A stretch of 64,000 bases of DNA, from positions 1 through 64,000 of the IMG/VR virus record IMGVR_UViG_3300042691_028844; one strand, written 5' to 3'. Positions within the stretch are counted from its first letter, which is position 1. The number at the start of each line of letters is the position of its first letter. The position numbers and the translations under genes are program-made. This document shows, piece after piece, positions 1-64,000 of this stretch. The DNA comes from a virus. A model generated the notes under the pieces. The model saw only the letters and a list, made by a program, of their open reading frames with translations. It made no database searches and was not told where the DNA came from.

Positions 1-196
1 CTCGACGGTGAAGTTGATCATTAAGCTGGGGAATGACAGAGGCCGGTTCCCTGTCATCGGACACAGCCGGCCCCTCGGCCTCCGGCTCGGCCAGCAGTGC
101 GCGGGCACGTTCCAGTAAGTCATGGTGCTTCATATCCACTGCGTAGGTGTTAAAGGCAGCGTGAAGCTCAGCGCACAGTGCTCGGAAGTCAGTCAT
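1..196 (-). CDS. Small hypothetical protein, MTDFRALCAEL family (runs off left edge)
   Basis: The ATG at 196 opens a frame that stays open to base 1, giving about 65 residues; the C-terminus lies outside the window. It begins MTDFRALCAEL and has an RARALLAEPE segment, matching the layout of the paralogue at 574-900 (YRAMCAELVDAL, then RARTLLAQPEPEE). The start overlaps the stop of the upstream gene by 8 nt, like the other junctions in this cluster, so translation is probably coupled. Small proteins of this type are, from memory, found in cyanophages and picocyanobacteria; no function is known to me. Confidence 0.6.
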   Translation of the reverse strand, partial: MTDFRALCAELHAAFNTYAVDMKHHDLLERARALLAEPEAEGPAVSDDREPASVIPQLNDQLHRR

Positions 197-581
197 CGAG
201 TTGCTCCAGTGCGCGGCGGATGGTGTCGCAATCTTCTGTTGCTATCAGCGAAGGGACTGATCGAACTGCTTGTCTTTTAAGGGCGTCAAGCGCCCGCTCC
301 TTCAAGCTCGGCGGCTTCGGGCGGCGGGCGGCGCGGAGCCACTCACGCATGTCTTCGGCCATCTTGGGATCTATGCAATTTGGAATGTCGTATCGGGCAT
401 AAAGCACCTGACAACACGCCTCCAGCTCCTGGTCGGCACCCCAGCGGGCGGATTGGGCAATGGCGTGCTCGGAAGCGCTGCAGTAATCCTGATGGTGGCC
501 CTCGGTGAGCCACTGCTGCACCAGCTCAGGCGGTGGGGTGATCGGATGCTGCGCGGCGGCAGCGGGGGAGTGGTCAGTCAT
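189..581 (-). CDS. Hypothetical protein with ITPPPELVQQW motif
   Basis: 130 residues. The N-terminus carries ITPPPELVQQW, followed by a tryptophan-containing ARWGADQELEACC segment and a C-terminal RRPKPPSLKERALDALKR...IRRALEQL block. The paralogue at 2213-2605 has the same blocks in the same order, so this is a duplicated phage family. It overlaps both neighbours by 8 nt. No catalytic motif is visible and the function is unknown. The conserved blocks across two copies support it as a real gene. Confidence 0.7.
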   Translation of the reverse strand: MTDHSPAAAAQHPITPPPELVQQWLTEGHHQDYCSASEHAIAQSARWGADQELEACCQVLYARYDIPNCIDPKMAEDMREWLRAARRPKPPSLKERALDALKRQAVRSVPSLIATEDCDTIRRALEQLDD

Positions 582-900
582 TGGTCACTTCTTCGATGGT
601 TGATACGCAATGCCGCTGAATGATCAGCTTGTGGGGCCCATCTTGCGAGTAGGTTTGCAGGTAGTGATTACCTTCTCTTTGAACATCTTCCAAGCTGTTG
701 GCGGAACCACCGGCTTGCCAATCACCCTCGGCATCGTGCAGTTCCCAGGCGTAGTGAATGTCATCCTCTTCTGGCTCGGGCTGGGCCAACAGTGTGCGGG
801 CGCGGTCTGCTAGCGGGGACATGCGAATCCTTCCGGCTGGAATACCAGAATCCAGCGCATCAACAAGCTCAGCGCACATGGCGCGGTAGTCGAGGGTCAT
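574..900 (-). CDS. Hypothetical protein, CAELVDAL family
   Basis: 108 residues starting MTLDYRAMCAELVDALDSG. The N-terminal half matches the family of the partial gene at the left edge (CAEL...RAR.LLA.PE). The C-terminal half (YAWELHDAEGDWQ...) looks like a short antiparallel beta domain. It overlaps its upstream neighbour by 4 nt (ATGA) and its downstream neighbour by 8 nt, indicating a compact, coupled operon. Function unknown. Confidence 0.65.
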   Translation of the reverse strand: MTLDYRAMCAELVDALDSGIPAGRIRMSPLADRARTLLAQPEPEEDDIHYAWELHDAEGDWQAGGSANSLEDVQREGNHYLQTYSQDGPHKLIIQRHCVSTIEEVTND

Positions 901-1121
901 GGCTGAGCCTCCAGCTCGGTGGCGATGAGTTGGATCTGCGAACAGTCCACACCGCGTACGCCCAGGATTTCATGGCCGAGTTGGCTGTCTAAAGCCCGCA
1001 GGGCGGCGGCAAGGGCCTTGCGGTCGTAACGCTGATGGTTGAAACCACAGGCATCAAGATTATTGAGAGCAGGAGTGGCGGCATCCAGCACCGCCTGCGC
1101 AGCGGGGGAGAGGTCAGTCAT
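897..1121 (-). CDS. Hypothetical small protein, MTDLSPAAQAV family
   Basis: 74 residues from the ATG at 1121; the frame extends further upstream, but this start gives the family N-terminus MTDLSPAAQAVLDAA and the usual 4-nt overlap with the preceding stop at 1118. It ends in IATELEAQP, an end shared in altered form by its neighbours (IAAELEGQP, IAAELESADA). It is one of at least two full MTDLSPAAQAV copies in the cluster. Function unknown. Confidence 0.65.
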   Translation of the reverse strand: MTDLSPAAQAVLDAATPALNNLDACGFNHQRYDRKALAAALRALDSQLGHEILGVRGVDCSQIQLIATELEAQP

Positions 1122-1294
1122 GGCTGACCCTCCAGCTCGGCGGCGATGAAGCCAGCGCACAGGTGCGCCCGCTCGGGGTTCATGGTTGCCACCCACGACA
1201 GCAATACGTTGTCTGGGATAGGCGTGGTGTGCCGGGCGCACTGATGCTTTTGGCGGCAGTCAATGCCGTGGCAACGGGCGATGTCGTTAAGCAT
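1118..1294 (-). CDS. Hypothetical small cysteine/histidine-containing protein
   Basis: 58 residues beginning MLNDIARCHGIDC. The start at 1294 is chosen because it overlaps the upstream stop by 8 nt, as elsewhere in the cluster, and gives a sensible N-terminus. C and H residues are spaced as C-H-G-I-D-C and CARH, a possible minimal metal site, though this is not proven. The end, FIAAELEGQP, matches the C-termini of neighbours, suggesting that the families share or have swapped tails. Confidence 0.55.
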   Translation of the reverse strand: MLNDIARCHGIDCRQKHQCARHTTPIPDNVLLSWVATMNPERAHLCAGFIAAELEGQP

Positions 1295-1529
1295 CCGCAC
1301 TTTCCAGCTCGGCGGCGATGGCGAGGAATTGAAGGCGCACAAATCGCTTGGCATCCCAGCGTTCGAACTCTTTAAGAGAAGCAACGTCGGGTGCTGGTTT
1401 ATCTAACACCACCTGATTCGCAGCAGCCCGCAGGGCGGCGGCGGCAATGGATTCTGGAGTGTCAGTGGATTGCCAAGGCTCAAAAGCAGCGTCACGTACC
1501 GCCTGCGCGGCGGGGGAGAGGTCAGTCAT
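1287..1529 (-). CDS. Hypothetical small protein, MTDLSPAAQAV family
   Basis: 80 residues from the ATG at 1529. It begins MTDLSPAAQAVRDAA and ends FLAIAAELESADA, so it is a diverged copy of the gene at 897-1121. Between lies an alanine-rich helix (AAAALRAAANQV). It overlaps the upstream gene by 8 nt. No known function; probably a host-takeover accessory protein, which is inference from its position in a dispensable-looking small-gene cluster. Confidence 0.65.
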   Translation of the reverse strand: MTDLSPAAQAVRDAAFEPWQSTDTPESIAAAALRAAANQVVLDKPAPDVASLKEFERWDAKRFVRLQFLAIAAELESADA

Positions 1530-1953
1530 TGGAGCCCTCCACCTCCCCCGGCTCCGGCACAGGCGCGGTGACGGGACGGCCGCAGCGAGCAAGGGCGGCG
1601 CGGGCGATAGTCAGCACATCGTCTGCACTCATCGGCACAGACTCAAAATCCCATGGCGAAGTTGACAAATATCCGAGCGCATTTGCTGCAACTCGCAGCA
1701 GCTCCTCATCCGTAGGCCCCTCCGCCACTGGCTCGGTCACAGAAGCTCGTCCAGCTTGGTATGCACGAGTAGCAAGTACGTCCCACCAATCACGTCGTCC
1801 ATAAGGGAGTTCGTCAAGAGTGGCAGGAAAATTAGACGCTTCGGCTTTCCAGCGATCAACTTGGTGCCTAGTTGGAGCGAACTCCTCTTTTTCTTCTGGT
1901 GAAAAAACGGGTTCATGCCAAAGCTGTTGGCGAACGGAAATGTACTTAGTCAT
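1522..1953 (-). CDS. Hypothetical protein with PTDEELLRVAANAL motif
   Basis: 143 residues from the ATG at 1953 (MTKYISVRQQLW). The middle part (DRWKAEASNFPATLDELPYGRRD) resembles the central block of the protein at 2213-2605 (QWRAAASNVPASL...GGRRD), so the families appear mosaic. The C-terminal part has EGPTDEELLRVAANALG and a proline/glutamate tail. Longer in-frame starts exist upstream, but they would run through a proline-rich, GC-biased stretch. Function unknown. Confidence 0.65.
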   Translation of the reverse strand: MTKYISVRQQLWHEPVFSPEEKEEFAPTRHQVDRWKAEASNFPATLDELPYGRRDWWDVLATRAYQAGRASVTEPVAEGPTDEELLRVAANALGYLSTSPWDFESVPMSADDVLTIARAALARCGRPVTAPVPEPGEVEGSND

Positions 1954-2036
1954 TGGTAAACTCGGGGGTGAGTAGGGCGTGGGCGTGGGCGGACGGTTGG
2001 GCGGGCGCACAGGGCGCGGTAGTCGGGGTTAGTCAT
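1950..2036 (-). pseudogene. 28-codon remnant of a CAEL-family gene
   Basis: An ATG at 2036, preceded by a GAGGAG Shine-Dalgarno sequence, opens a 28-codon frame starting MTNPDYRALCA. This is the family start seen at 1-196 and 574-900, but the frame then runs into proline/arginine-rich sequence and stops, with its TGA overlapping the next ATG. It looks like a truncated paralogue kept as a short leader, possibly still translated for coupling. It could also be a genuine mini-protein. Confidence 0.4.
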
Positions 2037-2045
2037 TGATTCTCC

Positions 2046-2207
2046 TCACTCAGATGCCAGCAGGCAGAAAATCTGCGCTGGCTTATTGTCATAAAGCCGT
2101 TCACATGCCTGCCACTTTTGGGGGATCCACCACCAAGCTGTTGCAATCATTAGCAAAAGCACTAAGACAATGGCGCCAAGTGCTGTGTAGTCGTTAAGGC
2201 TTTTCAT
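2046..2207 (-). CDS. 53-residue single-pass membrane protein
   Basis: The ATG at 2207 opens MKSLNDYTALGAIV, followed by a strongly hydrophobic segment at about residues 11-28 (IVLVLLLMIATAWWW) and a short soluble tail with two cysteines. This predicts one transmembrane helix. It sits 5 nt after the upstream stop and is followed by a GAGGAG ribosome-binding site for the next frame. No family is recognised; small phage membrane proteins of this kind can be holin-like or act on the host membrane, but nothing here decides it. Confidence 0.6.
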   Translation of the reverse strand: MKSLNDYTALGAIVLVLLLMIATAWWWIPQKWQACERLYDNKPAQIFCLLASE

Positions 2208-2212
2208 GGTAG

Positions 2213-2605
2213 TCAGTCGGTGAGTTGTTCGAGGGCGCGGCGGATGGTGTCCATGTCTGCAAGGAATGCCGTTGGGTCAGGTCCGAGAGCAAGGTGCTCC
2301 AAGGCATTCAGCGCCTGCTCCTTCAAGCTCGGCGGCTTGGGACGGCGGGCGTGGCGGAGTTTGTAAGCAATGCCGCTCCATCCGTATTCCGTAAGCCATT
2401 CCAGGCACGCCTCCAGCTCCTGGTCGGCACCGAGAGCGTACTCCTGGTCGGCACCCCAGCGGGCGGCCTGGGTGGCGATGTAGTCGATGTAATCTCGCCG
2501 CCCACCGGGATCCGTAGATAGCGAAGCCGGAACATTGCTGGCAGCGGCTCTCCACTGCTGCACCAGCTCAGGCGGTGGGGTGATCGGGTGTTGTTGGTTA
2601 GTCAT
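2213..2605 (-). CDS. Hypothetical protein with ITPPPELVQQW motif (second copy)
   Basis: 130 residues, start MTNQQHPITPPPELVQQW. It is paralogous to the protein at 189-581, sharing the N-terminal ITPPPELVQQW, the central ARWGADQE...GADQELEAC and the C-terminal RRPKPPSLKEQALNALE...IRRALEQL. Here the GADQE block is duplicated in tandem. It directly follows the small gene at 2610-2768. Function unknown. Confidence 0.7.
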   Translation of the reverse strand: MTNQQHPITPPPELVQQWRAAASNVPASLSTDPGGRRDYIDYIATQAARWGADQEYALGADQELEACLEWLTEYGWSGIAYKLRHARRPKPPSLKEQALNALEHLALGPDPTAFLADMDTIRRALEQLTD

Positions 2606-2609
2606 TTAA

Positions 2610-2768
2610 TTAAGCATCAAACCACTGATCAGTTAAAGTTACGCGGATAATTCTTTCTCTAGGCAAGAGTTCTTGTGCCGTCCAAATGGCCTGAATAGAA
2701 TCTTTAGCTAGGAGCTCTAATTCTAAGTTTTCAGTTTTTATTGTGTATAGTTTAAGTTTGTTAAACAT
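2610..2768 (-). CDS. 52-residue hypothetical protein
   Basis: The ATG at 2768 gives MFNKLKLYTIKTENLELELL...RIIRVTLTDQWFDA, a compact beta-rich mini-protein of 52 residues. The TAA at 2610-2612 is followed within 5 nt by the next start, and the upstream gene ends 5 nt away. The tight packing between two real genes and non-repetitive composition support it. No recognised family. Confidence 0.6.
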   Translation of the reverse strand: MFNKLKLYTIKTENLELELLAKDSIQAIWTAQELLPRERIIRVTLTDQWFDA

Positions 2769-2772
2769 GGTC

Positions 2773-3360
2773 TTACAGCAGGTTATTCCAGGGGTCTATG
2801 CTGTCATCTCTAAGTTTTTTCCTACGCGTCTCGGTCTGTTGAGACTGTGCAGCCATCGCAGCTGCTGCTGAGTTTAATTTTTGTTCGATGCCCATCATGT
2901 TCTGTTTTAGCTGTTGATTTTCAATTTGGAGTTGCTCTACCTGGGACTGAGCCCACTGCTGAGCGTTTGCGGTTAGTGCCTCAATTACGTTTTCCGGGTG
3001 GGGAAAGCTGAAGATTGTACCTTGCTCTGAGGGCAGGACCCTGCCGTTATTTTCCCTAGCCAAAGCGTCTAAAAAGGCGACGGCTTGTTCTAGAGGAATG
3101 TCGCCGAGTACGGAAATCTCCTCCGCGAGGATCAATCCTCGGTTCTTGCCATAGGAAGCCTGAAAGGCCGTGGCCACTTTCGACGCCTCGCGAATTTTTG
3201 TCTCAGCGATGCGGCGCCTTTCGTTGCTAGCCGAGACTCCGGCTAACCCGCCCCCGGTTGCGGCGATCGGGATCGAGAGGAATTCGGGGTTCTGTATCCC
3301 AACGGATACAGTTGCCAAGCCTCCGATAGCAAGGGTGTACGCGTATAGATTTTTAATCAT
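2773..3360 (-). CDS. Membrane-anchored winged-helix/coiled-coil protein
   Basis: 195 residues. Residues about 5-45 form one or two hydrophobic helices (YTLAIGGLATVSVG; IPIAATGGGLAGV). A central domain (about 75-125, LAEEISVLGDIPLEQAVAFLDAL) looks like a winged-helix fold of the type seen in cyanobacterial membrane proteins. It is followed by a coiled coil (QVEQLQIENQQLKQNM) and a basic tail. It overlaps the primase gene by 8 nt. It may tether replication machinery to the membrane, which is inference from context only. Confidence 0.65.
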   Translation of the reverse strand: MIKNLYAYTLAIGGLATVSVGIQNPEFLSIPIAATGGGLAGVSASNERRRIAETKIREASKVATAFQASYGKNRGLILAEEISVLGDIPLEQAVAFLDALARENNGRVLPSEQGTIFSFPHPENVIEALTANAQQWAQSQVEQLQIENQQLKQNMMGIEQKLNSAAAAMAAQSQQTETRRKKLRDDSIDPWNNLL

Positions 3361-6151
3361 TTGATTCTGTTGGTGCAGGGTCGTGTTCTGTGAAAGCGGG
3401 ATCCCAAGCGTGCGGATCCGTGGCCCAGTCTATGGGGGAGGGCAGCCTATTGCTACCGGACGCTGCGCGATCTGTCGAGGTGTCATATGGCTTAAGCCGC
3501 AGACCGGTTACCATTGCCTTCCCTTTAACATACTTAACATTAATTCCTGGTATTTTCACAACGTTATTAACTGTTTCCTTAAGGCGGTCCACGAATCTAG
3601 GTTTTGCGCTGTGCTTGTATCCGTTTGATTTGCAGTAGTTTACATAAGCAGCGTACACTTCTGTATATGCGTTTTTGACGTAATAGCCTCGTTCAGACTC
3701 GTCGACGGATGGGCGGAACGCACCCCCTCCAAGCACAGTGGCGCTGTTCGGAGCGTACAAACAGCAGTCAGCGAGGAATGCGCAGATCGGGTTGTTAAAA
3801 ATCAGCGCATCGAGGTTTGAGGTGTTTAGATCTGGGCAATGTTTAACGGGGTTGGCGAGTACATCTTTCATCTCGTCGTATGGCATATCCAGTAGCCATG
3901 TTGCGAATCCCGGAAGTTCAGCCGTAAATTCTCCTTCAATTCGATCTGGGTAAACGCTGATTAGATTTCGCCGCAGGGACGGATCAACCACTTGATCCAT
4001 GACTACCGTTAGCCGGCGTCGCTCCAGACCGCTACTAATGTCTGAGCTGCTGATGTGCTCGTTACTAGCGATGGACACCAACAATTCGGGTTTGAAGTTG
4101 ACCACTTCCTTTCCGTACTTACGCTCCGCTCGCAGTGTGTCGCTAGATGACGTAAGTTTCTTCAGGGTGTCGAGTCGCTTACTGAATGAGGCTTCATCAG
4201 TTAGCAGCAGCAGACGTTTACCGATTAAGCTGTGACATTCGAATCTATTAGTTTCAATCGTTTCCAGATCACTTGTGTGTGTGCCGGAGTAGCCCGCCAG
4301 CGCGATCAGCAGCTGCTGCAGCGTGGACTTACCCGAGCCCCCAGGACCGATCAGGTGGAGGAAGCGTTCTCCAGTGGTGTAGCCCGTTAAGACCGCCCGG
4401 CAGAATGCCCTGATCAGAATTACCTTGTCCGATCCTACCGCCCAAGTCAGCCATTTAAGGATCTCGGGGCACGCGGCGTTTGTGTCATAGTCGAATCGAA
4501 GTTTTGTCTGAAAGTAATAGTTTTTGTGGTTACCTGGCGTGAACTTAAGCGCTTTAGTGTCTAGCACCCCGTTGTTGAACGGAACTTGCCCGCGAGCACT
4601 CTGCCAGATTGACGAGCGTCCTCCGTTTACGGACTTGAGAAGTTTGGCTTTAAGGATCAGGTAGACGGACCCAATCGTTGCCGAGTTGTATCGAGGCAGA
4701 ACTCCAGCTTGCACAAACGTGTCGAGAGTTTTCACAATACGGCGCTTGATGTGCTGCTCATCGTTTAAGAACCACACACCGTCGTCTTCGTCGTACGCAA
4801 AGAATTCATCCAAGCTTGAGTCGTAAAGGAAGAGTTCTCCGTAGTTATTTACAATGATATCTGCAATATCGTTTTCGCTGAACTGTCTGTTGTTCTGCTG
4901 AAGGTTGATTAATTGTGTCGGGGTTTGAGGTGTTGTAGTCACGGCCGATTGTGGAGGTTCTGTTGATGTTGATGTTGATGTCGACGTTGCAGTACTTTTG
5001 CCCGGCGTGGGAGAATCGGGGCTTAAATCAAAGCTCCCGAAGTCCATTGACAGCACGGAGTTTTTAGGTTTTGGTTTGGAGTTTTTAATTTGATTTTTGG
5101 TTTCTTCTGTGCAATAAGTGTCAAAGACTTCTTTGTTGATTTTTTTGAGTCTCTTCCAAGCGGCTAGATCTTTATCTTCTGCAGCTAGCGTGATGGCCGG
5201 CTGAAGGGACTCGGTGTCTTGGATGCTGCTTAGGATGCGGTTAAACTTTCCGTCTAGCTCAGGGTCGTACTGGTACACAGCATAGAACACCCGGTTCGCG
5301 GCGTCAAGAGGGGAGGTCTTGAGGGGGATGCCGTGTTCCTGTGTCCAGTTGACCCAGCCGAGGATCTCTTTAAATGCTGCCGCTGTCTCGGAGGATCTGT
5401 CCGACACCTCCTCGCCTTCCAAGATTTTTTGAACCGCTCTACTAAGAAGTGGCTCAAGTTCAATGCCCTCCTCGTCTGTAGCTACATCTAGTAGCTCGGC
5501 AGCGTCTTGTCCGTCTCCCTCTGCTGTGCTTCGCGGGCTAGCTAGATAAGCTCTGTACGCGTCATCTATTTGCCAGGCAGGAATAAACTTTTCAGTTATA
5601 CAAATCAGCCCGTCTTGCGCGGCTGTTCCGTAGAACAGGTTTGGGACTTGCGTGGCCCTAACGTCTGAGCCAGGAATCCTTTTGGTGATCTCCCTTGTGA
5701 ACCATTGGTAGAAGTCTTTATCGACGATTGGTTTTTCTAAACCGAAGACCAGACGAAACCTCGGCCAATCTTTCGAAGTACTGGGCGAGTAGTAAGCAAA
5801 ACTTAAATACTTTGCGCAAAGGTCTAGGTTTAATGCTTCTTCGACAGTTAGTTCTTGTTTCTGTACTTTATTTCCGTCCTTATCCTTATGGTCTGCTTGG
5901 TTATCTATGTCGACAATTATTAGACCAGCTTTTATACACCCAGTTCCTTTGCGTGTCCTTTTCCCTTCAACTAAGTGCCACGCGCAGAGCCCATACCCGT
6001 CACAAGTATGTTGAGCGATCGTTTGAATATCAGTTACATCTGCAATCCAATTATTATTAAACGCCGTGAAGTTGCCGTTCGCTCCGATCTTGCCAAGTTT
6101 CGGGTCTATATACTCCCTGACAACCTCGTTTCGAGAGTAAACAAATTCCAT
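3353..6151 (-). CDS. Primase-helicase, D5/P4-type (SF3 helicase C-terminal domain)
   Basis: About 932 residues from the ATG at 6151; in-frame starts at 6175 and 6211 are alternatives. The N-terminal third has an AEP-primase-like acid motif (LIIVDIDNQ) in a fold common to phage primase-polymerase proteins. The middle holds a threonine/serine-rich linker (TSTSTSTSTEP). The C-terminal half is a D5/SF3 helicase: Walker A GPGGSGKS near residue 600, Walker B LLLLTDEAS, and a sensor/arginine-finger segment (SIASNE...GLERRRL). It should prime and unwind DNA at the fork, working with the family-A polymerase at 12.2-14.2 kb. Confidence 0.85.
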   Translation of the reverse strand: MEFVYSRNEVVREYIDPKLGKIGANGNFTAFNNNWIADVTDIQTIAQHTCDGYGLCAWHLVEGKRTRKGTGCIKAGLIIVDIDNQADHKDKDGNKVQKQELTVEEALNLDLCAKYLSFAYYSPSTSKDWPRFRLVFGLEKPIVDKDFYQWFTREITKRIPGSDVRATQVPNLFYGTAAQDGLICITEKFIPAWQIDDAYRAYLASPRSTAEGDGQDAAELLDVATDEEGIELEPLLSRAVQKILEGEEVSDRSSETAAAFKEILGWVNWTQEHGIPLKTSPLDAANRVFYAVYQYDPELDGKFNRILSSIQDTESLQPAITLAAEDKDLAAWKRLKKINKEVFDTYCTEETKNQIKNSKPKPKNSVLSMDFGSFDLSPDSPTPGKSTATSTSTSTSTEPPQSAVTTTPQTPTQLINLQQNNRQFSENDIADIIVNNYGELFLYDSSLDEFFAYDEDDGVWFLNDEQHIKRRIVKTLDTFVQAGVLPRYNSATIGSVYLILKAKLLKSVNGGRSSIWQSARGQVPFNNGVLDTKALKFTPGNHKNYYFQTKLRFDYDTNAACPEILKWLTWAVGSDKVILIRAFCRAVLTGYTTGERFLHLIGPGGSGKSTLQQLLIALAGYSGTHTSDLETIETNRFECHSLIGKRLLLLTDEASFSKRLDTLKKLTSSSDTLRAERKYGKEVVNFKPELLVSIASNEHISSSDISSGLERRRLTVVMDQVVDPSLRRNLISVYPDRIEGEFTAELPGFATWLLDMPYDEMKDVLANPVKHCPDLNTSNLDALIFNNPICAFLADCCLYAPNSATVLGGGAFRPSVDESERGYYVKNAYTEVYAAYVNYCKSNGYKHSAKPRFVDRLKETVNNVVKIPGINVKYVKGKAMVTGLRLKPYDTSTDRAASGSNRLPSPIDWATDPHAWDPAFTEHDPAPTESND

Positions 6152-6222
6152 TCGAGGCGACCGGAGACGGACCATTCTGACACGGGCGGTGCGGGCGTCA
6201 ACACCACGCAAACCTTAAAAAA

Positions 6223-7002
6223 TTACACGTTATTAATCTGTGCGTAAAATGAGTTGAGTGTACTCATCCAGCTTTCTGTATGTTTTTCTACTTCTTTCTC
6301 ACTAAATGTAAACACTTGTACAGAGTACTCAGGAGAAGGTGTGCTTACTATGATTTGAGTTTTATCTATTTTAACGCCTAGACAAGTCTCTGCCGCTAAC
6401 TTATAGGCTGCTAGCTGCAGCGTTGTTTTCTTAAGCTTGAACACACCGGAGATCAGCGCTTTTCGCAGATCTTCTGGGAGGTCGGCTTTGGCGTTAGGGA
6501 AACGCGAAGAGTATGGCCCTAGGGAAGTTTTGAAGTCTCCTAGGATCGTTTCACCGTTTTTGTCTCTATAAATAATGTCGGGGCATCCTGCGTATCCGAT
6601 ATCTTGACTTTCGTTGTAGTAATGCAGTCTGCCCACACCGTCCTCTCCTACGTATTTTGACCAACTGGGTTGGTTGTAGGGCTTTTCCGACCACAGCACC
6701 GTGGCTGAGCCCAGCAACTCATCGAGTTTTTCGGGCATGTCGTTCCAGTACGGAGCGTACGCCGTGGAGGGGTAGACCTTCAGCCCGCGAATGTAGTTCT
6801 CTACGGAGTTGTGGATCCAGGATCCTCGTTCCGCCGCTTTTTCTGCAACACCTGGGTTGTTGAGGTTCCAGTGTTGCAGCTTCCTGCGGGTTTCTTCTGT
6901 TTGGGTTGCAGACAGAATACTTGTGACGGAAGGAAGCGGGCGGTTTACTCCGTTGCAAACGTAGTGTCTTAAACCGTCGAGTGTTAATCTAGTTTGGGAC
7001 AC
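6223..7002 (-). CDS. PD-(D/E)XK exonuclease (RecB/Cas4-like)
   Basis: 259 residues. The nuclease core is clear: GYAGCPDIIYRD supplies the first aspartate, ILGDFKTS the D-x-K pair, and QLAAYKLA the downstream QxxxY motif typical of RecB-family nucleases. The N-terminal PSVTSILSAT and AAERGSWIHNSVENY segments match phage exonucleases of this type, where the histidine helps bind metal. It probably trims DNA ends for recombination or degrades host DNA. It lies just upstream of the primase gene in the same operon. Confidence 0.8.
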   Translation of the reverse strand: MSQTRLTLDGLRHYVCNGVNRPLPSVTSILSATQTEETRRKLQHWNLNNPGVAEKAAERGSWIHNSVENYIRGLKVYPSTAYAPYWNDMPEKLDELLGSATVLWSEKPYNQPSWSKYVGEDGVGRLHYYNESQDIGYAGCPDIIYRDKNGETILGDFKTSLGPYSSRFPNAKADLPEDLRKALISGVFKLKKTTLQLAAYKLAAETCLGVKIDKTQIIVSTPSPEYSVQVFTFSEKEVEKHTESWMSTLNSFYAQINNV

Positions 7003-7038
7003 TGAACTGTGTCAATTATCAAAAGTATAGCTTACGTA

Positions 7039-7371
7039 CTAAAAAACGCTCGATATACGGATTGGTTCGCCGCCATTCTCTTCGTCACTATCATCCTCCT
7101 CGTCCACAAAGAACTCTGATTTTGAGTAGTCGAAAGCCTTCAGATCCTCCTCTAGATTTTCTGACAAACACAAAGCTGCGGAAAAACTCTCCTTTACGAT
7201 CGTTGCGCACTCATTTGCACTGCGTGCCTCACCCTCCGGAGACACGCTTTCTTGCAGGATCTGATCCGAGACCATAAGCGCACACATCTTTTCTAATGTT
7301 TTACTCATATGATCCAGCTGATTTAAGATCTGCTCTTGATAGCGAAGGAATTTGTCGGCTTTACTCTTCAT
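7039..7371 (-). CDS. Hypothetical acidic-tailed protein
   Basis: 110 residues. The N-terminal 35 residues are helical and amphipathic (FLRYQEQILNQLDHMSKTLEKM), a likely coiled coil. The C-terminus has a very acidic stretch (FFVDEEDDSDEENGG). Its ATG overlaps the upstream stop by 4 nt. It may be a small adaptor of the replication complex or a DNA-mimic inhibitor, both inference from charge only. Confidence 0.55.
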   Translation of the reverse strand: MKSKADKFLRYQEQILNQLDHMSKTLEKMCALMVSDQILQESVSPEGEARSANECATIVKESFSAALCLSENLEEDLKAFDYSKSEFFVDEEDDSDEENGGEPIRISSVF

Positions 7372-7907
7372 GGGAGGGGAGGCAGTGGGTCCGCAATATC
7401 CCAGTTCAACGCATACGTGATCTGAGTACCGTCTGTCCAGTTTTCAGGTTTTTGGAAAACAAACCAGCAGGCGGTAACCGAGTCACGCGTGGAACCGATC
7501 GCCCTGAACTTAGGACGCGGGGAGAATACGATCATATTAGAAAGCTTGTTTTTTAATAAAAAACTTTTGCGTTTAGTTACTGGCTCTATGAATGAGAGTC
7601 TGTCCAAGACGGCCAAACCACACTGTGCTATCTGTAATCCGTACTCTAGAATATACTCGTTATGGTCTTTGGAGCCGATTGTCGAAGCTATTACCCAATC
7701 GTATTTCTTTTGCTTCTCCCCGACCCACCAGATTGGATCGTACAGTTTTTCTTCGTCTGTGTTAGTCGTCACTGAATAATTGTGGCTTTTAAGGTGATCC
7801 GTGAGTATGTTTAGAGGGTCGTGCGGGACAAAAATTGATCCTTGTATAAAGGAGTGTTTGACCAGCGCGTGGACGACGCCAGCAGGCAGGTTGTAGAACT
7901 CAGCCAT
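7368..7907 (-). CDS. Degenerate adenine-methyltransferase-like protein
   Basis: 179 residues. The C-terminal half fits phage N6-adenine methyltransferase-like proteins: a long helix, then LAVLDRLSFIEPVTKRKSF, a strand VFSPRPKF, and ACWFVFQK. In active relatives a catalytic NPPY/DPPF-type motif follows the DWV strand; here the sequence reads YDWVIASTIG, so the motif is lost. The SAM-binding glycine motif near the N-terminus is also not recognisable. It probably does not methylate DNA and may serve as a binding or decoy protein, which is inference. Confidence 0.55.
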   Translation of the reverse strand: MAEFYNLPAGVVHALVKHSFIQGSIFVPHDPLNILTDHLKSHNYSVTTNTDEEKLYDPIWWVGEKQKKYDWVIASTIGSKDHNEYILEYGLQIAQCGLAVLDRLSFIEPVTKRKSFLLKNKLSNMIVFSPRPKFRAIGSTRDSVTACWFVFQKPENWTDGTQITYALNWDIADPLPPLP

Positions 7908-7918
7908 GTTAGTTAATT

Positions 7919-7933
7919 AAGCTTTAAAAGCTT
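7919..7933. promoter_or_regulatory. 15-bp palindrome between divergent genes
   Basis: AAGCTTTAAAAGCTT is a perfect inverted repeat around a central A. It lies in the 86-bp space between the divergent starts at 7907 (minus) and 7994 (plus). The position suits an operator or shared promoter controlling the nblA-like gene. No matching repressor can be assigned. Confidence 0.4.
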
Positions 7934-7993
7934 AGCGTCTTACCCAGCGAATCGCTTGTTCCTTTGTTTTCCTTAATGACTCTGCTTATAGCT

Positions 7994-8269
7994 ATGTCCG
8001 ACTTAGAGTGGATTACTCCTGAACAAGACTTTCTTCATCAAAGAGTCATGTTGGACGCTAAAGAGTTATCTAAAGACCAGCTGCTTTCTGTGTTTGAGGC
8101 GATGCACAAGCAGCTGCTTGTAAAATCAAATCTCTTTAATCGTATGCTTCGCTGGTGTGCGTCTACTCCGGCTGGCGTGCCTGATCTTGCAGCTTTACTA
8201 AAACCCATAGACGTTGCCCGCCCGTCGTTTGGTGCGGATGGAAGCCAAACCTTTGAGCGTACGCTGTAA
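7994..8269 (+). CDS. nblA: NblA-like phycobilisome degradation protein
   Basis: 91 residues from the ATG at 7994 (MSDLEWITPEQDF). Residues about 5-52 follow the NblA layout: T-x-EQ-x-F start, then xLSxxQ, then xxQLLVKxNLFxxMLxW, which in NblA forms the helical hairpin that binds phycobilisome rods and delivers them to Clp protease. The roughly 40-residue C-terminal extension is not typical of NblA. Cyanophages such as Ma-LMM01 are known to carry nblA. It is the only plus-strand gene in the replication arm and its 3' end overlaps an antisense gene by 107 nt. Confidence 0.65.
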   Translation: MSDLEWITPEQDFLHQRVMLDAKELSKDQLLSVFEAMHKQLLVKSNLFNRMLRWCASTPAGVPDLAALLKPIDVARPSFGADGSQTFERTL

Positions 8270-8579
8270 GCGTTATCTTCTTAGCTGAGCTTGGAAACGC
8301 GACTAAGCTGTGGCCCTCTGGTAGTTCGTCGATTGCTTTCTCCAGGAGTCGGTGTAAAACCATCATGGGTTTCAAGCCTCGACCCTTTCGCTGCGTCCCT
8401 ACCCTTCGAGCTTGTTTGTTTTCTTTGTGTCTATACCAATCATTCTGAGATCGTTTGTTTTTCGATATAGCTAACCCTACGTTCCAGATATCGGGATCTA
8501 GCTTGCTTAGGTATATAGTTACCCACTCTCCATTGACTCTTTGTCGATAAGTTCGTTGTTTCGGGCTGCGGAAGATCAT
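8163..8579 (-). CDS. Hypothetical protein, convergent with the nblA-like gene
   Basis: 138 residues from the ATG at 8579. The C-terminal half (ELPEGHSLVAFPSS...AYAQRFGFHP...RLWVLVK) has a strand-helix-strand pattern reminiscent of GNAT-like phage proteins, though no acetyl-CoA motif is clear. The middle is basic (RRVGTQRKGRGLKP). Its last 107 nt are antisense to the nblA-like gene. The preceding gene ends in an intrinsic terminator just before this start, so it may have its own promoter or depend on read-through. Confidence 0.6.
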   Translation of the reverse strand: MIFRSPKQRTYRQRVNGEWVTIYLSKLDPDIWNVGLAISKNKRSQNDWYRHKENKQARRVGTQRKGRGLKPMMVLHRLLEKAIDELPEGHSLVAFPSSAKKITLTAYAQRFGFHPHQTTGGQRLWVLVKLQDQARQPE

Positions 8580-8583
8580 AGAC

Positions 8584-8609
8584 AAAAAAAGAGGAGGTCT
8601 TTAACCTCC
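8584..8609 (-). terminator. Intrinsic terminator after the gene at 8630-9436
   Basis: On the minus strand GGAGGT pairs with ACCTCC around a short loop and is followed by a run of about seven Ts. It lies 20 nt beyond the stop of the upstream gene, as expected for Rho-independent termination. Confidence 0.75.
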
Positions 8610-8629
8610 CCCGTCCCCTTGCTGTCACC

Positions 8630-9436
8630 TCAAAAGTCTATCCCCAATTCCTTGGCTCGATCCTCATCGACCTCAATTGTCCGGGTTTTCTTCGCGGTTG
8701 CCTGAGGCGGCTCGGCGTTGGCAGAGGCCAAACGAGGGATATCCCCCATTCCCGCCAGTGACGGAGCGGATCCCGTAGGCGGATTCGCCTCTACAAAAGC
8801 CTTTTTGATCGCCGCGTGGTCAGTGCCGAGTGGCAGTTCCACGAGATTGCTTCCAGGAATGTGGGAGCGAAGCGCCGCCGGGAGCATTTCTCCGCCTTTA
8901 TCTTTGAGCCACTCGTTTACATCTGCCAGGAGCTTCTTTTCCTCCGGCGTGGTCGCCGGTCGATCCTTAAACTCCAGTGCGTTGTAGTTAATTTTTGCCC
9001 CGTCTTGACCCGTGTTTGGGTCCCGCTCACTAAAGCTTTTAGTGACAAACTTAGTACTCGTAATAACGCTGGCGCAGTTAATACGGTTGTTGTATAAGTT
9101 TTGGAAGTAGGAGATGAAGTTCTTCTGGCTCGACTTCCCTGAGACGATCGTCGTTGTAACGCACCGGGGAGGCAATAGACGATGTTGAGGAGTTACACCG
9201 ATATACGCGATGCGGAGAAACTCTTCCCCGTTTCGCATACCTAAGTTGCCGAAGAACGGACTGAAGCCCAAAAGAACGAACTCGATCGGTATACCGTTGT
9301 CATTTGAATCCGTGATGGCAGATTCGGAATCAACGTCTGACTTCCAGCGACGGGCTTGAAGGTCGATTCTTAGTGTGTGAGGCGGAACGTTGCAGAGAAT
9401 TTCGTCTGCTTCAAAGTTTCCAGCGATGTAAACCAT
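8630..9436 (-). CDS. Putative ssDNA-binding/recombination-associated protein
   Basis: 268 residues. The N-terminal two thirds is a compact beta-rich domain with RCVTTTIVSGKSSQKNFI and ASVITSTKFV, reminiscent of a cyanobacterial domain of unknown function on mobile elements. A proline/alanine linker follows, then an acidic tail ending RAKELGIDF. A disordered linker and acidic tail ending in phenylalanine is the classic SSB arrangement for recruiting partners. It is next to a clearer OB-fold SSB gene. A role coating or annealing ssDNA is inference. Confidence 0.5.
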   Translation of the reverse strand: MVYIAGNFEADEILCNVPPHTLRIDLQARRWKSDVDSESAITDSNDNGIPIEFVLLGFSPFFGNLGMRNGEEFLRIAYIGVTPQHRLLPPRCVTTTIVSGKSSQKNFISYFQNLYNNRINCASVITSTKFVTKSFSERDPNTGQDGAKINYNALEFKDRPATTPEEKKLLADVNEWLKDKGGEMLPAALRSHIPGSNLVELPLGTDHAAIKKAFVEANPPTGSAPSLAGMGDIPRLASANAEPPQATAKKTRTIEVDEDRAKELGIDF

Positions 9437-9454
9437 AGGAAGTTACCGAGAGAA

Positions 9455-10102
9455 TCAAAGAGAGAAATCAATCGAACCGATAGCGGCGGGAGCTACTTTG
9501 CCCTTTTCAGGGTCAGCAGCTTTTTTCGGTGCAGTCCTAGTAGATTTAGGCAGATAAAGCACCTTATCAACAGTGTAGTTCAGGTAGGTTTTGTCGTCCT
9601 TAGTAGCGCTGGACACTTTGCCCACAGCGATCGTTGGAGTACCGGGCGGCAAATCTGACAGCTGTTTCGACAGTTCGCCAAATGCGCTTAGCTTAAACCA
9701 ATTAGTTTCTTTATCTTCGTTTTGCCAAGCGAGCGAGCGATTCGTTACGGTGGTGTCTTCGAGCTCGACCTCATCTGCTTTGGGGCCCAGTCCCCCCGTG
9801 GCGATAAACAGATTGATCGCTAAAAGATCCTCGTAATTTGTTTTTGGTGTAACTACGAGCATAGGCTGCATAATTAGCAGTCCTTCTGGCGTCGGCTTAG
9901 TGGGACCGATAGCCAAGCAAGTATCGTCAACGTTGAGATCGATTAAGAGCTTGCCGACGTAGTGATCTTTCTGCTGTTTCAGTTGAAGTTTGGTTGGGGA
10001 CTTTCTGTCCGATGCTGGCAGGGATTCAGCGAGGACATTTACGATTCCGTCTTCAACGGAAGCGCTAGCCGTGATTCTGAGGCCCAGAGTAAAAATGTTC
10101 AC
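9455..10102 (-). CDS. ssb: Single-stranded DNA-binding protein (OB-fold)
   Basis: 215 residues from the GTG at 10102, chosen because AGGA lies at a good distance upstream. The frame continues further upstream but would overlap the HTH gene more deeply. The C-terminal half has the OB-fold signature NWFKLSAFGELSKQL...PTIAVGKVSS...LNYTVDKVLYLP, followed by a basic linker and a tail ending AAIGSIDFSL. It should bind ssDNA at the replication fork. The first 38 nt overlap the previous gene. Confidence 0.6.
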   Translation of the reverse strand: MNIFTLGLRITASASVEDGIVNVLAESLPASDRKSPTKLQLKQQKDHYVGKLLIDLNVDDTCLAIGPTKPTPEGLLIMQPMLVVTPKTNYEDLLAINLFIATGGLGPKADEVELEDTTVTNRSLAWQNEDKETNWFKLSAFGELSKQLSDLPPGTPTIAVGKVSSATKDDKTYLNYTVDKVLYLPKSTRTAPKKAADPEKGKVAPAAIGSIDFSL

Positions 10103-10634
10103 GGTGGAGTTTCCTGTAAACTGTTGAGCGGTGTACGTTAAAGGCCTTGGCGATCTGCTCAATGCTGACCCCTTGGCTTGCGTAGGCTAGCAGCATCCGT
10201 GTATCCCCGCCTGTAAACTTTTCGTTTTTTCTCTCTGTGTAGTTAAAGTGATATGGATTTATACACTGTTTGTTGTTGCATATTAGTTTTAGGCTTGAGT
10301 TTTCTCTGGGTATATCCAAGTACCTTAATATTACATTTTTGACGTATAGTCTTTGTTTAAATAAGTAGAGGCACGGGTAACCGTCTGGATCAAACTTACC
10401 TTCCCACTCTGCACAGTCTTTGCGATCGTAATTGCTGGTAGCGAGGTTTTTAAATAAGTCTGATAAGACTGTCGGCTCTGTCTGTTCGTAACCCATCGTG
10501 TATTTATCTACCTGCAGGGCTTTACATATGTCTTGTGCCTGTGCATTCGCATGCCCGCTGTTTAGGGCTTCGATACTTATGTTTACTCTGTTTCGTCCTT
10601 TTAAAAGTTCTAGGGTGTACTGATCTTCCTTCAC
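10065..10634 (-). CDS. HNH-like zinc protein with resolvase-type HTH
   Basis: 189 residues. A zinc/HNH-like knuckle LICNNKQCINPYHFNYTERK lies at about residues 115-135, with C-x4-C and a trailing N-P-x-H typical of phage HNH proteins. The C-terminus is a helix-turn-helix like that of DNA invertases (SIEQIAKAFNVHRSTVYRKL). It could be a homing-type nuclease or a site-specific DNA-binding regulator. Starts overlap by 4 nt with the upstream gene. Confidence 0.65.
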   Translation of the reverse strand: MKEDQYTLELLKGRNRVNISIEALNSGHANAQAQDICKALQVDKYTMGYEQTEPTVLSDLFKNLATSNYDRKDCAEWEGKFDPDGYPCLYLFKQRLYVKNVILRYLDIPRENSSLKLICNNKQCINPYHFNYTERKNEKFTGGDTRMLLAYASQGVSIEQIAKAFNVHRSTVYRKLHREHFYSGPQNHG

Positions 10635-11128
10635 TTGTTCTCAATATAAAATCGTCTGAGAGTGTGCCCTGGCTCGTAAACACGATCTAGAACCTTTGCC
10701 GTCATATTCGCGTCTTCGTACGATCTAAATATTTGAGCTGATTCTTGTTTCTTTGTGTAGGAAACTACTTTGGTTTCGGTGAGGGAGGTTTCGACAAACC
10801 CCCCTTTTCGTCTGACAATGACCCACGCCTCTCTGAACCTCAAGTGGGTTAGCTGCGCCATTTCAGCCTCGGTGTAAAATTTAAGTTTTTGCTCTTTTGC
10901 GATTTTAGGTTTGCTTGTCTTGTCTTTATTTTGTTTCTTAACAGTAGTTTTTAAGTTGTTTGTCTTTTTGAGTCTCCTCGTTTCGTTTGCAGCCTTAAGA
11001 GCACTGGCGAACCCCTCCGTGGTAATCTCCAGCGAATCACCGTCCCAAACAATCCCATGGTAACGGTCGTTTATCTTAAGAACTTGAAGTTCTCTCTCTT
11101 TATCTAGTTTGATTTTTGCTAGTTCCAC
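10631..11128 (-). CDS. Hypothetical basic protein
   Basis: 165 residues with a short N-terminal beta domain (LKINDRYHGIVWDGDSLEI), a lysine-rich linker (KKQNKDKTSKPKIAKEQK) and a C-terminal domain containing REAWVIVRRKGGFVETSL. The charge suggests nucleic-acid binding. It is the first gene after the terminator at 11136-11170 and its stop overlaps the HNH/HTH start by 4 nt, so the two may form an independent transcription unit. Confidence 0.55.
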   Translation of the reverse strand: MELAKIKLDKERELQVLKINDRYHGIVWDGDSLEITTEGFASALKAANETRRLKKTNNLKTTVKKQNKDKTSKPKIAKEQKLKFYTEAEMAQLTHLRFREAWVIVRRKGGFVETSLTETKVVSYTKKQESAQIFRSYEDANMTAKVLDRVYEPGHTLRRFYIENK

Positions 11129-11135
11129 TTAGATA

Positions 11136-11170
11136 CAAAAAATCCACCTGAGTTTACCCCAGATGGATTG
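11136..11170 (-). terminator. Intrinsic terminator after the repeat-rich protein gene
   Basis: On the minus strand AATCCA pairs with TGGATT, extended by CTG/CAG, and is followed by TTTTTTG. It lies about 30 nt beyond the stop at 11197. Confidence 0.7.
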
Positions 11171-11196
11171 AGTTTAGGTGTCTAGCCCTTACCCTG

Positions 11197-12210
11197 TTAT
11201 TTTTTCTTTTTCCCTGAGCTCTTGCTAGGTCCACGGTTTTGAGCCGGAGCCTGTCTTGCCGGAGCCTGTCTTGCCGGAGCCTGTCTTGCCGGAGCCTGTC
11301 TTGCCGGAGCCTGTCTTGCCGGAGCCTGTCTTGCCGGAGCCTGTCTTGCCGGAGCCTGTCTTTGAACGGGGGCCGCTTTTTTGGGGGTCCGGCCAGCAGT
11401 CTGCGTTTTGTACTTAGACACAACCGCTGCCTGTTGTTTTGTTTTACTTGGCTTTACTTGTTCTTTCGCCTTTGTCCGCGCCTTAGGCTGCCCCGTGGGC
11501 ACAGGCTTACCCGCCTTCTGTGCCGCCAGAGACTTAGACAAGAACTTGGAAGCCTTAGAGCCTAAGTAGCCAGAGCCCTTGGATTTAAGTGCCTTATTTA
11601 TTTCCTTCGCACTAACACCCGACGAGAGCATTGAGCGGACCTCGGATTTAGTTACGCGTTTTGTGTTATCTTTGTTCGTTTTAATTGCTGAGCTCAGCAA
11701 TTGTTGCGCTTTAGTTTTCGTTTGTTTTTGTTTTCCTCCGCTCGCCTGTGTCTGCCCTTGCGCAGCGGCTTGTCCGCTTCCTGAGGGCTCCTGCGCATCA
11801 GCGAAGCCTTCATCAAAGTAAGACGGCTGCGCCATCTGCCCGAACAGATCGCTAACGAAGTCTTCATCAAAGTAACCCGGCTGCTCCATCTGCCCCATGT
11901 AGCTGCTCAATGCTTTGTCGAAAGCCCCTTGGAAGTCAAAGGGCTCCGGTGTCGGCGCGGGCGTCGGAGTCGGAGTTGGAGTTGGAGTTGGAGTTGGAGT
12001 TGGAGTTGGAGTCGGGGTCGGAGTCGGCGCAGGGGTCGGTGCGGGCGTCGTTTGCTGCGCTTGATTTAGGGGGACAGCCAGAGACTGGTAGCCGGGAGCT
12101 CTGCCTAAGCGGCCGCCACGGGCGCCTTTTGCGGGAATAAACGCCATGCCTCCAGCGGGCATTCCGGCGAGCAGGGAGGCTTGGGCCATTTGTACACCCG
12201 CGTCAGCCAT
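11197..12210 (-). CDS. Low-complexity protein with PT and QAPAR repeats
   Basis: 337 residues. The order is a glycine/alanine-rich N-terminus, a proline-threonine repeat (about residues 55-88), two similar acidic aromatic segments (GYFDEDF and SYFDEGF), a lysine-rich middle with a possible HTH-like stretch ([22 protein letters not shown]), eight QAPAR-type pentapeptides and a final KKKK. It looks disordered and nucleic-acid binding. It sits between DNA polymerase and the SSB region; a polymerase-associated or chromatin-like role is inference. The repeats probably make its length vary between relatives. Confidence 0.6.
11243..11361 (-). repeat. 15-bp tandem repeat, about eight copies (QAPAR)
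   Basis: The unit gccggagcctgtctt (plus strand) is repeated head to tail with almost no divergence and encodes QAPAR on the minus strand. The near identity suggests recent slippage. Confidence 0.9.
11949..12040 (-). repeat. 6-bp tandem repeat encoding PT dipeptides
   Basis: Runs of ggagtt/ggagtc on the plus strand encode a PTPTPT tract flanked by PAPT variants. The central units are identical, so the tract can expand or contract by slippage without frameshift. Confidence 0.85.
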
Positions 12211-12252
12211 GTGTCTCGAAGCGGTTTTTAATTTTGCTTCTATCAGGATACT

Positions 12253-14157
12253 CTATTTATCTGCCCATGAGTTTCCTGCTTTCGCGTCTGCTTTTGAGGG
12301 AACGTCAACCAGTACAGTCTGAGCCGCCTCGATCATTATCATTTGAAGAACTTCTTTATACATATCCGCCAGCTCCTCTTTTACTTCAAGCACCAGTTCG
12401 TCGTGGATGCACGCTACTAATCTTACTTCGTCGTTAAGGTGGTTATCTAACTCCGCTATAGCTATCTTAAGTATGTCAGCTCCAGACCCTTGGATCAAAG
12501 TGTTTGCGCAGCACATCATTGTTGTGTCGTCGTAGCTGAGCAAACGTCTCCGTCCTACCGCTGTTCTGACGTAAGTCCAACCATCCTGCACCAACGCCGC
12601 TCTCTCCTGGTGCCACGCTCGTAGTCTTGGGTATGCGGCGTGGAATGCCGCGTGGGCAACTTTTGCTTCAGATAAGGAAATAATCTTACCGCTTTGCGCT
12701 GTGTAGGTTTTATATTTTCTATACCCCATACCGTACAGTAGAGCAAAGTTTAGGGTCTTACCTTCCTGCCGTAGTTCATCAGGTACGTCTTTAATATTTA
12801 GTTTGTAAATTAAACTTGCTGTCAGTGTGTGTAAGTCTATATTTCTGTTAAACGCTTCCCGCATTTGAGGGATGTTGATCAGTTGAGCACCTAAACGCAA
12901 CTCAATTTGGGACCAATCGCAGATGACAAGTTTGTACCCTTTATCAGGTACAAAGCAGCTGCGGAAGTCTTTTGAACGTGGAATCTGTTGGATGTTTACC
13001 GAAAATACGCTTTTCTTCTCTCGCGCCTTAGTTTTAGCTGCTCCGCTCGATGTAAATCTTCCTGAGTTAGCCCCTACTTGATTGTATCCTGAGTGTATAC
13101 GGTGAGTTATAGGGTTTACATTATTTAGTAGTTTTTCTACGTGTTCTCTTTCTGTCTGGACTTTCGTCTGCTCTCTGTAAAGAATAATCGTAGGGTCTTG
13201 GCTATCAAATTCCGCTAAAGCAATTTGATTCAAGACGGGTTTGTTTGTGTTTACGTCTACTGGTAAAGATATTCCGCACGCTTGGCACGCTTTAATAACT
13301 TGTTTAGTGCTACCGGGGTTGAATTTTTTCTGCTTCGTTCCCTTCGTAACTCCTATCGCGATCTCCCCGTCCTCTCCACGCGGCAGTTTTTGGTCGTCTG
13401 GGAGCCTCTTGTCTAATGAATACACAAACTCTCTCACTTTCCCCTCTAGCTTCTCTTCAATCTTAAGCTTTAAGGCTTGCAGCTTTTCCAGGTCTACGCC
13501 GAAGCCTGTACTGCACATCTTCGCGACAGGGCGGATGCACTTGCTCTCCATTCCATATATGTGCATAAGGTTCTCCTCTTTAAGCTCACGGATTTGATCT
13601 GCCGCAATGTCAGGCAGGATATCTACGTCCGTGGCGGAGTATTCGATCTGATTTAAGTTCAGCTCGTCTTTTGACCAGTCTGAAACCTGCTGATCCTTTG
13701 CTAGGTCGAGCCCTAAACGCCTCGCGGCCACGGCTTTTAGCGAGCAAGACACATCAGAGAAATACTCTTTACCAATCTTTGGGCTGTACTTCTTTTCTTT
13801 AAATCCTGAGCGTAAGACTCTTTCAGCTATATACGTGTCAAAGATTTTATTTCTGTAGTCAATGCCTAAGTATAGGAGAAACTGTAAATCAAAGTTTGCG
13901 TTGTGTAAGATTAGAAGCTCCCTGCTTTCAATAAGCTCTTTGAGCCTTGCCGTTACTTTTGTTTTGAATAGGTCAAAGACGTAGATGTCTCGATTTTTGT
14001 TCCCCGGCGTGGTTTCGCATAGCTGCACTAAACGAGGCTCTGCGATTCGAGGCTGTAATCCTGTTGTTTCTGTATCGAGACACAGTTTACTGACCGCTTC
14101 TAAAGCTTTGATTGCATCTGCAGCTTTTTGGTCTGTGTCTAAGTAAAATACGTTCAT
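12253..14157 (-). CDS. polA: DNA polymerase, family A (Pol I-like)
   Basis: 634 residues. A DnaQ-type 3'-5' exonuclease fills the N-terminus (LDTETTG near residue 30, then LLILHNANFDLQFL and EYSATDVDILPDI). The polymerase motifs follow in order: motif A DWSQIELRLGAQL near 410, motif B RQEGKTLNFALLYGMGY near 465, and motif C IHDELVLEV near 585. No 5'-nuclease domain is present, as in phage Pol I enzymes. It should be the replicative polymerase with the D5 primase-helicase and SSB in the same arm. A terminator lies just before its start. Confidence 0.95.
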   Translation of the reverse strand: MNVFYLDTDQKAADAIKALEAVSKLCLDTETTGLQPRIAEPRLVQLCETTPGNKNRDIYVFDLFKTKVTARLKELIESRELLILHNANFDLQFLLYLGIDYRNKIFDTYIAERVLRSGFKEKKYSPKIGKEYFSDVSCSLKAVAARRLGLDLAKDQQVSDWSKDELNLNQIEYSATDVDILPDIAADQIRELKEENLMHIYGMESKCIRPVAKMCSTGFGVDLEKLQALKLKIEEKLEGKVREFVYSLDKRLPDDQKLPRGEDGEIAIGVTKGTKQKKFNPGSTKQVIKACQACGISLPVDVNTNKPVLNQIALAEFDSQDPTIILYREQTKVQTEREHVEKLLNNVNPITHRIHSGYNQVGANSGRFTSSGAAKTKAREKKSVFSVNIQQIPRSKDFRSCFVPDKGYKLVICDWSQIELRLGAQLINIPQMREAFNRNIDLHTLTASLIYKLNIKDVPDELRQEGKTLNFALLYGMGYRKYKTYTAQSGKIISLSEAKVAHAAFHAAYPRLRAWHQERAALVQDGWTYVRTAVGRRRLLSYDDTTMMCCANTLIQGSGADILKIAIAELDNHLNDEVRLVACIHDELVLEVKEELADMYKEVLQMIMIEAAQTVLVDVPSKADAKAGNSWADK

Positions 14158-14160
14158 GAG

Positions 14161-14188
14161 AAAAAAGGCCCAGTTTTTGCTGGACCTT
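14161..14188 (-). terminator. Intrinsic terminator between the gene at 14217 and polA
   Basis: On the minus strand GGTCCAG pairs with CTGGGCC around an A-rich loop, followed by TTTTTT, immediately upstream of the polA ATG. Confidence 0.75.
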
Positions 14189-14216
14189 GATGATAGTGCT
14201 TTTTGCTTTAGTCGTT

Positions 14217-15026
14217 TCAGTTGAGGCGGCTTAAGAAGTAAGTGTTTACCAGTTCGATTGAATCACCCCATTTACTGAAAACTTTTGTACCGAACTCTGT
14301 CGAGCTCAGTTTGTAGTACTTGCGTTGGGTTGCGGCCGCTCTTGAGTTATTTTCCCCGTCTTCTGACCCGTACGAAATGCAGGTTTCGATGTCGATAAGA
14401 CCGTGCTCCTTAGCCCACATCATCCCTTCGCGAGCACAAATGTAAATAGCGGAAGAGGGGTACGTTCTTTCTGTAGTATTTTTTGCGCTTCGGACGGGAG
14501 TCCAGACCGCACCAACGTTCGTGTCGTCCTGTTTAAATCCCTTGAACAGAATCGATTCTTCTGGCATATCGAATCTGTGCCACGCTAAATTTACGTAATC
14601 AATACAGATCTCCTTAAGAGTCACGCCGGGATGGAATCTCTCGTTCAACGCATACACAAGTAGCGCAACTCCCACTGACCAGTATGCACTATTAGTGCAG
14701 ACAGCCGAGATTACTGTATCTTCGTTTAGTTGGTCCGCATTAATTCTGTGCGATACTCTTGGACGCACGTATTTCTTTGGCTTGCTCGTCTCAGGGAGCT
14801 CCCCCGTGGCAACAGAGATCTTCCAAGCCAAGGTTGCCAAATCTTGGTTCTGCGAGGCGACTGCTTGCATGAACAAATCCTTCGTATTCAGTTTCTTTAA
14901 ATTGAATACTTTAGTTAGCTCGATCTGAGGAATTTCATCTTCAGCGAACTTGGAAGCCTTGAGCAATGCCAGAGCTTCCTTGTCTGTAACAGGCTGCTCA
15001 TTCAGGGTGAATTGAAAAGAAGTCAT
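14217..15026 (-). CDS. Hypothetical protein next to the MoxR/VWA cassette
   Basis: 269 residues from the ATG at 15026 (MTSFQFTLNEQPVTDKEALALL); the frame extends to 15125. The N-terminus resembles that of the neighbouring VWA protein (NEFVLLLNDEPLTLACSAIADFL), suggesting a shared docking element. The rest is an alpha/beta protein with no motif I recognise. It ends at a terminator and is probably the last gene of the MoxR/VWA operon. Confidence 0.6.
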   Translation of the reverse strand: MTSFQFTLNEQPVTDKEALALLKASKFAEDEIPQIELTKVFNLKKLNTKDLFMQAVASQNQDLATLAWKISVATGELPETSKPKKYVRPRVSHRINADQLNEDTVISAVCTNSAYWSVGVALLVYALNERFHPGVTLKEICIDYVNLAWHRFDMPEESILFKGFKQDDTNVGAVWTPVRSAKNTTERTYPSSAIYICAREGMMWAKEHGLIDIETCISYGSEDGENNSRAAATQRKYYKLSSTEFGTKVFSKWGDSIELVNTYFLSRLN

Positions 15027-15056
15027 CTGTCTAGGTTGGGTTTTCTTTTCAAGGCT

Positions 15057-15067
15057 GACACAGTGTC
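15057..15067. promoter_or_regulatory. 11-bp palindrome upstream of the gene at 14217-15026
   Basis: GACACAGTGTC is a perfect inverted repeat 31 bp upstream of the chosen start. On the same strand a TTGACA hexamer lies further upstream. It could be an operator or a chance palindrome. Confidence 0.25.
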
Positions 15068-15144
15068 GTGTCGCCTTGGTTTGCACGTTAGCACCTGTGT
15101 CAACCCTTGGCCATTGCTCGCTCACTTCGTCCGCTCCTCCGGAT

Positions 15145-16689
15145 TCAACGGAAGCACTTCTGCACAGCGTCTATGGCGTCGGCTTGTTTGCTTGTATCGA
15201 CAGAGTAGACTTCATCGCTAAACCGGAAGCACACTTTGGGAACGAGTGCGGTGAGGCAGACTGTCGACCATTGAAGGCCCGTCTCGGTTTTGAGGGCATC
15301 AAGCCGGCGGATGACGGGATCCGACACTTCAGAGTGCCCATCCGTAATCATCAGAACGTCAGCCTTATCTTTGAGTTCGGCGTTGGTCCCCGCGTGGGCG
15401 ATTACTGAGTTGAAGGCAGTGCCTCCTCCTAAATGCCATCGCCCGATAAAGTCAAGCAATTCACGGTTATCTCGTCTGCTCTTGTCGAGCACTACAGTCT
15501 CTGTAACCTGTGTATCAAACAGATTAATTTGAACAGTCCTCTTTTCTTTAAGTCCTTCTTCTGCGAGCATAAAGGCAATAGCCTTACTCCAGATTTCTTG
15601 TTCGCCTCGCATAGAGCCGGATACGTCGATGTACATGACAATTGGACCTTTACCGATGTCCTTTCTGTCTGCCTCGTAGTCTTTCGTGAGGATGGTCTTT
15701 TGAGTGTACTTGAGGGCAAACAATGCCCGTCCTTTATCTGTTCCAGCTAGCGCCAGTTCAGTTGAGAACGCTTTAGTAATATCGTTACTGAATCGTGCTC
15801 CTGTGATTGCAGCGTATTTTGCTTGATCTTTACGAGCACGCTTTCTCTCGATCCATACTCTCCTCATAGCACCTAATTTAGACGCCAGTTGTTTAAGCTC
15901 ACGGTTGTTCTTAAGTCTATTAGCTAAGGCACGCTTCTCTTGTAGGTTGCCACAGTCCCGGCCGATACCTTTTTCGGTCCCCCATAAGGTCGAAAGCTGC
16001 TCATTGGTTTCATCGCTTTCCTTGATTGTCTTGTCGACGACGCTACTAATGTGAGGTTGTACAAGATCTTTGAGTTGTTGAATAGCTTCGTTGATTGCCT
16101 GCACCATGGCCTTACCCTGTGCGCGAGCTTTCTGAGCCTCTTTCGTGTCGCCCTGGCCCATTGCCTGTTTGTATTTCTCCCGCAGTTTCTCTAAGCCCTC
16201 GCCCCCGTGGACAAGAAGTTTAATATCTACCGCAGCATTATTGATTGCCTCTTCAATAACTTCAGATAGTTTGTTGAGAATGCTGATCGCATTGTTACCT
16301 GAGTTAAATTGATTGCCTGTGCAGCGAATCAAAAGATCGGGCCATGCTGCTGCTTCGGTGAGATCAGACATAACTGCCCACCAGAATCCATTCTCCGGTT
16401 TATATCCCGAAGGCATTGCAGGTGTCTCACCGTCGTACAACTTTCGGTAATACTCTTCATACTCATCGAAGGACACCAACCACGCGACGTTATCAGCTGT
16501 GTATAAGCGATCGAAGATCTCTTTGCCGAAGCGTGATAGTTGTTTGATGTTGTGTGTCTCTATGAGATACTTGACGGAAGGTCGTGCGTCTCGGATAAAG
16601 TCACTCCACAGGAAATCTGCAATCGCAGAGCAGGCAAGGGTTAGGGGCTCGTCGTTGAGGAGCAGAACAAACTCGTTTTTGGTTTCCAT
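15145..16689 (-). CDS. VWA-domain protein (CoxE/CobT-like), MoxR partner
   Basis: 514 residues. The first about 340 are helical and charged. The C-terminal part is a von Willebrand factor A domain with an intact MIDAS: MYIDVSGSM (D-x-S-x-S), GGGTAF supplying the threonine, and MITDGHSE supplying the aspartate. In MoxR systems such proteins act with the AAA+ ATPase as chaperone or metal-insertion machines. The gene is 4 nt from the MoxR gene. CobT of cobaltochelatase is a structural relative, but the chelatase role is not implied. Confidence 0.8.
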   Translation of the reverse strand: METKNEFVLLLNDEPLTLACSAIADFLWSDFIRDARPSVKYLIETHNIKQLSRFGKEIFDRLYTADNVAWLVSFDEYEEYYRKLYDGETPAMPSGYKPENGFWWAVMSDLTEAAAWPDLLIRCTGNQFNSGNNAISILNKLSEVIEEAINNAAVDIKLLVHGGEGLEKLREKYKQAMGQGDTKEAQKARAQGKAMVQAINEAIQQLKDLVQPHISSVVDKTIKESDETNEQLSTLWGTEKGIGRDCGNLQEKRALANRLKNNRELKQLASKLGAMRRVWIERKRARKDQAKYAAITGARFSNDITKAFSTELALAGTDKGRALFALKYTQKTILTKDYEADRKDIGKGPIVMYIDVSGSMRGEQEIWSKAIAFMLAEEGLKEKRTVQINLFDTQVTETVVLDKSRRDNRELLDFIGRWHLGGGTAFNSVIAHAGTNAELKDKADVLMITDGHSEVSDPVIRRLDALKTETGLQWSTVCLTALVPKVCFRFSDEVYSVDTSKQADAIDAVQKCFR

Positions 16690-16693
16690 GGTC

Positions 16694-17893
16694 TTAGTTG
16701 CTGCTGAGATCGTTGATGGCGCGTGCCAAGGTGTCTTTATGCCCTTGAAGCTGTTGGATCAGTTTCACTCCTGTAGCACGAGCGTTAAATGTGAGTCGGA
16801 GCTTGGAACCATCAAGGATCTCGTTTACTTTGTCGTAAACGATTGACATATCCTTATAGTAGCGCTTCAGGTCGAATACAAACTCATTGAGTGTTTCGAT
16901 GTTTGCTTTGTGTACATGCTTGCTCTGTTGTGCGTTGTACTCTGCCATGATTCCGGCCGCAGCACGTTTAGCGTCTGCAAAGACGCGATCCGCCGTGGGA
17001 ATCTCTTGATTCAATACCTCTTGAATGATCTCTTTGTCGTCCTCTGTTTGGTACACAATGTGGATCAGGGATCCGTGCATGTGTTCTGGACAGAGCTCAG
17101 TCTCGCCTTGTACCACTACCCAAGCTTTGAGAAACTTAAGTACTTGCACTCGGCGGCGATCAGAGATACCGATACCCCTTTGCTCTAGCACATCCCAAAC
17201 CCCGCTGAACTTCTCCAGAAAGTTATCTTCCACTTGTACAGCATCGACAGCCTGCTGAAGATCCTTTAGATCTTTGATCGTTAGGTGTACTCCCACTTGC
17301 GGACGTTGCGCCATCCCCACACTCCAACGATCGAGCGTGGCCTTAGAGATCGGCTTTTTCAGGGTGTTAACCGTAGGACGGAACAAGAAGCGATCACCGA
17401 AAGCCTGCAGTGATTCTTCATCGGGCCAACTATTTGTTGCCGCAACGATAGATTCAATCGGGGTTGTTACGTTGACCTTGCCATTATTAAAAGTTCGTTC
17501 ATTCAGGAGCGTGAGCAAGGAGTTAAGGATGGCAGAGTTACCTCGGAACAATTCATCGAGGAAGGCAATATTGCACGACGGAAGATAGCCCTCAATGTCT
17601 CGTGTGTACTCGTCATTCAACAGTTTGGTAACTGCGACCGGACCGAATACCTCAGAGGGATCCGTAGTGGGGCTTAGCAGGTACCCGAAGTACTTAGCGT
17701 CGCTGATTCCGTTACAGATTGAACGGACTAGATCAGACTTGCCCGTGCCAGGCACACCGAGGAGAAACGCATTCTGTCGGCTGAGTACTGTTGCGAGAAG
17801 TCCGTCGATTATGCTTTCACGTTCAAGATGTGAGCTGTTCAGTGCGGAGCGAAAGTTTTGGAGTTTGGTGAAGAGAGCGTCGTTCATGATCAA
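16694..17893 (-). CDS. MoxR-family AAA+ ATPase
   Basis: 399 residues. Walker A GVPGTGKSDLV lies near residues 45-55 and Walker B NIAFLDELFRG near 110, with sensor region VAATNSWPDE. These are classic MoxR/CobS-like signatures. The C-terminal part is helical with a long coiled segment. Its ATG overlaps the upstream gene's stop by 4 nt, and it directly precedes the VWA gene, the usual MoxR-VWA arrangement. It probably remodels a protein partner using ATP; the target is unknown. Confidence 0.85.
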   Translation of the reverse strand: MIMNDALFTKLQNFRSALNSSHLERESIIDGLLATVLSRQNAFLLGVPGTGKSDLVRSICNGISDAKYFGYLLSPTTDPSEVFGPVAVTKLLNDEYTRDIEGYLPSCNIAFLDELFRGNSAILNSLLTLLNERTFNNGKVNVTTPIESIVAATNSWPDEESLQAFGDRFLFRPTVNTLKKPISKATLDRWSVGMAQRPQVGVHLTIKDLKDLQQAVDAVQVEDNFLEKFSGVWDVLEQRGIGISDRRRVQVLKFLKAWVVVQGETELCPEHMHGSLIHIVYQTEDDKEIIQEVLNQEIPTADRVFADAKRAAAGIMAEYNAQQSKHVHKANIETLNEFVFDLKRYYKDMSIVYDKVNEILDGSKLRLTFNARATGVKLIQQLQGHKDTLARAINDLSSN

Positions 17894-18573
17894 GAAGTTT
17901 TGTAGGTGTTCAGGATGGCGTCGAAACTGGACTGATTTTGTTCTTGAGGTTGCTGTACCTCTGGGGTTTGGGTTTTTCCTGATGCGAACCTTGCGGTCGC
18001 ATCTGTTCTAGCGAGCTCAACAGCTTTCCATAGCTTGCGCACATCAGCGTAAAACTGAGCGTGGAGCCTCCCGATTTCTCTTTGAAGTTCGATAAAGTCT
18101 GGCGCGGTTTTACTAACCAAAACCTTGTCAGGCTCTTTAATCTCTACTCCTTCTGATACAGGGTATGTACCAGGCCGAACGAAGCTGTAGTGTTTACCGA
18201 GATATTCTGCGGAGAAGACATTGTTTCTCTGTTTTAAGTCACTTGTATGTCCGCTAGAGTTGATGACGGATTCTAGACTAGGTAATTCAAAGCTGTCATT
18301 ACGGGTGATTGTTCTTTCAAAAGTTACTCTAGGTTCTAGTTCCCTCTCCAGGCTTTCTCTTATTCTATCGCGAAGGGAATGCGGAGCTTGGTCTTTACAC
18401 TCTCGTATGAAGACATCGCGTCCCTTGCTTGTCTGAAGTTGCTCTTGTTTCGTAACGAAATAACCTAGTTGCTCATCCCCTTCTTTCCTGTAGTAAATAG
18501 GAACTTCTATAGACTCTTCGGCAGATAGTGCAAGACAGATTGTCGCGAATTTGGTAGTAGATCGTCTAGCCAT
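17890..18573 (-). CDS. Hypothetical protein of the MoxR cassette
   Basis: 227 residues, mixed alpha/beta, with a C-terminal helix (LQREIGRLHAQFYADVRKLWKAVE) and a glutamine-rich tail. It is translationally coupled to the MoxR gene (4-nt overlap) and overlaps its own upstream neighbour by 8 nt. No family recognised. Its fixed place suggests a cassette-specific adaptor or substrate, which is inference. Confidence 0.6.
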   Translation of the reverse strand: MARRSTTKFATICLALSAEESIEVPIYYRKEGDEQLGYFVTKQEQLQTSKGRDVFIRECKDQAPHSLRDRIRESLERELEPRVTFERTITRNDSFELPSLESVINSSGHTSDLKQRNNVFSAEYLGKHYSFVRPGTYPVSEGVEIKEPDKVLVSKTAPDFIELQREIGRLHAQFYADVRKLWKAVELARTDATARFASGKTQTPEVQQPQEQNQSSFDAILNTYKTS

Positions 18574-18778
18574 AGGACAAAGGTTTCTCGCGTGGAAATG
18601 AGATGGTCTCAGAGGCTACCCAACAAGGCAGCTTCAGTTTGTACCTAACCAGAGCTAACCTCCTAAGTGCTGTATCTAAATCTGTAAACTCTACAGCTTT
18701 AGTTACGTCAGTGGTGTAGCGTTCAATGTCAAACAAGTAGCCTTCGTTTGATTTAATTGTCCAGATCGTTCTCCTCAT
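18566..18778 (-). CDS. Small hypothetical protein of the MoxR cassette
   Basis: 70 residues (MRRTIWTIKSNEGYLFDIERY...). Its ATG overlaps the stop of the DUF3150-like gene by 1 nt and its end overlaps the next gene by 8 nt, so it is coupled on both sides. It looks like a small beta-rich domain. Function unknown. Confidence 0.6.
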   Translation of the reverse strand: MRRTIWTIKSNEGYLFDIERYTTDVTKAVEFTDLDTALRRLALVRYKLKLPCWVASETISFPREKPLSYG

Positions 18779-19974
18779 TAGAAGTCAGGTTCCTCATTGG
18801 TGTTTGCAACTTCAGAGATCAGCTCATCCAAGCCCGCTCCTCCAGCAGCGTGGATAAGCTCTTTACGTTGCTCAAGAAGTTTCTTAAGTTGTTTAGAACG
18901 CTGCTCGTAGATGTCAAGTTCAAGATTGATATCAGGCAAGAGGAGGTTTAGTACGTTTGCATTCTCTGCTGTTTTGATACGTTCGCATAGTTGCTTGTAC
19001 TTTGTCGACAATGCAATTGAAGACTTGAGCTTCTCAAGACCCTTAGAAGAATCTCTTACATTGCAAATATCTTCTAGCTCTTGCTTAATCGTCTCCTGTA
19101 CGGAGTAGAAAGTTTCTGTTGCCTTCTCTCTTACGCCACGATTCTCGTGCTGCATGTTTCGCCCGGACTCAAGCAATTGCTCGGCCAAGTCTGCGAGGTT
19201 ATCGAAGCCAGCAACGGAGTCAGCAATAAGCTTGAGCTTGGTTGCTGTAATCTCCCACGAGCCTCGCTTTTTATCGCTGCCCGTTTGTTGCTTGCCGATT
19301 TTATGAGCCGACCGACAATCTAGATCATCGATGAGTTCAGCGCCGATGACAAGAGCTTTATCTGCGGCCTGTTTCTTAGCGGCTTCAAGAATAGATTGTG
19401 TATTGATTGAGTTCTCGTACGCGATAAACTCTTCTACACCTGTTGTTTCCGTGGGAGTATCCGCTTTCTTAAGTGAGACAGGCAGCGGACCGAGCACACT
19501 GACACGAATTGGAGATTGATACTCCTGCTTTGTAGGAAAGATTCTCATGTAGGCATCGAAGGCGAGCTTAAATTCCTCGTCATCTTTGAACAGCGGTCGC
19601 AGAATACCGTCTGTCGTTTCCTTCCATTTGGAGAACTCAGACTCCCACAGGCCGGCTAGCTTTTCATTAGCTTCCTTTGCTTCTGCTTTAATTTGTTTAA
19701 TCAGTTTGTTAGCGTCATGAAAATAGTTGCTAGTGACAAAATGAGAATCGCCGTAGTGAATGCAATAGCAGTCATACAGTTCACGCTGTAGTACGCGAAG
19801 CGAATCAAGTTCTGTCTTGAGAGCATTGCTGAGGTTAGGCCGAATACTCACAGTGTTATTCTGCTTAAGAGTGTCGACAACACTCTGCGGCAGTTTGAGA
19901 TCGTCAAACTTGATTTGAACTGACTGACGAATGTCTGCACTGATTGCGCAGGAAAGAAGGTAATGAGAAGTCAT
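18778..19974 (-). CDS. DUF3150-like protein (MoxR/VWA partner)
   Basis: 398 residues, largely helical. The N-terminal domain (LSNALKTELDSLRVLQRELYDCYCIHYG...YFHDANKLIKQIKAEAKEANEKL) follows the pattern of DUF3150 proteins, which accompany MoxR and VWA genes in phages and plasmids. A coiled-coil C-terminal region follows (RSKQLKKLLEQRKELIHAAGG). The assignment is by pattern and context, not by search. It heads the cassette, so the order is DUF3150, small gene, hypothetical, MoxR, VWA. Confidence 0.55.
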   Translation of the reverse strand: MTSHYLLSCAISADIRQSVQIKFDDLKLPQSVVDTLKQNNTVSIRPNLSNALKTELDSLRVLQRELYDCYCIHYGDSHFVTSNYFHDANKLIKQIKAEAKEANEKLAGLWESEFSKWKETTDGILRPLFKDDEEFKLAFDAYMRIFPTKQEYQSPIRVSVLGPLPVSLKKADTPTETTGVEEFIAYENSINTQSILEAAKKQAADKALVIGAELIDDLDCRSAHKIGKQQTGSDKKRGSWEITATKLKLIADSVAGFDNLADLAEQLLESGRNMQHENRGVREKATETFYSVQETIKQELEDICNVRDSSKGLEKLKSSIALSTKYKQLCERIKTAENANVLNLLLPDINLELDIYEQRSKQLKKLLEQRKELIHAAGGAGLDELISEVANTNEEPDF

Positions 19975-20013
19975 GGCAAACAGAATAGGTTGTGGATTGA
20001 CAGAGCCGACAGT

Positions 20014-20436
20014 CTACTTTTTAAGACGGCTGAAGGCGAGTGTGATCTTTTCGGTAACTTGATCGCATTGGCCTTTCATGATGAGCTCTTCCGCTGTGTT
20101 CTTGAACATGGTCTTAGCTAGTTTAAGTTCCTGCTCAAGCTTTGCAACCTTATCGGCAAGTTTAGTGAGTTTGTCGTGTGTGGTTGGTTGTTTGTGAACT
20201 CGAATAACAATGTGAGCGTTGAAATCCGGGAACTTGAACCTACTGTCGTCGCCCTGGAAAACAGAGAAATCGAGACCTTCTTTCTCAGCGATACGAATGT
20301 CCCGTAGGAGATTGTCTTTAGCGGCGACGTAAGTAACGCCGAAAGACTGCTCAAGTTGCTGTGAGGCTACATCGTATTCGTCATACGATTCTGCAGCAAG
20401 TGTGCCTAGATCGAGTAGGTGGTTGGTGGTAATCAT
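20014..20436 (-). CDS. Hypothetical coiled-coil protein
   Basis: 140 residues from the ATG at 20436; a GTG nine codons upstream is an alternative. The N-terminal part is alpha/beta and the C-terminal third is a coiled coil (LTKLADKVAKLEQELKLAKTMFKNTAEELI). It ends about 40 nt before the DUF3150-like gene and may be part of that operon. No recognised family. Confidence 0.6.
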   Translation of the reverse strand: MITTNHLLDLGTLAAESYDEYDVASQQLEQSFGVTYVAAKDNLLRDIRIAEKEGLDFSVFQGDDSRFKFPDFNAHIVIRVHKQPTTHDKLTKLADKVAKLEQELKLAKTMFKNTAEELIMKGQCDQVTEKITLAFSRLKK

Positions 20437-20528
20437 TTGAGGGAATGTGATAGTAAAACGCACCTCGTTGCGGGCCGGTGCCGCCCATGGCGATCATACC
20501 ACAGGAAACCTCTAGATAGCTAGGTGAT

Positions 20529-20594
20529 TCGGCGGAAGGGGAATCGAACCCCACTTTTACCCGGCAGCACCGTGGCAGGCGACCCGCCCCGCCG
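20529..20594 (-). tRNA. Degenerate tRNA or tRNA-like element, 66 nt
   Basis: On the minus strand CGGCGGG pairs with TCCGCCG to make a 7-bp acceptor stem (one G-U), followed by an A discriminator. A T-arm with loop TTCGATT and a GGGG/CCCC stem is also clear. The 34 nt between acceptor and T-arm are too few for normal D and anticodon arms, and no standard anticodon loop forms. Options are a decayed tRNA, a D-armless tRNA-like RNA, or an attP-like copy of a host tRNA 3' end. Confidence 0.4.
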
Positions 20595-20600
20595 GGTTTG

Positions 20601-20774
20601 TTACTTGCGCGGGTATGCAGTCACATGCCACGGAGGCACTGCTACATTTGCGCTTAAGAATGCAGATTTAGCTTGCTCAATACTTGAGCCCTGCACTCTT
20701 TCGGTGAACTTCCAGCCGTCTTTGCCTTTCACGAAGACATCGAACTCACGGAGCGGTTTCTGTGCCTGAAACAT
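20601..20774 (-). CDS. 57-residue hypothetical protein
   Basis: The ATG at 20774 opens MFQAQKPLREFDVFVKGKDG and runs to a TAA at 20601-20603. The product has a beta-strand/helix pattern (VFVKGKDGWKFTERVQG, then SIEQAKSAFLSAN) and ends WHVTAYPRK. Balanced composition and lack of an equal frame on the other strand support it. It ends 7 nt before the tRNA-like element. Confidence 0.55.
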   Translation of the reverse strand: MFQAQKPLREFDVFVKGKDGWKFTERVQGSSIEQAKSAFLSANVAVPPWHVTAYPRK

Positions 20775-20949
20775 TGGCGAAACTGTCGTCGAAGTTACTT
20801 TACCATCGGATTAACCTCTTAACTACGTTACCTAGATCTTACAGATTACCTTAAGCGTACTGGGTAGCTGGTTAATAGTAGAAGTAAAACTTTTCTTACT
20901 AACACCGATTACTTAACGTAAATTTCGCTGGGGGCAGATAAGGACCCTT
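20775..20949. other. Intergenic stretch, 175 bp
   Basis: AT-rich sequence between two small minus-strand genes. I see no ORF, terminator or convincing promoter hexamers. It probably holds the promoter of the gene at 20601-20774. Confidence 0.3.
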
Positions 20950-21156
20950 TCACTTATAAACACAGAGCAGTTGAGGTGTGAGGCTATCTTTAAGCTCTAT
21001 AAGTTTGTGCGTTTGCTTATTGCATTTCTTGCGTATGACGTTGTTTTGCTCGATTTGAGCGGCGGCCAGCAGGCCCAGAGTCACGGCTATCGCAGCCAGA
21101 AACGTCAGAAATTTGGATTCAAAACCAAAAGCCCGGACAAGTTCTTTGAAAGACAT
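20950..21156 (-). CDS. Small single-pass membrane protein
   Basis: 68 residues. Residues about 15-35 are hydrophobic (FLTFLAAIAVTLGLLAAA), giving one transmembrane helix. A polar C-terminal part contains two cysteines (KKCNKQTHKL; LLCVYK). It is flanked by noncoding gaps. Function unknown; size and topology would also fit a holin or spanin-like protein, without specific evidence. Confidence 0.55.
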   Translation of the reverse strand: MSFKELVRAFGFESKFLTFLAAIAVTLGLLAAAQIEQNNVIRKKCNKQTHKLIELKDSLTPQLLCVYK

Positions 21157-21219
21157 TAACTAAGAAACGGAAATGAAGTACAGATACTGCCGGCGTGGCA
21201 ACTAATCTCTCCCCCACAG

Positions 21220-21435
21220 CTATGTCTTTAGGGAGTTATCGGTCTCGTTCTTTTCTCTCGTGCAGTGATACGCAATGTATCTGATTCGTAGATTCTTATG
21301 TTCTTCTAATTGTCTCACTAGGTCTTCGTGTTCTTCAGCGTACCAGAAGGTATTTTGAAGCTCACGCCCAACCTTTAACTCTTCGTCACTGTCTAAGTCA
21401 TGGAATCGCACCCATTCGAGTTTGTACTTGTACAT
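21220..21435 (-). CDS. Hypothetical small acidic protein
   Basis: 71 residues, MYKYKLEWVRFHDLDSDEELKVG, then a charged helix (EEHEDLVRQLEEHKNLRIRYIAYH). It is 2 nt from the end of the upstream gene. Likely a real small phage gene; no function recognised. Confidence 0.55.
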   Translation of the reverse strand: MYKYKLEWVRFHDLDSDEELKVGRELQNTFWYAEEHEDLVRQLEEHKNLRIRYIAYHCTREKNETDNSLKT

Positions 21436-21437
21436 TC

Positions 21438-21659
21438 TTAGGGTTTTACGGTCAATAAGAGTTTAATGACGCTACACTCTCTCACACATTCGTGTACTGC
21501 TTCTTCATAAGAAACTCCACATTCAACGCCGCTTACGATGCAGTCAACAGCGTATGTAAATAGCTGTAGTTGATTCCTGCGTCGATGGTCATTCGTGAGG
21601 AGGTTGTGCAACTTTGAGCTTAGCGAGTGTGTCTGCTTGTTTGACATTGTTCGGTTCAT
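21438..21659 (-). CDS. Small hypothetical protein, start uncertain
   Basis: Up to 73 residues. The C-terminal half (LFTYAVDCIVSGVECGVSYEEAVHECVREC) is a cysteine-containing helical hairpin and looks genuine. The N-terminal part overlaps the end of the upstream gene by 71 nt. A shorter form starting at a TTG near 21610 would remove most of the overlap. Confidence 0.45.
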   Translation of the reverse strand: MNRTMSNKQTHSLSSKLHNLLTNDHRRRNQLQLFTYAVDCIVSGVECGVSYEEAVHECVRECSVIKLLLTVKP

Positions 21660-21906
21660 TTGACGGTTTAGTAAGCGTAGGTTTGGCTTTAGTCTGTTTC
21701 TTGGTTTGGGTCACACTTACGCGACCCTTTATGTCCCATAGTTCCCCAATGATTCGGTCTAGTTCGATGACTCGCTTTGAGTACATCTTGTAATTGGGGT
21801 GTTCGGTGTTGGCGCTGTACATTTCAGCCCAGCGCTGCGACGCATTGCACTCGTGGATCAGCGCTGTGCGTAACACTGCAGCATCTAGTTCAATGTCAAC
21901 AGTCAC
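21589..21906 (-). CDS. Hypothetical protein with helical N-terminus
   Basis: 105 residues from the GTG at 21906, whose first bases overlap the stop of the membrane mini-gene upstream. The N-terminal 60 residues form helices (LRTALIHECNASQRWAEMY...VIELDRIIGELWDI). The tail is rich in lysine, threonine and asparagine and is probably disordered. Function unknown. Confidence 0.55.
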   Translation of the reverse strand: MTVDIELDAAVLRTALIHECNASQRWAEMYSANTEHPNYKMYSKRVIELDRIIGELWDIKGRVSVTQTKKQTKAKPTLTKPSNEPNNVKQADTLAKLKVAQPPHE

Positions 21907-22015
21907 GAAGAACTCCAGCGAGTAAGATACATGCCCCCAGTAGGGTTATGGGAGGATAAAAGCTAGTTAGGCCGCCGATAATTAAGCCAACCCCGATTGC
22001 GCGAACGACGAACAT
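21896..22015 (-). CDS. 39-residue membrane mini-protein
   Basis: The ATG at 22015 opens MFVVRAIGVGLIIGG with two short hydrophobic segments joined by SFYPPIT and ending AGVLRDC. It would form a tight two-helix membrane hairpin. Its TGA overlaps the GTG start of the next gene by 11 nt, a typical coupled junction. Small but convincing from topology and coupling. Confidence 0.5.
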   Translation of the reverse strand: MFVVRAIGVGLIIGGLTSFYPPITLLGACILLAGVLRDC

Positions 22016-22038
22016 GATGATAGTAAATTTCTGTTGGG

Positions 22039-22308
22039 TTAATTTATACCGCCATTGTTAACAAACTCTTTCGCGTCGATGACACGATTGAAGCTCTGTA
22101 TAACTTGAGCGATGTGAACTACGCCGTCCGCAACTTCGAGCGGCTCGTACTTACACACGTTATAGATTTTATGAGCCGCCGTGGATTCGACCGGCTCTCT
22201 AATCTCACCCACCACAGTGTTATCCCGGAAGATAAGTTCTCGATACCAACTGTTGTTGTTGGGGTAGTGGCGCTGTTCGTAACGATAGGGAATTGGGGTA
22301 GTGTTCAT
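22039..22308 (-). CDS. Hypothetical protein
   Basis: 89 residues from the ATG at 22308 (MNTTPIPYRYEQ); the upstream extension would run through a hairpin and is unlikely. The body is alpha/beta with YRELIFRDNTVVGEIREPV and ends EFVNNGGIN. A conserved hairpin/leader element precedes the start (22331-22360). Function unknown. Confidence 0.55.
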   Translation of the reverse strand: MNTTPIPYRYEQRHYPNNNSWYRELIFRDNTVVGEIREPVESTAAHKIYNVCKYEPLEVADGVVHIAQVIQSFNRVIDAKEFVNNGGIN

Positions 22309-22330
22309 GATGCAAATGTGCAGAGGTTGA

Positions 22331-22360
22331 TTGTGTGAGTTGGCCCCGCGAAGCGGGTTA
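22331..22360 (-). repeat. Intergenic repeat with CCCGC/GCGGG hairpin, copy 1
   Basis: A 20-bp sequence (ttgtgtgagttggccccgcg) is followed by AAGCGGG, making a 5-bp GC hairpin with a GAA loop that abuts the stop codon of the upstream gene. The same 20-bp sequence recurs exactly at 23982-24001, and a related hairpin lies at 22971-22984. It could be a terminator-like or processing element. Confidence 0.6.
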
Positions 22361-22525
22361 GACAATCATTCCATGTTTCATGTCATACAACAATTCGTCG
22401 CATACATCATCCCCCACACGGAGGATGAGTGCGCGAGCAATGTACAGTTCCATGCCGTGCATGTCTACCAGCTCGCGCAGTTTATCACGAGACGATTGCC
22501 CGTGGACCTTCTCGTAGATGTTCAT
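22358..22525 (-). CDS. 55-residue hypothetical protein
   Basis: The ATG at 22525 opens MNIYEKVHGQSSRDKLRELV and the frame ends ...LLYDMKHGMIV at a TAA next to the hairpin repeat. It is predominantly helical with two leucine/valine-rich faces, so it may dimerise. Other small genes in this run share the same layout. Function unknown. Confidence 0.55.
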   Translation of the reverse strand: MNIYEKVHGQSSRDKLRELVDMHGMELYIARALILRVGDDVCDELLYDMKHGMIV

Positions 22526-22540
22526 GACTTTGTACGTTGG

Positions 22541-22942
22541 TTACGAACCGAGGATGATTGAATCAATGTCTACGAGACGATGATTCTTGTCGTAGAGGTA
22601 GCACTCTCCAGATAATCCAGATCGGCTATCGTATGTGATCCAAATTACTTTCATGTACTTGCTGACCATTAAGGTTGCGTAGTGAGCTGAAATGAAGTCG
22701 AAAATGTCTTGGTCGTAGTTGCCATCTTCCGTGTCAAGTTTGATGGTTAGCTTGTCGCCGTCGAGTTCAAGATACTGCTCGGTTTCCTCTACAAAACCCT
22801 CGTATGTTACCCATTCAAGTGAGGGCGGAATCTCATCCTCGTGATTGGTCAGGTAATCGTAAATGTGCAGAAGTACATCTTCCTTAGACTTGATGTTAGC
22901 GACTGTGCAAGTAGCAATCGCAGCGTTATGGGTGTAAGACAT
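22541..22942 (-). CDS. Hypothetical acidic protein
   Basis: 133 residues. An N-terminal helix (SKEDVLLHIYDYLTNHEDEI) is followed by a beta-rich domain (EWVTYEGFVEETEQYLELDGDKLTIKL) and a C-terminal strand pair. The start context is TCACA-ATG with no Shine-Dalgarno, shared by several neighbours. No family recognised. Confidence 0.6.
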   Translation of the reverse strand: MSYTHNAAIATCTVANIKSKEDVLLHIYDYLTNHEDEIPPSLEWVTYEGFVEETEQYLELDGDKLTIKLDTEDGNYDQDIFDFISAHYATLMVSKYMKVIWITYDSRSGLSGECYLYDKNHRLVDIDSIILGS

Positions 22943-22970
22943 TGTGATTCAGTGGCAAATGGTAAAGGCG

Positions 22971-22984
22971 CCCCGCGTAGCGGG
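22971..22984 (-). repeat. CCCCGC/GCGGG hairpin, variant copy 2
   Basis: CCCCGCGTAGCGGG forms a 5-bp GC stem with a small loop just after the stop of the gene at 22986-23177. It matches the hairpin part, but not the 20-bp flank, of the elements at 22331 and 23982. Confidence 0.55.
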
Positions 22985-22985
22985 A

Positions 22986-23177
22986 TTAACGACAACGTGC
23001 ATCCCTAGCTTCAGCGTGAAGCTCAGAGATCATGTCTTCTAGCTCATCTTCTGTCGGGGTACTTTTCAGCCGGTCGTAAATAAGCTCAGCCATCATGTAG
23101 ATGTGTTCTGTTTCAAGGTAGTTACCTACAGCGTTGTGAGTTGATTTCACATACTCTTCGATTTGTTGGAGTTCCAT
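22986..23177 (-). CDS. Small helical protein
   Basis: 63 residues, almost wholly helical and acidic (MELQQIEEYVKSTHNAVGNYL, then LIYDRLKSTPTEDELEDMISEL). It starts 2 nt from the upstream stop. Function unknown. Confidence 0.55.
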   Translation of the reverse strand: MELQQIEEYVKSTHNAVGNYLETEHIYMMAELIYDRLKSTPTEDELEDMISELHAEARDARCR

Positions 23178-23179
23178 AA

Positions 23180-23341
23180 TCAGTCAGAGTTCCAGGATTT
23201 GCATGGCCTGCGTGATACATAGTATCGCGCAACTGGATCAGAAATGTTGTATTCGTTGCACATACGTGAGGCTTCCTTGTATGTGTCGAACTGATCCACA
23301 GTTTCTAGTTCGTTTGTCGTTTTGCGTTGGATGTAGAACAT
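23180..23341 (-). CDS. 53-residue protein of a cyanophage-like small family
   Basis: The ATG at 23341 opens MFYIQRKTTNELETVDQFDT, then YKEASRMCNEYNISDPVARYYVSRRPCKSW. The pattern FDTYKEA...M..EY...D....YYVS.R.CK.W resembles small proteins I recall from T4-like cyanophages. The gene ends 3 nt before the next start. Function unknown, probably a small adaptor. Confidence 0.6.
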   Translation of the reverse strand: MFYIQRKTTNELETVDQFDTYKEASRMCNEYNISDPVARYYVSRRPCKSWNSD

Positions 23342-23343
23342 AA

Positions 23344-23691
23344 TTAACCCCGGACGAAGTGGTGGTGAGAATTCACTTCAACCCTCCAATCATCTTCTTC
23401 GATTGCGGTGGCGAACCACTTGTGATTCTTCTGATAAATGCCTGCGCCACAAAGATTGTGCAGGATGACATTCAGGCGTGACTTAGTTGTAGGTGTTTGC
23501 CACCCACAGTCGCAGATACTTACAAGGTCGGGCCTGATCTGTGCGATCAGATTGTCGTGAAGGTAGACGTTAATCCGTTCGATGTTTGTGTCACCGTGCG
23601 GGAAGTACGTTACCTGAACTCGTGTATTGCTGGACTTCCAATCCTTACGATTGCGGATTGCATCCAGCATCTGCTGTTCGATCACTCGCAT
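23344..23691 (-). CDS. Hypothetical protein
   Basis: 115 residues. An N-terminal helix is followed by a beta-rich domain (VQVTYFPHGDTNIERINVYLHDNLIAQI) and a segment with cysteines (ICDCGWQTPTTKSRLNVILHNLC). It ends HHHFVRG. The mix of DCGWQTPTTKSRLN is typical of accessory phage/plasmid proteins that I cannot name. Function unknown. Confidence 0.6.
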   Translation of the reverse strand: MRVIEQQMLDAIRNRKDWKSSNTRVQVTYFPHGDTNIERINVYLHDNLIAQIRPDLVSICDCGWQTPTTKSRLNVILHNLCGAGIYQKNHKWFATAIEEDDWRVEVNSHHHFVRG

Positions 23692-23722
23692 TGTTCGATC
23701 CTCGTGGTTAGTTAGTGTGGAT

Positions 23723-23965
23723 TCAGTCAGTTAAGGTTGCAAGCACAATCTCACACCTATCCGTTGGACGGATGATGATGTAAGTGCCCCAATCTGAGGT
23801 GATACAGGGTAATCCTGTCCACCCAAGTTCTTTCTTGAGTGTGCGTACAATCCACGCTGAACTGTACTTTTCAGGTATCTCTACCTCGCTGCGGTTAACC
23901 CAGCAATAGTTAGGCTCTCCACCGAATGTATCGGTGTGCTCAATGCTCCACAGTTTGTGTGACAT
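23723..23965 (-). CDS. Hypothetical small protein
   Basis: 80 residues, beta-rich (MSHKLWSIEHTDTFGGEPNYCWVNRSEVEI...LKKELGWTGLPC). The last part, TYIIIRPTDRCEIVLATL, suggests a small sandwich fold. The start context is ATCACA-ATG, and the 20-bp hairpin repeat lies directly upstream. Resembles small cyanophage proteins; function unknown. Confidence 0.6.
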   Translation of the reverse strand: MSHKLWSIEHTDTFGGEPNYCWVNRSEVEIPEKYSSAWIVRTLKKELGWTGLPCITSDWGTYIIIRPTDRCEIVLATLTD

Positions 23966-23981
23966 TGTGATGTTGGTGTAA

Positions 23982-24009
23982 TTGTGTGAGTTGGCCCCGC
24001 GTTAGCGGG
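23982..24009 (-). repeat. Intergenic repeat with CCCGC/GCGGG hairpin, copy 3
   Basis: The 20-bp sequence ttgtgtgagttggccccgcg is identical to 22331-22350 and is followed by TTAGCGGG to close a GC hairpin. The hairpin overlaps the stop region of the gene at 24002-24193. Confidence 0.6.
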
Positions 24010-24193
24010 TGATAACCGTGTCGCCGTTATCCTCAATCTGAGAAGTTATAACTGTGCGCCCACAAAGTGCATTGTATGCTGCGGGGCACTCGCGCATAAG
24101 AATCCTGCGCAAATCCTGCGACATGTGGTAAGACATTGTGCGCAGGAGAATCTCTTTGTGGTAGTAGGAGATCTGGTCAAAGTTGCTGCTCAT
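24002..24193 (-). CDS. Small hypothetical protein
   Basis: 63 residues; helical N-terminus (FDQISYYHKEILLRTMSYHMSQDLRRILM) and a short C-terminal beta hairpin (RTVITSQIEDNGDTVITR). The start overlaps the upstream gene by 4 nt. Function unknown. Confidence 0.55.
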   Translation of the reverse strand: MSSNFDQISYYHKEILLRTMSYHMSQDLRRILMRECPAAYNALCGRTVITSQIEDNGDTVITR

Positions 24194-24390
24194 CGGTTTG
24201 GATTGCAGGTGTTGGGGATAATCTGGACCGTGGTGATGTTGCCCTCTATAGACAGAAGGGCGTCATCAATCTGTTTGATCTTGTCACCTAACGTTGTATA
24301 AACGTGCGGGTACCCATTAAATAATTGCAGTAATGCTGTGCGATAGTCAATCAAAGCTATGCGAATTGTGGTCGCGTCGATTGTAGTCAT
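24190..24390 (-). CDS. Small hypothetical helical protein
   Basis: 66 residues (MTTIDATTIRIALIDYRTALLQLF...LGDKIKQIDDALLSIEGNI). Mostly helical. It is coupled to the next gene by a 4-nt overlap. Function unknown. Confidence 0.55.
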   Translation of the reverse strand: MTTIDATTIRIALIDYRTALLQLFNGYPHVYTTLGDKIKQIDDALLSIEGNITTVQIIPNTCNPNR

Positions 24391-24421
24391 GGCGGTGAAT
24401 GATGATAGTAATTTGATGCAG

Positions 24422-24592
24422 TCAGTCTGTAGGTGAGCCTGCTAGAAACTCAGCCTCGCTGATAATCTCTACCCAAGCGTGTGGGAGAGATTCAGCGAAT
24501 GAATCGTAGGCGTCATCAGCTTCTGAATAAGAGTCAAAGTGTGCGAGAGTTTCGTAGCCATAGGGCGAGAGATTAACGATGCGGTAAGACAT
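24422..24592 (-). CDS. 56-residue hypothetical protein
   Basis: The ATG at 24592 opens MSYRIVNLSPYGYETLAHFD and continues SYSEADDAYDSFAESLPHAWVEI. The order strand, then a helix beginning with SYSEADDAY, then strand resembles small phage proteins that pair with others in this cluster (compare FDTYKEA at 23180). No function known. Confidence 0.55.
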   Translation of the reverse strand: MSYRIVNLSPYGYETLAHFDSYSEADDAYDSFAESLPHAWVEIISEAEFLAGSPTD

Positions 24593-24614
24593 GATTCAGA
24601 AAGAATAGGTGAGG

Positions 24615-24773
24615 TTAGGCTTGGTCAGGGTAAATAAGTTTATGCTGTTTAAGCAAGATCATGTGATCGAGTGCGTCACCTAAGGTAGAGCGAACATACT
24701 CATCCTTCAGGCCAGCTAACTCATAGGCTTCGTAAACAGCGCGATAGAGTTCATCGAATTGTGTTTGTATCAT
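24615..24773 (-). CDS. 52-residue hypothetical helical protein
   Basis: The ATG at 24773 opens MIQTQFDELYRAVYEAYELAG, then a second helix (STLGDALDHMILLKQHKL) and IYPDQA. It is a likely helical hairpin. It sits between two other small genes on the same strand. Confidence 0.55.
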   Translation of the reverse strand: MIQTQFDELYRAVYEAYELAGLKDEYVRSTLGDALDHMILLKQHKLIYPDQA

Positions 24774-24803
24774 GGTGACAAGATGCAGGGTTAGTTACAG
24801 CAA

Positions 24804-25013
24804 TCAAGTATTCGGTTTGATTAACTTAAACTCCTGAATGTCGTAATAAGCAATAGTGTCTGCACTATAACTACGCAAACGCTTTAACTCATTCTGTGCG
24901 CCGCGATCAGACTTGAACCACTGGTGATTCCATCGGCCGCGAGACTTAACAGCCACGCAATGCGTGGCATTCTTCTCAACTTGGCGACCAGTTGCGAGGG
25001 TAAAAGTGTTCAT
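24804..25013 (-). CDS. Small basic protein
   Basis: 69 residues from the ATG at 25013 (MNTFTLATGRQVEKNATHCV); the frame extends to 25061, but the upstream part overlaps the next gene. The WNHQWFKSDRGAQNELKRLR stretch is basic and aromatic, which would suit nucleic-acid binding. Function unknown. Confidence 0.55.
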   Translation of the reverse strand: MNTFTLATGRQVEKNATHCVAVKSRGRWNHQWFKSDRGAQNELKRLRSYSADTIAYYDIQEFKLIKPNT

Positions 25014-25020
25014 GATTAAA

Positions 25021-25290
25021 TCAAACAGACTGACGAAGATGAGAGAAACCGGGCACTTCATGAGCCCAGTCGGGTGAGGGCAACGTGCGCCGCAATTCGT
25101 TATACAAACCCGGCTTAATGTTTATACGTTCCGCATCGTATGCGGCACTGCGCCAGATACCTGGCACTGCATCGCTACCCATGTAGCCTTCATCCCATGC
25201 GGCTATACGTTGCCCTTCATTAACAAGAACATACAGCCGCCGTGGGTTACCATTACGGTCGTTATGTGTGCAAAGATGTTGGAAGTACAT
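25021..25290 (-). CDS. Hypothetical protein
   Basis: 89 residues from the ATG at 25290 (MYFQHLCTHNDRNGNPRRLYVLVNEG). The frame extends upstream to 25377, but that part overlaps another possible mini-gene and lacks a better start. Segments such as LYVLVNEGQRIAAWDEGYMG look like a real fold. No family recognised. Confidence 0.55.
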   Translation of the reverse strand: MYFQHLCTHNDRNGNPRRLYVLVNEGQRIAAWDEGYMGSDAVPGIWRSAAYDAERINIKPGLYNELRRTLPSPDWAHEVPGFSHLRQSV

Positions 25291-25321
25291 GGCAAAAGAT
25301 GCGACGAATTTAGTAAAACAA

Positions 25322-25402
25322 TCAGCGAGAAAGTTTGGCCGATTGTTTACGCGAAAGGTTCGCAGCCTTGCGAGCAATTGCTTCGATTTGCTTAGCAGTC
25401 AT
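25322..25402 (-). CDS. Possible 26-residue mini-protein
   Basis: The ATG at 25402 opens MTAKQIEAIARKAANLSRK and stops after SAKLSR. It is basic and helical and is the first possible gene leftward of the noncoding switch region. It may be real, or it may be the leader of the leftward transcript. Confidence 0.3.
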   Translation of the reverse strand: MTAKQIEAIARKAANLSRKQSAKLSR

Positions 25403-25488
25403 GACGGATCACCTGTTAAAACAATGTGGACGTTGAGAGAGTGAATCTCTCAGGTAAAGTGTAAGTTACACCCTACGGGAGAGAATCA

Positions 25489-25576
25489 CGCTGACAAGAT
25501 AAACGCTAAGATTGATTCAGTGCCATGATCTAATTTAGATCATAACTTGATCCACGATTGGTCTACCTTGTCAGCG
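25489..25576. repeat. Nested inverted repeat with 10-bp outer arms
   Basis: CGCTGACAAG at the left end and CTTGTCAGCG at the right end are perfect complements. Between them is a 19-bp palindrome, ATGATCTAATTTAGATCAT, with a single central base. As RNA or as single-stranded DNA this would fold into a stem enclosing a second hairpin. Confidence 0.75.
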
Positions 25577-25639
25577 GACTAGAAACAATCCGGGATCCCT
25601 CAAAGGATCATCCGGTAATCAAACGGAAAACATAATCGA

Positions 25640-25804
25640 CGCACAGTGTTAGTTACAGCGTACGAATGCAATCGCTGGCAGATAACTAATCCCGCCATCC
25701 TACGGGCGCCGCCGTGGTGAGGGATCAGTGTCCAACGGTCCGCGTACCTGCTCTAAAGACAGATACGCTGGACACAATCAGTACAATGTAACTAACACTG
25801 TGCG
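25640..25804. repeat. Nested inverted repeat with perfect 18-bp outer arms
   Basis: CGCACAGTGTTAGTTACA (25640-25657) is perfectly complementary to 25787-25804. Inside, GTGTCCA (25728) pairs with TGGACAC (25769), and GCGTA (25742) with TACGC (25764), leaving a 7-nt bulge. A chance perfect 18-bp pair this close is very unlikely. Confidence 0.85.
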
Positions 25805-26387
25805 CTGATAATGTGTACGGTGCGACCCATACATTGCGCAGCTAGTTACAGGGAACGACCCTGCAGATCAGTTGTAGTTACAACGTGCCCACTGATAATG
25901 CGTGACATAGATACAGAGCGTGAGTAGATAGGGTTCGCCTATCGGACAGTGTGACCCACGGTTATACCTTGCGGGGGAACTTCCGCGCCCGCTTCATCAC
26001 TTAAGTATGAAATAGTTAGCTATTGTGTCGGCTACCCGTGCTAACCCGCACACACATAACTAAACTATTTAATTGTCAAGGTTCGTCAACCTAGTTACCT
26101 ACTACAACTCCCGCCGCTCACGTTCGGTTACACCATGCCTGCCATCGCCTACGTTTCGGGGAAGAGCTCCCTACCATCGGCGGCACGCGTGGCGACCGTT
26201 CGGCCATCGCGGGGTTGATTCAGTTTTCAAGGTTCAACCGATCGGGTTTCGATCAGTGAGCACAGCATCGCCCCGATCTGGTCCGTCCGTCAACCCTTTC
26301 CACTAGGTACAAATACCTATTCTTCTATAAGCGTAGCTAATGGTACAGGTGTCCTAGTCTGCCAGGGTCCTTCTCCAGTAGGAGGAA

Positions 26388-26466
26388 ACGCACGCACGCA
26401 CACACACACACGCACACGCACACACGCACACACGCACACACGCACACACACACGCGAGCGCGCGCG
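26388..26466. repeat. CA/CG alternating tract with Z-DNA potential
   Basis: From 26388 to 26456 purines and pyrimidines alternate without a break (CACG and CACA units), and after a two-base interruption the tract ends in CGCGCGCG. Such sequence favours left-handed Z-DNA under negative supercoiling. It lies between the hairpin-dense locus and the first rightward gene. An AGGAGG just before it has no start codon to serve. Confidence 0.9.
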
Positions 26467-26792
26467 TTAAATAAAACTACCTACCCCCTCAGTATTGTAT
26501 AACAATAGAGTTGTTGTAGCCTACTCCTTGTGTGTTAGTTATACTCAGTGCTAAGTATAAAGAATAGCGAACGCTAAGTGTATAGCTTATGCTTACTGTC
26601 CGTGTTGGTCGCAAGGTCCTTTTTTTTATATAGCGCGCTTACTCGTCGGCGTGGGCGAGAAGGGTCTGGTAATTTTCTGGGTAAATTGGGGGGCGTAGTT
26701 TTGAGTGACAGCATATTGACAGATGCTTCACAAAAATTTTTTCGCCGCGTGGTTTTTGCTTTAGACTTATTCCACGCCGCGCAGAGTACGGA
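26467..26792. other. Probable rightward promoter region
   Basis: 326 bp between the CA/CG tract and the first rightward gene. It contains two related units, GCTAAGTATA (26551) and GCTAAGTGTATA (26572), a TTGTATAACAATA near 26505, and a TTGACA near 26716. A 79-codon frame inside has poor protein character and is rejected. This is the natural place for the promoter(s) of the right arm, but none is certain. Confidence 0.35.
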
Positions 26793-27014
26793 ATGTACTA
26801 CAGAGATCAGGTTGTAACAGGGCCAGAATTACTGGAAGAGTACATTGCGCAGGTTACTCCTCGTATTGTTCGTAATATCTACTCTGGGTACAGTGGTGAA
26901 CCGCATATTATTACGCCTGGGGACAAATTAAATATGTTGATGGATTACCGTGATGTTATAGATCACGACGCGAATACTTTGCGTCAGGTTTTAGGCCCTA
27001 TTCAAGCTCCTTGA
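26793..27014 (+). CDS. Hypothetical protein, first gene of the right arm
   Basis: 73 residues (MYYRDQVVTGPELLEEYIAQ...). Helical, with a TPGDKLNMLMDYRDVIDHDANTLRQVL segment. It is followed 4 nt later by the next gene. Its position suggests an early product of the rightward operon; a DNA-binding or scaffold adaptor role is only a guess. Confidence 0.55.
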   Translation: MYYRDQVVTGPELLEEYIAQVTPRIVRNIYSGYSGEPHIITPGDKLNMLMDYRDVIDHDANTLRQVLGPIQAP

Positions 27015-27018
27015 TACC

Positions 27019-27225
27019 ATGTCTATCTTCAAAGAAGAGGATGCTGCCTTAGGTAAGATCCCTTTTAGCGCAATGGTTCGGAAATACGGGCCTGAGTTAG
27101 CTCTTGCGGGTTACTTCGAGGAGCTTACAGACGCCCCTGACGAGCCTCCGTCACCGATTGCGACAGCTTTCTTACGCAAGTACCTGTCTGAGCTACCGTC
27201 GGAGGACGCTCCTTCTTTCGGGTAA
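27019..27225 (+). CDS. Small hypothetical protein
   Basis: 68 residues, MSIFKEEDAALGKIPFSAMVRKYG..., with a proline-rich acidic loop and a C-terminal helix (ATAFLRKYLSELP). It lies 12 nt before a tRNA gene. Function unknown. Confidence 0.55.
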   Translation: MSIFKEEDAALGKIPFSAMVRKYGPELALAGYFEELTDAPDEPPSPIATAFLRKYLSELPSEDAPSFG

Positions 27226-27237
27226 AGCGTTTTCCGG

Positions 27238-27311
<74 letters not shown>

Positions 27312-27323
27312 TTAGAGCTTCTT

Positions 27324-27758
27324 TTGTCGTGTCGGGTTATTCCACTCCCGCGCCACGGAAGGGTGTTCAGGGCGTGTGTTTATCGCAGATACGAAGCTTC
27401 ATTTAGACTAAAACAAGCTCGATTTTCACTTGTGACTTATTATTCGCCCGATTATGCGCGTTACAACGACCCTGAAGGCTCTTATGGAGTTCCGGATGAG
27501 CTGGGGCCTGTACTCAGGGCTGACCCTAAGTCTTTTCTGTTTGATTACTTGAATAAGAACCTTATTCAAGGACCTCCAGAGAACATAGATATTTATGAGC
27601 AAGAAATGTATAGAGAAGACTCTTCCCCTTCTTTTAAATTAGAGCCGTCTAAATTAGACTTACGCGAATTTAGGGACCCTAGAGCTCCCGTTACTCCTCG
27701 TGAATTTCTAGATCGCGATAAGTTTTTACTTTTGAGCCCTAGGAGTCCCTTGACCTGA
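27324..27758 (+). CDS. Hypothetical protein, start uncertain
   Basis: Up to 144 residues; a GTG at 27432 (VTYYSPDYARY) is a likely true start, giving 108 residues. The body is proline/tyrosine rich with LGPVLRADPKSFLFDYLNKNL and a C-terminal PREFLDRDKFLLLSP. It may be a small virion or assembly protein. Its last 33 nt overlap an antisense gene. Confidence 0.5.
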   Translation: MSCRVIPLPRHGRVFRACVYRRYEASFRLKQARFSLVTYYSPDYARYNDPEGSYGVPDELGPVLRADPKSFLFDYLNKNLIQGPPENIDIYEQEMYREDSSPSFKLEPSKLDLREFRDPRAPVTPREFLDRDKFLLLSPRSPLT

Positions 27759-28103
27759 CATTGATTCAAGGTGAAAAAAGATACATTCAGGAAAATCTGC
27801 AAAAAACTTAAGTGTAGCGGGGCATAACCAACCTCTAAGTTCGTCTTTTTGCTCTGCTTGTAAGGCGTACCATGCTCCCCCATGCTCGTTTTTATCTCTT
27901 TTTAAGTGTGTTTTGCAATTAGGGAACATTTCTGAGCTAAAAATGATCCTGTACTTGTTTTCCGTGTTCTGTGACGGCAGGCTTTCGATCATGTAATCGA
28001 CGATTTCAGGCGTTCCGAGGACAAACGGCTCGTGAATCAAGCCTCGTTTTTCGTCTGTGAAGCACCATGTGTCGGCGTATCGGTAGATTTCTACCGTCAT
28101 CAT
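27726..28103 (-). CDS. DUF6717-like hypothetical protein
   Basis: 125 residues from the ATG at 28103; a second ATG follows immediately. The pattern YADTWCFTDEKRGLIHEPFVLG, then IDYMIESLP, RIIFSSEMFPN, GGAWYALQ, GWLCPATLKFF resembles a widespread uncharacterised phage and bacterial family that I recall as DUF6717. It stands alone on the minus strand at the left end of the late arm. Confidence 0.6.
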   Translation of the reverse strand: MMTVEIYRYADTWCFTDEKRGLIHEPFVLGTPEIVDYMIESLPSQNTENKYRIIFSSEMFPNCKTHLKRDKNEHGGAWYALQAEQKDELRGWLCPATLKFFADFPECIFFHLESMSGQGTPRAQK

Positions 28104-28190
28104 GCTGTTAGACAAAGCACTGAGCGCATAGGACTCGTGTAGTGTACCATACTGGACCGAGACCCGTCCTGCCTCCGTGGCCAGACCTCG

Positions 28191-28196
28191 TATACT
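28191..28196 (+). promoter_or_regulatory. -10 element TATACT before the 1013-residue gene
   Basis: TATACT lies 22 nt upstream of the GTG start. The same hexamer precedes other right-arm transcription units (33754, 47306, 56736), supporting a shared promoter type. No clear -35 box. Confidence 0.4.
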
Positions 28197-28217
28197 TAAA
28201 GTAAAGCGGGTTGTTAC

Positions 28218-31200
28218 GTGCCTTCTCCACTTAATACAGAGACTTTACGTAAGGCTCTAGACGCTTATTCAGAGTATGGGGACGTTAATCCTTACTCCCA
28301 AGACGACGCTCGTGATGCGTTAGTTGATCGTGCTCTCAATCAAGGGTTTTTAGATGACTATATCGAAGAAGAGATAAGGACAAATCGCGAGTACAATGAT
28401 CCTGATTACGATCCCGATGATTATATTGGACCCGAAGAAGTAGAGGCTTATAGGAGGAGAGTTGATTCGAGCGATTTTCCAGATAGAGTTCCGTTTTCTG
28501 AAGATGTCAGCATAGACCCTGATCTAGAAGAGTATAACGTTTATAACTTTGTAAACCAGAACCCTAAAGCTAGAGAGTACTTTACGAATCAGACTATAAA
28601 CATACGCGGCACAGATGCGGGGGATCGGTTTCTTCGGGCTTTACGTGCGGGCTCTTTTACTCCTGAACAGTTAAGGACTCTTCGAACCGTACGCTTTGCA
28701 GGTAATTCTGACGTATTAGAAAACACTAGAGACTATGATGCTGCCACGGAGGCAGCTAATTTTGTAAATCAGAATGCTACCGGGCGTAGCGATATTCCTT
28801 CAATTGAGCCTGTTTATGAGAACACTGCCGAAGCTTTAAATCAAATACAGGATTTAGAGTCTATTGCGGCTCGAGTGAATGCGTATTCTGAGGATATTGC
28901 TACCACTCAGAATCGACTCCAAAATATCAGCCCTAGCAATGCTTCGTTGGCGAGTCTGTACGAGTCTGCTCCCCGGAGCCTAACTTCTCGTCAGCTTGCT
29001 TTACCGCTTGAAGTTGATCCATACGGGGATCGGGTTAATGAGTTTGCTTCTCGCATTCAATCCCTACCTTTGTCTTTTAACACTGTTGCAGAGTTAACTG
29101 ACGCTACTAATCGTTTGTCCTCGATTCAACGAGATCTTGGTGGGTTAGTTAGTCAAATAACTCATCCTAGTGAGCGTGCTAGAGCGTTTATTGCGGAGAC
29201 AGTGTTACCGCAAGTCGAACAAGCGCTCGGCCCGTATGGGGTTCAGCGTGCTACGCGTCGAGCGTTTGAGGAAAGTCGAGGGGCTTCAATGGACGCCGCT
29301 CGGGAGGAAGACGCTAGGCGTGAGTACTTCAATCTTCTTCGGCGGCAGGACTCAGCGGACCGTGTGCCAACTGCTCCCCCAGCGGATAGAACGCCGCAGG
29401 TTCAGGTTCTTGAGTCGTCCCAAGGTATGGAGCCTATACCTGGATTGAATGCGGCTATTCAAAAGGATCGTTTAGAAGCTATTAAACGAGTTGTTTCCCA
29501 GTATCCAGAAGTTGAACGGCTATTAGCCAGCGCACCTAAGGACCCGCAACGGCGTCCTCTTCGTGGTCCGTCTGTTAAAGAGTATCTACCTTATGTAGAC
29601 AGGGAGCAGGTTATTTCATTGCCGGAGCAGCGAAAAGCTATATACGACGTATTGTTAAATAGTGATGCAGAATTTGTTAACAACCCTGCACTAGGTCGGA
29701 GTTTTGTAGATGATGTTGAATCACTCTACACTAGCGGTAATACTGAACTACAGCAAAACGCTTTACAGCAGTTAGACACCCGTGGTTACGGTGACGCCAT
29801 GCGTGCTGTCTCCGCTCCCGCGACATACCCAACTCGGCCAATCGTCGGCGGTGGTAAGTACATCCGTACGAATGATCCTTCCAGTGGTCCGGAAGTGGCC
29901 GCAATGGTGAAGAAAATTCGCAACCGGGCGGAGGCTCTTGACCGTGCTCTCCCACGGTCGGAAGCTCTCTTGCGGGAGGCTTATCCTAATTTTTCGACGC
30001 GGCCGGATACTGTACGAAAGTTAGAGTTAAATTATGACCCTGATACCGATTCCGTCTCTTTACCTGAACCTGGGGAAAGAGGGCAGTACGGGATTGATGT
30101 GAGTACCGGTACCCCTCGGTTGAATCCGCTTTCGGCGCTCAGCTCTATGCCGAACAATGTTTCTCTCAATGCGCTTCGGTTCCTCGCGGATAATCCTGTT
30201 CTGGGAACTGCATCTGTTTCTTTCATGACTAAGGGACCTGGCCCTGGCCAGGGGTACAGCTACGAACCGAAAGAGTTGCCTTCGGCTGTTTCCGACGCCT
30301 TTGGGCGATTTGCTCAAGGTAAAGCTTTAGAAGGTTTGCCTCCGGGTACACTCGTGAGCAACTCCCCCCTCAAGTCCCGAGACATCGTTGAACAAAAAAA
30401 GCGCGAAGGGCGCACGGCTGACACAAGTTCCACGCTGCGTAAGCTTGAGCCGTTTATTGACGCTAGGCAACAGCTTCCCAACATCCGTGGCGCAGCTTAT
30501 CAAACTGCCGGGTTTGGGCCTTATACAGCAGAAGGTAATCAGCTTGCGTACATCGACGCAAATGGGCAAGTCGTACCGCTGCAATTGACTCGGCCTGAGG
30601 CAGGTTTGGCGGGATCTGTTCGTATGGACCGCAGTAGAAATACGACTGAGGTTGGGCAGGGAAGATTGCCTTTAACTACAAAGTCGTATTATTCCATTCC
30701 CCCTGAAGTTATTGCTGCCAAAGGTCTGCAAGAACTTGGCCGAGGCATCAGACAAACTCCGTCTGCGTTGTTGCCTGGTGCTGCTGATTTAATTCCTAGC
30801 CCCGAAGCTATACAAACGGGGTATCGCGAGGGTCCCGTAGCGATGGGCAGGCAGATGGCGCAAGAGTATGCGCAGAGTCTCCCTTCCGCCGTGGCGGCTG
30901 CAGGAGTTTTAGCGACACCGGCTGCGGCTCCCCTTGCTCCGGGAATTGGCGTGGGCATGGTCGGCACCGCTGCTGCCCGAGCTGTGAATGAGGTTGTTCG
31001 CCAACAGACTGGCGAAGGTATCGTTCCCAAACTTCGTCAAGCTCTTGGTACGGCTCCAAGAAGCGGAGTGGCGTCGCCACAACGTACGACGCCCAGGCCG
31101 TTAACAGCCAGCATTCAAGCCCTAACTCCTGCTCAGCGGGTTGAGATGAGCCGGCGGCAGAATCGAAATGAGTTACAACGTAGAGTTGACTTAGCTAAAG

Positions 31201-31259
31201 AAAGGTTTAACCCAGCTAGATTGGAGTTTGGACTCTCTGAGTTATTCCGTGGAAGGTGA
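28218..31259 (+). CDS. Large virion-type (internal/ejection) protein
   Basis: 1013 residues, GTG start. Acidic N-terminus, then long helical regions, a glutamine/arginine-rich middle and, near residues 880-960, a glycine/alanine-rich hydrophobic pair (SALLPGAADLIPSPEAI; AAAGVLATPAAAPLAPGIGVGMVGTAAA split by loops). No lysozyme or protease motif is visible. Size and composition fit a podovirus internal or ejection protein that could insert in the host membrane. It has the same style as the proteins at 34305-35207 and 58556-60400. Confidence 0.6.
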   Translation: MPSPLNTETLRKALDAYSEYGDVNPYSQDDARDALVDRALNQGFLDDYIEEEIRTNREYNDPDYDPDDYIGPEEVEAYRRRVDSSDFPDRVPFSEDVSIDPDLEEYNVYNFVNQNPKAREYFTNQTINIRGTDAGDRFLRALRAGSFTPEQLRTLRTVRFAGNSDVLENTRDYDAATEAANFVNQNATGRSDIPSIEPVYENTAEALNQIQDLESIAARVNAYSEDIATTQNRLQNISPSNASLASLYESAPRSLTSRQLALPLEVDPYGDRVNEFASRIQSLPLSFNTVAELTDATNRLSSIQRDLGGLVSQITHPSERARAFIAETVLPQVEQALGPYGVQRATRRAFEESRGASMDAAREEDARREYFNLLRRQDSADRVPTAPPADRTPQVQVLESSQGMEPIPGLNAAIQKDRLEAIKRVVSQYPEVERLLASAPKDPQRRPLRGPSVKEYLPYVDREQVISLPEQRKAIYDVLLNSDAEFVNNPALGRSFVDDVESLYTSGNTELQQNALQQLDTRGYGDAMRAVSAPATYPTRPIVGGGKYIRTNDPSSGPEVAAMVKKIRNRAEALDRALPRSEALLREAYPNFSTRPDTVRKLELNYDPDTDSVSLPEPGERGQYGIDVSTGTPRLNPLSALSSMPNNVSLNALRFLADNPVLGTASVSFMTKGPGPGQGYSYEPKELPSAVSDAFGRFAQGKALEGLPPGTLVSNSPLKSRDIVEQKKREGRTADTSSTLRKLEPFIDARQQLPNIRGAAYQTAGFGPYTAEGNQLAYIDANGQVVPLQLTRPEAGLAGSVRMDRSRNTTEVGQGRLPLTTKSYYSIPPEVIAAKGLQELGRGIRQTPSALLPGAADLIPSPEAIQTGYREGPVAMGRQMAQEYAQSLPSAVAAAGVLATPAAAPLAPGIGVGMVGTAAARAVNEVVRQQTGEGIVPKLRQALGTAPRSGVASPQRTTPRPLTASIQALTPAQRVEMSRRQNRNELQRRVDLAKERFNPARLEFGLSELFRGR

Positions 31260-31398
31260 TCTAACGGATAAACCAAACTACGAGAAGTGGCTGCAAGTTA
31301 AGAAGATACTGGAGAAATCGGGTAAAACGTCGGGCCCTTTCTACGAGAGGGCTCTGACGATTCTTCGAACCGGCGTGGACCCTCAACTTGGCAAATAA
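31249..31398 (+). CDS. 49-residue hypothetical protein
   Basis: A GTG at 31249, inside the last codons of the preceding gene, opens MEGDLTDKPNYEKWLQVKKI, then LEKSGKTSGPFYERALTIL and a stop. It looks like a genuine basic helical mini-protein coupled to the upstream gene. It overlaps the 3' part of an antisense gene. Confidence 0.45.
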   Translation: MEGDLTDKPNYEKWLQVKKILEKSGKTSGPFYERALTILRTGVDPQLGK

Positions 31399-31510
31399 CG
31401 TAGCCCTCAGCCACTAAGCGTTTACGGGTGTTTTCTTCGTCTTTAGTGCTGACTTTAAATTTTTGAAAGATACCCGAACGGTAGGCGTGGATCTGAACAG
31501 TTGAGGGCAT
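31298..31510 (-). CDS. Small hypothetical protein on the minus strand
   Basis: 70 residues (MPSTVQIHAYRSGIFQKFKV, then STKDEENTRKRLVAEGYVI). The N-terminal 45 residues look like a compact strand-helix-strand fold; the rest is serine/proline rich and is antisense to the coupled mini-gene at 31249-31398. At least the N-terminal part is likely real. Confidence 0.45.
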   Translation of the reverse strand: MPSTVQIHAYRSGIFQKFKVSTKDEENTRKRLVAEGYVICQVEGPRRFEESSEPSRRKGPTFYPISPVSS

Positions 31511-31609
31511 CGCGCTTTAGTCGCCAACTTACTTTAACGGGTCTGTTCGAGGTTCCCTCGATGTCTTCCATCTTTTTGTGTGTAAAATATAGAGAGCTGA
31601 GAGATTTAC

Positions 31610-31894
31610 GTGGCGTACGCTTCGATTGGGGAGCTGATGGCGAATATGCCTAATTTCGATGAGATGGGTATCCCTGGTGGCGCTTCTCTACATTCTTTTC
31701 CGGCTCTGCCTGGGGAGCTGCGCCTAATCCCTCGAATGCAAAAAATGCGGGATATGCAGGATAAGCTGCAACCAGCATTGCCTCCTGTACGTAAAGCACA
31801 GATTGATTCTGAGCAATTTTTAGCAGACTATCTGATGGGTGTTGGTAGACCCATGGCTATAGCTGAAGCGAGCCGCGACGACCGCTTGTATTAA
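31610..31894 (+). CDS. Hypothetical small protein
   Basis: 94 residues from the GTG at 31610. The middle has RLIPRMQKMRDMQDKLQPALPPVRKAQ, and the end SEQFLADYLMGVGRP...EASRDDRLY. A TAAAATATA stretch upstream may be its promoter. Likely a minor virion or assembly protein given its neighbours. Its stop codon touches the tRNA-like element. Confidence 0.55.
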   Translation: MAYASIGELMANMPNFDEMGIPGGASLHSFPALPGELRLIPRMQKMRDMQDKLQPALPPVRKAQIDSEQFLADYLMGVGRPMAIAEASRDDRLY

Positions 31895-31959
31895 TCACTT
31901 AGGCAGGATTCGAACCTGCGTTGCTCCGCAGTAGCAGAACCGCCTGCTCACACCGTGAT
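31894..31959 (-). tRNA. Degenerate tRNA or tRNA-like element, 66 nt
   Basis: On the minus strand a perfect T-arm (GCAGG-TTCGAAT-CCTGC) is present and the ends ATCAC/GTGAT are complementary, but the register of the acceptor stem does not fit the T-arm. The central part gives a D-arm-like AGCA/TGCT hairpin but no clean anticodon loop. Length (66 nt) matches the element at 20529-20594. It may be a decayed tRNA or an attachment-site copy of a host tRNA end. Confidence 0.4.
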
Positions 31960-32061
31960 CGGAATTTCCGGCCACGGGGTGTCAGTTGAAATGACGCCCC
32001 TCTCGTCGACATTTAGTCCCCCGTGGTTTGATGGGGCTAGCGAGCACGGACTTACCGAAGC
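31960..32061. other. Intergenic stretch with a 9-bp hairpin
   Basis: GGGGTGTCA (31976) pairs with TGACGCCCC (31992) around a 7-nt loop, with one G-U pair. There is no T-run on either side, so it is not a standard terminator. It may belong with the adjacent tRNA-like element. Confidence 0.4.
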
Positions 32062-32742
32062 TCAATGGGCTTGTTCGTCAGCGTCCTTTGGGGTCCCCTT
32101 GATGCACCAGAGCTGCCAGCCGGGACAAAACGCTTTTTCGATGCACCTCAGTGCAGCCAGAGCACCCTCAACACCCCTAGCTACGTCCGCATCACCGAAA
32201 TCGTCGAAGATAACTGCCCCGTGGTGACGGACTAGGGGCACGTAAAGAGCTGCGTCACGGCATACGGCTTCCGCTGTGTGCTCTCCGTCAATGTACAGGA
32301 TGTCGATCTTGCGGTTCTCAGCCTGAAGTTGCCTTGCGACAAGGGGAAACAGGTCCCACGAGGCGCCTTTCATCACCGTAACTTTGCCCGGATGCTTACT
32401 TTTAGCGATATTTGAGCGTGCAATGTACTCAATATCGTTAAGTGTCGGGAATTTTTCCCTGTTTTGCCGATATTCTTCGTTCCCTGTGAACGGATCGATT
32501 GAAATTAGACGACTTTCCGGGTGTTCTAGGAAGTTATCGGACCACCAGCACGACGAAGCACCTTCGTACACCCCTATTTCAACGATCGTACGATATTCAT
32601 CCGGCAGGAATCGTAACTTTTCCGCCGTGGGCTCGTTGCTGACTCGCTGGTAACTGGCTAGGAGCTGCTCGTACCACGCGTGAGTGATTCTGTAGTCTTT
32701 GTTTAATTTGGAGTCCATAGGTGAAATTTTTTCAAACAACAT
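32062..32742 (-). CDS. SAM-dependent methyltransferase (class I)
   Basis: 226 residues; an ATG eight codons in (32718) is an alternative start. Motif I is IVEIGVYEGASS near residue 54, followed by SRLISIDPFTG for the acidic ribose-binding residue. The block DILYIDGEHTAEAVCRDAALYVPLVRHHGAVIFDDF (given here only as a location, residues about 150-185) is typical of the Methyltransf_24 type, which act on sugars or small molecules. It probably modifies a glycan in concert with the phage glycosyltransferases, by inference. Confidence 0.75.
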   Translation of the reverse strand: MLFEKISPMDSKLNKDYRITHAWYEQLLASYQRVSNEPTAEKLRFLPDEYRTIVEIGVYEGASSCWWSDNFLEHPESRLISIDPFTGNEEYRQNREKFPTLNDIEYIARSNIAKSKHPGKVTVMKGASWDLFPLVARQLQAENRKIDILYIDGEHTAEAVCRDAALYVPLVRHHGAVIFDDFGDADVARGVEGALAALRCIEKAFCPGWQLWCIKGTPKDADEQAH

Positions 32743-32867
32743 CTTACTGGCTCTGTCAACCTTGTTAAACTAGGCCCGATCCGCTCTGAGCTTACTGTTG
32801 TGTTTTATTAAGTGTTTACACGGTTTCACTCGCGTTATTAGTGCTCAAGACACTGTTTCACAGCAAC

Positions 32868-33095
32868 ATGGCTCCTTTGAATTTACTTGACATCAGTTTT
32901 GCTGCTTCGCTTTTTAATCGCTTGCCTTCTTCTTTGAGCGTTGGGTCCGTCTTGTGCGGGCTACATTCTGAGCTGTTATCTCAGTATTTCTCAGAGGAGG
33001 AAGTTATGTTTTTGAAATCCTTGTTCAGGGGTTCGTATGCTGTGGATTACTCACCTGAAGCCAGGAAAGCTTTAGATCGTATTAGGATGCTTTAG
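32868..33095 (+). CDS. Hypothetical small protein
   Basis: 75 residues from the ATG at 32868 (MAPLNLLDISFAASLFNRL); a GTG nine codons upstream is possible. The C-terminal part has EEEVMFLKSLFRG...SPEARKALDRIRML. No family recognised. A TATA-less stretch with a TTGTTAAACTAGG lies about 100 bp upstream. Confidence 0.5.
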   Translation: MAPLNLLDISFAASLFNRLPSSLSVGSVLCGLHSELLSQYFSEEEVMFLKSLFRGSYAVDYSPEARKALDRIRML

Positions 33096-33119
33096 TACAT
33101 TTAAATCTCTTCTGTTCTC

Positions 33120-33335
33120 ATGTCAGTCTCAGCCTTAAACGAATTACGGTCAGCGTGCCCCTACTGCGGTGAAGAGGTTGTTCTGCGCGGAGCCCGTCTT
33201 CGCGTGTGGCTTCAGCGGGCAGCACAAAACCCCACCAGAACTGGTCCTTACTGCAACTATGTGTGCTCGTCTCGCACTAACATTCAATTAGCGGTAAATC
33301 GTCGTTCTCGGAACACCGAAAAAGTTTTTATCTAA
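33120..33335 (+). CDS. Small zinc-ribbon-like protein
   Basis: 71 residues. CPYCGEEVVLRGARLRVW supplies a CxxC knuckle, and YCNYVCSSRT a second cysteine pair about 30 residues later, so a zinc ribbon is likely. The residues PTRTGPYCN resemble phage zinc-binding proteins. It may bind nucleic acid. Confidence 0.6.
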   Translation: MSVSALNELRSACPYCGEEVVLRGARLRVWLQRAAQNPTRTGPYCNYVCSSRTNIQLAVNRRSRNTEKVFI

Positions 33336-33336
33336 C

Positions 33337-33711
33337 GTGACTACAAACTCAACTCGCGTTGCTAACGATCTCCACATCGTACAGCATCTGCACGGAAAGC
33401 TTACAAAAGCTGATAAGGTCTGTTATACATGCGGGACTTTATTTGGCTCTCCTATGCCTGGCGGTGTTTCGACATTCCATTATGGAGATTGCGATGTCTG
33501 CGGTCAAGTTGAAGTCCCTGTGACTGAAACCCGCGACTACGGGTATCTGATCCGTGGCATTATGCACCTAGAAAACCGGCTGGCAGAGGACCACGTTCTG
33601 GGAGCAGAAACAGAGCAAGTTTCTGAAAATGACCGTGATCCGCTGATGCGGCGGTTTTTGGACACCTGTGACAAGGCGGGAACCCCCGTGGAGAATTATG
33701 AGTCTCGATAG
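33337..33711 (+). CDS. Zinc-finger-containing hypothetical protein
   Basis: 124 residues from a GTG directly after the preceding stop. CYTCGTLFG and CDVCGQVE form two CxxC pairs about 25 residues apart, a probable zinc ribbon; a helical tail follows. It clusters with another zinc-ribbon gene on each side of the tRNA pair. Function unknown. Confidence 0.6.
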   Translation: MTTNSTRVANDLHIVQHLHGKLTKADKVCYTCGTLFGSPMPGGVSTFHYGDCDVCGQVEVPVTETRDYGYLIRGIMHLENRLAEDHVLGAETEQVSENDRDPLMRRFLDTCDKAGTPVENYESR

Positions 33712-33753
33712 ATAACGAACTGTTTAAAGCCCGTTGGGTTCGCTGCCGCCAGT

Positions 33754-33759
33754 TATACT
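33754..33759 (+). promoter_or_regulatory. -10 element TATACT before the tRNA pair
   Basis: TATACT ends 11 nt before the first base of the tRNA-Met gene, a fitting distance for a promoter of the tRNA transcript. It is one of several TATACT elements in the right arm. Confidence 0.45.
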
Positions 33760-33770
33760 GTGCTCGCCAG

Positions 33771-33846
33771 GCGCGTCTAGCAATCTGGTGAATGCAGCGA
33801 ACTCATAATTCGCCTAAGGTGGGTTCAATTCCCTCGACGCGCACCA
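33771..33846 (+). tRNA. tRNA-Met or tRNA-Ile2 (CAU)
   Basis: Acceptor GCGCGTC/GACGCGC is perfect; anticodon stem GCGAA/TTCGC with loop CTCATAA gives CAT. An encoded CCA ends at 33846. The T-stem has one mismatch. The anticodon alone cannot separate elongator Met from lysidine-modified Ile. Confidence 0.9.
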
Positions 33847-33931
33847 GCCCTGGTGGTGGAATCGGTAGACACAACAGACTTAAAATCTGTCGGCCATTGC
33901 GGTTGTGCGAGTTCAAGTCTCGCTCAGGGCA
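33847..33931 (+). tRNA. tRNA-Leu (UAA)
   Basis: It begins at the base after the CCA of the previous tRNA. Acceptor GCCCTGG/TCAGGGC; anticodon stem ACAGA/TCTGT with loop CTTAAAA, so the anticodon is TAA; a long variable arm (cggccattgcggttg) typical of Leu; T-arm with TTCAAGT. CCA is not encoded. Confidence 0.9.
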
Positions 33932-33946
33932 TTCAACTTTAATCTC

Positions 33947-34300
33947 ATGTCTGGCTTAACCCCTACTTGCTGTCCTGCTTGCACTGCCTTTGAGTTGCGG
34001 GTGATTGAGAGTCGTAGGAAGGCTCGCTACACCAGACGGCGGAAAGAGTGCGGTGGCTGTGGCCATCGCCTTACGACGTACGAACTGTCGGCCGAATACT
34101 TTGAGGAGGTCCGAGACGCCAAATTGCAGCTCAACAAAATTTATAAAGTTTTGGGTTCTGCTGAGGTTTCGACTCCCACGAAGGAAGGTGTTACGTGCTA
34201 TATGTGTATTCACATGACTGGTAGGGGCTGCCAACTTGATTTTCCCGAAGCCGGTGGAGCCTTCGCAGCCGAGTGCTCTTCGTATCAAGAGTTTGTATAA
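33947..34300 (+). CDS. NrdR-type zinc-ribbon protein without ATP cone
   Basis: 117 residues from the ATG at 33947. The N-terminus CCPACTAFELRVIESRRKAR, then RYTRRRKECGGCGHRLTTYE, matches the zinc-ribbon DNA-binding domain of the ribonucleotide-reductase repressor NrdR. The ATP-cone domain is absent. Instead a second cysteine cluster follows (CYMCIHMTGRGC...AECSSY). It may bind NrdR boxes or phage promoters without nucleotide sensing; that is inference. Confidence 0.65.
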   Translation: MSGLTPTCCPACTAFELRVIESRRKARYTRRRKECGGCGHRLTTYELSAEYFEEVRDAKLQLNKIYKVLGSAEVSTPTKEGVTCYMCIHMTGRGCQLDFPEAGGAFAAECSSYQEFV

Positions 34301-34304
34301 ATAC

Positions 34305-35207
34305 TTAAATTTGCCCCTTTAGGACTTCTCGGTACGCTAGACCTGGATTCTGAGTTGCCCATTTGATAAGGGCGTCTTCAGGCATATCCTCTACACGGCC
34401 GGTTTCTTTCATCAATCGAACCAGCTCGGTTGCACCTAATTTTTTGCCGAGCTCATCCTGTGCCCTGTAGAACTGTGCTAAAGGTACGTTTGTAGGAGCT
34501 ACGAACTGTGATGATTGTTCCAGTATTTCTGGCGAAACTCTCGGCGCCGTCTGTGCTGTCGCTGTCGGTTGCGATGGGAGGCTTGTGCGAGCAGTTGCAT
34601 CCATCGGTGAGGGCCATGGATTCGTGGCCGCTGGCGATTGCCTCGGACCCGGTGGCGCATAGGCCGCTTCTGCCGGAGCTGGCAGGCTTAACCCTGCGCG
34701 AGCGGAAGTATCAGACCGTGGTTCAGTTCTCTGCGCCTGGTTGCGTGCTCGCGCATCACGAGTATCAGCGGCCTCGCGCTCATAACGAGCCCGCTCCTGC
34801 TTCATAAGTTCTTCTTCGCCACGGTTGACCGGCGTGGGCCATAAAGCTGCTGCTGCAGCGAGTCGTTGAAGCGGACCTCCTACAGGTAAGGAGGTAAGGA
34901 GATACGCGCTTCCTATATCCGCACCGAGTTGCTTGTTGGGTATTGCTTTTGCAATATTTTCTACTAGCGTGTCGACGGCGTATCCGGCGCCTAAGGTTCT
35001 AAGAACTGGCCCCGGTTTGAGTGGAATATTGGCGTTGGACAGGGGGTTGACCGCAACTCTGATTGAAGGAGGCAGGCGACGGTACTGTTCCACAACGGGA
35101 CGAGCCACAGGGTTTTGCGTGGCGATCCTGATTGCACGCTGACCTGCCTGCTGGACACTTTGGCCGCCCCGCTGTAACGTCTGTAATGCAGTGTTCCACC
35201 AGCTCAT
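34305..35207 (-). CDS. Virion-like protein on the minus strand
   Basis: 300 residues. An amphipathic N-terminus (TLQRGGQSVQQAGQRAIRIATQ), a glycine/alanine-rich middle, a long disordered proline/threonine-rich section and a C-terminal helix with LIKWATQNPGLAYREVLKG. The end resembles MQAWARSNPSLAYQLSLRN in the plus-strand protein at 58556-60400, so the two are probably related structural proteins. Its orientation against the surrounding late genes is odd. Confidence 0.5.
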   Translation of the reverse strand: MSWWNTALQTLQRGGQSVQQAGQRAIRIATQNPVARPVVEQYRRLPPSIRVAVNPLSNANIPLKPGPVLRTLGAGYAVDTLVENIAKAIPNKQLGADIGSAYLLTSLPVGGPLQRLAAAAALWPTPVNRGEEELMKQERARYEREAADTRDARARNQAQRTEPRSDTSARAGLSLPAPAEAAYAPPGPRQSPAATNPWPSPMDATARTSLPSQPTATAQTAPRVSPEILEQSSQFVAPTNVPLAQFYRAQDELGKKLGATELVRLMKETGRVEDMPEDALIKWATQNPGLAYREVLKGQI

Positions 35208-35223
35208 TTTGGGGCGCGACTTC

Positions 35224-35724
35224 TTGTCTCAGTCTACTTATAAGCCTGGGGATTCCTCTGCCCTGAGTTGGGATGTAAGGTTCTTATCTTTCGCTAAGCA
35301 TGTGTCTGATTGGTCTAAGGACCCGTCCACGAAGGTTGGCGCTGTGGCGGTCCGCGATCGCCGTGTCTTAGCTACAGGTTACAACGGGTTCCCGCAACAC
35401 ATCGTTGATTTGCCTGGAAGGCTGCTGGATCGTGAAGAAAAGCTACTACGCACCGTTCACGCGGAAGCGAACATCGTGGCGCAGGCCGCAAGAAATGGTG
35501 TTTGCCTGGATGGCTCGACGGTTTACGTGTGGCCGTTCTTGCCGTGCAATACGTGCTGCACGTTGTTGATACAGGCAGGATTTAAGCGCGTCGTGGCACC
35601 AGAAATTGATATCCCCGATAGGTGGCTCAAGAGCTTCACCGCGTCCAAGGATATGTTTACTGAGGTGGGGATTAATTTGACTTTAATTGATCCTTCTCTT
35701 GTAGAGCCAGATACATGTTCGTGA
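35224..35724 (+). CDS. dcd: dCMP deaminase
   Basis: 166 residues from the TTG at 35224; an upstream GTG at 35191 is possible but overlaps the divergent gene. The body starts WDVRFLSFAKHVSDWSKDPS. Zinc motifs are present: TVHAEANIVAQAA (H-A-E) and FLPCNTCCTLLIQAG (P-C-x-x-C). It should convert dCMP to dUMP for dTMP synthesis and balance nucleotide pools during infection. No thymidylate synthase is visible in this window. Confidence 0.85.
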   Translation: MSQSTYKPGDSSALSWDVRFLSFAKHVSDWSKDPSTKVGAVAVRDRRVLATGYNGFPQHIVDLPGRLLDREEKLLRTVHAEANIVAQAARNGVCLDGSTVYVWPFLPCNTCCTLLIQAGFKRVVAPEIDIPDRWLKSFTASKDMFTEVGINLTLIDPSLVEPDTCS

Positions 35725-36385
35725 ACGGCTGGATCTGGGCAATTGAATAATTGAGGCTAGTTAAATATTTGAATAAGGTGTCCTTGGAATCGGAGTACCA
35801 CGGGTGATTGTTAGATTCGAAAACAATCGGTGGGTAGTTACTGGCTTCGAGGGACCGCTTGGCTCCTAGTAGAGCTTTGTATTCGCTGCCTTCAACGTCG
35901 AGTTTGATCAAGCCGATATTTTCGAGTGTGTAGTCGTCAAGCGCGCACGTACGGACTTCCAATGTGGATTTAACTTTTTCCGGCGTGGCTTCAAGTGTTG
36001 AGCCCCCGCCGTCATCGGATACGATGGATAATGTACGTACGTCAGCAAAGTCGGTTAGGGCTGCTGCATGAGGTACGATATTGTGTTTCTCGTTGATGAA
36101 TATGTTGCCACAGAGCTGGAAGTACGTTCTGTTCTGGGGCTCAAAAGCGTACACCTGTTTAAAGCTGTCGGCTAACAGGATCGAGTACACGCCCATGTGC
36201 GCTCCACCATCGACAAAAATCGAATCCGGGGAACTGAACTGTTTGACGAAGTTAACTAAGGCTAATTCAGGTATGCCGACTTGGAACATCTGGCACCGGC
36301 CGGAGTCGTCGTCGTGCATTAAGAAAGCCGTTTCCGGCGTGGGCACGATCAGTCGTTGCTCCGGACCCCAGAGGTAGGTCGCCAT
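35672..36385 (-). CDS. FkbM-family methyltransferase
   Basis: 237 residues. Motif I is IFVDGGAHMGVYSILL near residue 58, then QVYAFEPQNRTYFQL and the FkbM block LIKLDVEGSEYKALLGA near 165. These are characteristic of FkbM O-methyltransferases, which usually modify sugars or lipid-linked glycans. Its 3' end overlaps dcd by 53 nt on the opposite strand. It probably works with the phage's glycosyltransferases. Confidence 0.85.
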   Translation of the reverse strand: MATYLWGPEQRLIVPTPETAFLMHDDDSGRCQMFQVGIPELALVNFVKQFSSPDSIFVDGGAHMGVYSILLADSFKQVYAFEPQNRTYFQLCGNIFINEKHNIVPHAAALTDFADVRTLSIVSDDGGGSTLEATPEKVKSTLEVRTCALDDYTLENIGLIKLDVEGSEYKALLGAKRSLEASNYPPIVFESNNHPWYSDSKDTLFKYLTSLNYSIAQIQPFTNMYLALQEKDQLKSN

Positions 36386-36393
36386 GCAGGTTG

Positions 36394-36399
36394 ATTATA
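36394..36399 (-). promoter_or_regulatory. Consensus -10 TATAAT before the FkbM gene
   Basis: TATAAT on the minus strand lies 9 nt upstream of the ATG at 36385, with another TATACT further upstream. The transcript would be nearly leaderless, and no -35 consensus is present at the standard distance. Confidence 0.35.
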
Positions 36400-36424
36400 G
36401 TGCCAGTATATTAGCAGTTTTTTG

Positions 36425-37162
36425 TTAGACCAGCGTGATGCCCCACTTAGAGGCTAGCCATGATTGCAACGAGTCTCGATCGGTGCTGTTCAGAACAGAA
36501 GAGAAACAGATCACTTCACCCATCAGGCCAAGCCAACCGCGAGTGCCGAGGTAGAAATTGCTTCTATCGTTACCCAGCTGAACACCCTGGTTGGTATTGA
36601 ATGAAGCCGAACCATTATTTAAGATGCGAATAATCGAGGGGTTGTCTACACTTGGCGAAGTAAAGTGCGACGTTCCAAATCTGTTGGTTGCTCCACCGTT
36701 AATGTAAGCCCTATCAAAACCTGTGCTTGCTTGGGTGTAAGCTGTATTGAGCCCACTAATGTACCAACCTGGATCATCATAGGCAGTTATTAGGCCACCA
36801 AAAGCAGTGTAAGTTCCGCCAAATGCCCCGTCCATGACAACGTAAATTTCAGCTATAGCAGTTGTTGTTGTAGTAGAATTGCGCAGATAGTTACTGTGAT
36901 TACTGCTGCCCCAGTCTACGCATTTCTTGCCGTTGATACCGGTGACATACTGCGGGCCGGTTGCGCTTTTAGTGAGCGTCCACGCCCTGCTGCCTTTGCT
37001 GGTTACTGCCGTGATCTCAGTACCAGATGTTGTTACGGTTGTCTGATCGGCAAAGTCATACCAAAGAACTGGAGATAGCCCTGGCGTTGGGTCGACGGGC
37101 CCACCTCCTGTTTTTCTTCTTGCCGAGGCACTAAATCTTGCTTTCGGTGGGATTAAAAACAT
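36425..37162 (-). CDS. LamG/concanavalin-like lectin protein, tail-fibre-associated
   Basis: 245 residues. The N-terminus is basic and short; the rest is a beta-sandwich (LSPVLWYDFADQTTV...NYLRNSTTTTTAIAEIYVVMDG). The C-terminus, GEVICFSSVLNSTDRDSLQSW plus LASKWGI, is the typical final helix and strand of LamG-type lectins in phage fibres. It probably binds host surface glycans. It is one base pair removed from the fibre-like gene at 37165, on the same strand. Confidence 0.7.
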   Translation of the reverse strand: MFLIPPKARFSASARRKTGGGPVDPTPGLSPVLWYDFADQTTVTTSGTEITAVTSKGSRAWTLTKSATGPQYVTGINGKKCVDWGSSNHSNYLRNSTTTTTAIAEIYVVMDGAFGGTYTAFGGLITAYDDPGWYISGLNTAYTQASTGFDRAYINGGATNRFGTSHFTSPSVDNPSIIRILNNGSASFNTNQGVQLGNDRSNFYLGTRGWLGLMGEVICFSSVLNSTDRDSLQSWLASKWGITLV

Positions 37163-37164
37163 GA

Positions 37165-37806
37165 TTAAGCTGAGGTTTCGCCGGTAAGAATGTATCTGTC
37201 TGCGGATATACCGATCACACCCGCCACTGCAAATTGCCTTGCAGTCTTAAACGTGGCTCCCGCAGAGTCCAGCGTAACGGAGGTACCCGAAGTAACCGTT
37301 ACTTGACCAGAAGCCAGCTGAATCAGCGTGCAGTTAAATCCGTTTGTCAGACCTTGTGGCACCTGGACGGCTACACCCGTCGCGTTCGTGAAGAGAACCG
37401 TTCTGCCGTTATCCGTAGCGGCCAGTACGTACCCCGTGGTAGCTACGGTGTTTAAGCTCGCCAGGGTAGTTGTGTAGCTCGGTGACGTTATGCCCGAAGC
37501 GTAGATTCCTGAGCCAGTGAAAATCGCATTTTCGCTGCCTGAAGCTGTAGTACCAGCTTTGAATTGAATGGCGCCAGCCGGCCCTAGTGTAGTGCTGCCA
37601 CCTACTGTAATGTATGCAGCTGCTGCGGCCGCAAAGCCACTAACAGTTACTTTCTTTGGTTGTGCGTCTGCGTCGATCTCGCTGACATCTAATACTGCTA
37701 AAACGTCAGCTCCGGAGAGCGCAGAGTCTCCAGTCTGCAGATCATGAATGGGCTGGATGCTGCGACCGTAGGATCTAGCGTCATCCAGATTACGCCGCGT
37801 AGCCAC
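37165..37806 (-). CDS. Tail-fibre-like protein
   Basis: 213 residues of beta-structure: an N-terminal attachment-like segment (RSYGRSIQPIHDLQTGDSAL...AVLDVSEI), glycine/serine/threonine-rich repeats and a C-terminal domain (RTVLFTNATGVAVQVPQGL, GFNCTLIQLASGQVTVTSG) typical of phage fibre tips. It is followed by the lectin gene, so the pair probably forms a receptor-binding module transcribed leftward. Confidence 0.7.
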   Translation of the reverse strand: MATRRNLDDARSYGRSIQPIHDLQTGDSALSGADVLAVLDVSEIDADAQPKKVTVSGFAAAAAAYITVGGSTTLGPAGAIQFKAGTTASGSENAIFTGSGIYASGITSPSYTTTLASLNTVATTGYVLAATDNGRTVLFTNATGVAVQVPQGLTNGFNCTLIQLASGQVTVTSGTSVTLDSAGATFKTARQFAVAGVIGISADRYILTGETSA

Positions 37807-37828
37807 TGGTTTTTCTTTATTTAACTCC

Positions 37829-37870
37829 AGTATAGCCCTACTTTTTTCTGCTGAAGACTGTTAGTATGGT
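37829..37870. promoter_or_regulatory. Divergent promoter pair between fibre module and glycosyltransferase
   Basis: Minus-strand TATACT at 37829-37834 faces the fibre module; plus-strand TATGGT at 37865-37870 faces the glycosyltransferase at 37897. An AGACTGTT motif overlaps the plus-strand side at 37855-37862 and recurs before other right-arm genes. Confidence 0.4.
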
Positions 37871-37896
37871 GGCAGATTGATTTTATTCGCTAATAC

Positions 37897-38661
37897 ATGA
37901 TCCCTGTTATCGGTACAGCTGTTGTTAATGCGCCTCATTGGGTATACAGATTATTCTACAGCATAGACTATCCGGTTGATACCTTTGTTATTTTCAATAA
38001 CAACGGCCGAGGTCAAATCACTGAAGAACTGGACTATTTAACTAAGGTTCCGCATAAGTACGTGAAGCGGGTTGTCGTGACCCACATGCCGTCGAACTTC
38101 GGTTGTTCTGGCGCGTGGAATCTGATCATCAAGTCGTTTATGTTTGCTCCGTACTGGATCATCACAAACCATGACTTGATGTTCACACCGGGGTTTTTAA
38201 AGCAAGCCGTGGAGCACGCAGCAGATGCGGAAACCGGTATCGTCCACGGGGAGAACGGCAGTTGGGATTTCTTTCTCTTAAAAGACTGGGTTGTGCAGCA
38301 GTACGGGTTGTTTGATGAGAACTTGTATCCGGCGTACTGTGAGGATATGGATTACGGAATGCGTTTTAAACATAAGGATTTAAAGCGTTGTATGTCTGTA
38401 GGTCTGCCTTATTACCATGGGGAGACCTGCGGTGATTACGCTGACGGGTCACAAACCTGGCGATCTGAGCCCGAACTGGCGTCCAAAATTAACCTGGCGC
38501 ACGAGCTGAACAAACAGTATCTGCACGCCAAGTGGAATCCAGCGTGGCAGGCTCACGTTGAGGGTGAAGTTTATAAAACTCCTTTTAACAACCCGAGTAT
38601 CCCGCTGGACTTCACAACGTACGATTTACACTTCGTTCGTAGTAAAAGTCTAGGGTTTTAA
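37897..38661 (+). CDS. Glycosyltransferase, GT2-like
   Basis: 254 residues. The N-terminus (MIPVIGTAVVNAPHWVYRLF) is GT-A like, with a donor-site segment WIITNHDLMFTPGFL supplying the D-x-D equivalent (NHD). Later, ENLYPAYCEDMDYGMRFKHK has an acidic cluster found in GT2-type enzymes, and HGE/W residues follow. It probably transfers sugar to a phage or host glycan. From this position several glycan genes are scattered to 49.6 kb. Confidence 0.75.
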   Translation: MIPVIGTAVVNAPHWVYRLFYSIDYPVDTFVIFNNNGRGQITEELDYLTKVPHKYVKRVVVTHMPSNFGCSGAWNLIIKSFMFAPYWIITNHDLMFTPGFLKQAVEHAADAETGIVHGENGSWDFFLLKDWVVQQYGLFDENLYPAYCEDMDYGMRFKHKDLKRCMSVGLPYYHGETCGDYADGSQTWRSEPELASKINLAHELNKQYLHAKWNPAWQAHVEGEVYKTPFNNPSIPLDFTTYDLHFVRSKSLGF

Positions 38662-38666
38662 GTATA

Positions 38667-38969
38667 GTGAGCGAAGCGAATAGTCAGTATGCTGTCGGAA
38701 TGCCTTACTACTCGTCACACACTGACCGAGGTCAATTAGTTAACTCCCTCAAAGAGGTGCTAGATCAGCGCGGCGTTTCTTCTTTTAAACTTAGCGTCGA
38801 GGCTGAACTTTCACCTACGACTACACGTAAGATCTACTCAGACCATAAGTATATACCTTCTCCTACTGTTTTAGAACGAATTTGTTTAGTTTTAAATATT
38901 CAGCCTGGCGAGATTCTAAAAATTTCGTCTAATATGGAATCACAAGTAGCGGTGTGTTCCGGTGTTTAG
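38667..38969 (+). CDS. Cro/CI-type HTH protein
   Basis: 100 residues, GTG start. A five-helix XRE-type domain is seen from about residue 25: LVNSLKEVLDQRGVSSFKL, SVEAELSPTTTRKIYSDH and PTVLERICLVLNIQPGEIL. This family binds operators as a small repressor or activator. It lies between a glycosyltransferase and virion genes and may regulate the late genes. Confidence 0.75.
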   Translation: MSEANSQYAVGMPYYSSHTDRGQLVNSLKEVLDQRGVSSFKLSVEAELSPTTTRKIYSDHKYIPSPTVLERICLVLNIQPGEILKISSNMESQVAVCSGV

Positions 38970-39468
38970 TCCTGCTGATTACGAGCTGGCGGCTCGATTG
39001 ACCGGATTACCCGTTCCGCGTACGGCTGCCGAGCAGGCTGCAGCAGCACCTATCGTATCCAACATTCTTAGGACTTTTGGGCGGGCTCCGGCGCCTATGC
39101 CTGGTTTTGATGACTCTCGTGGAATGTCAACGTCGCCCACGAGGTCTCTCAACATGATGCCTGATGTTTCCCAGCCGGAAGCTAAGGATCAGTTAGAGCA
39201 TCGTCTTCGTGCAGGTATGACGGATCCGGACGCGTTTGCCGAAATTGCAGACTTACTAGAGATAATTGAGCAAGATCCGGAGATTGTAGATCAGCTGTTA
39301 GCTGCCCTTAGGGATATGCAGGATGACTCTGCGGCTTCTGGTGAGATGCTTAGTCAGCAGCGTCCTCTGTATTACGACACTCCTAATTATGGCGGGCAGT
39401 ACTCTGTGCTGAACGCCCCTAGCTCCAGTCCCATCCCTCCGTCCATTCGTTATCAGGAATTGGGCTGA
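38962..39468 (+). CDS. Hypothetical virion-associated protein
   Basis: 168 residues from a GTG overlapping the previous gene by 8 nt. Alanine-rich N-terminus, proline-rich linker, and an acidic helix (AFAEIADLLEIIEQDPEIVDQLLAAL). The C-terminus is glutamine/serine/proline rich. It heads a closely packed run of genes up to the convergent junction at 42550 and is probably a minor head or ejection protein, by context. Confidence 0.5.
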   Translation: MFSPADYELAARLTGLPVPRTAAEQAAAAPIVSNILRTFGRAPAPMPGFDDSRGMSTSPTRSLNMMPDVSQPEAKDQLEHRLRAGMTDPDAFAEIADLLEIIEQDPEIVDQLLAALRDMQDDSAASGEMLSQQRPLYYDTPNYGGQYSVLNAPSSSPIPPSIRYQELG

Positions 39469-39469
39469 T

Positions 39470-39706
39470 ATGGACCGTATTCGTCAGTTAATGGACAGGG
39501 ACGTTAGATACGACGCTCCTGAACTCTCTCCTAGTGAGTTTTTACAGTCTTATTTAGATTCTAATTTTCCACAAACTGCAACACACCCCTCAGCCGAGCA
39601 GAAGGCTATGGGTGTATCTAAGTCAACTGATGAAGATGAGCTAAACTTTAATAAGATGAAGCGTGCGCCTACGGGCGTTGGCTACGACCGTCCGCAAGTC
39701 AGCTAA
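39470..39706 (+). CDS. Hypothetical small protein
   Basis: 78 residues: MDRIRQLMDRDVRYDAPELS, a segment LQSYLDSNFPQTATHPS, and a polar C-terminus. Its stop overlaps the next ATG by 1 nt. No family recognised. Confidence 0.5.
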   Translation: MDRIRQLMDRDVRYDAPELSPSEFLQSYLDSNFPQTATHPSAEQKAMGVSKSTDEDELNFNKMKRAPTGVGYDRPQVS

Positions 39707-40458
39707 TGGCCCCTATTCCCGTTCGCGGTCTCGCTGGTTTAGGCACAGGAGCAATCGAAGCTCTTGTTAAAGCCGGCGTGGATCCTAACGACCTGTTAAA
39801 GACTTTGGGCGAAGGGACGCAGGAAGGTGTCCAACGAATTCCTGGCGAAACTCGTCGAGCACTTTTACGAGACATTCTTGCCAGCGTCATAGGGGGAGGT
39901 ATTGCTACCTCTGTACCTAATCTCGTAGAGAGTATCGTAAAACCGTCTGCTATTGCGGGTCCTCCGGCAGAAGGCCGGTACATGGTTGGGCCAGATGTCG
40001 ACCTGCGGCTGATTCCGGATTATCGGGCCGATGTCTTTAGGACGCGGCTTCTAAATCTCCTGCCGGGAGTTGAGCTCCCCATGCCTAGATCCCCTCAAGA
40101 TGTATTAGGGGAAATCGAGGCCCGTATTACGCGTCAGGCCCGAGACTTAACGGAAAGAGAAATTGCGAAGACTAGAGCTGAACGAGAGTTTGATGTTGCT
40201 TTGAAGAGGCTAGAGACACAAGGTGCTCTCCAAAGAGCCCAAGTGGAGGCTGCTAGCGCTATTCGCCAGCAAGAGATTGCTAGTGGAGCCGATATTCGCT
40301 CCCGCGAGCTGCAGAGTTTAGGCGACGTTCAGCGCCAAAGGCTGAGTTCGTCCTATGATTTTGCTAAGGGAGCATTGGAGAACGCCATTCAAAACGTACT
40401 CCAATCTGGGGTTATTAATGATCGTTCTGTTCAGCAAGAGTTAGCTCGCATTCAATAA
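39706..40458 (+). CDS. Internal virion-type protein with long coiled coil
   Basis: 250 residues. A glycine/alanine-rich N-terminal part with a hydrophobic helix (ILASVIGGGIATSVPNLVESI) is followed by a long coiled coil (about residues 140-240; RLETQGALQRAQVEAASAIRQ and neighbours). The combination suits an internal or ejection protein of a short-tailed phage. Coupled to both neighbours. Confidence 0.55.
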   Translation: MAPIPVRGLAGLGTGAIEALVKAGVDPNDLLKTLGEGTQEGVQRIPGETRRALLRDILASVIGGGIATSVPNLVESIVKPSAIAGPPAEGRYMVGPDVDLRLIPDYRADVFRTRLLNLLPGVELPMPRSPQDVLGEIEARITRQARDLTEREIAKTRAEREFDVALKRLETQGALQRAQVEAASAIRQQEIASGADIRSRELQSLGDVQRQRLSSSYDFAKGALENAIQNVLQSGVINDRSVQQELARIQ

Positions 40459-40462
40459 GAAC

Positions 40463-41317
40463 ATGGCCCTTCCTCTCCCTGTTAATCCCTTTCAAAACGT
40501 AACTCCTGCGGAGCTCTTAACTCCTCTTGGGTTTGTAACTCTCCCTTTTCGCGGGGCGGCGGCGGTAATGTCTGGCCTTAGTGGTGCGGACCAGAGTCGC
40601 CCTACAGCCCGTGGAGGACAAAAAGCGACCCTTGGCGGAAAGCCTGTCGTCTTTGATGCTGGCTCCAATAAATGGGAGCCTGACCTGAGTACTCCGGAAG
40701 GTAAGGATGCTTGGAGGGCTCCCGGAACTCGGGCTACGCTGGGAAGCGCTTCCGTAACTTGGGACCCTAAAGAGGGTTGGGTTGCGGACAGGCGATCAGC
40801 CAATGATTCTTCATTGCCACCCCCTCCTCCGACTGACGCTTACACCGGGGGAAACATTGATACGGATACTGGGGTTCCTCCTGTACCTAATCTTCCCGCG
40901 CCAACCGAGGGCGCTCCGGGTACTTTTCCGTCACCAAACACGCCTTTAGGCAAACAGCAGCCTGATATTGATCCCAAGCTTCCGTTTGATTATACGGAAC
41001 GGATGATCCGGGACTACTTTGTACCGCTCCGAGAGCGAGAGCGCAAAGGAGCACTGATTGAGAGCATTGTTACTTCCCAGTTACGCGATCGTGGCTTACG
41101 AGAGTTATCGCGTCGGGCGATCGAAACCGAAAACATTAAAGCTTGGAGAGAGATTGAGGTGGCTCGACAGCAGGCTATGTCGAACCAAGCTATTGCATTG
41201 GCTAATACGGCGTACCTCTCTCAAATTCCTAATACGGGGATTATGCAGGCGATGTCCGAGACGATGAAAGCCTCTATGCAGCCTGTATCTTTAGCTTCTG
41301 TTGGGACGGTGGGCTGA
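40463..41317 (+). CDS. Virion-type protein with duplicated ATLG motif
   Basis: 284 residues. Two similar units, RGGQKATLGGKPVVFDAGSNKW and GTRATLGSASVTWDPKEGWV (each given in short form), look like small beta repeats. A proline-rich linker follows, then a C-terminal coiled coil (LREL-SRRAIETENIKAWREI...). The plan of hydrophobic N-terminus, linker and helical C-terminus resembles the previous gene. Probably an internal virion protein; not recognised by family. Confidence 0.5.
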   Translation: MALPLPVNPFQNVTPAELLTPLGFVTLPFRGAAAVMSGLSGADQSRPTARGGQKATLGGKPVVFDAGSNKWEPDLSTPEGKDAWRAPGTRATLGSASVTWDPKEGWVADRRSANDSSLPPPPPTDAYTGGNIDTDTGVPPVPNLPAPTEGAPGTFPSPNTPLGKQQPDIDPKLPFDYTERMIRDYFVPLRERERKGALIESIVTSQLRDRGLRELSRRAIETENIKAWREIEVARQQAMSNQAIALANTAYLSQIPNTGIMQAMSETMKASMQPVSLASVGTVG

Positions 41318-42024
41318 TGGCTGGTCCTCTTGCTGCTCTTGGTGCGATTGGCACTTTCGCTAGTGGGGCGGGCAGTCTCGCTGGATCCTTAGGTTTAGGC
41401 GGCAGCGGCCCAAGCCCAGGAACTCCAACCGGAGCGGATTACGTATCCCTGTACGCTTCGTCGTTAGCTCCGGGTAACACACAACTCACTATCGCTGCGC
41501 AACAGTTAGCTGCGATGATGGGGCCTTATATCCAAGGGCTCAATACATCCACGGCTCTACAAGGATCGCAGTCTTTAGGTCAATTCAATCAAGCTGCTTA
41601 TCGCGACCAAAAGGTAACTGATTTGTACTCCGGTATTGCCGGGGGGTACTCTAACTCGCTAATTGGTAATGAAGATCTCGTAGCTAAGTATAAAACGGCT
41701 ACAGAATTCCTAGGACCCTCAGCTGCTGCTGATCTCACATCTAAGTATGCTGATACTGCATCCGCTCTGCAGGCCAGAGTGTTAGAAGGTGAATCGAGTG
41801 CCCTGAATAAGGTCACTGAAGGACAGGTTTTGGCGGGTATGGACGCGTCTGAGAAGCGCAATGAGTTTGCTTCGAATATCGCGAACACTAATCTTGATAT
41901 TCGTAAACGTCAGGAAGACACTAAGAACGCGTTAGCTCTCCAGCGTGGGCAATTTGAAGCTTGGAGAGCTAAACACGCAATAGGTCAAGGTAGTGCGCTC
42001 GCCGGGCTAAGAATGTTCGCATGA
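41317..42024 (+). CDS. Internal virion protein, gp14-like by composition
   Basis: 235 residues. The N-terminus is glycine/alanine/serine rich and hydrophobic (MAGPLAALGAIGTFASGAG), then an extended helical region ending FEAWRAKHAIGQGSALAGLRMFA. T7 gp14-type proteins share this mix of a membrane-active N-terminus and helical body and are ejected into the host envelope. The similarity is in composition only. Starts and stops overlap neighbours by 1-4 nt. Confidence 0.5.
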   Translation: MAGPLAALGAIGTFASGAGSLAGSLGLGGSGPSPGTPTGADYVSLYASSLAPGNTQLTIAAQQLAAMMGPYIQGLNTSTALQGSQSLGQFNQAAYRDQKVTDLYSGIAGGYSNSLIGNEDLVAKYKTATEFLGPSAAADLTSKYADTASALQARVLEGESSALNKVTEGQVLAGMDASEKRNEFASNIANTNLDIRKRQEDTKNALALQRGQFEAWRAKHAIGQGSALAGLRMFA

Positions 42025-42548
42025 TTTCTACGATTGGTAACTCCCAAACTGTTGCAGACTGGCTTGCTCTTTTAGATAAGTCTGCGAAAGACGCTTTTGT
42101 CCATTACGCTAAGAATTCCGCTAGCGATATTGAGGCTTACTTGTACGCCCGGTTTATGAAGCCGTCGTACACCGGAAGCATCAGCGATCTTTCCGCGTGG
42201 GTTCAAGAGAAGTACCCGAAAACTGATTTACGTAAAATCCTGTTATTCGAAATCGACGAGCTTCAGCAAGATATTCATAAAGTTAGGGACATGACCATAA
42301 CAGGCATGTTAGATCACGCCACGGCGGCCACGAAGATCTCCGCTCTTCAGAAAGAACTTCGGTCTCACATTCAGTCTGTTCGAGCTATGTCAGATGGGCT
42401 TGACCGGCGTGGATTGCTGCTTGCCGGCGCTGATCGATGCCTCAGAGAGTTGACCCAGACCTTCGAATCTCAACCTACGATTCAAGCTTTGTTAGAAGAC
42501 TCGGCTTTATTGGTCTGGTCAACTCTGGAGCGTGAAGAACGCAGCTAA
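42021..42548 (+). CDS. Candidate small terminase subunit or assembly protein
   Basis: 175 residues, helical. SISDLSAWVQEKYPKTDLRK could be an HTH followed by a long oligomerisation helix (LFEIDELQQDIHKVRDM), a plan shared with small terminase subunits. It lies in the same block as the large terminase at 44.9 kb, separated by two minus-strand glycan genes. The assignment is inference from shape and position. Confidence 0.4.
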   Translation: MISTIGNSQTVADWLALLDKSAKDAFVHYAKNSASDIEAYLYARFMKPSYTGSISDLSAWVQEKYPKTDLRKILLFEIDELQQDIHKVRDMTITGMLDHATAATKISALQKELRSHIQSVRAMSDGLDRRGLLLAGADRCLRELTQTFESQPTIQALLEDSALLVWSTLEREERS

Positions 42549-42549
42549 T

Positions 42550-43632
42550 TCACACGCTGATAACTTTAGTCATTCGCTTCATTATGTTTTCTAGCGGGCA
42601 CCTAAACGTGCCCATAAACGCGTCATTGACCCCTAAAGCCATCACAACTTCTGTGTTTTCGATAAACGCCCCGAAAGGGAGGATAACTGCGGGCTGAAAG
42701 GACACAATATTTCCTGTTACGTCAGTCCACGCAATGAGCTGGTCATTTAGGGATCCTTCAAACAACGGATTTTCGTCGTAGTACAGGATTTTCTCAAAAG
42801 TCTTATCGACTATGTAAGAACCTAAATAGTATTTAAGATACACAAATCCGTTAGAGTCTGTCTCCATACGCTTCCAGTGATAAAACACTAGATGGCCGTA
42901 TCCGATATTGATCGGAGCCGTGGAGTTGAAGGTAGCAGCTCCGTGCGTTGCGCCCTCCAGTACGGTTGTGTCTGTTGTAATCGTTGGGCTTGACTCTCGC
43001 TCAATGATCAAGGGTCGCGTTGAGTACAGACAACACAACTCGTCTTTATGGGTAAAGAAGCACCAGTTTTTCTCTGCGGCTTCTTTTTCTCGGTTTTTTC
43101 CGATCGGCGGAATTGCTGGTGTAACAGCTTCCCCTGTTTCGTTGACGTAGGCGACGATTACCTTCGGTTGATCGAAGAGTTTCGCACCGCCTTTATTTCT
43201 CTGACTTGCATAAGTTGAGCCAACAAACTGAACGTAAAGTTCAGAGTCTGGGCCAATAAAAAGTCGAGGATCCTCGTAACTGAGCTTGTGAGGTTTTGAT
43301 CTGATTTTTTTCGTTCCGATGATTGTGGAGTCATTCAGCAGCTCTCCGATGTAAACATCCGTTGGCTGACTATTCATGTAGAAGTAATTATTGTCATATC
43401 TAAAGCAAAAAGGCTCTGGTTGTGATCTCCATGCAATCAGAGTTTTATTGTTATGCTTTAGAACACAAGGGCTGAAATTGGCAACTGAATTTTTAGGTAG
43501 GCCCTTGGTTATTCGCACGAAAGTACCGCCAAGACTCTCCGCTTGCTGGTAAACAGTTGGAGTTCCGGGGTGATCCTGTTTGATGCGGATAGCAACCTGA
43601 GAATGCTCGTGGTAAAACCGTGCGCTGTTCAT
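42550..43632 (-). CDS. GH130-like beta-propeller, glycoside processing
   Basis: 360 residues from the ATG at 43632. Motifs LSYEDPRLFIG near residue 115 and AAEKNWCFFTHKDELCCLYS near 185 resemble the EDPR and EKNW signatures of GH130-type mannoside phosphorylases and related five-bladed propellers. Strand repeats fit a propeller. It may phosphorolyse or bind mannosides, or lack activity; only a search would say. It is coupled to the glycosyltransferase gene upstream. Confidence 0.6.
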   Translation of the reverse strand: MNSARFYHEHSQVAIRIKQDHPGTPTVYQQAESLGGTFVRITKGLPKNSVANFSPCVLKHNNKTLIAWRSQPEPFCFRYDNNYFYMNSQPTDVYIGELLNDSTIIGTKKIRSKPHKLSYEDPRLFIGPDSELYVQFVGSTYASQRNKGGAKLFDQPKVIVAYVNETGEAVTPAIPPIGKNREKEAAEKNWCFFTHKDELCCLYSTRPLIIERESSPTITTDTTVLEGATHGAATFNSTAPINIGYGHLVFYHWKRMETDSNGFVYLKYYLGSYIVDKTFEKILYYDENPLFEGSLNDQLIAWTDVTGNIVSFQPAVILPFGAFIENTEVVMALGVNDAFMGTFRCPLENIMKRMTKVISV

Positions 43633-43637
43633 GGGTA

Positions 43638-44810
43638 TCAAGCTAAAAGGTCGTTAATTGCTGCTACAAACCCCGCAGCTACGGTTTCCCACCGGTATTC
43701 GGGTCTTTGAGTCAGTGCGTAGCAAGCATCGGCAACTTCTTTGTAAATTAACTTGTCGTGATACAGCGTGTTAAGTTGCTCCACAGCGTGATCTGTTTCG
43801 ATTAGACCGCGCTCAACGCCTAGGTCTTTGTCGTAGACCCACGTAGCAATGTCCGTGGTCATGCCAACGCCTTCCCACAGATCGCGGCACACTGTGTGAT
43901 TGGGAACAATCTGAGGCTTGCGGCAACTTGCGTGTTCGAAGCTGACAAGCCCCCAGCCCTCACCATCCGCAGTATTCAACCCTACGTTTGAGACGTTGTA
44001 GATCTTATTAAGAAGTTCGTCGGATGGTGCATCCGTGTAAGACATTGAGTTAGTCGTCAGCACCAGCCTGTTCTCGGCGCTTAGCCCACGCTTCTCCATC
44101 TCGTGACGGAAAAGAGGCATAATATCCCACCCAAGATCTTTAAGCGCCATGTGCAGATACAGCATTGTATCTGGCTTATCGACTGCAAATTTTGCGAAGG
44201 TTTGAATGGTTAGGTCTATACGTTTCCGAGGTTGGTTTCGATTACCGTTGAAAACAATAAACTTGTCCTTAGGAATTCCGAGTTGGTCGCGGGCTTCGTC
44301 CATTGGCATGGGGTTGAAGCGACCAATGTCCACCCCGTGGGGGATAACAGCTAGTTTCTGTGCTTCTACTCCTTGATCTAGAAGACGCTCAGCGCTTCCT
44401 ACGGTAAACGTAGTTGCTAGATCCCAGTGGGGGATATTTCGCAGCATATCAGAGAGGTAACTCTGACTATCTGTTGGGAAGTATGCGAAAAACTTGAACT
44501 TTTGAGTTTCGCGAAGGAACTGAGCTCTCTCCCAAACCTGATTTAGAACCCAAATATCCCCTAAGGCAATAAAAACATCAGGCTTGACTTTCGACAGGAT
44601 CTCCGGAATTCGGTTGAAGCCGTGGCGATCCGGTGCATTGACGGTAGCCGCCGGGTAAATGTCGAAAGGGTAATCGTGCGGATCTCCTACAGCGTTAACC
44701 CCGAGGACAGTGACTTCGTGCTGTTTACTTAGGTGGTTTAAGATGCTGTGCGTTACTCTACCGAATCCAGTATTACAGCACGCATCGCCATACCAAAGTA
44801 CTTTCGCCAT
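43638..44810 (-). CDS. Glycosyltransferase, GT4 family
   Basis: 390 residues, GT-B fold. N-terminal domain: KVLWYGDACCNTGFGRVTHS and PDVFIALGDIWVL. C-terminal domain: IVFNGNRNQPRKRIDLTIQTF and the sugar-nucleotide block NVGLNTADGEGWGLVSFEHA, with E-x7-E. It should transfer a sugar from a nucleotide donor. It sits just upstream of the GH130-like gene on the minus strand, divergent from the terminase. Confidence 0.85.
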   Translation of the reverse strand: MAKVLWYGDACCNTGFGRVTHSILNHLSKQHEVTVLGVNAVGDPHDYPFDIYPAATVNAPDRHGFNRIPEILSKVKPDVFIALGDIWVLNQVWERAQFLRETQKFKFFAYFPTDSQSYLSDMLRNIPHWDLATTFTVGSAERLLDQGVEAQKLAVIPHGVDIGRFNPMPMDEARDQLGIPKDKFIVFNGNRNQPRKRIDLTIQTFAKFAVDKPDTMLYLHMALKDLGWDIMPLFRHEMEKRGLSAENRLVLTTNSMSYTDAPSDELLNKIYNVSNVGLNTADGEGWGLVSFEHASCRKPQIVPNHTVCRDLWEGVGMTTDIATWVYDKDLGVERGLIETDHAVEQLNTLYHDKLIYKEVADACYALTQRPEYRWETVAAGFVAAINDLLA

Positions 44811-44863
44811 CCCGATGTAGAATCTGAATACAGTTAATATAGCAGCACTGTCAGGATATTGAT

Positions 44864-46384
44864 ATGCCGAGCCGGGAATCCTTTGCTTATCGTCGCGGTG
44901 CTCAGATCAAGGCAGTTAGAGCGCAAGAGGACACTTCAACTAAGTTAGATAACGTCTATTCGCGGGCTTCAGCGGATTTTCACACGTTCTGTACTCTTCT
45001 GGATAAGCCTCCGGCAAAGCACATGCTGGAGTGGCACCAGCACTTAATTACAGGTGCCTCAAACAAGTACTTAATTGATATTGCTGGGCCGAATCTAGAT
45101 ATCTTAAGTCCCCGAGGATCCGCAAAGTCTACTGTACTTAACCTGTTTACCGCTTGGATCATAGGTAGGCACACATCAGCTGGGTTGCCACTGCAGATTA
45201 TCTATGTGTCGTATAACATCGCCACTGCCACGCCGAAGAGCCGGATTATTAAGCAGCTGATCGATTCAACTGTCTACAAAAAGATTTTTCCTAAGGTCCA
45301 GCTAAAGGCTGGGATGCAGTCCGACATTGGCTGGTCGATTGACTTTGAGTACGCTGGTATTCCCCGCGTGGGCGATGAAGAGTTTACGTTGCGTGCTGCT
45401 GGCTTACGAGGTTCGATTACATCCAAACGCGCACATTTAGTTATCGTTGATGACCCTATTAAGTCCAGTACGGATATTAAAAATCCCGCAATTAGGGATG
45501 AAATGAATACTAACTGGTCGTCTGTTATTGCCCCAATTATCTTCGAGGGCGGACGCTCGATTTGTCTAGGCACCCGCTTCCACCCTCTAGACATTCATAA
45601 AACTCTCTTTGTTGAGTCTAAGGGATGGAAACAGGTGACTCAAGAGGCGCTTACCTACGACAACCACGGAAACCCCCGGAGTTACTGGCCGGAACAATGG
45701 TCTGTTAATTACCTGATGCAGCAGAAAGAACTTGATCCTGTTGCGTTTGCCTTCCAGTACCAACAACAACCCGTTCTTACTTCGGATCTTATCGTTTCTC
45801 CTGAGTTAATCATTAAGGGAGATGTTGTTACAGAGTTCGATTCGCTCGCCGTGGGAATTGACCTCTCAGCTAGTCGTAGTGAAACAAGCGACTACACCGC
45901 ATTTGTTCTCGGAGGACGCCTTAAGGACAAGTACTACATTATCGACGCTCATCAGTGTAGAAGTATCGGTAATTTAGAGAAGATAGATTTACTGTGCGAC
46001 ATGTTGTTGGAGTGGGGGATCCTGGTAAAACAGGATGGACAGTTCCTGCCTACTTATTCCACCGTTACCCTTGTTGTTGAGTCTGTTGCGTATCAAGCTT
46101 CTCTGGCTGCGGATATCCGGCGGGTTCTCTTAACTGAGCGGGGCTTAGGCAACCTTCACATTCACGAAGTCAAAGGCTTCCGTGGAGATAAGATTGCTCG
46201 GTTCAGAGGAACCCTCGGTTTGTTAGAGAATAAAAAGATCGTCTTTAACAAATATAGAAAGTTTGATGCGCTGCTTGACCAGCTGATTAATATAGGCGCT
46301 ACGTCTCACGATGACTTACTTGACGCCTATACCTGGCTCATCACTTTCTTGCAGCGACGCGGAACCTTCTCCATCGAGTACTAA
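44864..46384 (+). CDS. terL: Terminase large subunit
   Basis: 506 residues. ATPase: Walker A-like SPRGSAKST near residue 85, Walker B LVIVDDPI near 195, and coupling motif CLGTRFH near 235. Nuclease: GIDLSASRSETSDYTAF near 330, LVVESVAYQ near 405 and SHDDLLDAYTWL near 485, an RNase H-like fold. It packages DNA into the procapsid and cuts the concatemer. A likely promoter (AATAT) lies 25 nt upstream. Confidence 0.9.
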   Translation: MPSRESFAYRRGAQIKAVRAQEDTSTKLDNVYSRASADFHTFCTLLDKPPAKHMLEWHQHLITGASNKYLIDIAGPNLDILSPRGSAKSTVLNLFTAWIIGRHTSAGLPLQIIYVSYNIATATPKSRIIKQLIDSTVYKKIFPKVQLKAGMQSDIGWSIDFEYAGIPRVGDEEFTLRAAGLRGSITSKRAHLVIVDDPIKSSTDIKNPAIRDEMNTNWSSVIAPIIFEGGRSICLGTRFHPLDIHKTLFVESKGWKQVTQEALTYDNHGNPRSYWPEQWSVNYLMQQKELDPVAFAFQYQQQPVLTSDLIVSPELIIKGDVVTEFDSLAVGIDLSASRSETSDYTAFVLGGRLKDKYYIIDAHQCRSIGNLEKIDLLCDMLLEWGILVKQDGQFLPTYSTVTLVVESVAYQASLAADIRRVLLTERGLGNLHIHEVKGFRGDKIARFRGTLGLLENKKIVFNKYRKFDALLDQLINIGATSHDDLLDAYTWLITFLQRRGTFSIEY

Positions 46385-46394
46385 TACGCACGCG

Positions 46395-47270
46395 ATGAAT
46401 AAACGAATTTGGGTCGCAATCACCGCACACAAACCTCTGGATAGGTTATCACCCTTACTGCATGTAATTTCTCAGTACGAGTCGTTTCCATTTGATGTTA
46501 AGGTTTGTGTTTACATTGATTATGACTCACAAAATGATGTTGAGCTTTTACACAACTTTTTCGGTATTTTTAAGAAGGTAGAAGTTGAAGTTAAAGTTGC
46601 TTCGCCTGGTTATGAAGATTGGTATTTAACCTGGGCGCACAAAACGGATCTAGCGCTTGAGATTCTCAATAAACGTGCAGATTACTATATTTATCAAGAG
46701 AATGACATGGTATTAACTCTAGAGAACTTTAAGTACTGGATGGTTTGGCAACCTCGTCTAGCTCAGCGTGGATTAGAACCGGGCTTTATTCGGTACGAAA
46801 ATTACAGCGGTTTAAAGGTCCCTTTTGATAATCACTACGTCTACTCGCTGACTAAAACCACGCCGGATATCTGGGGGTCAGTTGGGTTCACTGTCCCGAA
46901 GATTTTAGTTATTGATCACGAGATAGATTTATTTGTTCAGGTAGCCAACCCTTATTACGGGGGGATGATTCTCACTCAAGCTGACGGGGATAAATACATA
47001 CGCTCAATGAGTTACGACCCGGAGATGAGCTATTCCCGCGTAGGCATTCGTAATTGGCCCATCGCAGATCGTAGTTCTATGGGGTTGGCGTTCGAAGGTG
47101 TGCCAGCAGAGTACGAACACAGACGCTGCATTCCCCTTAAGAAAGTTTCAGAGGGTTACGAGCCCCTCGATTTTTGTTTGATTCACCATGACGACTTCAA
47201 ATATGCTCCGGAACTAAAGCAAAAAAATGTAACTTTATTAGATTGTAAGCAGATGTTTTCCTTGAGTTGA
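46395..47270 (+). CDS. Glycosyltransferase-like protein (GT-A type)
   Basis: 291 residues from the ATG at 46395; the frame extends into the terminase gene. The segments WVAITAHKPLDRLSPLL, KVCVYIDYDSQND and YYIYQENDMVLTLENFKYW (with an E-N-D triad in the metal-binding place) indicate a GT-A-like fold. No specific family is recognised; the acceptor is probably a surface glycan. It closely follows terL, so it is likely co-transcribed with it. Confidence 0.6.
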   Translation: MNKRIWVAITAHKPLDRLSPLLHVISQYESFPFDVKVCVYIDYDSQNDVELLHNFFGIFKKVEVEVKVASPGYEDWYLTWAHKTDLALEILNKRADYYIYQENDMVLTLENFKYWMVWQPRLAQRGLEPGFIRYENYSGLKVPFDNHYVYSLTKTTPDIWGSVGFTVPKILVIDHEIDLFVQVANPYYGGMILTQADGDKYIRSMSYDPEMSYSRVGIRNWPIADRSSMGLAFEGVPAEYEHRRCIPLKKVSEGYEPLDFCLIHHDDFKYAPELKQKNVTLLDCKQMFSLS

Positions 47271-47302
47271 GAACTCCTCGTGGAGCTGAGTACGTAAAAG
47301 TC

Positions 47303-47311
47303 TGCTATACT
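47303..47311 (+). promoter_or_regulatory. Extended -10 promoter TGCTATACT
   Basis: TGCTATACT fits the extended -10 consensus (TGnTATAAT) with one mismatch and lies 20 nt before the GTG start at 47331. The ribosome-binding site GGAAGGAG follows it. Confidence 0.55.
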
Positions 47312-47330
47312 CTCGCAGGAAGGAGTACAT

Positions 47331-47690
47331 GTGAAGTTCTGTATAGAACAGACGCATACAACCTTCGTAAACATATTCAAGCTTTACATGGAACCATTTA
47401 CTGGTTTAACCCGTCCTGAGGATCTGGTTGGCGTTTTAACCGAGCGTGGATCTAGATACGGTGCTTTCATGGGCCACGCGGGTGTCACTTGCAAGCTGAA
47501 AGACGTTATCCGCGCTGAGCTTAACCACCGTTCTAAACAACTTGAGGTAGATCAATTAGAGGCTTTAGATATGATTTGTCATAAAATCGGACGAATTATT
47601 AATGGAGATGCCGACTATGACGACAGTTGGCGGGATATTGCTGGATATTCTATGCTTGTTTGTGATCGTTTAAACGGAATTGTTCGCTAA
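47331..47690 (+). CDS. DUF6378-like protein
   Basis: 119 residues, GTG start with GGAAGGAG at the right spacing. The core RGSRYGAFMGHAGVTCKLKD, then LEALDMICHKIGRIINGD and DSWRDIAGYSMLV, matches a common phage family that I recall as DUF6378. The helical pattern with conserved acidic residues suggests a MazG-like all-alpha nucleotide hydrolase relative, though this is not shown. It probably acts in nucleotide metabolism. Confidence 0.7.
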   Translation: MKFCIEQTHTTFVNIFKLYMEPFTGLTRPEDLVGVLTERGSRYGAFMGHAGVTCKLKDVIRAELNHRSKQLEVDQLEALDMICHKIGRIINGDADYDDSWRDIAGYSMLVCDRLNGIVR

Positions 47691-47737
47691 CTCTTCCTGG
47701 TTAAACTCGATAGACTGTTTTTAAGTAGAGCTTTTTT

Positions 47738-48031
47738 ATGGATTTTCGCGCTTTCGGCACCACGTATCCTTACTCTGGTACGGTCCCCTTCACGAGCGGT
47801 TTCGGCATGGTGCCGCATGCTTCTGGCGGAGGAGAAGCACACTTTGCTTCCTGTAGAGCACTGTTTATTGAGGCGAAGTCAGGCGGTAGCGGAGGCTTTC
47901 TCGCTGTGGAGATGACGGACGCACCTAATCAGATCATACGGGCACAAAACCTTAAAGGGGATCAACTGTATCCTATCTCTTGTATCGCTATTCACAGCGG
48001 TGACGTTGCTGGCGTGTTTGTTCTTTACTGA
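47738..48031 (+). CDS. Small structural-type protein
   Basis: 97 residues, beta-rich and glycine-rich (MDFRAFGTTYPYSGTVPF; EAKSGGSGGFLAVEMTD; ISCIAIHSGDVAGVFVLY). The arrangement suggests a small virion decoration or adaptor protein. An AGACTGTT element lies 26 nt upstream. Confidence 0.5.
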   Translation: MDFRAFGTTYPYSGTVPFTSGFGMVPHASGGGEAHFASCRALFIEAKSGGSGGFLAVEMTDAPNQIIRAQNLKGDQLYPISCIAIHSGDVAGVFVLY

Positions 48032-48052
48032 TTTCTCTGCTGAGGAGGGTTT

Positions 48053-48280
48053 ATGTCCGAAATAGCGAAGAAAAAGCACCCTGAAAAGTGGGCTAGAGCT
48101 AAGGCTAAAGCCCGCGCAAAACTCGGCGGCCATAGCGCTAGAGCTATGCAGCTCGCCACAAAGTACTACAAGGACATGGGAGGTGAGTATTCGGGTAGAA
48201 AATCCGGTGAAAATCGTCTCTCTCGCTGGTCTAAGGAAGATTGGCAGACGAAGGAAGAGTATGAGTCGAACAAAGACTGA
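48053..48280 (+). CDS. Small basic protein, KKHPEKW family
   Basis: 75 residues: KKKHPEKWARAKAKARAKLG, then SARAMQLATKYYKDMGGEYSG and NRLSRWSKEDWQTKEEY. The core GGHSARAMQLATKYY is, from memory, conserved in small proteins of cyanophages and other large viruses. Highly basic N-terminus, suggesting DNA binding or packaging in the capsid. Strong AGGAGG ribosome-binding site. Confidence 0.6.
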   Translation: MSEIAKKKHPEKWARAKAKARAKLGGHSARAMQLATKYYKDMGGEYSGRKSGENRLSRWSKEDWQTKEEYESNKD

Positions 48281-48282
48281 AA

Positions 48283-48501
48283 ATGGCTGATTTAGCTAGG
48301 GAGAAAGGGCGGACTGAACGTTATTTACCTCGTTCAGCTTGGGCTCAACTCAGCCCAGAGGAGCGTCGAGCGACGGATGAAAAGAAAAAGAGGGCCACGG
48401 CTGGCGATAAACCAGTGAATACCCGCGTGGCTAATACCGAAGCAGCCAAAAGAGCTCGCGCAAAAGCATCAGAGTACATCCGACGCAAATCTCAAGCCTA
48501 A
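48283..48501 (+). CDS. Small basic protein following the KKHPEKW protein
   Basis: 72 residues: RYLPRSAWAQLSPEERRATD, then EKKKRATAGDKPVNTRVANT and ARAKASEYIRRKSQA. Its LSPEERRATDEKKKR segment resembles a module often found in the same family of small viral basic proteins. The two genes are 2 nt apart and probably co-translated. Confidence 0.6.
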   Translation: MADLAREKGRTERYLPRSAWAQLSPEERRATDEKKKRATAGDKPVNTRVANTEAAKRARAKASEYIRRKSQA

Positions 48502-48503
48502 AA

Positions 48504-48737
48504 ATGGAACCTTCCTCTAGTTCTGCTCGATATTTTCTTCGCGGTTACGTAGAAAAACCTAAGGATGAGCAGGGCGAGCAGCAATCTTTCGGGGCTGAGC
48601 CCGAAGAACCCTCTAAATTTGAGTCCCCGGAAGATTATCTGAACGAGGGGCCGAATATTGCGGACGTTGAGGAGGTCAAAGACCACTTAATCGAGAAAGC
48701 TCAGGCCGCGAAACGGGTATCTGCCCCCTACGCCTAG
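48504..48737 (+). CDS. Small acidic hypothetical protein
   Basis: 77 residues, starting MEPSSSSARYFLRGYVEKPK, with acidic centre and helical end (DVEEVKDHLIEKAQAAKRV). The acidic character contrasts with the two basic neighbours. Function unknown. Confidence 0.5.
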   Translation: MEPSSSSARYFLRGYVEKPKDEQGEQQSFGAEPEEPSKFESPEDYLNEGPNIADVEEVKDHLIEKAQAAKRVSAPYA

Positions 48738-48787
48738 CGTATTCCGTAAAAACCGTCCTAGTATGCTGCTAGCTCGCACCTGGCGCC

Positions 48788-49633
48788 GTGCTTTTTGACT
48801 GTTTTTTGTATTTCAACGAACGTGAACTGCTAGAACTGCGTTACGAGATACTCAAAGACGTTGTAGACGGCTTTATTATCACAGACGCTAACAGAACTTT
48901 CAAAGGAGATCCTAAACCTTTTACTTGCGTTGATACTCTCCGCGAGCTGGGGATCCCTGAGGACAAAGTTCAGGTTCTACACGTTGAACTTCCCTCAAAG
49001 GAAGAGATTTTTGATCCATGGGTGAGGGAATACGCCCAAAGGGATGCTCTCGCCGTGGGTATGCGGATGACCCCTCCCGACTCGGTGTTTTTCTTCAGCG
49101 ATGTTGACGAAATTCCTCGCCCAGAAGCGTTACTAGACGCCGCTAAGATCGCTCAAAGGTCCCCAGATCGCTGTATACGCTTATCAATGCCTATGTTTTA
49201 TGGGCGTGGCGATCTGCGGGTGGTGAATCCAAACGGTCGCGATTCGGAAGCACCAAATAATTGGGTTTGCGGCACAATTGTTTTACATGATCATCTACAC
49301 CAAACACTTTCGCAAATTCGTCGTAACCCACGCGATGTTGTTTACGGCTATTGCGACGCCGGGTGGCACTTCTCCTGGATGGGTGACTCAAATCGTTTGA
49401 AAACTAAGGTACAGTCGTTCTCTCACTGTTACGACGACATTCCTAATTCCGTGGCCCCAGCCGACAGTCAAGAATTGCTTGATTTTATGGATCAGTATAA
49501 GGCTGTTGAAGGCGCTACAGATCCGTTAGGGCGCACAGATCACATTCTGGTTAACTACCCGCATGAGCTTTTGCCTCCTGAGCTGTTTAGAATGGATCGA
49601 GTCAGAGATTTTCTGCTCCCGACTGTAGATTGA
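48788..49633 (+). CDS. Glycosyltransferase, GT17 family
   Basis: 281 residues, GTG start. DCFLYFNERELLELRYEILK is the GT17 N-terminus, followed by VVDGFIITDANRTFKGDPKP and VFFFSDVDEIPRPEALL (with D-V-D at the donor site). The closing WHFSWMG resembles that of other family members, which transfer N-acetylglucosamine. Phages often carry GT17 enzymes of unknown acceptor. It lies between small virion genes and the portal. Confidence 0.85.
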   Translation: MLFDCFLYFNERELLELRYEILKDVVDGFIITDANRTFKGDPKPFTCVDTLRELGIPEDKVQVLHVELPSKEEIFDPWVREYAQRDALAVGMRMTPPDSVFFFSDVDEIPRPEALLDAAKIAQRSPDRCIRLSMPMFYGRGDLRVVNPNGRDSEAPNNWVCGTIVLHDHLHQTLSQIRRNPRDVVYGYCDAGWHFSWMGDSNRLKTKVQSFSHCYDDIPNSVAPADSQELLDFMDQYKAVEGATDPLGRTDHILVNYPHELLPPELFRMDRVRDFLLPTVD

Positions 49634-49654
49634 ACGTAAGAGGATCCGGATCTA

Positions 49655-51883
49655 ATGCCTTCAGATAATCTGAGTGTCCGCAGTCGATTTTCAGAAATTC
49701 TGGAGGCTGCTAGAACCCAAGATCGTAGTAAACAGTCTACGACGATGGTTGTTCTCAGCCATCTTCAGCAGATGACGCTGCTGATGCTTAAAAAAGGACT
49801 ATATTTTTATTGTGAACAAGATACCTATAATGCTCGAACTCGTTTTCTTCAAGATTTAATCGAGTTAAATAGATTAGACATACGGTTTCCCGCAATTATC
49901 CGGAATTTTTTGATTGACGGCTGCGGATTGTTCTATTTCCGTCCTGACGTTAAGTTAAAGTACCAAATTTATTTCTTTAATAAAAATCAATATAAGGTTT
50001 ATCATGATGTAAACGGTAATATAGAGGAAGTCGTAATTCTTTATAGCTACCAAGTTAGAGGATCCTTGTTGGGTCTTCCCGGTGACTCGACGAACCAAAA
50101 CAAGCGTTATGTTCGGTTGTCTCTGACCTCTGAATTCATATCAGAGTATGAATCAAATACCGAACTCAGTTTTGATTTAGAACCAGGCGGAATTATCAGT
50201 CCAAAGAGTAAAAAACCCAACGGTTTAGGGTTCATTCCCGCCGTGGAGGTTCTGAATAAGCCGAACTCCAGCGGAACTGAAGGCGAAGGGGACTTTGAGC
50301 AGTTCATGGAAGCGGTTGTGCTCCATGACCAGATGATGAGCACTATTGCCAAGAATATTGAGTTCTTCGGTAATCCCACGCTTGTCAGCTCCCGTCCCAG
50401 AAGTGATCTGGTCGAAGCTTCGGATGCTGAGCGCAATTTCAGACCGACTATTAGTAGTCAGAGCGGTTTTGCGGGGCCGGATTCTCCGTCCACGCGTGTG
50501 TCGGAGCCATTCGGCGCATCTTCTGCGCTCGGGGGTCTCCGTGTTCCACGGATTATTGCGAACGTTGAGCCAACGGATCGAGTCGGTTTCATTACGCCCG
50601 ACCCGGTTAACGGAGATATGAACCGTTACTCTCTCCTGTTACGGGAAGAGATTCGAACGGCTCTCGGAGGTGTCGACGAAATTTCTGTGTCGGCTGGTGC
50701 AACCGCGACGGAAATTAAGGGTCTCATGGGTCGGGCTCAGGCCACGGCGCTCCGTAAGAACAAGAGCTTCCTGAATTACGGATTCTGTAAACTCTTGGAG
50801 ATGATTATTTATCACCAAGAGAATGTATTTAGAGAGAGTTTTGCAGAAATTACTGGGCTGAAAGCTCCGCAGCCTCCGGCTGAAGAAACTGAAGAAAGCG
50901 TCACTCTTTATCAAACGAAGCTGGCTAAGTTTGAGGCCAAGCTTGACGCCGCTATTCAAAAAGCAACTCAAGAAGGGAAAGTCCCTCGGGGCGTCTACGG
51001 TCTTCCTCCGGATGGGGATCGTAAAGTTTCCTATCGTTTCCAAGGTGACGTTTACGAAGACACGGCCTACGACATTAATCAGAAGTCGATTGTCGTTCGT
51101 AACCTTCAAGAACTTGGCGTGGATAGCGTCGAAGCTCTTAAGTACCTCTTCCCTGATAAGACTGACAGTGAGCGGGCTGAGATGTTGAAGGGGTTCCCCT
51201 TCCGAATGATTCAGCAGACTCAGAGCGCTTTTCAACAATTTCTATTATTATTGAATCAGATGTTGCAAGTGCCACATCCGCTTCAGCCGAATCAACCGCT
51301 TGCGGCTGATCCCCGGCTAAATCTAACGGCCCTTCTTTATAGGACGTTTGATCACCTTGCGCAAGAACTGACTTACTCGGGCAGCTATGAGCCAGCAGAT
51401 CCCAGCTTCGATCCCGAGCCCGGTATCCCCGGCGGTAGCTCCCTCGCAGGCAGCGCCAATGGCGGATATGGGCGCGGGCAACTACCCACAATGGGTAGCA
51501 CATACCCAGGCGGCACCTTCGGCAACTATGCCGCAAATGCCGTCGCCGGGAACACCGGTTTCGGTCCCTTCTACCAGCAACCAGTCCAGCCAGTCTCAGT
51601 CCAGCTTCTCCCCGAACAATCCGTGGGAAGCGGCTATGAGCAGCCTGGAGCGGGTGGTTTCCCGGATCTCGCCGTCCCCCAGCCAGACAGCACAGTATCC
51701 TTCGTACCAAACGGCGCAGCCGGGTACAACACAGTACAATCCGAGTTTACAGGCCCAACCGGCGCAATATCCGGTGGCCCAGGCTCCGCAGACCTCGTAC
51801 AGCAACGGCTATACGACCCCAACTTCCTCTCGGGGTTCTACGGAAACACCGCAGCTCAGCGCGGAAACCGCCGCCGTCGTTAA
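49655..51883 (+). CDS. Portal protein
   Basis: 742 residues. The first 480 residues follow portal architecture: N-terminal helices, wing (RFLQDLIELNRLDIRFP), clip region and a stem/crown with EEIRTALGGVDEISVSAGATATE and the conserved RAQATALRKNKSF. The last about 165 residues are rich in glycine, proline and glutamine and end GNRRRR. That tail is dual-coding: another gene overlaps it by 497 nt in the next frame. The portal forms the DNA channel at the capsid vertex and binds the terminase. Confidence 0.8.
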   Translation: MPSDNLSVRSRFSEILEAARTQDRSKQSTTMVVLSHLQQMTLLMLKKGLYFYCEQDTYNARTRFLQDLIELNRLDIRFPAIIRNFLIDGCGLFYFRPDVKLKYQIYFFNKNQYKVYHDVNGNIEEVVILYSYQVRGSLLGLPGDSTNQNKRYVRLSLTSEFISEYESNTELSFDLEPGGIISPKSKKPNGLGFIPAVEVLNKPNSSGTEGEGDFEQFMEAVVLHDQMMSTIAKNIEFFGNPTLVSSRPRSDLVEASDAERNFRPTISSQSGFAGPDSPSTRVSEPFGASSALGGLRVPRIIANVEPTDRVGFITPDPVNGDMNRYSLLLREEIRTALGGVDEISVSAGATATEIKGLMGRAQATALRKNKSFLNYGFCKLLEMIIYHQENVFRESFAEITGLKAPQPPAEETEESVTLYQTKLAKFEAKLDAAIQKATQEGKVPRGVYGLPPDGDRKVSYRFQGDVYEDTAYDINQKSIVVRNLQELGVDSVEALKYLFPDKTDSERAEMLKGFPFRMIQQTQSAFQQFLLLLNQMLQVPHPLQPNQPLAADPRLNLTALLYRTFDHLAQELTYSGSYEPADPSFDPEPGIPGGSSLAGSANGGYGRGQLPTMGSTYPGGTFGNYAANAVAGNTGFGPFYQQPVQPVSVQLLPEQSVGSGYEQPGAGGFPDLAVPQPDSTVSFVPNGAAGYNTVQSEFTGPTGAISGGPGSADLVQQRLYDPNFLSGFYGNTAAQRGNRRRR

Positions 51884-52325
51884 TCACTTCGGCATTGAGG
51901 CTCCCGGCATTCTGAATCAGTATGCCACGACCCTCGAAGATGCTCTGATTCAGCAGCAAGCTGTGCTCGAAAGTGTGGCCTCTCGTGCCGCTGCTATGGA
52001 GCACATTCTGACTGACGGTGAGCAGCTCGCTGATTACACCAATCGGTATTTCACTGATGTAGAGCCCATCGATATCGATGAGGCCATTACTGCAGTGACT
52101 CCTGATTACGGTTACCAGCAAAATGCTGAGTACACCCCCCGCTACGATCAGGTTCCCTCTATTCCCGCTAACGCGTCTGCTGGCTCCCGCCCCGTGGATC
52201 CCCAGACTCAGTGGAACGGTTTTGGTAACGTTATGAACCAGAGCCCCGATCAGGCTTGGCGCTATCTGTCTCAGATGAGCCCCGATGCTATCCGTAGCAA
52301 GCTTTTGTTTATGGATCAGGCTTGA
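51387..52325 (+). CDS. Scaffold-like protein overlapping the portal gene
   Basis: 312 residues in the frame after the portal's. The first about 165 residues are serine/glutamine/proline rich and lie within the portal C-terminal coding region. The rest is acidic and helical: AAVVNHFGIEAPGILNQYAT, LEDALIQQQAVLESVASRAA, TDVEPIDIDEAIT. Acidic, helical and located between portal and capsid, it matches a scaffolding protein. Internal starts at 51459, 51528 or 51636 would shorten the overlap but not remove it. A terminator follows. Confidence 0.65.
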   Translation: MSQQIPASIPSPVSPAVAPSQAAPMADMGAGNYPQWVAHTQAAPSATMPQMPSPGTPVSVPSTSNQSSQSQSSFSPNNPWEAAMSSLERVVSRISPSPSQTAQYPSYQTAQPGTTQYNPSLQAQPAQYPVAQAPQTSYSNGYTTPTSSRGSTETPQLSAETAAVVNHFGIEAPGILNQYATTLEDALIQQQAVLESVASRAAAMEHILTDGEQLADYTNRYFTDVEPIDIDEAITAVTPDYGYQQNAEYTPRYDQVPSIPANASAGSRPVDPQTQWNGFGNVMNQSPDQAWRYLSQMSPDAIRSKLLFMDQA

Positions 52326-52354
52326 TAGACTGGTTCTGGAATATCGAACTTAGG

Positions 52355-52379
52355 CCCCGTGAAAACGGGGTCTTTTTTT
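52355..52379 (+). terminator. Intrinsic terminator after the scaffold-like gene
   Basis: CCCCGT-GAAA-ACGGGG, a 6-bp stem with a GNRA-type tetraloop, is followed by TCTTTTTTT. It ends the portal/scaffold transcription unit. Confidence 0.9.
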
Positions 52380-52396
52380 GTTTGTTACTTTTCAGC

Positions 52397-52402
52397 TAAT
52401 AT
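52397..52402 (+). promoter_or_regulatory. Candidate -10 (TAATAT) after the terminator
   Basis: GCTAATATG lies 23 nt upstream of the next ATG and just beyond the terminator, so a new transcription unit probably starts here. Confidence 0.4.
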
Positions 52403-52424
52403 GTAGAAAGACTTGACCCGTACG

Positions 52425-52682
52425 ATGCCTTTTAAATCTGAGGCGCAACGCCGCAAATTTCACGCAATGGCTGACCGTGGCGAAATGCCTAGAAGCAAGG
52501 TAGACGAGTATGAAAGAGCGTCTAAAGGGGATATTCCTGAACGCGTAGGGGTTGAGAAACGAGAAATGAAAAGGAAGGCAAAGAAAAAAGCCCGCAAAAA
52601 ACTTATGCGGACTGAGCAGCGAGAGACTAAACAAGAGGCTAGAAGCGGTGCCCCCGTGGCCGACACAGCTTCAAACGCTTAA
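52425..52682 (+). CDS. Small basic protein, MPFKSEAQRRKF family
   Basis: 85 residues from the ATG at 52425. MPFKSEAQRRKFHAMADRGE, then SKVDEYERASKGDIPERV, fits a small family seen in many phages. The middle is extremely basic (KRKAKKKARKKLM). It may bind DNA or RNA in the capsid; function not known. Confidence 0.65.
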   Translation: MPFKSEAQRRKFHAMADRGEMPRSKVDEYERASKGDIPERVGVEKREMKRKAKKKARKKLMRTEQRETKQEARSGAPVADTASNA

Positions 52683-52704
52683 TTTCTTTACTCGGTAATT
52701 TCTA

Positions 52705-52929
52705 ATGCCTAACTCCATTGATCGTCGCCGTTTACAGACTCCTGCCGGTGTCTCGGATGAGGTAGAAAAACTCAAGGCCGAACTTGAGACTTTGCGGAAA
52801 TTGTATCTGCAGGATATGGCTAATGTCAGCCGGGACATGCTGAGCCTTAGCGAACAGATTACTGCGCCCGCTGTGGCCGAGACCCTAGCGGATGACGAAA
52901 GCACGCCTCCGAGTAACTTGATCAATTAA
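52705..52929 (+). CDS. Small coiled-coil protein
   Basis: 74 residues, with a helical segment DEVEKLKAELETLRKLYLQD followed by MANVSRDMLSLSEQIT. Probably a short coiled coil that assists assembly. It ends 9 nt before the next gene. Confidence 0.5.
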   Translation: MPNSIDRRRLQTPAGVSDEVEKLKAELETLRKLYLQDMANVSRDMLSLSEQITAPAVAETLADDESTPPSNLIN

Positions 52930-52938
52930 GGGCGCGCG

Positions 52939-54522
52939 GTGGCTTACCTTCCACTCCGTAATTATAAATACGACTCGGGTCCGCATCGGATACAATCCGG
53001 TCCTGATCATGAAGGATATATTGTAATTACACAGGGAGTTCAATCAACAGGGGCTGACAACGGAATTATCGTCGACGGCACACCCCTTAGTGGCGTGGTT
53101 GGGTCCGGTCAACGATGGGGGTATGATGCAAATTGGCGTTATGTCCCAACGTCAGCCCCTTCGCTGAGCGGACGACTTACCCCAACTTTACGGCAGCCAA
53201 GCGGAACTTTAGGGTCTTATACGTTCACCAGAATCTCTACTCCAACTAATGTCGCTGGGGTTAAAGTTGTTAGCTCTGTTGAATCCGACACGACTTTTAA
53301 GAATCTAAGAAAAAGAAAATCAGTTTATTACGGAGGAGCTTGTCCTGATAATCAAAACTACTCTCCTTTCAATACACCAGAAGGTAATACAGCTGCTGAA
53401 GGTAAAACGGGCGGAGGCGTTACCCACCCGCTGTACGAGAGTCCGTTATTAACTAATGTTTTAGGTGGCCAGGGTACGTCTGACAGAAGTGAATGGCAAT
53501 ATAGTTCTCCTGTATATTGTGCTGTATTTACAGAAGCTAAGCGATCAGAGACCCCTGGGGTAATGTCCGGTGTTATTAGGAGCACTTATCGGGGCGGGTC
53601 TTTAAGCTATTTAACGAACTACGGAAACGTAGTATTAGGAGGTCGGCAGTTTTCCGGCGGCGGCGGCGGCGGCGGCGACGATCTTTATGAAGAAGAGATT
53701 GATGGAGGTTTTGGGGAGTGGGTCGAGGAAGATTTCTCGACTTGTACACCTTATACTCCGGAGTTACCTTCTAATAACAATGAATACCCCAACCCCGCGA
53801 CCGTATACGTAGGGGATATTTTAACTGCCAACTTTTTAACTGGGGAAATTAACGGAGCTTTATTCTGCGAGGACTCTTCTATAGAGTGGTATAGTGACCG
53901 TGACGGCTATTTAGGGTCTGGCGAAACGTATCTTGTTCCGGCGGCTAATATAGGCTCCAGTATATATTACGAAGTTACTTACGAAAACGATGAGATTCTA
54001 CCATCCCCACTTACTGATCCTGTAGCGTATCCTCTTCCTTTTCCGCCCTGTGCAATTACAGATATACGCGCTATTGCCGTAAGACCGTCGAATGTCGCGG
54101 CTTGGCCGGTAGGGACTTACGACCCTTGTGGACGTAATGAAATGCAGTTTGAGGCTTTCGGGACCAAATTTAACCCGGATAGCTGCGCTCGTGAATCATT
54201 TTACTCAGTTATCGGTTTTCCTGTTATAGACATTGGGGTTGGGCAGGTCGTGTGGCCCGCGCTCCCTGTCTTAGACAATGACCTTTGTGAGAATTATACA
54301 ATTCAAACGTACGAGGTTACCAGAGTATACCTTTCAAATCTAATAGGGAGTGTAACTGGAGCGTTTTTATTCCTGAGGACGCAGAGAGGATTAGATGGCT
54401 ACGTTACATGGACTGCAGCTATTCGCCCGATGAATCCCTCGGGACTATATGTCAGACCGTTCCCACAACCAGGGGAGACCGTATATGGTGAGGCACCTTT
54501 CATACCCTCAGTTTCCGGTTAA
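52939..54522 (+). CDS. Large beta-rich structural protein
   Basis: 527 residues, GTG start. Rich in tyrosine, glycine and serine, with beta strands throughout. It has a run of glycines at about residue 240 (encoded by a GGC repeat) followed by an acidic stretch, separating two beta domains. Its place between scaffold and capsid genes suggests a head or neck structural protein. No family recognised. Confidence 0.5.
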   Translation: MAYLPLRNYKYDSGPHRIQSGPDHEGYIVITQGVQSTGADNGIIVDGTPLSGVVGSGQRWGYDANWRYVPTSAPSLSGRLTPTLRQPSGTLGSYTFTRISTPTNVAGVKVVSSVESDTTFKNLRKRKSVYYGGACPDNQNYSPFNTPEGNTAAEGKTGGGVTHPLYESPLLTNVLGGQGTSDRSEWQYSSPVYCAVFTEAKRSETPGVMSGVIRSTYRGGSLSYLTNYGNVVLGGRQFSGGGGGGGDDLYEEEIDGGFGEWVEEDFSTCTPYTPELPSNNNEYPNPATVYVGDILTANFLTGEINGALFCEDSSIEWYSDRDGYLGSGETYLVPAANIGSSIYYEVTYENDEILPSPLTDPVAYPLPFPPCAITDIRAIAVRPSNVAAWPVGTYDPCGRNEMQFEAFGTKFNPDSCARESFYSVIGFPVIDIGVGQVVWPALPVLDNDLCENYTIQTYEVTRVYLSNLIGSVTGAFLFLRTQRGLDGYVTWTAAIRPMNPSGLYVRPFPQPGETVYGEAPFIPSVSG

Positions 54523-54655
54523 AGCCTCTCCGATCTTTGATTTGATTCTCCGTCCTTAAAACCGTTAAAATAAACGCGGAACTTGCGACAAAATCTTTGT
54601 TTAATAGGGTTAGGTTTGGTTAAACTTAACGTGTAGTTCTTCGGGGGTTGGCGCT
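54523..54655 (+). promoter_or_regulatory. Leader of the capsid gene
   Basis: 133 bp without a gene. It includes CGTTAAAATAAACG near 54567, a possible promoter, and a GTTAGG/GGTTAAAC stretch. A G-rich GGGGG lies before the TTG start at 54656. A strong capsid promoter is expected here, but no consensus stands out. Confidence 0.35.
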
Positions 54656-55771
54656 TTGTTCGTCGACAATGATTTTCCGAAGCTGCTCGGCGCCGAATTA
54701 TACCGTCCGCATCCTGCGTACGTTGTAGAAATGGCGGCTGAGCCCGTGGTTGTTCACGACTTTAGTAAGCAACCGGGCCAGACTGTGCAGCTTGACCGCT
54801 ATAGATTCTGGGGCAATCCTGGGTCTAAAGAATCGCGTGAGCGTACGGCAGAACAGACCATCGGTACTGCGAACAGCAGGAACATTGTCAAGGACAAAGT
54901 TCTTGTGACTCTTCGCGAGTACACTGGTCCTGCTGACCCTGGCGATCCTACTCAGCCTAGCACTTTCAAGATTGCTAGAGAGACCTTAATTACCGCTCAA
55001 AGATTACTTTTAGACACAGGTAATCTTACAGCGTTCCATCAATCTATTGGTTCTCTAACTCTCTTAGATGACTATAGAAGATGGCGCGACCGGGTGTTCA
55101 TTAACGAACTCCTGAAAGCTGTCTCGAAGGGTCAATCGTCTGACACCCAAGGTGGTTACTACTACCCTGGCGATTTAGCTGTTGGCGCCCTCACCTATAC
55201 CAACGCCGAACAAGCCAAGTTCGACGTTAAGGACGACCTGCTCCGCGTGGTTAAGAGCCTGCGTAAGCGCAACGTTCCTACGTATCAGGACGGTTTCTAT
55301 CGCTGTGTATGCGATCCGACCTTCCTTATGCACCTTAGACAGAATAGCGACTTCCGTGAGGTGGCTCGTTATCCTGGTAACGGGCAAATTAACCCGCTCA
55401 TGTCTTCGATGCAGCCCAACGCTGCCATCTACATGGGCCAAGGTTTCGGCCAAGCTACCTTTGTAGCAGGTGAGCCGATTATGCCCACCGGCTTCGTGTT
55501 TGAGGGAGTTCGCTTCTTCGAATCCACGAACATGCCGTCTCAGTCTCAGACTGCTTCGATTGCTGGTGCTAGCGCCTCTTACGAAGCAGCTGTTGGTATG
55601 TTCTTCGGCCCTCAAGCCGTAGGCGTAGGCATTGGTGGCAACAACGCTCAAGTGTTGTTGAATAATAATGACGATTTCAGTCGTTTCATCATGATGATCT
55701 GGTCTCTTTATGCCGGATTTGAACTGCTGAACGCTGACTTCGCCACCATCAGTTATTCCTTCAACGCTTGA
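54656..55771 (+). CDS. Major capsid protein candidate
   Basis: 371 residues, TTG start. HK97-fold features by pattern: N-terminal arm, VVVHDFSKQPGQTVQLDRYR, a loop region, FINELLKAVSKGQS (spine helix) and C-terminal GFYRCVCDPTFLMHLRQNSD with a final beta part. It resembles N4 gp56-type capsids in outline. Codon use here is optimised toward GC-ending codons, as expected for the most abundant virion protein, and the next gene has a perfect ribosome-binding site. Confidence 0.65.
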   Translation: MFVDNDFPKLLGAELYRPHPAYVVEMAAEPVVVHDFSKQPGQTVQLDRYRFWGNPGSKESRERTAEQTIGTANSRNIVKDKVLVTLREYTGPADPGDPTQPSTFKIARETLITAQRLLLDTGNLTAFHQSIGSLTLLDDYRRWRDRVFINELLKAVSKGQSSDTQGGYYYPGDLAVGALTYTNAEQAKFDVKDDLLRVVKSLRKRNVPTYQDGFYRCVCDPTFLMHLRQNSDFREVARYPGNGQINPLMSSMQPNAAIYMGQGFGQATFVAGEPIMPTGFVFEGVRFFESTNMPSQSQTASIAGASASYEAAVGMFFGPQAVGVGIGGNNAQVLLNNNDDFSRFIMMIWSLYAGFELLNADFATISYSFNA

Positions 55772-55786
55772 TAGGAGGTATTAACG

Positions 55787-56656
55787 ATGGCTATTAACGC
55801 AAACCAGCTTGCAGTTACCCGGATTTATCCCGGTAACTACACCAACGTGCTGAAGTATTGGCACGAAACCAAGACCGTTACGTATTTAAACGAGAACGGT
55901 ACTAGCCAGACCCTGACGGATCAACCCGTGGGCGGCCCTGTCGGCGTGGTCTTCCGCCCCGGCTGGATTGCTCAGCAGGCTGTTGGCTATGTGGACCTTT
56001 CGTATCAAGCGTTAGGTTCTATCAACCAAATGGAGTATTACACTACTCCTTACGCTTCTGGCGGCGCGTCTAACAAACCGTTTACTAACGGCACTGCGAT
56101 TATCCCTTCCCCGGATTATCACAAAGACATCCGCGCCGACATCACCACCGGCATCAAAGTGCCTTCCGGCGCTTATGTGTACCGTGTGGGTCTCCGTGTT
56201 GACGGCGGCGATGTGGTCAGCAGCGGTGTGGTTGGCGGTGTTTCCTCTCCGAAGCTGGGTCTCGGCCCTGGTCTCGGCATTGGTCTCTCTGAAACTCCTT
56301 CCGCTAGCGGCTTCTACGCAACTGTTGTCGGTTCCAACAGCCGGATCACGAACGGTACGTGGAATTCCAGTAATGCCTGGAATGCCGCAAACATGCACCG
56401 TGTGACGGCTGAGACTGAGTACGCTCTGGCCACCGTGGGCAACCTCGGCGGCGCTGCAGCGTCCGGTCTGGCCCAGGCTTCGGGTGTTTATGACCCCCGT
56501 GCAGGTGTCGGTAAACTGTCCGGTCGCAATAAAGCCCTCGCTATTTGCGAGGTTTGCTGGCTGCTTCCTGACGAAACCCCGAACCGCGAAAGCCTTGGGC
56601 TTCAACCTGGCGGTGTGGTGGAGTCCAGCATTTACACTTCCACCTCTCCCACCTGA
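55787..56656 (+). CDS. Abundant structural protein next to the capsid
   Basis: 289 residues with a strong AGGAGGT ribosome-binding site. Beta-rich and glycine/serine rich: VFRPGWIAQQAVGYVDLSYQA, YVYRVGLRVDGGDVVSSGVVG, with a glycine-rich GLGPGLGIGL loop. Codon bias matches the capsid gene. A head decoration or second capsid protein is most likely. A triple hairpin/terminator array follows. Confidence 0.6.
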   Translation: MAINANQLAVTRIYPGNYTNVLKYWHETKTVTYLNENGTSQTLTDQPVGGPVGVVFRPGWIAQQAVGYVDLSYQALGSINQMEYYTTPYASGGASNKPFTNGTAIIPSPDYHKDIRADITTGIKVPSGAYVYRVGLRVDGGDVVSSGVVGGVSSPKLGLGPGLGIGLSETPSASGFYATVVGSNSRITNGTWNSSNAWNAANMHRVTAETEYALATVGNLGGAAASGLAQASGVYDPRAGVGKLSGRNKALAICEVCWLLPDETPNRESLGLQPGGVVESSIYTSTSPT

Positions 56657-56727
56657 GATTAGGTTTAATCTCAAATTTATCTCCGGTTACGGAGTTTTTA
56701 CCCCTCTCTACGAGGGGTTTTTTATTG
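56654..56727 (+). terminator. Array of three hairpins ending the capsid operon
   Basis: Three in tandem: TGAGATTA/TAATCTCA at 56654-56673; CTCCG-GTTA-CGGAG followed by TTTTT at 56681-56699; and CCCCTC-TCTAC-GAGGGG followed by TTTTTTATT at 56701-56727. The last two are canonical intrinsic terminators. Confidence 0.9.
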
Positions 56728-56735
56728 CGGAGGGC

Positions 56736-56741
56736 TATACT
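56736..56741 (+). promoter_or_regulatory. -10 element TATACT after the capsid terminators
   Basis: GGGCTATACT lies 24 nt upstream of the next start and directly after the terminator array. The close match to other TATACT elements supports it as a restart promoter. Confidence 0.5.
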
Positions 56742-56764
56742 AAGGCTTAGCCAATAGCTTCATA

Positions 56765-57199
56765 ATGACAGTCACTGCCGTGAAAGAATTTACCTACGTT
56801 CCGAACGGTGTGAAAGTTACCGTTCTCAGTACTCACGATGATGGTGAGTACTACATGGTTCGTTCCATCACTACTGGCAAAGTTTTTTACGCACACAAGA
56901 ATCAAATTGTTGAAAAAGATGTAGAAGAGGAGCTTGACGAAAAACCCGTTAAGCGTCGCCGGGGTCGGCAAATTGTTCGGCCCGAGTCGCCGGCTTTTAC
57001 ACGCATCAACATCAACAGCGCGCCTCCAGAGCTGTTAACTCAGATTCTTAACGGGGTTGGAATGAAGACCGCCGTGGCGATTAAAGAGCTTCAGCAGTCC
57101 TTGCCTGGCGAGCGGTTCACCAAACTGGATCAATTAAAGAGTATTTCGGGCATCGACTGGGATGTCGTCCTTGAGGGAGATATTGCTTATGTCGAATGA
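56765..57199 (+). CDS. HhH-domain protein (ComEA-like)
   Basis: 144 residues. The N-terminal half is a small beta barrel (KEFTYVPNGVKVTVLS; YYMVRSITTGKVFYAHK), then a basic linker and a helix-hairpin-helix domain: ININSAPPELLTQILNGVGM and FTKLDQLKSISG. HhH domains bind DNA without sequence preference. A role in head completion or DNA retention at the neck fits the position; that is inference. Confidence 0.7.
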   Translation: MTVTAVKEFTYVPNGVKVTVLSTHDDGEYYMVRSITTGKVFYAHKNQIVEKDVEEELDEKPVKRRRGRQIVRPESPAFTRININSAPPELLTQILNGVGMKTAVAIKELQQSLPGERFTKLDQLKSISGIDWDVVLEGDIAYVE

Positions 57200-57243
57200 T
57201 TTGGAGTTAAATCTTTTAGACTGTTGTTAGCGGTCGGGTTTTA

Positions 57244-57876
57244 GTGGCTCGTCTTTTAACAGCAGAATTACAGCAAGTTCAGCAATACCTTGACGAACAA
57301 GGTGTTGTATTTGCCAGTGAGTTTACTGACGCTGCTCGGCTTGAAGTCGTTTATGCCGCAGTTAACTCTTTACTGAGGCAAGTTCCTCAAGTTCGGTCAT
57401 GCTCTCTTGATGACTATAACTTTGAGCGTGTTTGTTATCACCTTAATTACAACATCTCTGCAGTTAGCCCCGCAGACTACTCTAGGTTGCTGGAGGCTTG
57501 CAATAATATTCCTAGTGATTTTTACTACTCAAAAATCCTGAATCAGGTTGAGCGTTGCGATCGAGCCGAGGTGTACACAGAACTGGCATCCAATCGAGGC
57601 GCTAGCCAGCAGGAAGTGATTCTCGGTCAAGGAGAGGAAGTATTAAATAGAACCATAACGATTCAAGATAATCGAAAAGTTATGCGCGTCTGGCGTGAGA
57701 ACTATTTATATGAGTGTGATCGACTTTCGGCCGTTTTGCATGTAGTTAATTACAAGGATCCGGTTATTGCTCACTCTCGTTTTATCGCCACGGAGGGTGA
57801 GTTCATCCAGAGTCTTCCCGGCCCACCTAGTCCAGCGCTATACGACGATATTTTCTTTTCTACCCTTTGGCATTGA
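57244..57876 (+). CDS. Structural protein, tandem paralogue 1
   Basis: 210 residues, GTG start. It is homologous to the next gene: shared blocks are LDDYNFERVCYHLNYN (copy 2 LDDFNFSRVAYHLGYN), DYSRLLEACNNIPS, QVERCDRAE and WRENYLYECDRL. An AGACTGTT element lies 26 nt upstream. Position after the capsid unit suggests neck or tail adaptor proteins. Not recognised by family. Confidence 0.6.
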   Translation: MARLLTAELQQVQQYLDEQGVVFASEFTDAARLEVVYAAVNSLLRQVPQVRSCSLDDYNFERVCYHLNYNISAVSPADYSRLLEACNNIPSDFYYSKILNQVERCDRAEVYTELASNRGASQQEVILGQGEEVLNRTITIQDNRKVMRVWRENYLYECDRLSAVLHVVNYKDPVIAHSRFIATEGEFIQSLPGPPSPALYDDIFFSTLWH

Positions 57877-57903
57877 TTAGACTCTGTATAAACGTAACCA
57901 GCC

Positions 57904-58524
57904 GTGGCTGAATTAAGTGTTCAAGAACTAGAGCAGATTTACAGCTACCTTGCGCAGCAGGGTGTTGTAACTCAGCCCACCACCACGGATCGCACAAAAC
58001 GAGAAATCGTTTATGCGGCGCTAAATGAAATCGGCCGCAACCCTGGCAAGGTTTTTGGTTTTAAGCTAGATGACTTTAACTTCTCTAGAGTTGCGTATCA
58101 CTTAGGGTATAACGTAGCGACTGTCCCTGCTGGCGATTACTCTCGTCTGCTGCTGGCTTGTACAAGTATCCCCAGTCAGTATTTTTATGACAAGATTATC
58201 CAGCAGATTGAACGTTGCGAAGAGGCTGAAAGGCTTTCGGAATTAGCTGGTGGTAAAGGCACCAGCCGGCAAGAGATTATTCTTGGTGACGTTAGCCGTA
58301 CGATTAGCGTTCAGGATAAACAAGAGACAGCCAAAATCTGGCGGGAAAACTATATCTTTGAGACCGATAGGTTAGCCCAAATGCTGTTCGTAGCTAACTA
58401 CAGGAACCCCGTGGTTAATCGTTACCGTTTTGAGCGTAGTGGCGGCACGTATGTTCAGGCTCTGCCTGGTGCTCCCACGATGTCGCGGGCCGATCGTCTC
58501 TATTTTGCGACTAATTGGCGTTAA
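57904..58524 (+). CDS. Structural protein, tandem paralogue 2
   Basis: 206 residues, GTG start. Blocks parallel the preceding gene, including VVYAAVN/IVYAALN, DDFNFSRVAYHLGYN, DYSRLLLACTSIPS, QIERCEEAE and IWRENYIFETDRL. They differ enough to have separate roles, for example two rings of the connector. A TATAAA lies upstream of this gene, so it may also have its own promoter. Confidence 0.6.
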   Translation: MAELSVQELEQIYSYLAQQGVVTQPTTTDRTKREIVYAALNEIGRNPGKVFGFKLDDFNFSRVAYHLGYNVATVPAGDYSRLLLACTSIPSQYFYDKIIQQIERCEEAERLSELAGGKGTSRQEIILGDVSRTISVQDKQETAKIWRENYIFETDRLAQMLFVANYRNPVVNRYRFERSGGTYVQALPGAPTMSRADRLYFATNWR

Positions 58525-58555
58525 AGCTATTATGGTATTAAGTACTGGTGTTTAG

Positions 58556-60400
58556 ATGGCTTTACTCGATCAGCTGCTTAGAGCGGGAGGTGTTAGCCCA
58601 GCTCAGATTCAGCGTGCTTTAGAGACTGTCGGCACAACCTTACTGCAACAGGGTAATCAGACAGGTCGGGAAATTCTTCGGCGGGTTAATCCGCAGTTAG
58701 AGAGAGCAGTAGATACAACTAGGCAGCAAGGTGCGTCTAGAGCTATTCGTCAATTTGAACAAAATCAAGCTGGACGCAGAGCGGCCGAAGCCGGAAGACC
58801 TGCACCCGTCCCACAGTTTGGTGGCGGCGGGCGTCCGCCAGCTCGACCTACAACTGCTGGTGGATCTGGGGCCAACCGTCCGCCCAATCCTCCTCGGGCG
58901 TCGGCTTCGCCTGAGCCTACCCCTTCGCCCCGCTCCACTGTTTATCAGCCCCCGTTACCTAATCCGCGTGGGCCCAGAGGACAGTATCAATCTATTTATG
59001 GTGAACCGCGTTCGGTTATTGAAGCTCGTCTTCGCAGGGCTGTTCCCATTGAGCAGCCCCCAGCCACCGGGCCTGCTGTTAGTCCCGGTCAGTTAGCTTT
59101 TGACGCTCTTGGGCTGCAAGAGCCAATGGGTCCTCTCAGCAGACAACTACTTGAATCGGATCCGCAAACGTATAAGTCGATCTCGGATCTTGCTGTTGCT
59201 GCTCAGCGGCAGTTTAATGTTCCGGTAACGGTTGAGGATCTGGTTGGCCCTCGGGGTACTTCACTTCTTAATGAGCTTCAGGCGAGTAGCGGCATAGTTA
59301 GATCTTCTGGCGGTCGTGCTGCTGGTTCGCTCTCTGCGCCTCGCGTCGAAGTTACCCTTGACCCCGATCCCAGCGATATTGTCCGTCGTGGATCTTCACA
59401 GGGGGTAAGTCTGTACCCAGAAGCTTCTGATGTTATCCAGACATCCACTGGGGCATACCAGTTACCTCCAGGAGGGGTGAAAGGGTTGCGAGGGTTCGGA
59501 CCTACGGCTAATGCTGTTAGCGCCGTAGGTGAAGATGTTGTCGATATTCGGCCAGTTGTAGGCTCGCTAAGTGATGCCACTGACTTCCGAAACGCTGTCG
59601 GCGGGTTACGCCAGCGTAATCTGGGCCGTTACGTTATGCCCGGTAGTCTCGGTGTAGCAGGCGGTCTTGGGGCGGGAGCCCTTGGATATTTTGCTCTGCG
59701 GGAAGATCAGCCGCCTGCAGGGCAGCGTTTAACCGATGCACAACTGTATCCCCCGCAGGGATCTGCGCTTCCGCTGACTTCTGATGGCGGTCCGAACGCG
59801 TATCCGCCCGCCGCATTCGATCAAGGCTTAGGTTCTGGTCAAACTCAAACCGCCACTACTGGCCAGATGGGTGCGGGCACTGTAACCATTCGCATGAATG
59901 ACAGTGCAAGCAATCAACGGCAAGCAGCTCAAAACGCTGCTGCTGGTGCCGGTATGTTCGAGCCCAGACCGCAGGACTTTAGAACTCCTAGAGAGTTTTA
60001 TACCGCCGCATCCGCGTACGCCCGTCAACCTGGCGTGCGCGAGAACATTGCAGAGCAGTTAGCTCAGCGATCTGAAAGGATGGGGCAGGTTGATATGCAG
60101 GCGTGGGCTAGATCAAATCCGAGTCTCGCTTATCAGCTGTCCCTGCGTAACGCCCCGCGAGACATTTCCCAGCAGACTCCGAATATCCAGGAGGGTGCAG
60201 TTGTTACATCTTTAGGGGAAAACAACGCGAACAATATGATTGGTAATACCGCTGAAGCGGTCAGAGTCGCTGAGGGCGCTCCTTCAGATATTAGGGACGC
60301 CACTGATCCCCGGTTAGCGGTTTCACTGAAGCCCATGCCCAGGGACCTTCAAGCGTTCTTTAATCGTCCTGGTTTCGCGGGCACCTCCCGTCTGTACTGA
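58556..60400 (+). CDS. Large virion-type protein with disordered middle
   Basis: 614 residues. Helical N-terminus (AQIQRALETVGTTLLQQG), a long proline/glycine/arginine-rich region, a glycine-rich hydrophobic helix near residue 370 (LGVAGGLGAGALGYFAL) and a C-terminal motif MQAWARSNPSLAYQLSLRN. That motif resembles LIKWATQNPGLAYREVLKG in the minus-strand protein at 34305-35207. Probably an internal or ejection protein. No enzymatic motif seen. Confidence 0.55.
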   Translation: MALLDQLLRAGGVSPAQIQRALETVGTTLLQQGNQTGREILRRVNPQLERAVDTTRQQGASRAIRQFEQNQAGRRAAEAGRPAPVPQFGGGGRPPARPTTAGGSGANRPPNPPRASASPEPTPSPRSTVYQPPLPNPRGPRGQYQSIYGEPRSVIEARLRRAVPIEQPPATGPAVSPGQLAFDALGLQEPMGPLSRQLLESDPQTYKSISDLAVAAQRQFNVPVTVEDLVGPRGTSLLNELQASSGIVRSSGGRAAGSLSAPRVEVTLDPDPSDIVRRGSSQGVSLYPEASDVIQTSTGAYQLPPGGVKGLRGFGPTANAVSAVGEDVVDIRPVVGSLSDATDFRNAVGGLRQRNLGRYVMPGSLGVAGGLGAGALGYFALREDQPPAGQRLTDAQLYPPQGSALPLTSDGGPNAYPPAAFDQGLGSGQTQTATTGQMGAGTVTIRMNDSASNQRQAAQNAAAGAGMFEPRPQDFRTPREFYTAASAYARQPGVRENIAEQLAQRSERMGQVDMQAWARSNPSLAYQLSLRNAPRDISQQTPNIQEGAVVTSLGENNANNMIGNTAEAVRVAEGAPSDIRDATDPRLAVSLKPMPRDLQAFFNRPGFAGTSRLY

Positions 60401-60402
60401 TC

Positions 60403-60888
60403 ATGGCTGACTATTCCTCGATTGATTACAGCAGCGGTTTTAGTCAACCGTTTGATGCGTTTACAACCCCAGCTAACGCCGGCGGGTACGACTGGAGTCA
60501 GAGTACACCTTTTAGCGACCCTTATCAGCCGTCTATTCAGCAGAATGCCCCAGCGCAGACTAACTGGACAGACATTCTTAAGGGTGTAGGTATCGCTGCC
60601 GGCGGTGTTGCTAAAGGAATCGACGCTTACCGTGGCACTCCTTCCAGACCCGGTAACCCGTTCGATCAGTTTATGGCTCAAGAGGCCGAGAAGGAAAAGT
60701 ACACTCGGGAGAAAGACTTAATTGGTGCTTTACTGGAGGAGTACACCCAAGGTAAAGATAAAAAAGAACAAGATCCAGAAGGTCTCCTTTGGCTAGATCG
60801 TGTTCTCGACCCTACGAAGCGGACTAAAGTTGCCGGTATAACGAGCGATTCGCCGCGCATGGCCGGCAGTATCTTCGGGATGTCCTAA
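60403..60888 (+). CDS. Hypothetical virion-associated protein
   Basis: 161 residues. Serine/tyrosine-rich N-terminus, a small glycine-rich hydrophobic segment (ILKGVGIAAGGVAKGI) and a charged helical C-terminus (MAQEAEKEKYTREKDLIGALL). The plan is a shorter version of its neighbour's. Co-translated with it (2-nt spacing). Confidence 0.5.
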   Translation: MADYSSIDYSSGFSQPFDAFTTPANAGGYDWSQSTPFSDPYQPSIQQNAPAQTNWTDILKGVGIAAGGVAKGIDAYRGTPSRPGNPFDQFMAQEAEKEKYTREKDLIGALLEEYTQGKDKKEQDPEGLLWLDRVLDPTKRTKVAGITSDSPRMAGSIFGMS

Positions 60889-60900
60889 TCCTTTTTCACC

Positions 60901-61455
60901 ATGAGCTCAACTAGCACCAACAAATCGCCCTGCCTGATTGATCGCCCGTTTCTGCGTGGGGCTCGGATTACCTCGTCTACCCAGACCTGTAACCCGAGCA
61001 ATCCTAATCTTACTGACCTTATTCAGTTAGTTCGAGTAGGCGATCTTCCGTCTGAGGATGCTGCACTGATCGAGGATATCACAATCGTCTCGAACGAGGA
61101 TTATCCCGATCAATCAGGCATTCGTACAGCTGACTTAGGTTTGTACGTCTATGCACCCAATCAAGCTGCCCCTTCTACTTCTGCGGCTCTGATGGTTGGC
61201 CGCTTTGAAGTTGGTCTTAGCGGCTCCACCCACGGGTATCCTCAGTCGGTGCAACTGTTCGGCATTAACGCACCTGTTCCGCAAGTTGGGGACACAACGA
61301 TTGTTGCCCCTATTCAGTTAGGCAAGGGCGAAGGTCTTTACCTTGAAAAAGGTTACATCCTCTGCGTAGGCTACATCGGCACAGGACCGACTGCTGTTTC
61401 TGGTGGTTTAAGTCCGTCCGGTATTACTGTTTGGGCTCAGGGAGGTTTCTACTGA
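60901..61455 (+). CDS. Beta-rich structural protein
   Basis: 184 residues, with ITSSTQTCNPSNPNLTDLIQ, then several strand segments (LGLYVYAPNQAA; ALMVGRFEVGLSG; GEGLYLEKGYILCVGYIG). The pattern suits a small tail or head-associated beta-sandwich protein. It precedes the SWIM-motif protein. Function unknown. Confidence 0.5.
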   Translation: MSSTSTNKSPCLIDRPFLRGARITSSTQTCNPSNPNLTDLIQLVRVGDLPSEDAALIEDITIVSNEDYPDQSGIRTADLGLYVYAPNQAAPSTSAALMVGRFEVGLSGSTHGYPQSVQLFGINAPVPQVGDTTIVAPIQLGKGEGLYLEKGYILCVGYIGTGPTAVSGGLSPSGITVWAQGGFY

Positions 61456-61458
61456 TTT

Positions 61459-62991
61459 GTGCCCAAAAAATCTAACGGCGACAACTTTAGTTTAAAAAGG
61501 AGCCGAGGGGAAAAACCAATCCCCAAGGTTCCTAAGTTTACTGGAGCGGACACACCGCATCAGCTATCCCAGCCGATGCCGTTTAAGCGCAGGTTTCGCC
61601 CTGTCGTAGGTACAAAGAACTTCAGTCTTCTAAGTGAATATGATTACGCATCTTTGTGGTCTCGTTGGAGGCGAGGATACGAACTGTCGATGTATGCGCA
61701 GCAAGCATACAAAGGCGTAAATTACAGCTTCAAGTACTTCTACAGCGGAACAGCTGGAATAGGGTCTTACAGCCCAGGGTACGTTTATTTGTACCCAACT
61801 ACCCGAACTGACGACCGAATGTGGTCTGTCATTATTCAGCCTGAAAAAAATATAAGTTTCAAAGATTTTAGTTTAAGCATAGCGTCTGTAACGAATTACT
61901 CTGATACAGTTTATGCTGTACAGTTTTCCGATAATTTTGGGCTGCCTTTTTCACAGCTTCATGGCGACACACTGGCTAATAAGTTCACAGCGGGCGGGGT
62001 TGAAAAAGTAACTGGGTACAACAACTACACCGTCATCGGCGTGGGGAATAACGGTGTATTGGAGGCAAATCCTGATTACACACAGTATTTCAACACTTTA
62101 TTTTTAGATCACAGTCAAGCTAATAGCTGGGAAGTTGTTGACTCGAAGACTCTTAAAGTTCCAGCCTCTGGTCCTCCTGCCGTAGGCGAATTTTTGTGTA
62201 CTAACTTCAAAGCTCAATGTACTTGTCCTGATTTTGTTGGTAGAGAAACTGTTAATCTTTACGACATATCACTTAAAAAACGTTACCCCTACACTCCCCC
62301 TATCGACATGAAGCCGGGATTCTCTGATGCCGGTTCTCAGTCAGCGGAAGGACGAATTATAGATTCTATTGATAATCCTGGTTGGTCTAGGGCTTTTGGT
62401 TTTATATATCTGAACGAGATCTTTGAAATGCCTAGTTACAGCGAACGAGCGTATTCAGATCCTAATTTATTTTATTTTCAACCAAAGTGGTGTAAACATG
62501 TGTATGCCGCTGTGTTCGACTTATCTCGCACACCGAATCAAACAGCTCTTACTTCAATTTATCTACCTCAGCCAAATGACGAGCCGACCCACCCGGCTTA
62601 CCGAGAAATGTTTGACCGTGAACTAGGCAAGCAGACTGATTTTTTTGAGAGGGAACGGGACTATCGCTGGTGGCTGCGTTTTGGCCCCACGAAGCAGACA
62701 CTCCCTTCGCATATTATGCAGCCTGACACGTACAACGTGTTTTCTAAGGTAACTAACATTGGAACACTAGACAGCCCGAGCGCCGCCGTGGCATCCGGAC
62801 TCTCATTCCTTGATGTAAATTCTTACAGCCCTTTTATTCCTTCTAGTGGCGTCGATTCTTATGTCAGTGATATATATGCTAGTGGTGTGTTGGCGACCTT
62901 CGATGCTGTTAACATAATTGACGGGGGGACGTATGCTAGCGGCGTACTTACATCACCATCTGCATACGCTATTAACGGAGGCACGTATTAG
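61459..62991 (+). CDS. Structural protein with a split SWIM-type zinc motif
   Basis: 510 residues, GTG start. AQCTCPDFVGRETVNLY (C-x-C) near residue 255 and KWCKHVYAAVF (C-x-H) near 350 form a SWIM-type motif split by about 90 residues. Similar CTCPDF...CKH pairs occur in structural proteins of cyanophages, as I recall. The C-terminus contains TYASGVL and INGGTY repeats like those in the following fibre. Probably a tail or baseplate-like component. Confidence 0.6.
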   Translation: MPKKSNGDNFSLKRSRGEKPIPKVPKFTGADTPHQLSQPMPFKRRFRPVVGTKNFSLLSEYDYASLWSRWRRGYELSMYAQQAYKGVNYSFKYFYSGTAGIGSYSPGYVYLYPTTRTDDRMWSVIIQPEKNISFKDFSLSIASVTNYSDTVYAVQFSDNFGLPFSQLHGDTLANKFTAGGVEKVTGYNNYTVIGVGNNGVLEANPDYTQYFNTLFLDHSQANSWEVVDSKTLKVPASGPPAVGEFLCTNFKAQCTCPDFVGRETVNLYDISLKKRYPYTPPIDMKPGFSDAGSQSAEGRIIDSIDNPGWSRAFGFIYLNEIFEMPSYSERAYSDPNLFYFQPKWCKHVYAAVFDLSRTPNQTALTSIYLPQPNDEPTHPAYREMFDRELGKQTDFFERERDYRWWLRFGPTKQTLPSHIMQPDTYNVFSKVTNIGTLDSPSAAVASGLSFLDVNSYSPFIPSSGVDSYVSDIYASGVLATFDAVNIIDGGTYASGVLTSPSAYAINGGTY

Positions 62992-64000
62992 TGACTACTA
63001 CTCCCGTAGTTATTCTTCTTAAGAGATCTTCTCTAGATTCGGATCGTCCTAGCGGAGTTATCATCCAATACGGAGAATTGGCTCTGTGCCGAGGATCCGG
63101 AGACCCCGGTCTGTATTTTGAAGATAACGCCGACAATATTGTAAAGATTGGACCTCCAGGATACGGTCCCGTCGCACCGAACGCAAATTACGTTGGGTCG
63201 TCTGGCAACTCCCTAGGCGAACCGTGGAATGACACCTCAAGTCCAACGCCGTATTACAGAGTATGGAATGGCGCGATTTGGGCAAAAATTAACGCTGGTT
63301 TTGCTGACACAGCTACTATAGCTTCTGGCGCTATTCTGGCTTCGGGTTCTTTATTAGCCTCAGGCGCATACTTAGCCTCAGGAGCTATTCAAGCTTCTGG
63401 CGCTATTCTGGCTTCGGGTTCTTTATTAGCCTCAGGCGCATACTTAGCCTCAGGAGCTATTCAAGCTTCTGGCGCTATTCTGGCTTCGGGAGCTATACAA
63501 GCATCAGGTGCATACTTAGCCTCAGGAGCTATTCAAGCCTCTGGTGCTATTCTGGCTTCGGGTTCTTTATTAGCCTCAGGTGCATACTTAGCCTCAGGAG
63601 CTATTCAAGCCTCTGGTGCTATTCTGGCTTCGGGAGCTATACAAGCATCAGGAGCGTACTTGGCGTCGGGCGCTATCCTGGCATCTGGTGCGATAGAAGC
63701 GCAAACAGCTACTTTGGCTTCCGGAGCTATTCTGGCTTCTGGCGCCGTGGAAGCTTACAGTGTCTTACTTTCGTCAGGCACACTACAAGCTTCAGGAGCT
63801 TTATTAGCTTCTGGTGCATATATTGCTTCGGGTGCTATTTTAGCGTCGGGCGCTATCCTGGCATCTGGTGCGATAGAGGTCGTCACTGTGGTTTCTAGCG
63901 GTCTTCCCGACCCCGTTTCTACTGCATCTGGGGTCTTGTATCTTCAACTTGAGCCATCTGGAACATACGGCTCTGGTCTGTATGTTAGAGCTGGTTCTGC
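62991..64000 (+). CDS. Tail fibre protein (runs off right edge)
   Basis: A GTG at 62991, overlapping the previous stop by one base, opens a frame that stays open to the window's end (336 codons). The N-terminus VVILLKRSSLDSDRPSGVII, then YGELALCRG and GLYFEDNADNIVKIG, is typical of fibre attachment domains. From residue 111 a long array of six-residue ASGAxL-type repeats follows, a likely beta-helix or triple-stranded shaft. The tip lies outside the window. Confidence 0.75.
   Translation, partial: MTTTPVVILLKRSSLDSDRPSGVIIQYGELALCRGSGDPGLYFEDNADNIVKIGPPGYGPVAPNANYVGSSGNSLGEPWNDTSSPTPYYRVWNGAIWAKINAGFADTATIASGAILASGSLLASGAYLASGAIQASGAILASGSLLASGAYLASGAIQASGAILASGAIQASGAYLASGAIQASGAILASGSLLASGAYLASGAIQASGAILASGAIQASGAYLASGAILASGAIEAQTATLASGAILASGAVEAYSVLLSSGTLQASGALLASGAYIASGAILASGAILASGAIEVVTVVSSGLPDPVSTASGVLYLQLEPSGTYGSGLYVRAGS
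63321..63878 (+). repeat. 18-bp repeats encoding ASGA hexapeptides
   Basis: About 31 units of 18 bp, most encoding A-S-G-A/S followed by two of I, L, Y, Q or E. Blocks of four units (72 bp, for example gcttctggcgctattctg onward) recur almost unchanged, so a higher-order repeat sits on top of the 18-bp one. A few units have drifted. Confidence 0.9.

Follow-up and report, generated by a model that had tools for sequence, protein, structure and literature searches.

The junction between the leftward and rightward gene arms of this virus almost certainly carries a real, conserved, and large structured RNA, and the locus very probably represents a large working RNA of a new class. Taken as a whole, we think the evidence is best read, with somewhat better than even confidence, as a modular leftward RNA of ~0.97 kb that forms a giant 5' leader of the leftward transcription unit, is possibly cleaved free, and acts on the host expression machinery. 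To our knowledge, bacteria and phages have yielded few giant structured RNAs, and what those of phages do is an unsolved question. The RNA described here lies outside Rfam. We provide covariance models and at least 25 relatives for it, and it offers a functional clue that GOLLD and ROOL do not: one of the modules of RNAs like the one described here is the early-transcript leader of two phage isolates, S-CBP1 (on Synechococcus CB0101) and DSL-LC07. Since this module is present in isolated phages, the role of such RNAs is testable in cultured phage-host pairs.

Genome setting and extent of the noncoding locus

The window, by which we mean the whole stretch of 64,000 nucleotides analyzed, comes from a virus record of 86,580 bases. 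The virus is a relative of cyanophage S-EIV1 (Synechococcus phage S-EIV1), and over the whole protein the large terminase subunits of the two are 51% identical. Closer relatives of the terminase are encoded by hundreds of IMG/VR contigs, of which the 80 kept are 83-100% identical (the terminase succeeded as search bait; the 1013-aa downstream protein returned no relatives). The noncoding locus sits between a left arm of leftward genes, including DNA polymerase, primase, and exonuclease, and a right arm of rightward genes, including terminase, portal, and major head protein. The features discussed below are:

25420-26390, minus strand: the whole giant RNA, ~0.97 kb, with the 5' end (~26390) and 3' end (~25420) estimated from conservation
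26066-26296, minus strand: domain I, the 5' domain (alignment A2, 22 sequences)
25850-26066, minus strand: middle slot for exchangeable modules, a three-way junction in several relatives and a different hairpin set in the window
25437-25799, minus strand: domain III, the 3' domain (alignment A1, 20 sequences), closed by the long GUUAGUUAC / GUAACUAAC helix
25623-25821, minus strand: 41-nt inverted repeat (arms 25623-25663 and 25781-25821, 80% complementary), the closing helix of domain III
25729-25774, minus strand: variant of a 37-nt hairpin, GTCCAGnGTAnCTG-N9-CAGnTACnCnGGAC, with an insertion in its right arm in the window; part of domain III
25435-25487, minus strand: 3' terminal element, in which a GAUUCUCUCC...GAGAGAUUC hairpin (25443-25487) competes with a GAGAG...CUCUC hairpin (25435-25451)
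25021-25290, minus strand: first conserved gene leftward of the RNA (MYFQHLCTHNDRNGNPRR...) and outside it; homologues follow the RNA in L110, L140, and L141, and different genes take that place in other relatives
26618-26691, no strand assigned: separate conserved element upstream of the RNA, reading TTTACCC...CCTTCTCGCC...TATATAAAAAAAAGG on the minus strand, 73-85% identical in relatives
L202:169-205 and L203:3430-3466 (G041), L204:132-168 and L205:3300-3336 (G040): copies of the 37-nt hairpin in terminal repeats

A preliminary description of the window had proposed a giant structured RNA at 25403-26350 and had found no gene there. Its coordinates were nearly right: conservation begins at ~26,390-26,415 and stops at ~25,420, and an nhmmer profile spans 26415-25422 on the minus strand (E 8.5e-215, with the window itself among the profile sequences). 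We likewise find no gene, as the longest ORF in 25403-26350 is 77 aa, the antisense ORFs over domain I differ in reading frame among relatives, and substitutions in domain I have no 3-periodicity (0.201/0.203/0.203).

The locus also folds more stably than shuffled sequence. The minimum free energy of the minus strand is -378.5 kcal/mol compared with -301.9 +/- 7.8 in 120 dinucleotide-preserving shuffles, a z-score of -9.9 (-7.9 with 20 shuffles only), and 14 control windows of the same genome and length range from +1.9 to -5.5 (8 shuffles each, fixed standard deviation). When the 64 kb were scanned in 200-nt steps of sequence with correction for GC, the top two minus-strand windows by stability both fell in the RNA locus. 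The plus strand is stable too, though less so (z -7.3), as expected for inverted repeats. The number of hairpins is another matter: the preliminary figure of twelve or more inverted repeats is correct (15 hairpin loops, 12 of them with at least 4 pairs), but shuffled sequences give 17 and 10, and the unusual features of the locus are its stability and its conservation, not its hairpin count.

Covarying domains and the ends of the RNA

Compensatory changes were looked for in related genomes and found in both domains. Domain I has a core helix set at 26088-26234 with a near-invariant apex, GAUGGUAGGG...CCCCGAARYGUAGG; of its 40 consensus pairs, 21 show compensatory changes, compared with 7.0 expected (0 of 500 shuffles as high), and 95.7% of cells are paired, compared with 87.9% in shuffles. 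Its covariance model, R1, matches 16 of 35 records. Domain III has 50 consensus pairs with 94.4% of cells paired, compensatory changes at 19 pairs, and 97 double-change cells where 33 are expected (again 0 of 500 shuffles as high); columns 99-134 and 100-133, for example, exchange C-G, A-U, U-A, and G-C. The 41-nt arm pair, the strongest repeat of the locus, is helix 1 of alignment A1, with 95.8% of cells paired, and model R2 matches the window at 25642-25799 (E 1e-34). For the two domains together, ~95% of predicted pairs hold, 40 of 90 pairs show compensatory changes, and sliding the partner by 1-3 columns lowers pairing from ~95% to 28-42%. Because the sequences used for counting had also served to derive the consensus structures, the pairing percentages are inflated, but this does not explain the double changes. 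Folding, covariation, and conservation in at least 25 contigs thus bear out the proposal of a giant structured RNA.

Two comparisons point to the leftward (minus) strand as the functional one. In the minus-strand alignments, 172 cells are G-U and 26 are A-C, an excess that is not by itself proof of strand because the energy model favors G-U, and the alifold energy is -250.1 on the minus strand compared with -230.5 on the opposite one.

At the 3' end, the GAUUCUCUCC...GAGRGAUUC hairpin (helix 6 of A1) is kept in 20 of 20 sequences; in two of them a U of the left arm has become C. The alternative partner of the right arm, a downstream C[CU]CUC, is also present in all 20. In the window, GAGGG/CCCUC has become GAGAG/CUCUC, and both alternative partners still pair; the 3' end is possibly a bistable hairpin. 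In many relatives, UUUGUUGUU comes directly after this alternative hairpin, an arrangement that resembles a weak terminator; in the window the hairpin has no such sequence after it. In most members a start codon follows 36-46 nt downstream, and the genes found there belong to four families without detectable similarity to one another. This near-constant gap before such different genes argues that the RNA belongs to the start of a transcription unit and not to one gene. In the window, the first conserved gene lies at a gap of 152, beyond a short frame of 26 codons.

At the 5' end, several relatives carry TTGAC-N16-20-TATT immediately before the RNA, and a consensus promoter scan of the minus strand of the window scored none. 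An AC/GT dinucleotide tract at 26386-26463 replaces the promoter-like sequence of the relatives, and TTGAC...TATT is degenerate in the window. Farther upstream, the separate element at 26618-26691 also stands between the two gene arms, and a similar one occurs in the arm junction of S-EIV1 (KJ410740, within L005:4033-5020); it could be a two-way promoter, an origin, or another control site.

Distribution and sharing of modules

A DNA search of 27 records, most of them picked by terminase similarity, found the RNA sequence in 9, with the best pieces 68-80% identical, and two motif scans of IMG/VR together with a profile search extended it to at least 25 related contigs. Twenty members align end to end at 50-98% pairwise identity. 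The domain I motif occurs in none of 84,980 bacterial and archaeal genomes (one per species), and when isolate phages were searched by BLASTN with the window RNA, the one match was short and lay at the AC tract. S-EIV1, first aligned as a homologue, was rejected as one: its RNA part does not align and no model matches it. Its syntenic locus (KJ410740 44032-45020; L005:4033-5020) is nevertheless noncoding and structured (z -4.9), and a structured locus without a detectable sequence match suggests that the RNA locus evolves or is exchanged quickly. The S-EIV1 locus is annotated with two tiny hypothetical ORFs, AHV82203 and AHV82204, and these annotations may be spurious. We found no report of the RNA in the open-access literature; one could still exist in subscription papers or in catalogues of candidate phage RNAs.

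Several further observations concern the contigs themselves. In some members, insertions of 100-790 nt separate domain I from domain III (L156:5143-5930; L112; L117), with no tRNA found inside. Some distant phage contigs (L208, L209, L210, L211, L159, L175, and L192; G030-G034 and others) have only the hairpin and 3' end, or the middle module, and may hold further divergent giant RNAs. Many contigs stop inside or near the RNA (L105/L154, L109, L110, L111, L128, L137, L145, L147, and L150), possibly a result of assembly failing at strong hairpins that the contigs share. A 79-kb phage contig carries two tandem glutamine-riboswitch-like matches slightly below the Rfam cut-off (L139:11283-11388, G033).

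Two parts of the RNA recur in unrelated phages. One is the middle slot, which in several giant RNAs matches S-CBP1 (46351-46429, E 6e-10) and DSL-LC07 (19875-19938) among 50,697 phage records. In these T7-like cyanopodoviruses the matching sequence belongs to a structured leader. The leader follows a sigma70-like promoter (in most, TTGACA-N17/18-TATGTT) and precedes the first early gene, a position seen in S-CBP1, DSL-LC07, and nine metagenomic podovirus contigs. The podovirus leader itself covaries: 10 of its 23 pairs have double changes, a level that none of 500 shuffles reached. The covariance model R3, made from the podovirus leader alone, matches L149, L146, L128, L116, L112, L145, L152, L177, and L180/L211 (E 1.1e-17 to 2.6e-8), and wherever a full-length giant RNA is known these matches fall within it, on the sense strand. 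R3 does not match the RNA of the window, whose slot holds another module without the three-way junction.

The other recurrent part is the 37-nt hairpin. Its pattern occurs in 62 IMG/VR contigs and in 0 of 84,980 bacterial and archaeal genomes, and its length is fixed at 37 nt though the pattern permitted variation. Some carriers are giant RNAs, and others are unrelated phages: a T7-like cyanopodovirus contig has the hairpin in terminal direct repeats of 268 bp (98.5% identical), and a cyanosiphovirus-like contig has it close to both ends, in direct repeats of 191 bp (94%). With this location in end repeats, the hairpin may also act at genome ends.

Role of the RNA and comparison with known systems

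Transcription of the giant RNA, its promoter, its action in cis, and its partner are all predictions from comparison of sequences. On the reading we prefer, the RNA would be the first product of the leftward transcription unit, which carries the replication genes, and would act as a giant 5' leader that may be cleaved to give a free RNA. At the start of infection, the modules of the RNA would most likely bind the host RNA polymerase, ribosome, or RNases, for example by antitermination as in HK022 put RNA. That the giant RNA works by antitermination in the manner of put RNA is a guess from analogy, and a tentative one. It is similarly speculative that at least two unrelated cyanophage lineages share a kit of RNA modules heading their early transcripts, and that S-EIV1-like phages have expanded the kit into a machine of one kilobase that may act in cis to reprogram the RNA polymerase (or ribosome) of the host, as a large counterpart of put RNA. 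RNA modules common to unrelated phage lineages would be the RNA counterpart of the mosaicism of phage proteins.

We favor a leader of the leftward unit over a purely free RNA because of the near-constant spacing to differing genes and because the module shared with podoviruses stands there in leader position. The competing view, which is a serious possibility but in our judgment the less probable one, is a free-standing giant noncoding RNA acting in trans like GOLLD or ROOL, perhaps as a homo-oligomeric particle, with its own promoter and a 3' hairpin as its end. Its size, ornate fold, and phage location fit the reports on those two RNAs (PMC12286853), and the RNA is kept while the downstream genes change. 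The terminator-like end in many relatives, GAGGGAUUCA-UUCCCUC-UUUGUUGUU, would also favor a free RNA over a leader, but the window has no U-run after the hairpin, the 36-46 nt gap to the start codon is near-constant in relatives, no Rfam family matches, and the podovirus homologue of one module is placed as a 5' leader. A cis-regulator of the next gene alone, such as a riboswitch or autoregulatory leader, is very improbable: the competing 3' hairpins and a small hairpin covering the start of the commonest downstream gene would suit it, but the regulated gene is not constant, with four families downstream; no Rfam riboswitch matches, and the RNA is far larger than known riboswitches.

An element acting as DNA, that is, a replication origin or a packaging or recombination site with a folding single strand, is improbable, if less so than such a cis-regulator. 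The 37-nt hairpin is indeed palindromic DNA in the terminal repeats of the podovirus contig and near both ends of the siphovirus-like one. Against this stand covariation over ~0.9 kb and the heavy use of G-U on one strand, as well as the podovirus module itself, whose place (G041 789-898) is not in the 268-bp repeat but downstream of a promoter, and the orientation of the hairpin loop relative to the module, which is largely kept. An origin or transcription switch, which the preliminary description gave as its main alternative, is therefore possible for single elements (the terminal-repeat hairpin, the candidate bistable 3' hairpin) but fails to explain RNA-like covariation over 0.9 kb. Least credible of all, to the point of being almost negligible, are unrecognised small proteins or chance structure at a gene-poor arm junction: open frames of 77-176 codons do occur on the opposite strand, but they vary among relatives and lack 3-periodicity, and chance is hard to reconcile with a z-score of -9.9 and covariation reached in 0 of 500 shuffles.

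The RNA has the general marks of a large structured noncoding RNA (a conserved fold, compensatory changes, no coding signal), and yet membership in the GOLLD or ROOL class, as initially suggested, is not borne out. With gathering and lenient thresholds, no Rfam family matches the RNA at the locus (E up to 10) or 12 related loci (E up to 5), the only matches being tRNAs and chance, repeat-type, or low-complexity ones; the GOLLD model (RF02032) searched directly in 11 genomes gave no match, nor did the ROOL model (RF03087) in a direct search in which no control genome matched either. RF01998 (group II intron domain) gave only sub-threshold matches, all outside the RNA. A likeness of the GAUGGUAGGG domain to 5S rRNA (GCCGAUGGUAG...GGCAGGCAU) was set aside, as RF00001 has no match in the RNA (E up to 10).

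GOLLD forms a homo-oligomeric nanocage and is induced during lysis. It resembles the RNA of the window in being large (often >800 nt), ornate, noncoding, and phage-borne, and its function is unknown (PMC12286853). However, GOLLD combines a conserved 3' region with a variable 5' region, whereas the RNA of the window has a conserved 5' domain I and a conserved 3' domain III around a variable middle. A tRNA neighborhood is a feature of both GOLLD and ROOL (PMC12286853), and GOLLD is tied to tRNA islands. The tRNA-Arg noted earlier about 1 kb away is present in the window (27238-27311, on the strand opposite to the RNA and 0.9 kb from it), but this single neighbor is not conserved, the nearest tRNAs of relatives being kilobases away or absent. 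ROOL is likewise a large phage or prophage RNA of unknown function (PMC12286853), with an Rfam model of 574 positions compared with ~970 nt here. The wcaG, manA, and PhotoRC-II motifs are structured RNAs from cyanophages (PMC2864571) but lie in 5' UTRs or are otherwise associated with metabolic or photosynthesis genes, and they are in Rfam, where none matched at the locus. In position, the cyanopodovirus leaders correspond to HK022 put RNA, and the giant RNA may do so too. By binding RNA polymerase, put RNA suppresses pausing and termination. The HK022 putL and putR antiterminator RNAs are structured and lie downstream of early phage promoters (PMC9378689), but put RNA is ~70 nt with two stem-loops, compared with ~970 nt and 15 hairpin loops in the minimum free energy fold of the RNA of the window. 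The cyanopodovirus leader shares with several giant RNAs a covarying three-way junction and a CCUAGAYAAYnnAAUA element, and differs in being a single unit of ~230 nt from a different phage family.

Follow-up and report, generated by a model that had tools for sequence, protein, structure and literature searches.

A long out-of-frame overlap between the portal gene and a probable scaffolding gene, conserved in S-EIV1-like cyanophages

Introduction

Can a single stretch of DNA encode, in two different frames, both the end of a phage portal protein and the beginning of a second, scaffold-like protein? The question is raised by a window of 64,000 nucleotides (positions 1 to 64,000 of the 86.6-kb IMG/VR virus record IMGVR_UViG_3300042691_028844) from a relative of cyanophage S-EIV1. 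Here the portal ORF (49655–51883, plus strand, 742 aa) shares 497 nt (51387–51883, plus strand) with the gene that directly follows it, ORF2 (51387–52325, plus strand, 312 aa), which is read in the +1 frame relative to the portal. Long overlaps between different frames are mostly associated with very small genomes. A preliminary description of the locus, made from the sequence alone, proposed dual coding of the portal tail and the N-terminal half of a scaffold-like protein. It named synonymous-site constraint in homologues as a check, and homologues with stops in one frame as a refutation, and it kept a frameshift fusion of the two proteins as an alternative.

Results

The identity of the first gene as a portal is firm. 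It matches phrog_20475 (1.7e-158) and phrog_64, a portal family (1.7e-08). Among solved portals compared by Foldseek with its AlphaFold model, that of 80alpha is the best match (E 1.3e-10), with T7, SPP1 and cyanophage P-SCSP1u also matching below 1e-8 and many further portals at E below 1e-6. The portal fold is present in the predicted structure. The nearest isolate to the window is S-EIV1 (KJ410740), the only relative found among the phage isolates searched. Its portal (AHV82224) is 45% identical to that of the window (E 4e-156), and its hypothetical protein AHV82225 is homologous to the C-terminal half of ORF2 (28% identity, E 9e-8). The window's major capsid protein (54656–55771, plus strand; phrog_1357, 4.8e-22) is 68% identical to the product of S-EIV1 60859–61986. 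The same overlap is present in S-EIV1, with a length of 554 nt, and its length ranges over the group from about 460 to 690 nt.

An open frame inside another gene could simply be a product of chance, and we therefore resampled the synonymous codons of the portal tail and scored the openness of the +1 frame. For the window alone, the frame is open by chance with P = 0.19, and window-only openness is thus weak evidence. Across 14 representatives of four lineages, chance P lies between <0.0005 and 0.64, and the actual sequence has an open frame in every one of the 14. A broader view comes from a census of 209 distinct portals whose stop lies inside the contig, collected by scanning viral contigs four times; in the last three rounds the search patterns were confined to the portal core, so these rounds did not select for the overlap. 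The portals fall into four clusters of 86, 69, 37 and 17 members, which we treat as four lineages, with portal-core identity of 46–54%. In 208 of the 209, the +1 frame stays open for 461–695 nt leading up to the portal stop; in the exception (L227), the portal seems to stop early, 9 nt from a contig edge. Taken together with the drop in synonymous diversity in all four lineages described below, this openness places conservation of the +1 frame far beyond chance.

If both frames are translated, synonymous changes in the portal should be restricted within the overlap, and this is what the alignments show. Synonymous codon diversity in the portal frame falls from 0.52 outside the overlap to 0.19 inside it in the window lineage (41 non-redundant sequences, p 3.5e-40) and from 0.49 to 0.20 in the S-EIV1 lineage (32 sequences, p 3e-40). 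The corresponding values are 0.52 and 0.25 in a third lineage (16 sequences, p 2e-23) and 0.57 and 0.26 in a fourth (25 sequences, p 7e-31). Columns within a single alignment are not fully independent, but the two sets compared here have the same tree in common. In each of the four lineages the drop coincides with the point where the overlap begins, and the mirror image is seen in the ORF2 frame, where synonymous diversity rises past the portal stop. It is the third codon position of the portal that is affected (diversity 0.53 to 0.23 in the overlap), while positions 1 and 2 show no fall.

Selection on each frame was assessed in the two largest lineages with an OLGenie-like count, in which substitutions are classed by their effect in both frames, using code written for this analysis. 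For the ORF2 frame, dNN/dNS is 0.40 [0.30–0.52] in the window lineage and 0.34 [0.28–0.42] in the S-EIV1 lineage, against 0.77 and 0.80, respectively, for the same frame read as a phantom in the portal core. For the portal frame, it is 0.40 [0.30–0.51] and 0.56 [0.44–0.69], whereas a phantom frame beyond the portal stop gives 1.53 and 1.23. The same count in the same two lineages found no purifying selection in the third frame of the overlap. Purifying selection in both frames beyond the phantom controls indicates that both products of the overlap are selected. Comparative sequence analysis thus shows that the portal/ORF2 overlap is genuine dual coding, conserved in four lineages; there are no proteomic or ribosome data for it. 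As for the preliminary description, its coordinates, frames and 497-bp overlap held, and its proposal of dual coding is supported: the constraint that it had suggested as a check is found in four lineages, and the stops that would have refuted it are not seen in the census.

A rival explanation is that ORF2 starts only after the portal stop, and that the low synonymous diversity reflects RNA structure or composition. This would agree with the deposited S-EIV1 record, where AHV82225 has 133 aa, and a 6-bp hairpin (CUCGGG/CCCGAG) can be drawn at the ORF2 start. That hairpin, however, is no better than those of shuffled sequences (z -0.62; z +1.92 for a longer stretch) and was rejected. The constraint is also frame-specific: whether a change is retained depends on what it does to ORF2 residues read in the +1 frame, with no such dependence in the third frame, and the N-terminal motifs of ORF2 are kept across lineages. 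We regard a post-stop start as all but excluded.

Where, then, does translation of the dual-coding ORF2 begin? Three lineages have ATG as the homologous start codon and the fourth has GTG. In the S-EIV1 lineage the start codon is preceded, seven bases upstream, by AAGGAG or CAGGAG, within a near-invariant AAGGAGATGAGTT-ATG, and in the L160 lineage, ten bases upstream, by AAGGAG, within a near-invariant AAGGAGTTAAGTTACA-GTG; these Shine–Dalgarno bases double as portal codons for K/Q-E. In the window lineage, no clear or strong Shine–Dalgarno sequence was found before the ORF2 ATG in the stretch examined (51374–51386). Every codon from −13 to the start is nonetheless identical in 40 or 41 of 41 sequences, and the start site TACTCGGGCAGCT-ATG (51374–51389, plus strand) is near-invariant at portal synonymous sites. 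The 13 bases at 51374–51386 are thus an observation in their own right, near-invariant despite the absence of a clear Shine–Dalgarno sequence. Three later starts had also been put forward as candidates, at 51459, 51528 and 51636. Many members of the window lineage have them but others do not, and the constraint begins upstream of 51387, so that only 51387 is supported.

The alternative route is a programmed +1 frameshift, within the overlap or at the portal stop, which would yield a portal–ORF2 fusion without any separate ORF2 start. In its favor, the frames stand in a +1 relation and both are open through the overlap, and one lineage has a uniform TCT-TGA context at the portal stop. Against it, the ORF2 start codon is kept in all four lineages, two of them have a strong Shine–Dalgarno sequence, and the window lineage has invariant upstream nucleotides; frameshifting needs neither a conserved start nor a Shine–Dalgarno sequence. 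A +1-frame stop also lies just upstream of the ORF2 start in most genomes. This stop is missing in a few (L162, L193, L206 and L210), and it is probably incidental for that reason. Finally, the context of the portal stop varies by lineage (TAA, TGA or TAG), no conserved shift site common to the lineages was found there, and a +1 shift at the portal stop was rejected on this ground. A fusion by frameshifting therefore appears very unlikely. Separate internal initiation at the ORF2 start is the favored route, given the conserved start codon and the strong Shine–Dalgarno sequence in two lineages, and we consider it likely, while noting that it is inferred.

The position of the overlap relative to the portal fold could explain how two frames are accommodated. 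The structured core of the portal comprises residues 1–574 (49655–51376, plus strand), with the confident fold stopping at about residue 573–574 and pLDDT below 50 from residue 570. The overlap begins at codon 578 and hence coincides with the predicted disordered tail of 165 aa, rich in G, P, N, Q and S (residues 578–742 plus the stop; 51386–51883, plus strand), which combines low pLDDT with purifying selection. Conserved elements stand out within this tail. The motif GPFYQQPVQPVS (51563–51598, plus strand), read from the other frame of the DNA shared with ORF2, is kept within the window lineage in the alignments. Further downstream, GSADLVQQRLYDPNFLSGFYG (51782–51844, plus strand) has a GSADL core that is also present in S-EIV1. 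G710 and D713 are invariant in an alignment of 46 portals, and a short helix is predicted at residues 713–720 of the AlphaFold model. The preliminary description had the portal end in SADLVQQRLYDPNFLSGFYG, but this motif (residues 710–730) is not the terminus and precedes NTAAQRGNRRRR. Both shared parts, which the same description saw as low in complexity, are predicted to be disordered, with short conserved motifs.

The model of ORF2 is weak overall, with a mean pLDDT of 52. Its N-terminal half is rich in P, Q, S, T and A; residues 1–165 fall within the dual-coding overlap, and residues 1–157 are predicted to be disordered save for one helix (79–93) at the motif NPWEAAMSSLERVVS (51618–51665, plus strand), in which P79, W80 and A83 are invariant across 74 sequences. 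The C-terminal half is helical, with helices predicted at 159–221 and 272–311, and acidic in all four lineages (pI 4.1–4.4). The best-predicted part is the helical pair at residues 272–311 (52200–52319, plus strand), with pLDDT of 92–95 over residues 271–300, a possible coat-binding domain. No match of ORF2 to a known family was found in Pfam, PHROGs or the PDB, by sequence or by fold; known scaffold families are themselves mostly unrelated to one another in sequence.

Gene order adds to these features. The position of ORF2 between portal and major capsid protein holds in all lineages where the latter was found downstream. In the S-EIV1 lineage, only 112–199 nt separate ORF2 from the start of the major capsid gene in 31 genomes, and in the three of these that were inspected no ORF of at least 35 aa lies between the two. 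Outside these genomes, small or variable ORFs intervene: the major capsid gene lies 2.3 kb downstream of ORF2 in the window, with other ORFs between, and 3.5–4.6 kb downstream in the L160 lineage, a looser spacing than the classic portal–scaffold–capsid order. Gene order and the acidic helical C-terminal half make a scaffold the most probable role of ORF2. We consider it likely that ORF2 is the capsid scaffolding protein; the scaffold-like label is inferred, resting on gene order, acidity and predicted helices, without coat-binding or procapsid data.

It is also possible that the dual coding is real and ORF2 is another head protein, such as a minor capsid, internal or decoration protein or a portal-associated chaperone. 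The lack of a scaffold family match and the extra ORFs before the major capsid gene in the window and the L160 lineage would speak for this. However, ORF2 is the sole candidate between portal and major capsid protein in the S-EIV1-lineage genomes with the 112–199 nt gap, and it is acidic and helical with a confident C-terminal helical pair, as scaffolds should be. We therefore hold this alternative to be unlikely.

Discussion

We propose that the head module of S-EIV1-like cyanophages carries an ancient out-of-frame overlap of two genes that has become fixed. In this model, ribosomes that stay in the portal frame would make the full portal, with a folded core from residue 1 to about 574 and then the disordered tail of 165 aa, while other ribosomes on the same mRNA would initiate within the portal gene, using the ATG at 51387 in the +1 frame, to produce the 312-aa ORF2. 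The disordered N-terminal half of ORF2 would come from the portal-tail DNA and its acidic helical C-terminal half mostly from DNA after the portal stop. As a scaffold, ORF2 would bind the coat protein through its C-terminal helices, and its disordered arm would carry short linear motifs (YPQ and the NPWEAA helix). Disorder in both shared segments, with constraint resting mainly on short motifs, may be what makes the overlap tolerable, which is itself an inference. We consider the model as a whole to be likely; how ORF2 is expressed, its scaffold role and what the two tails do are inferred.

A bolder reading is that the overlap itself is functional, with the portal tail and the ORF2 arm binding each other, or their dosage coupled via shared translation. 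If so, portal incorporation during procapsid assembly would be built into the gene overlap, a new organizing principle for phage head assembly. We regard this as unlikely, but it is not excluded.

How does the proposed arrangement of portal and internally initiated ORF2 compare with known systems? The scaffold genes of lambda (C/Nu3), Mu (I/Z) and herpesviruses (UL26/UL26.5) are nested in-frame and expressed by internal initiation. ORF2 would resemble them in being a scaffold whose translation starts within a preceding head gene; in those systems, however, the frame is the same, the upstream gene is a protease and amino acids are shared, whereas the frame here is different and the upstream gene is the portal. 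Rz/Rz1 of lambda and D/E and A/B of phiX174 are out-of-frame phage overlaps on one strand, and like portal/ORF2 they encode two unrelated proteins in different frames of one DNA stretch. They involve lysis genes or a tiny, size-limited ssDNA phage, whereas both genes of the present pair belong to the head module of a dsDNA phage whose genome is about 80 kb. T7-like phages and P22 have portal–scaffold–capsid cassettes, with the same gene order and an acidic helical scaffold-like protein beside the portal. They are not known to have a long out-of-frame portal/scaffold overlap, and no sequence similarity between ORF2 and their scaffolds was found. No report of an out-of-frame portal–scaffold overlap was found in the open-access literature searched, which did not include the S-EIV1 genome paper. 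Overlapping genes and in-frame nested scaffolds are thus already known, and within that literature a long, deeply conserved out-of-frame overlap of portal and scaffold-like genes appears to be unreported.

Codon usage does not polarize the age of the frames, since within the overlap neither frame is typical and the signal differs between lineages, and the origin of the overlap is thus undetermined. Three additional scans of viral contigs, starting from other lineages, yielded no relative that lacks the overlap: they gave only four lineages, each of which has it. An overlap of about 460–690 nt is thus fixed across four deeply diverged lineages of widespread cyanophages with genomes of about 80 kb. 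It offers a clean natural system for the overprinting of disordered regions, and it raises the question of why portal and scaffold stay locked together. There is also a practical consequence, as annotation hides half of a probable scaffold protein. The S-EIV1 record does not recognize the overlap and truncates ORF2, annotating it from 59863, after the portal stop. The conserved start lies at 59287 of that record, with AAGGAG upstream, and 59287–60264 would encode about 325 aa. Since the isolate carries both the overlap and a strong start signal, a cultured phage is available for testing.

Several minor observations concern neighboring genes. In contig L113 (9451–10711), the major capsid gene is split at about residue 90 by an insert encoding a LAGLIDADG_2 endonuclease (9874–10620, Pfam 2.7e-14); the insert gave no Rfam intron match, and whether it is an intron or an intein is undecided. 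In the L160 lineage, the interval separating ORF2 from the major capsid gene encodes a matrixin-like metallopeptidase (Pfam 5.9e-08) and a sigma-70 factor (L160, 9447–11049). The S-EIV1 major capsid gene (60859–61986, plus strand) seems to be mis-annotated, as a minus-strand ORF (AHV82227) and a fragment (AHV82228) cover the locus. In the window, a family 17 glycosyltransferase gene (48788–49633, Pfam 2e-18) lies directly upstream of the portal gene.
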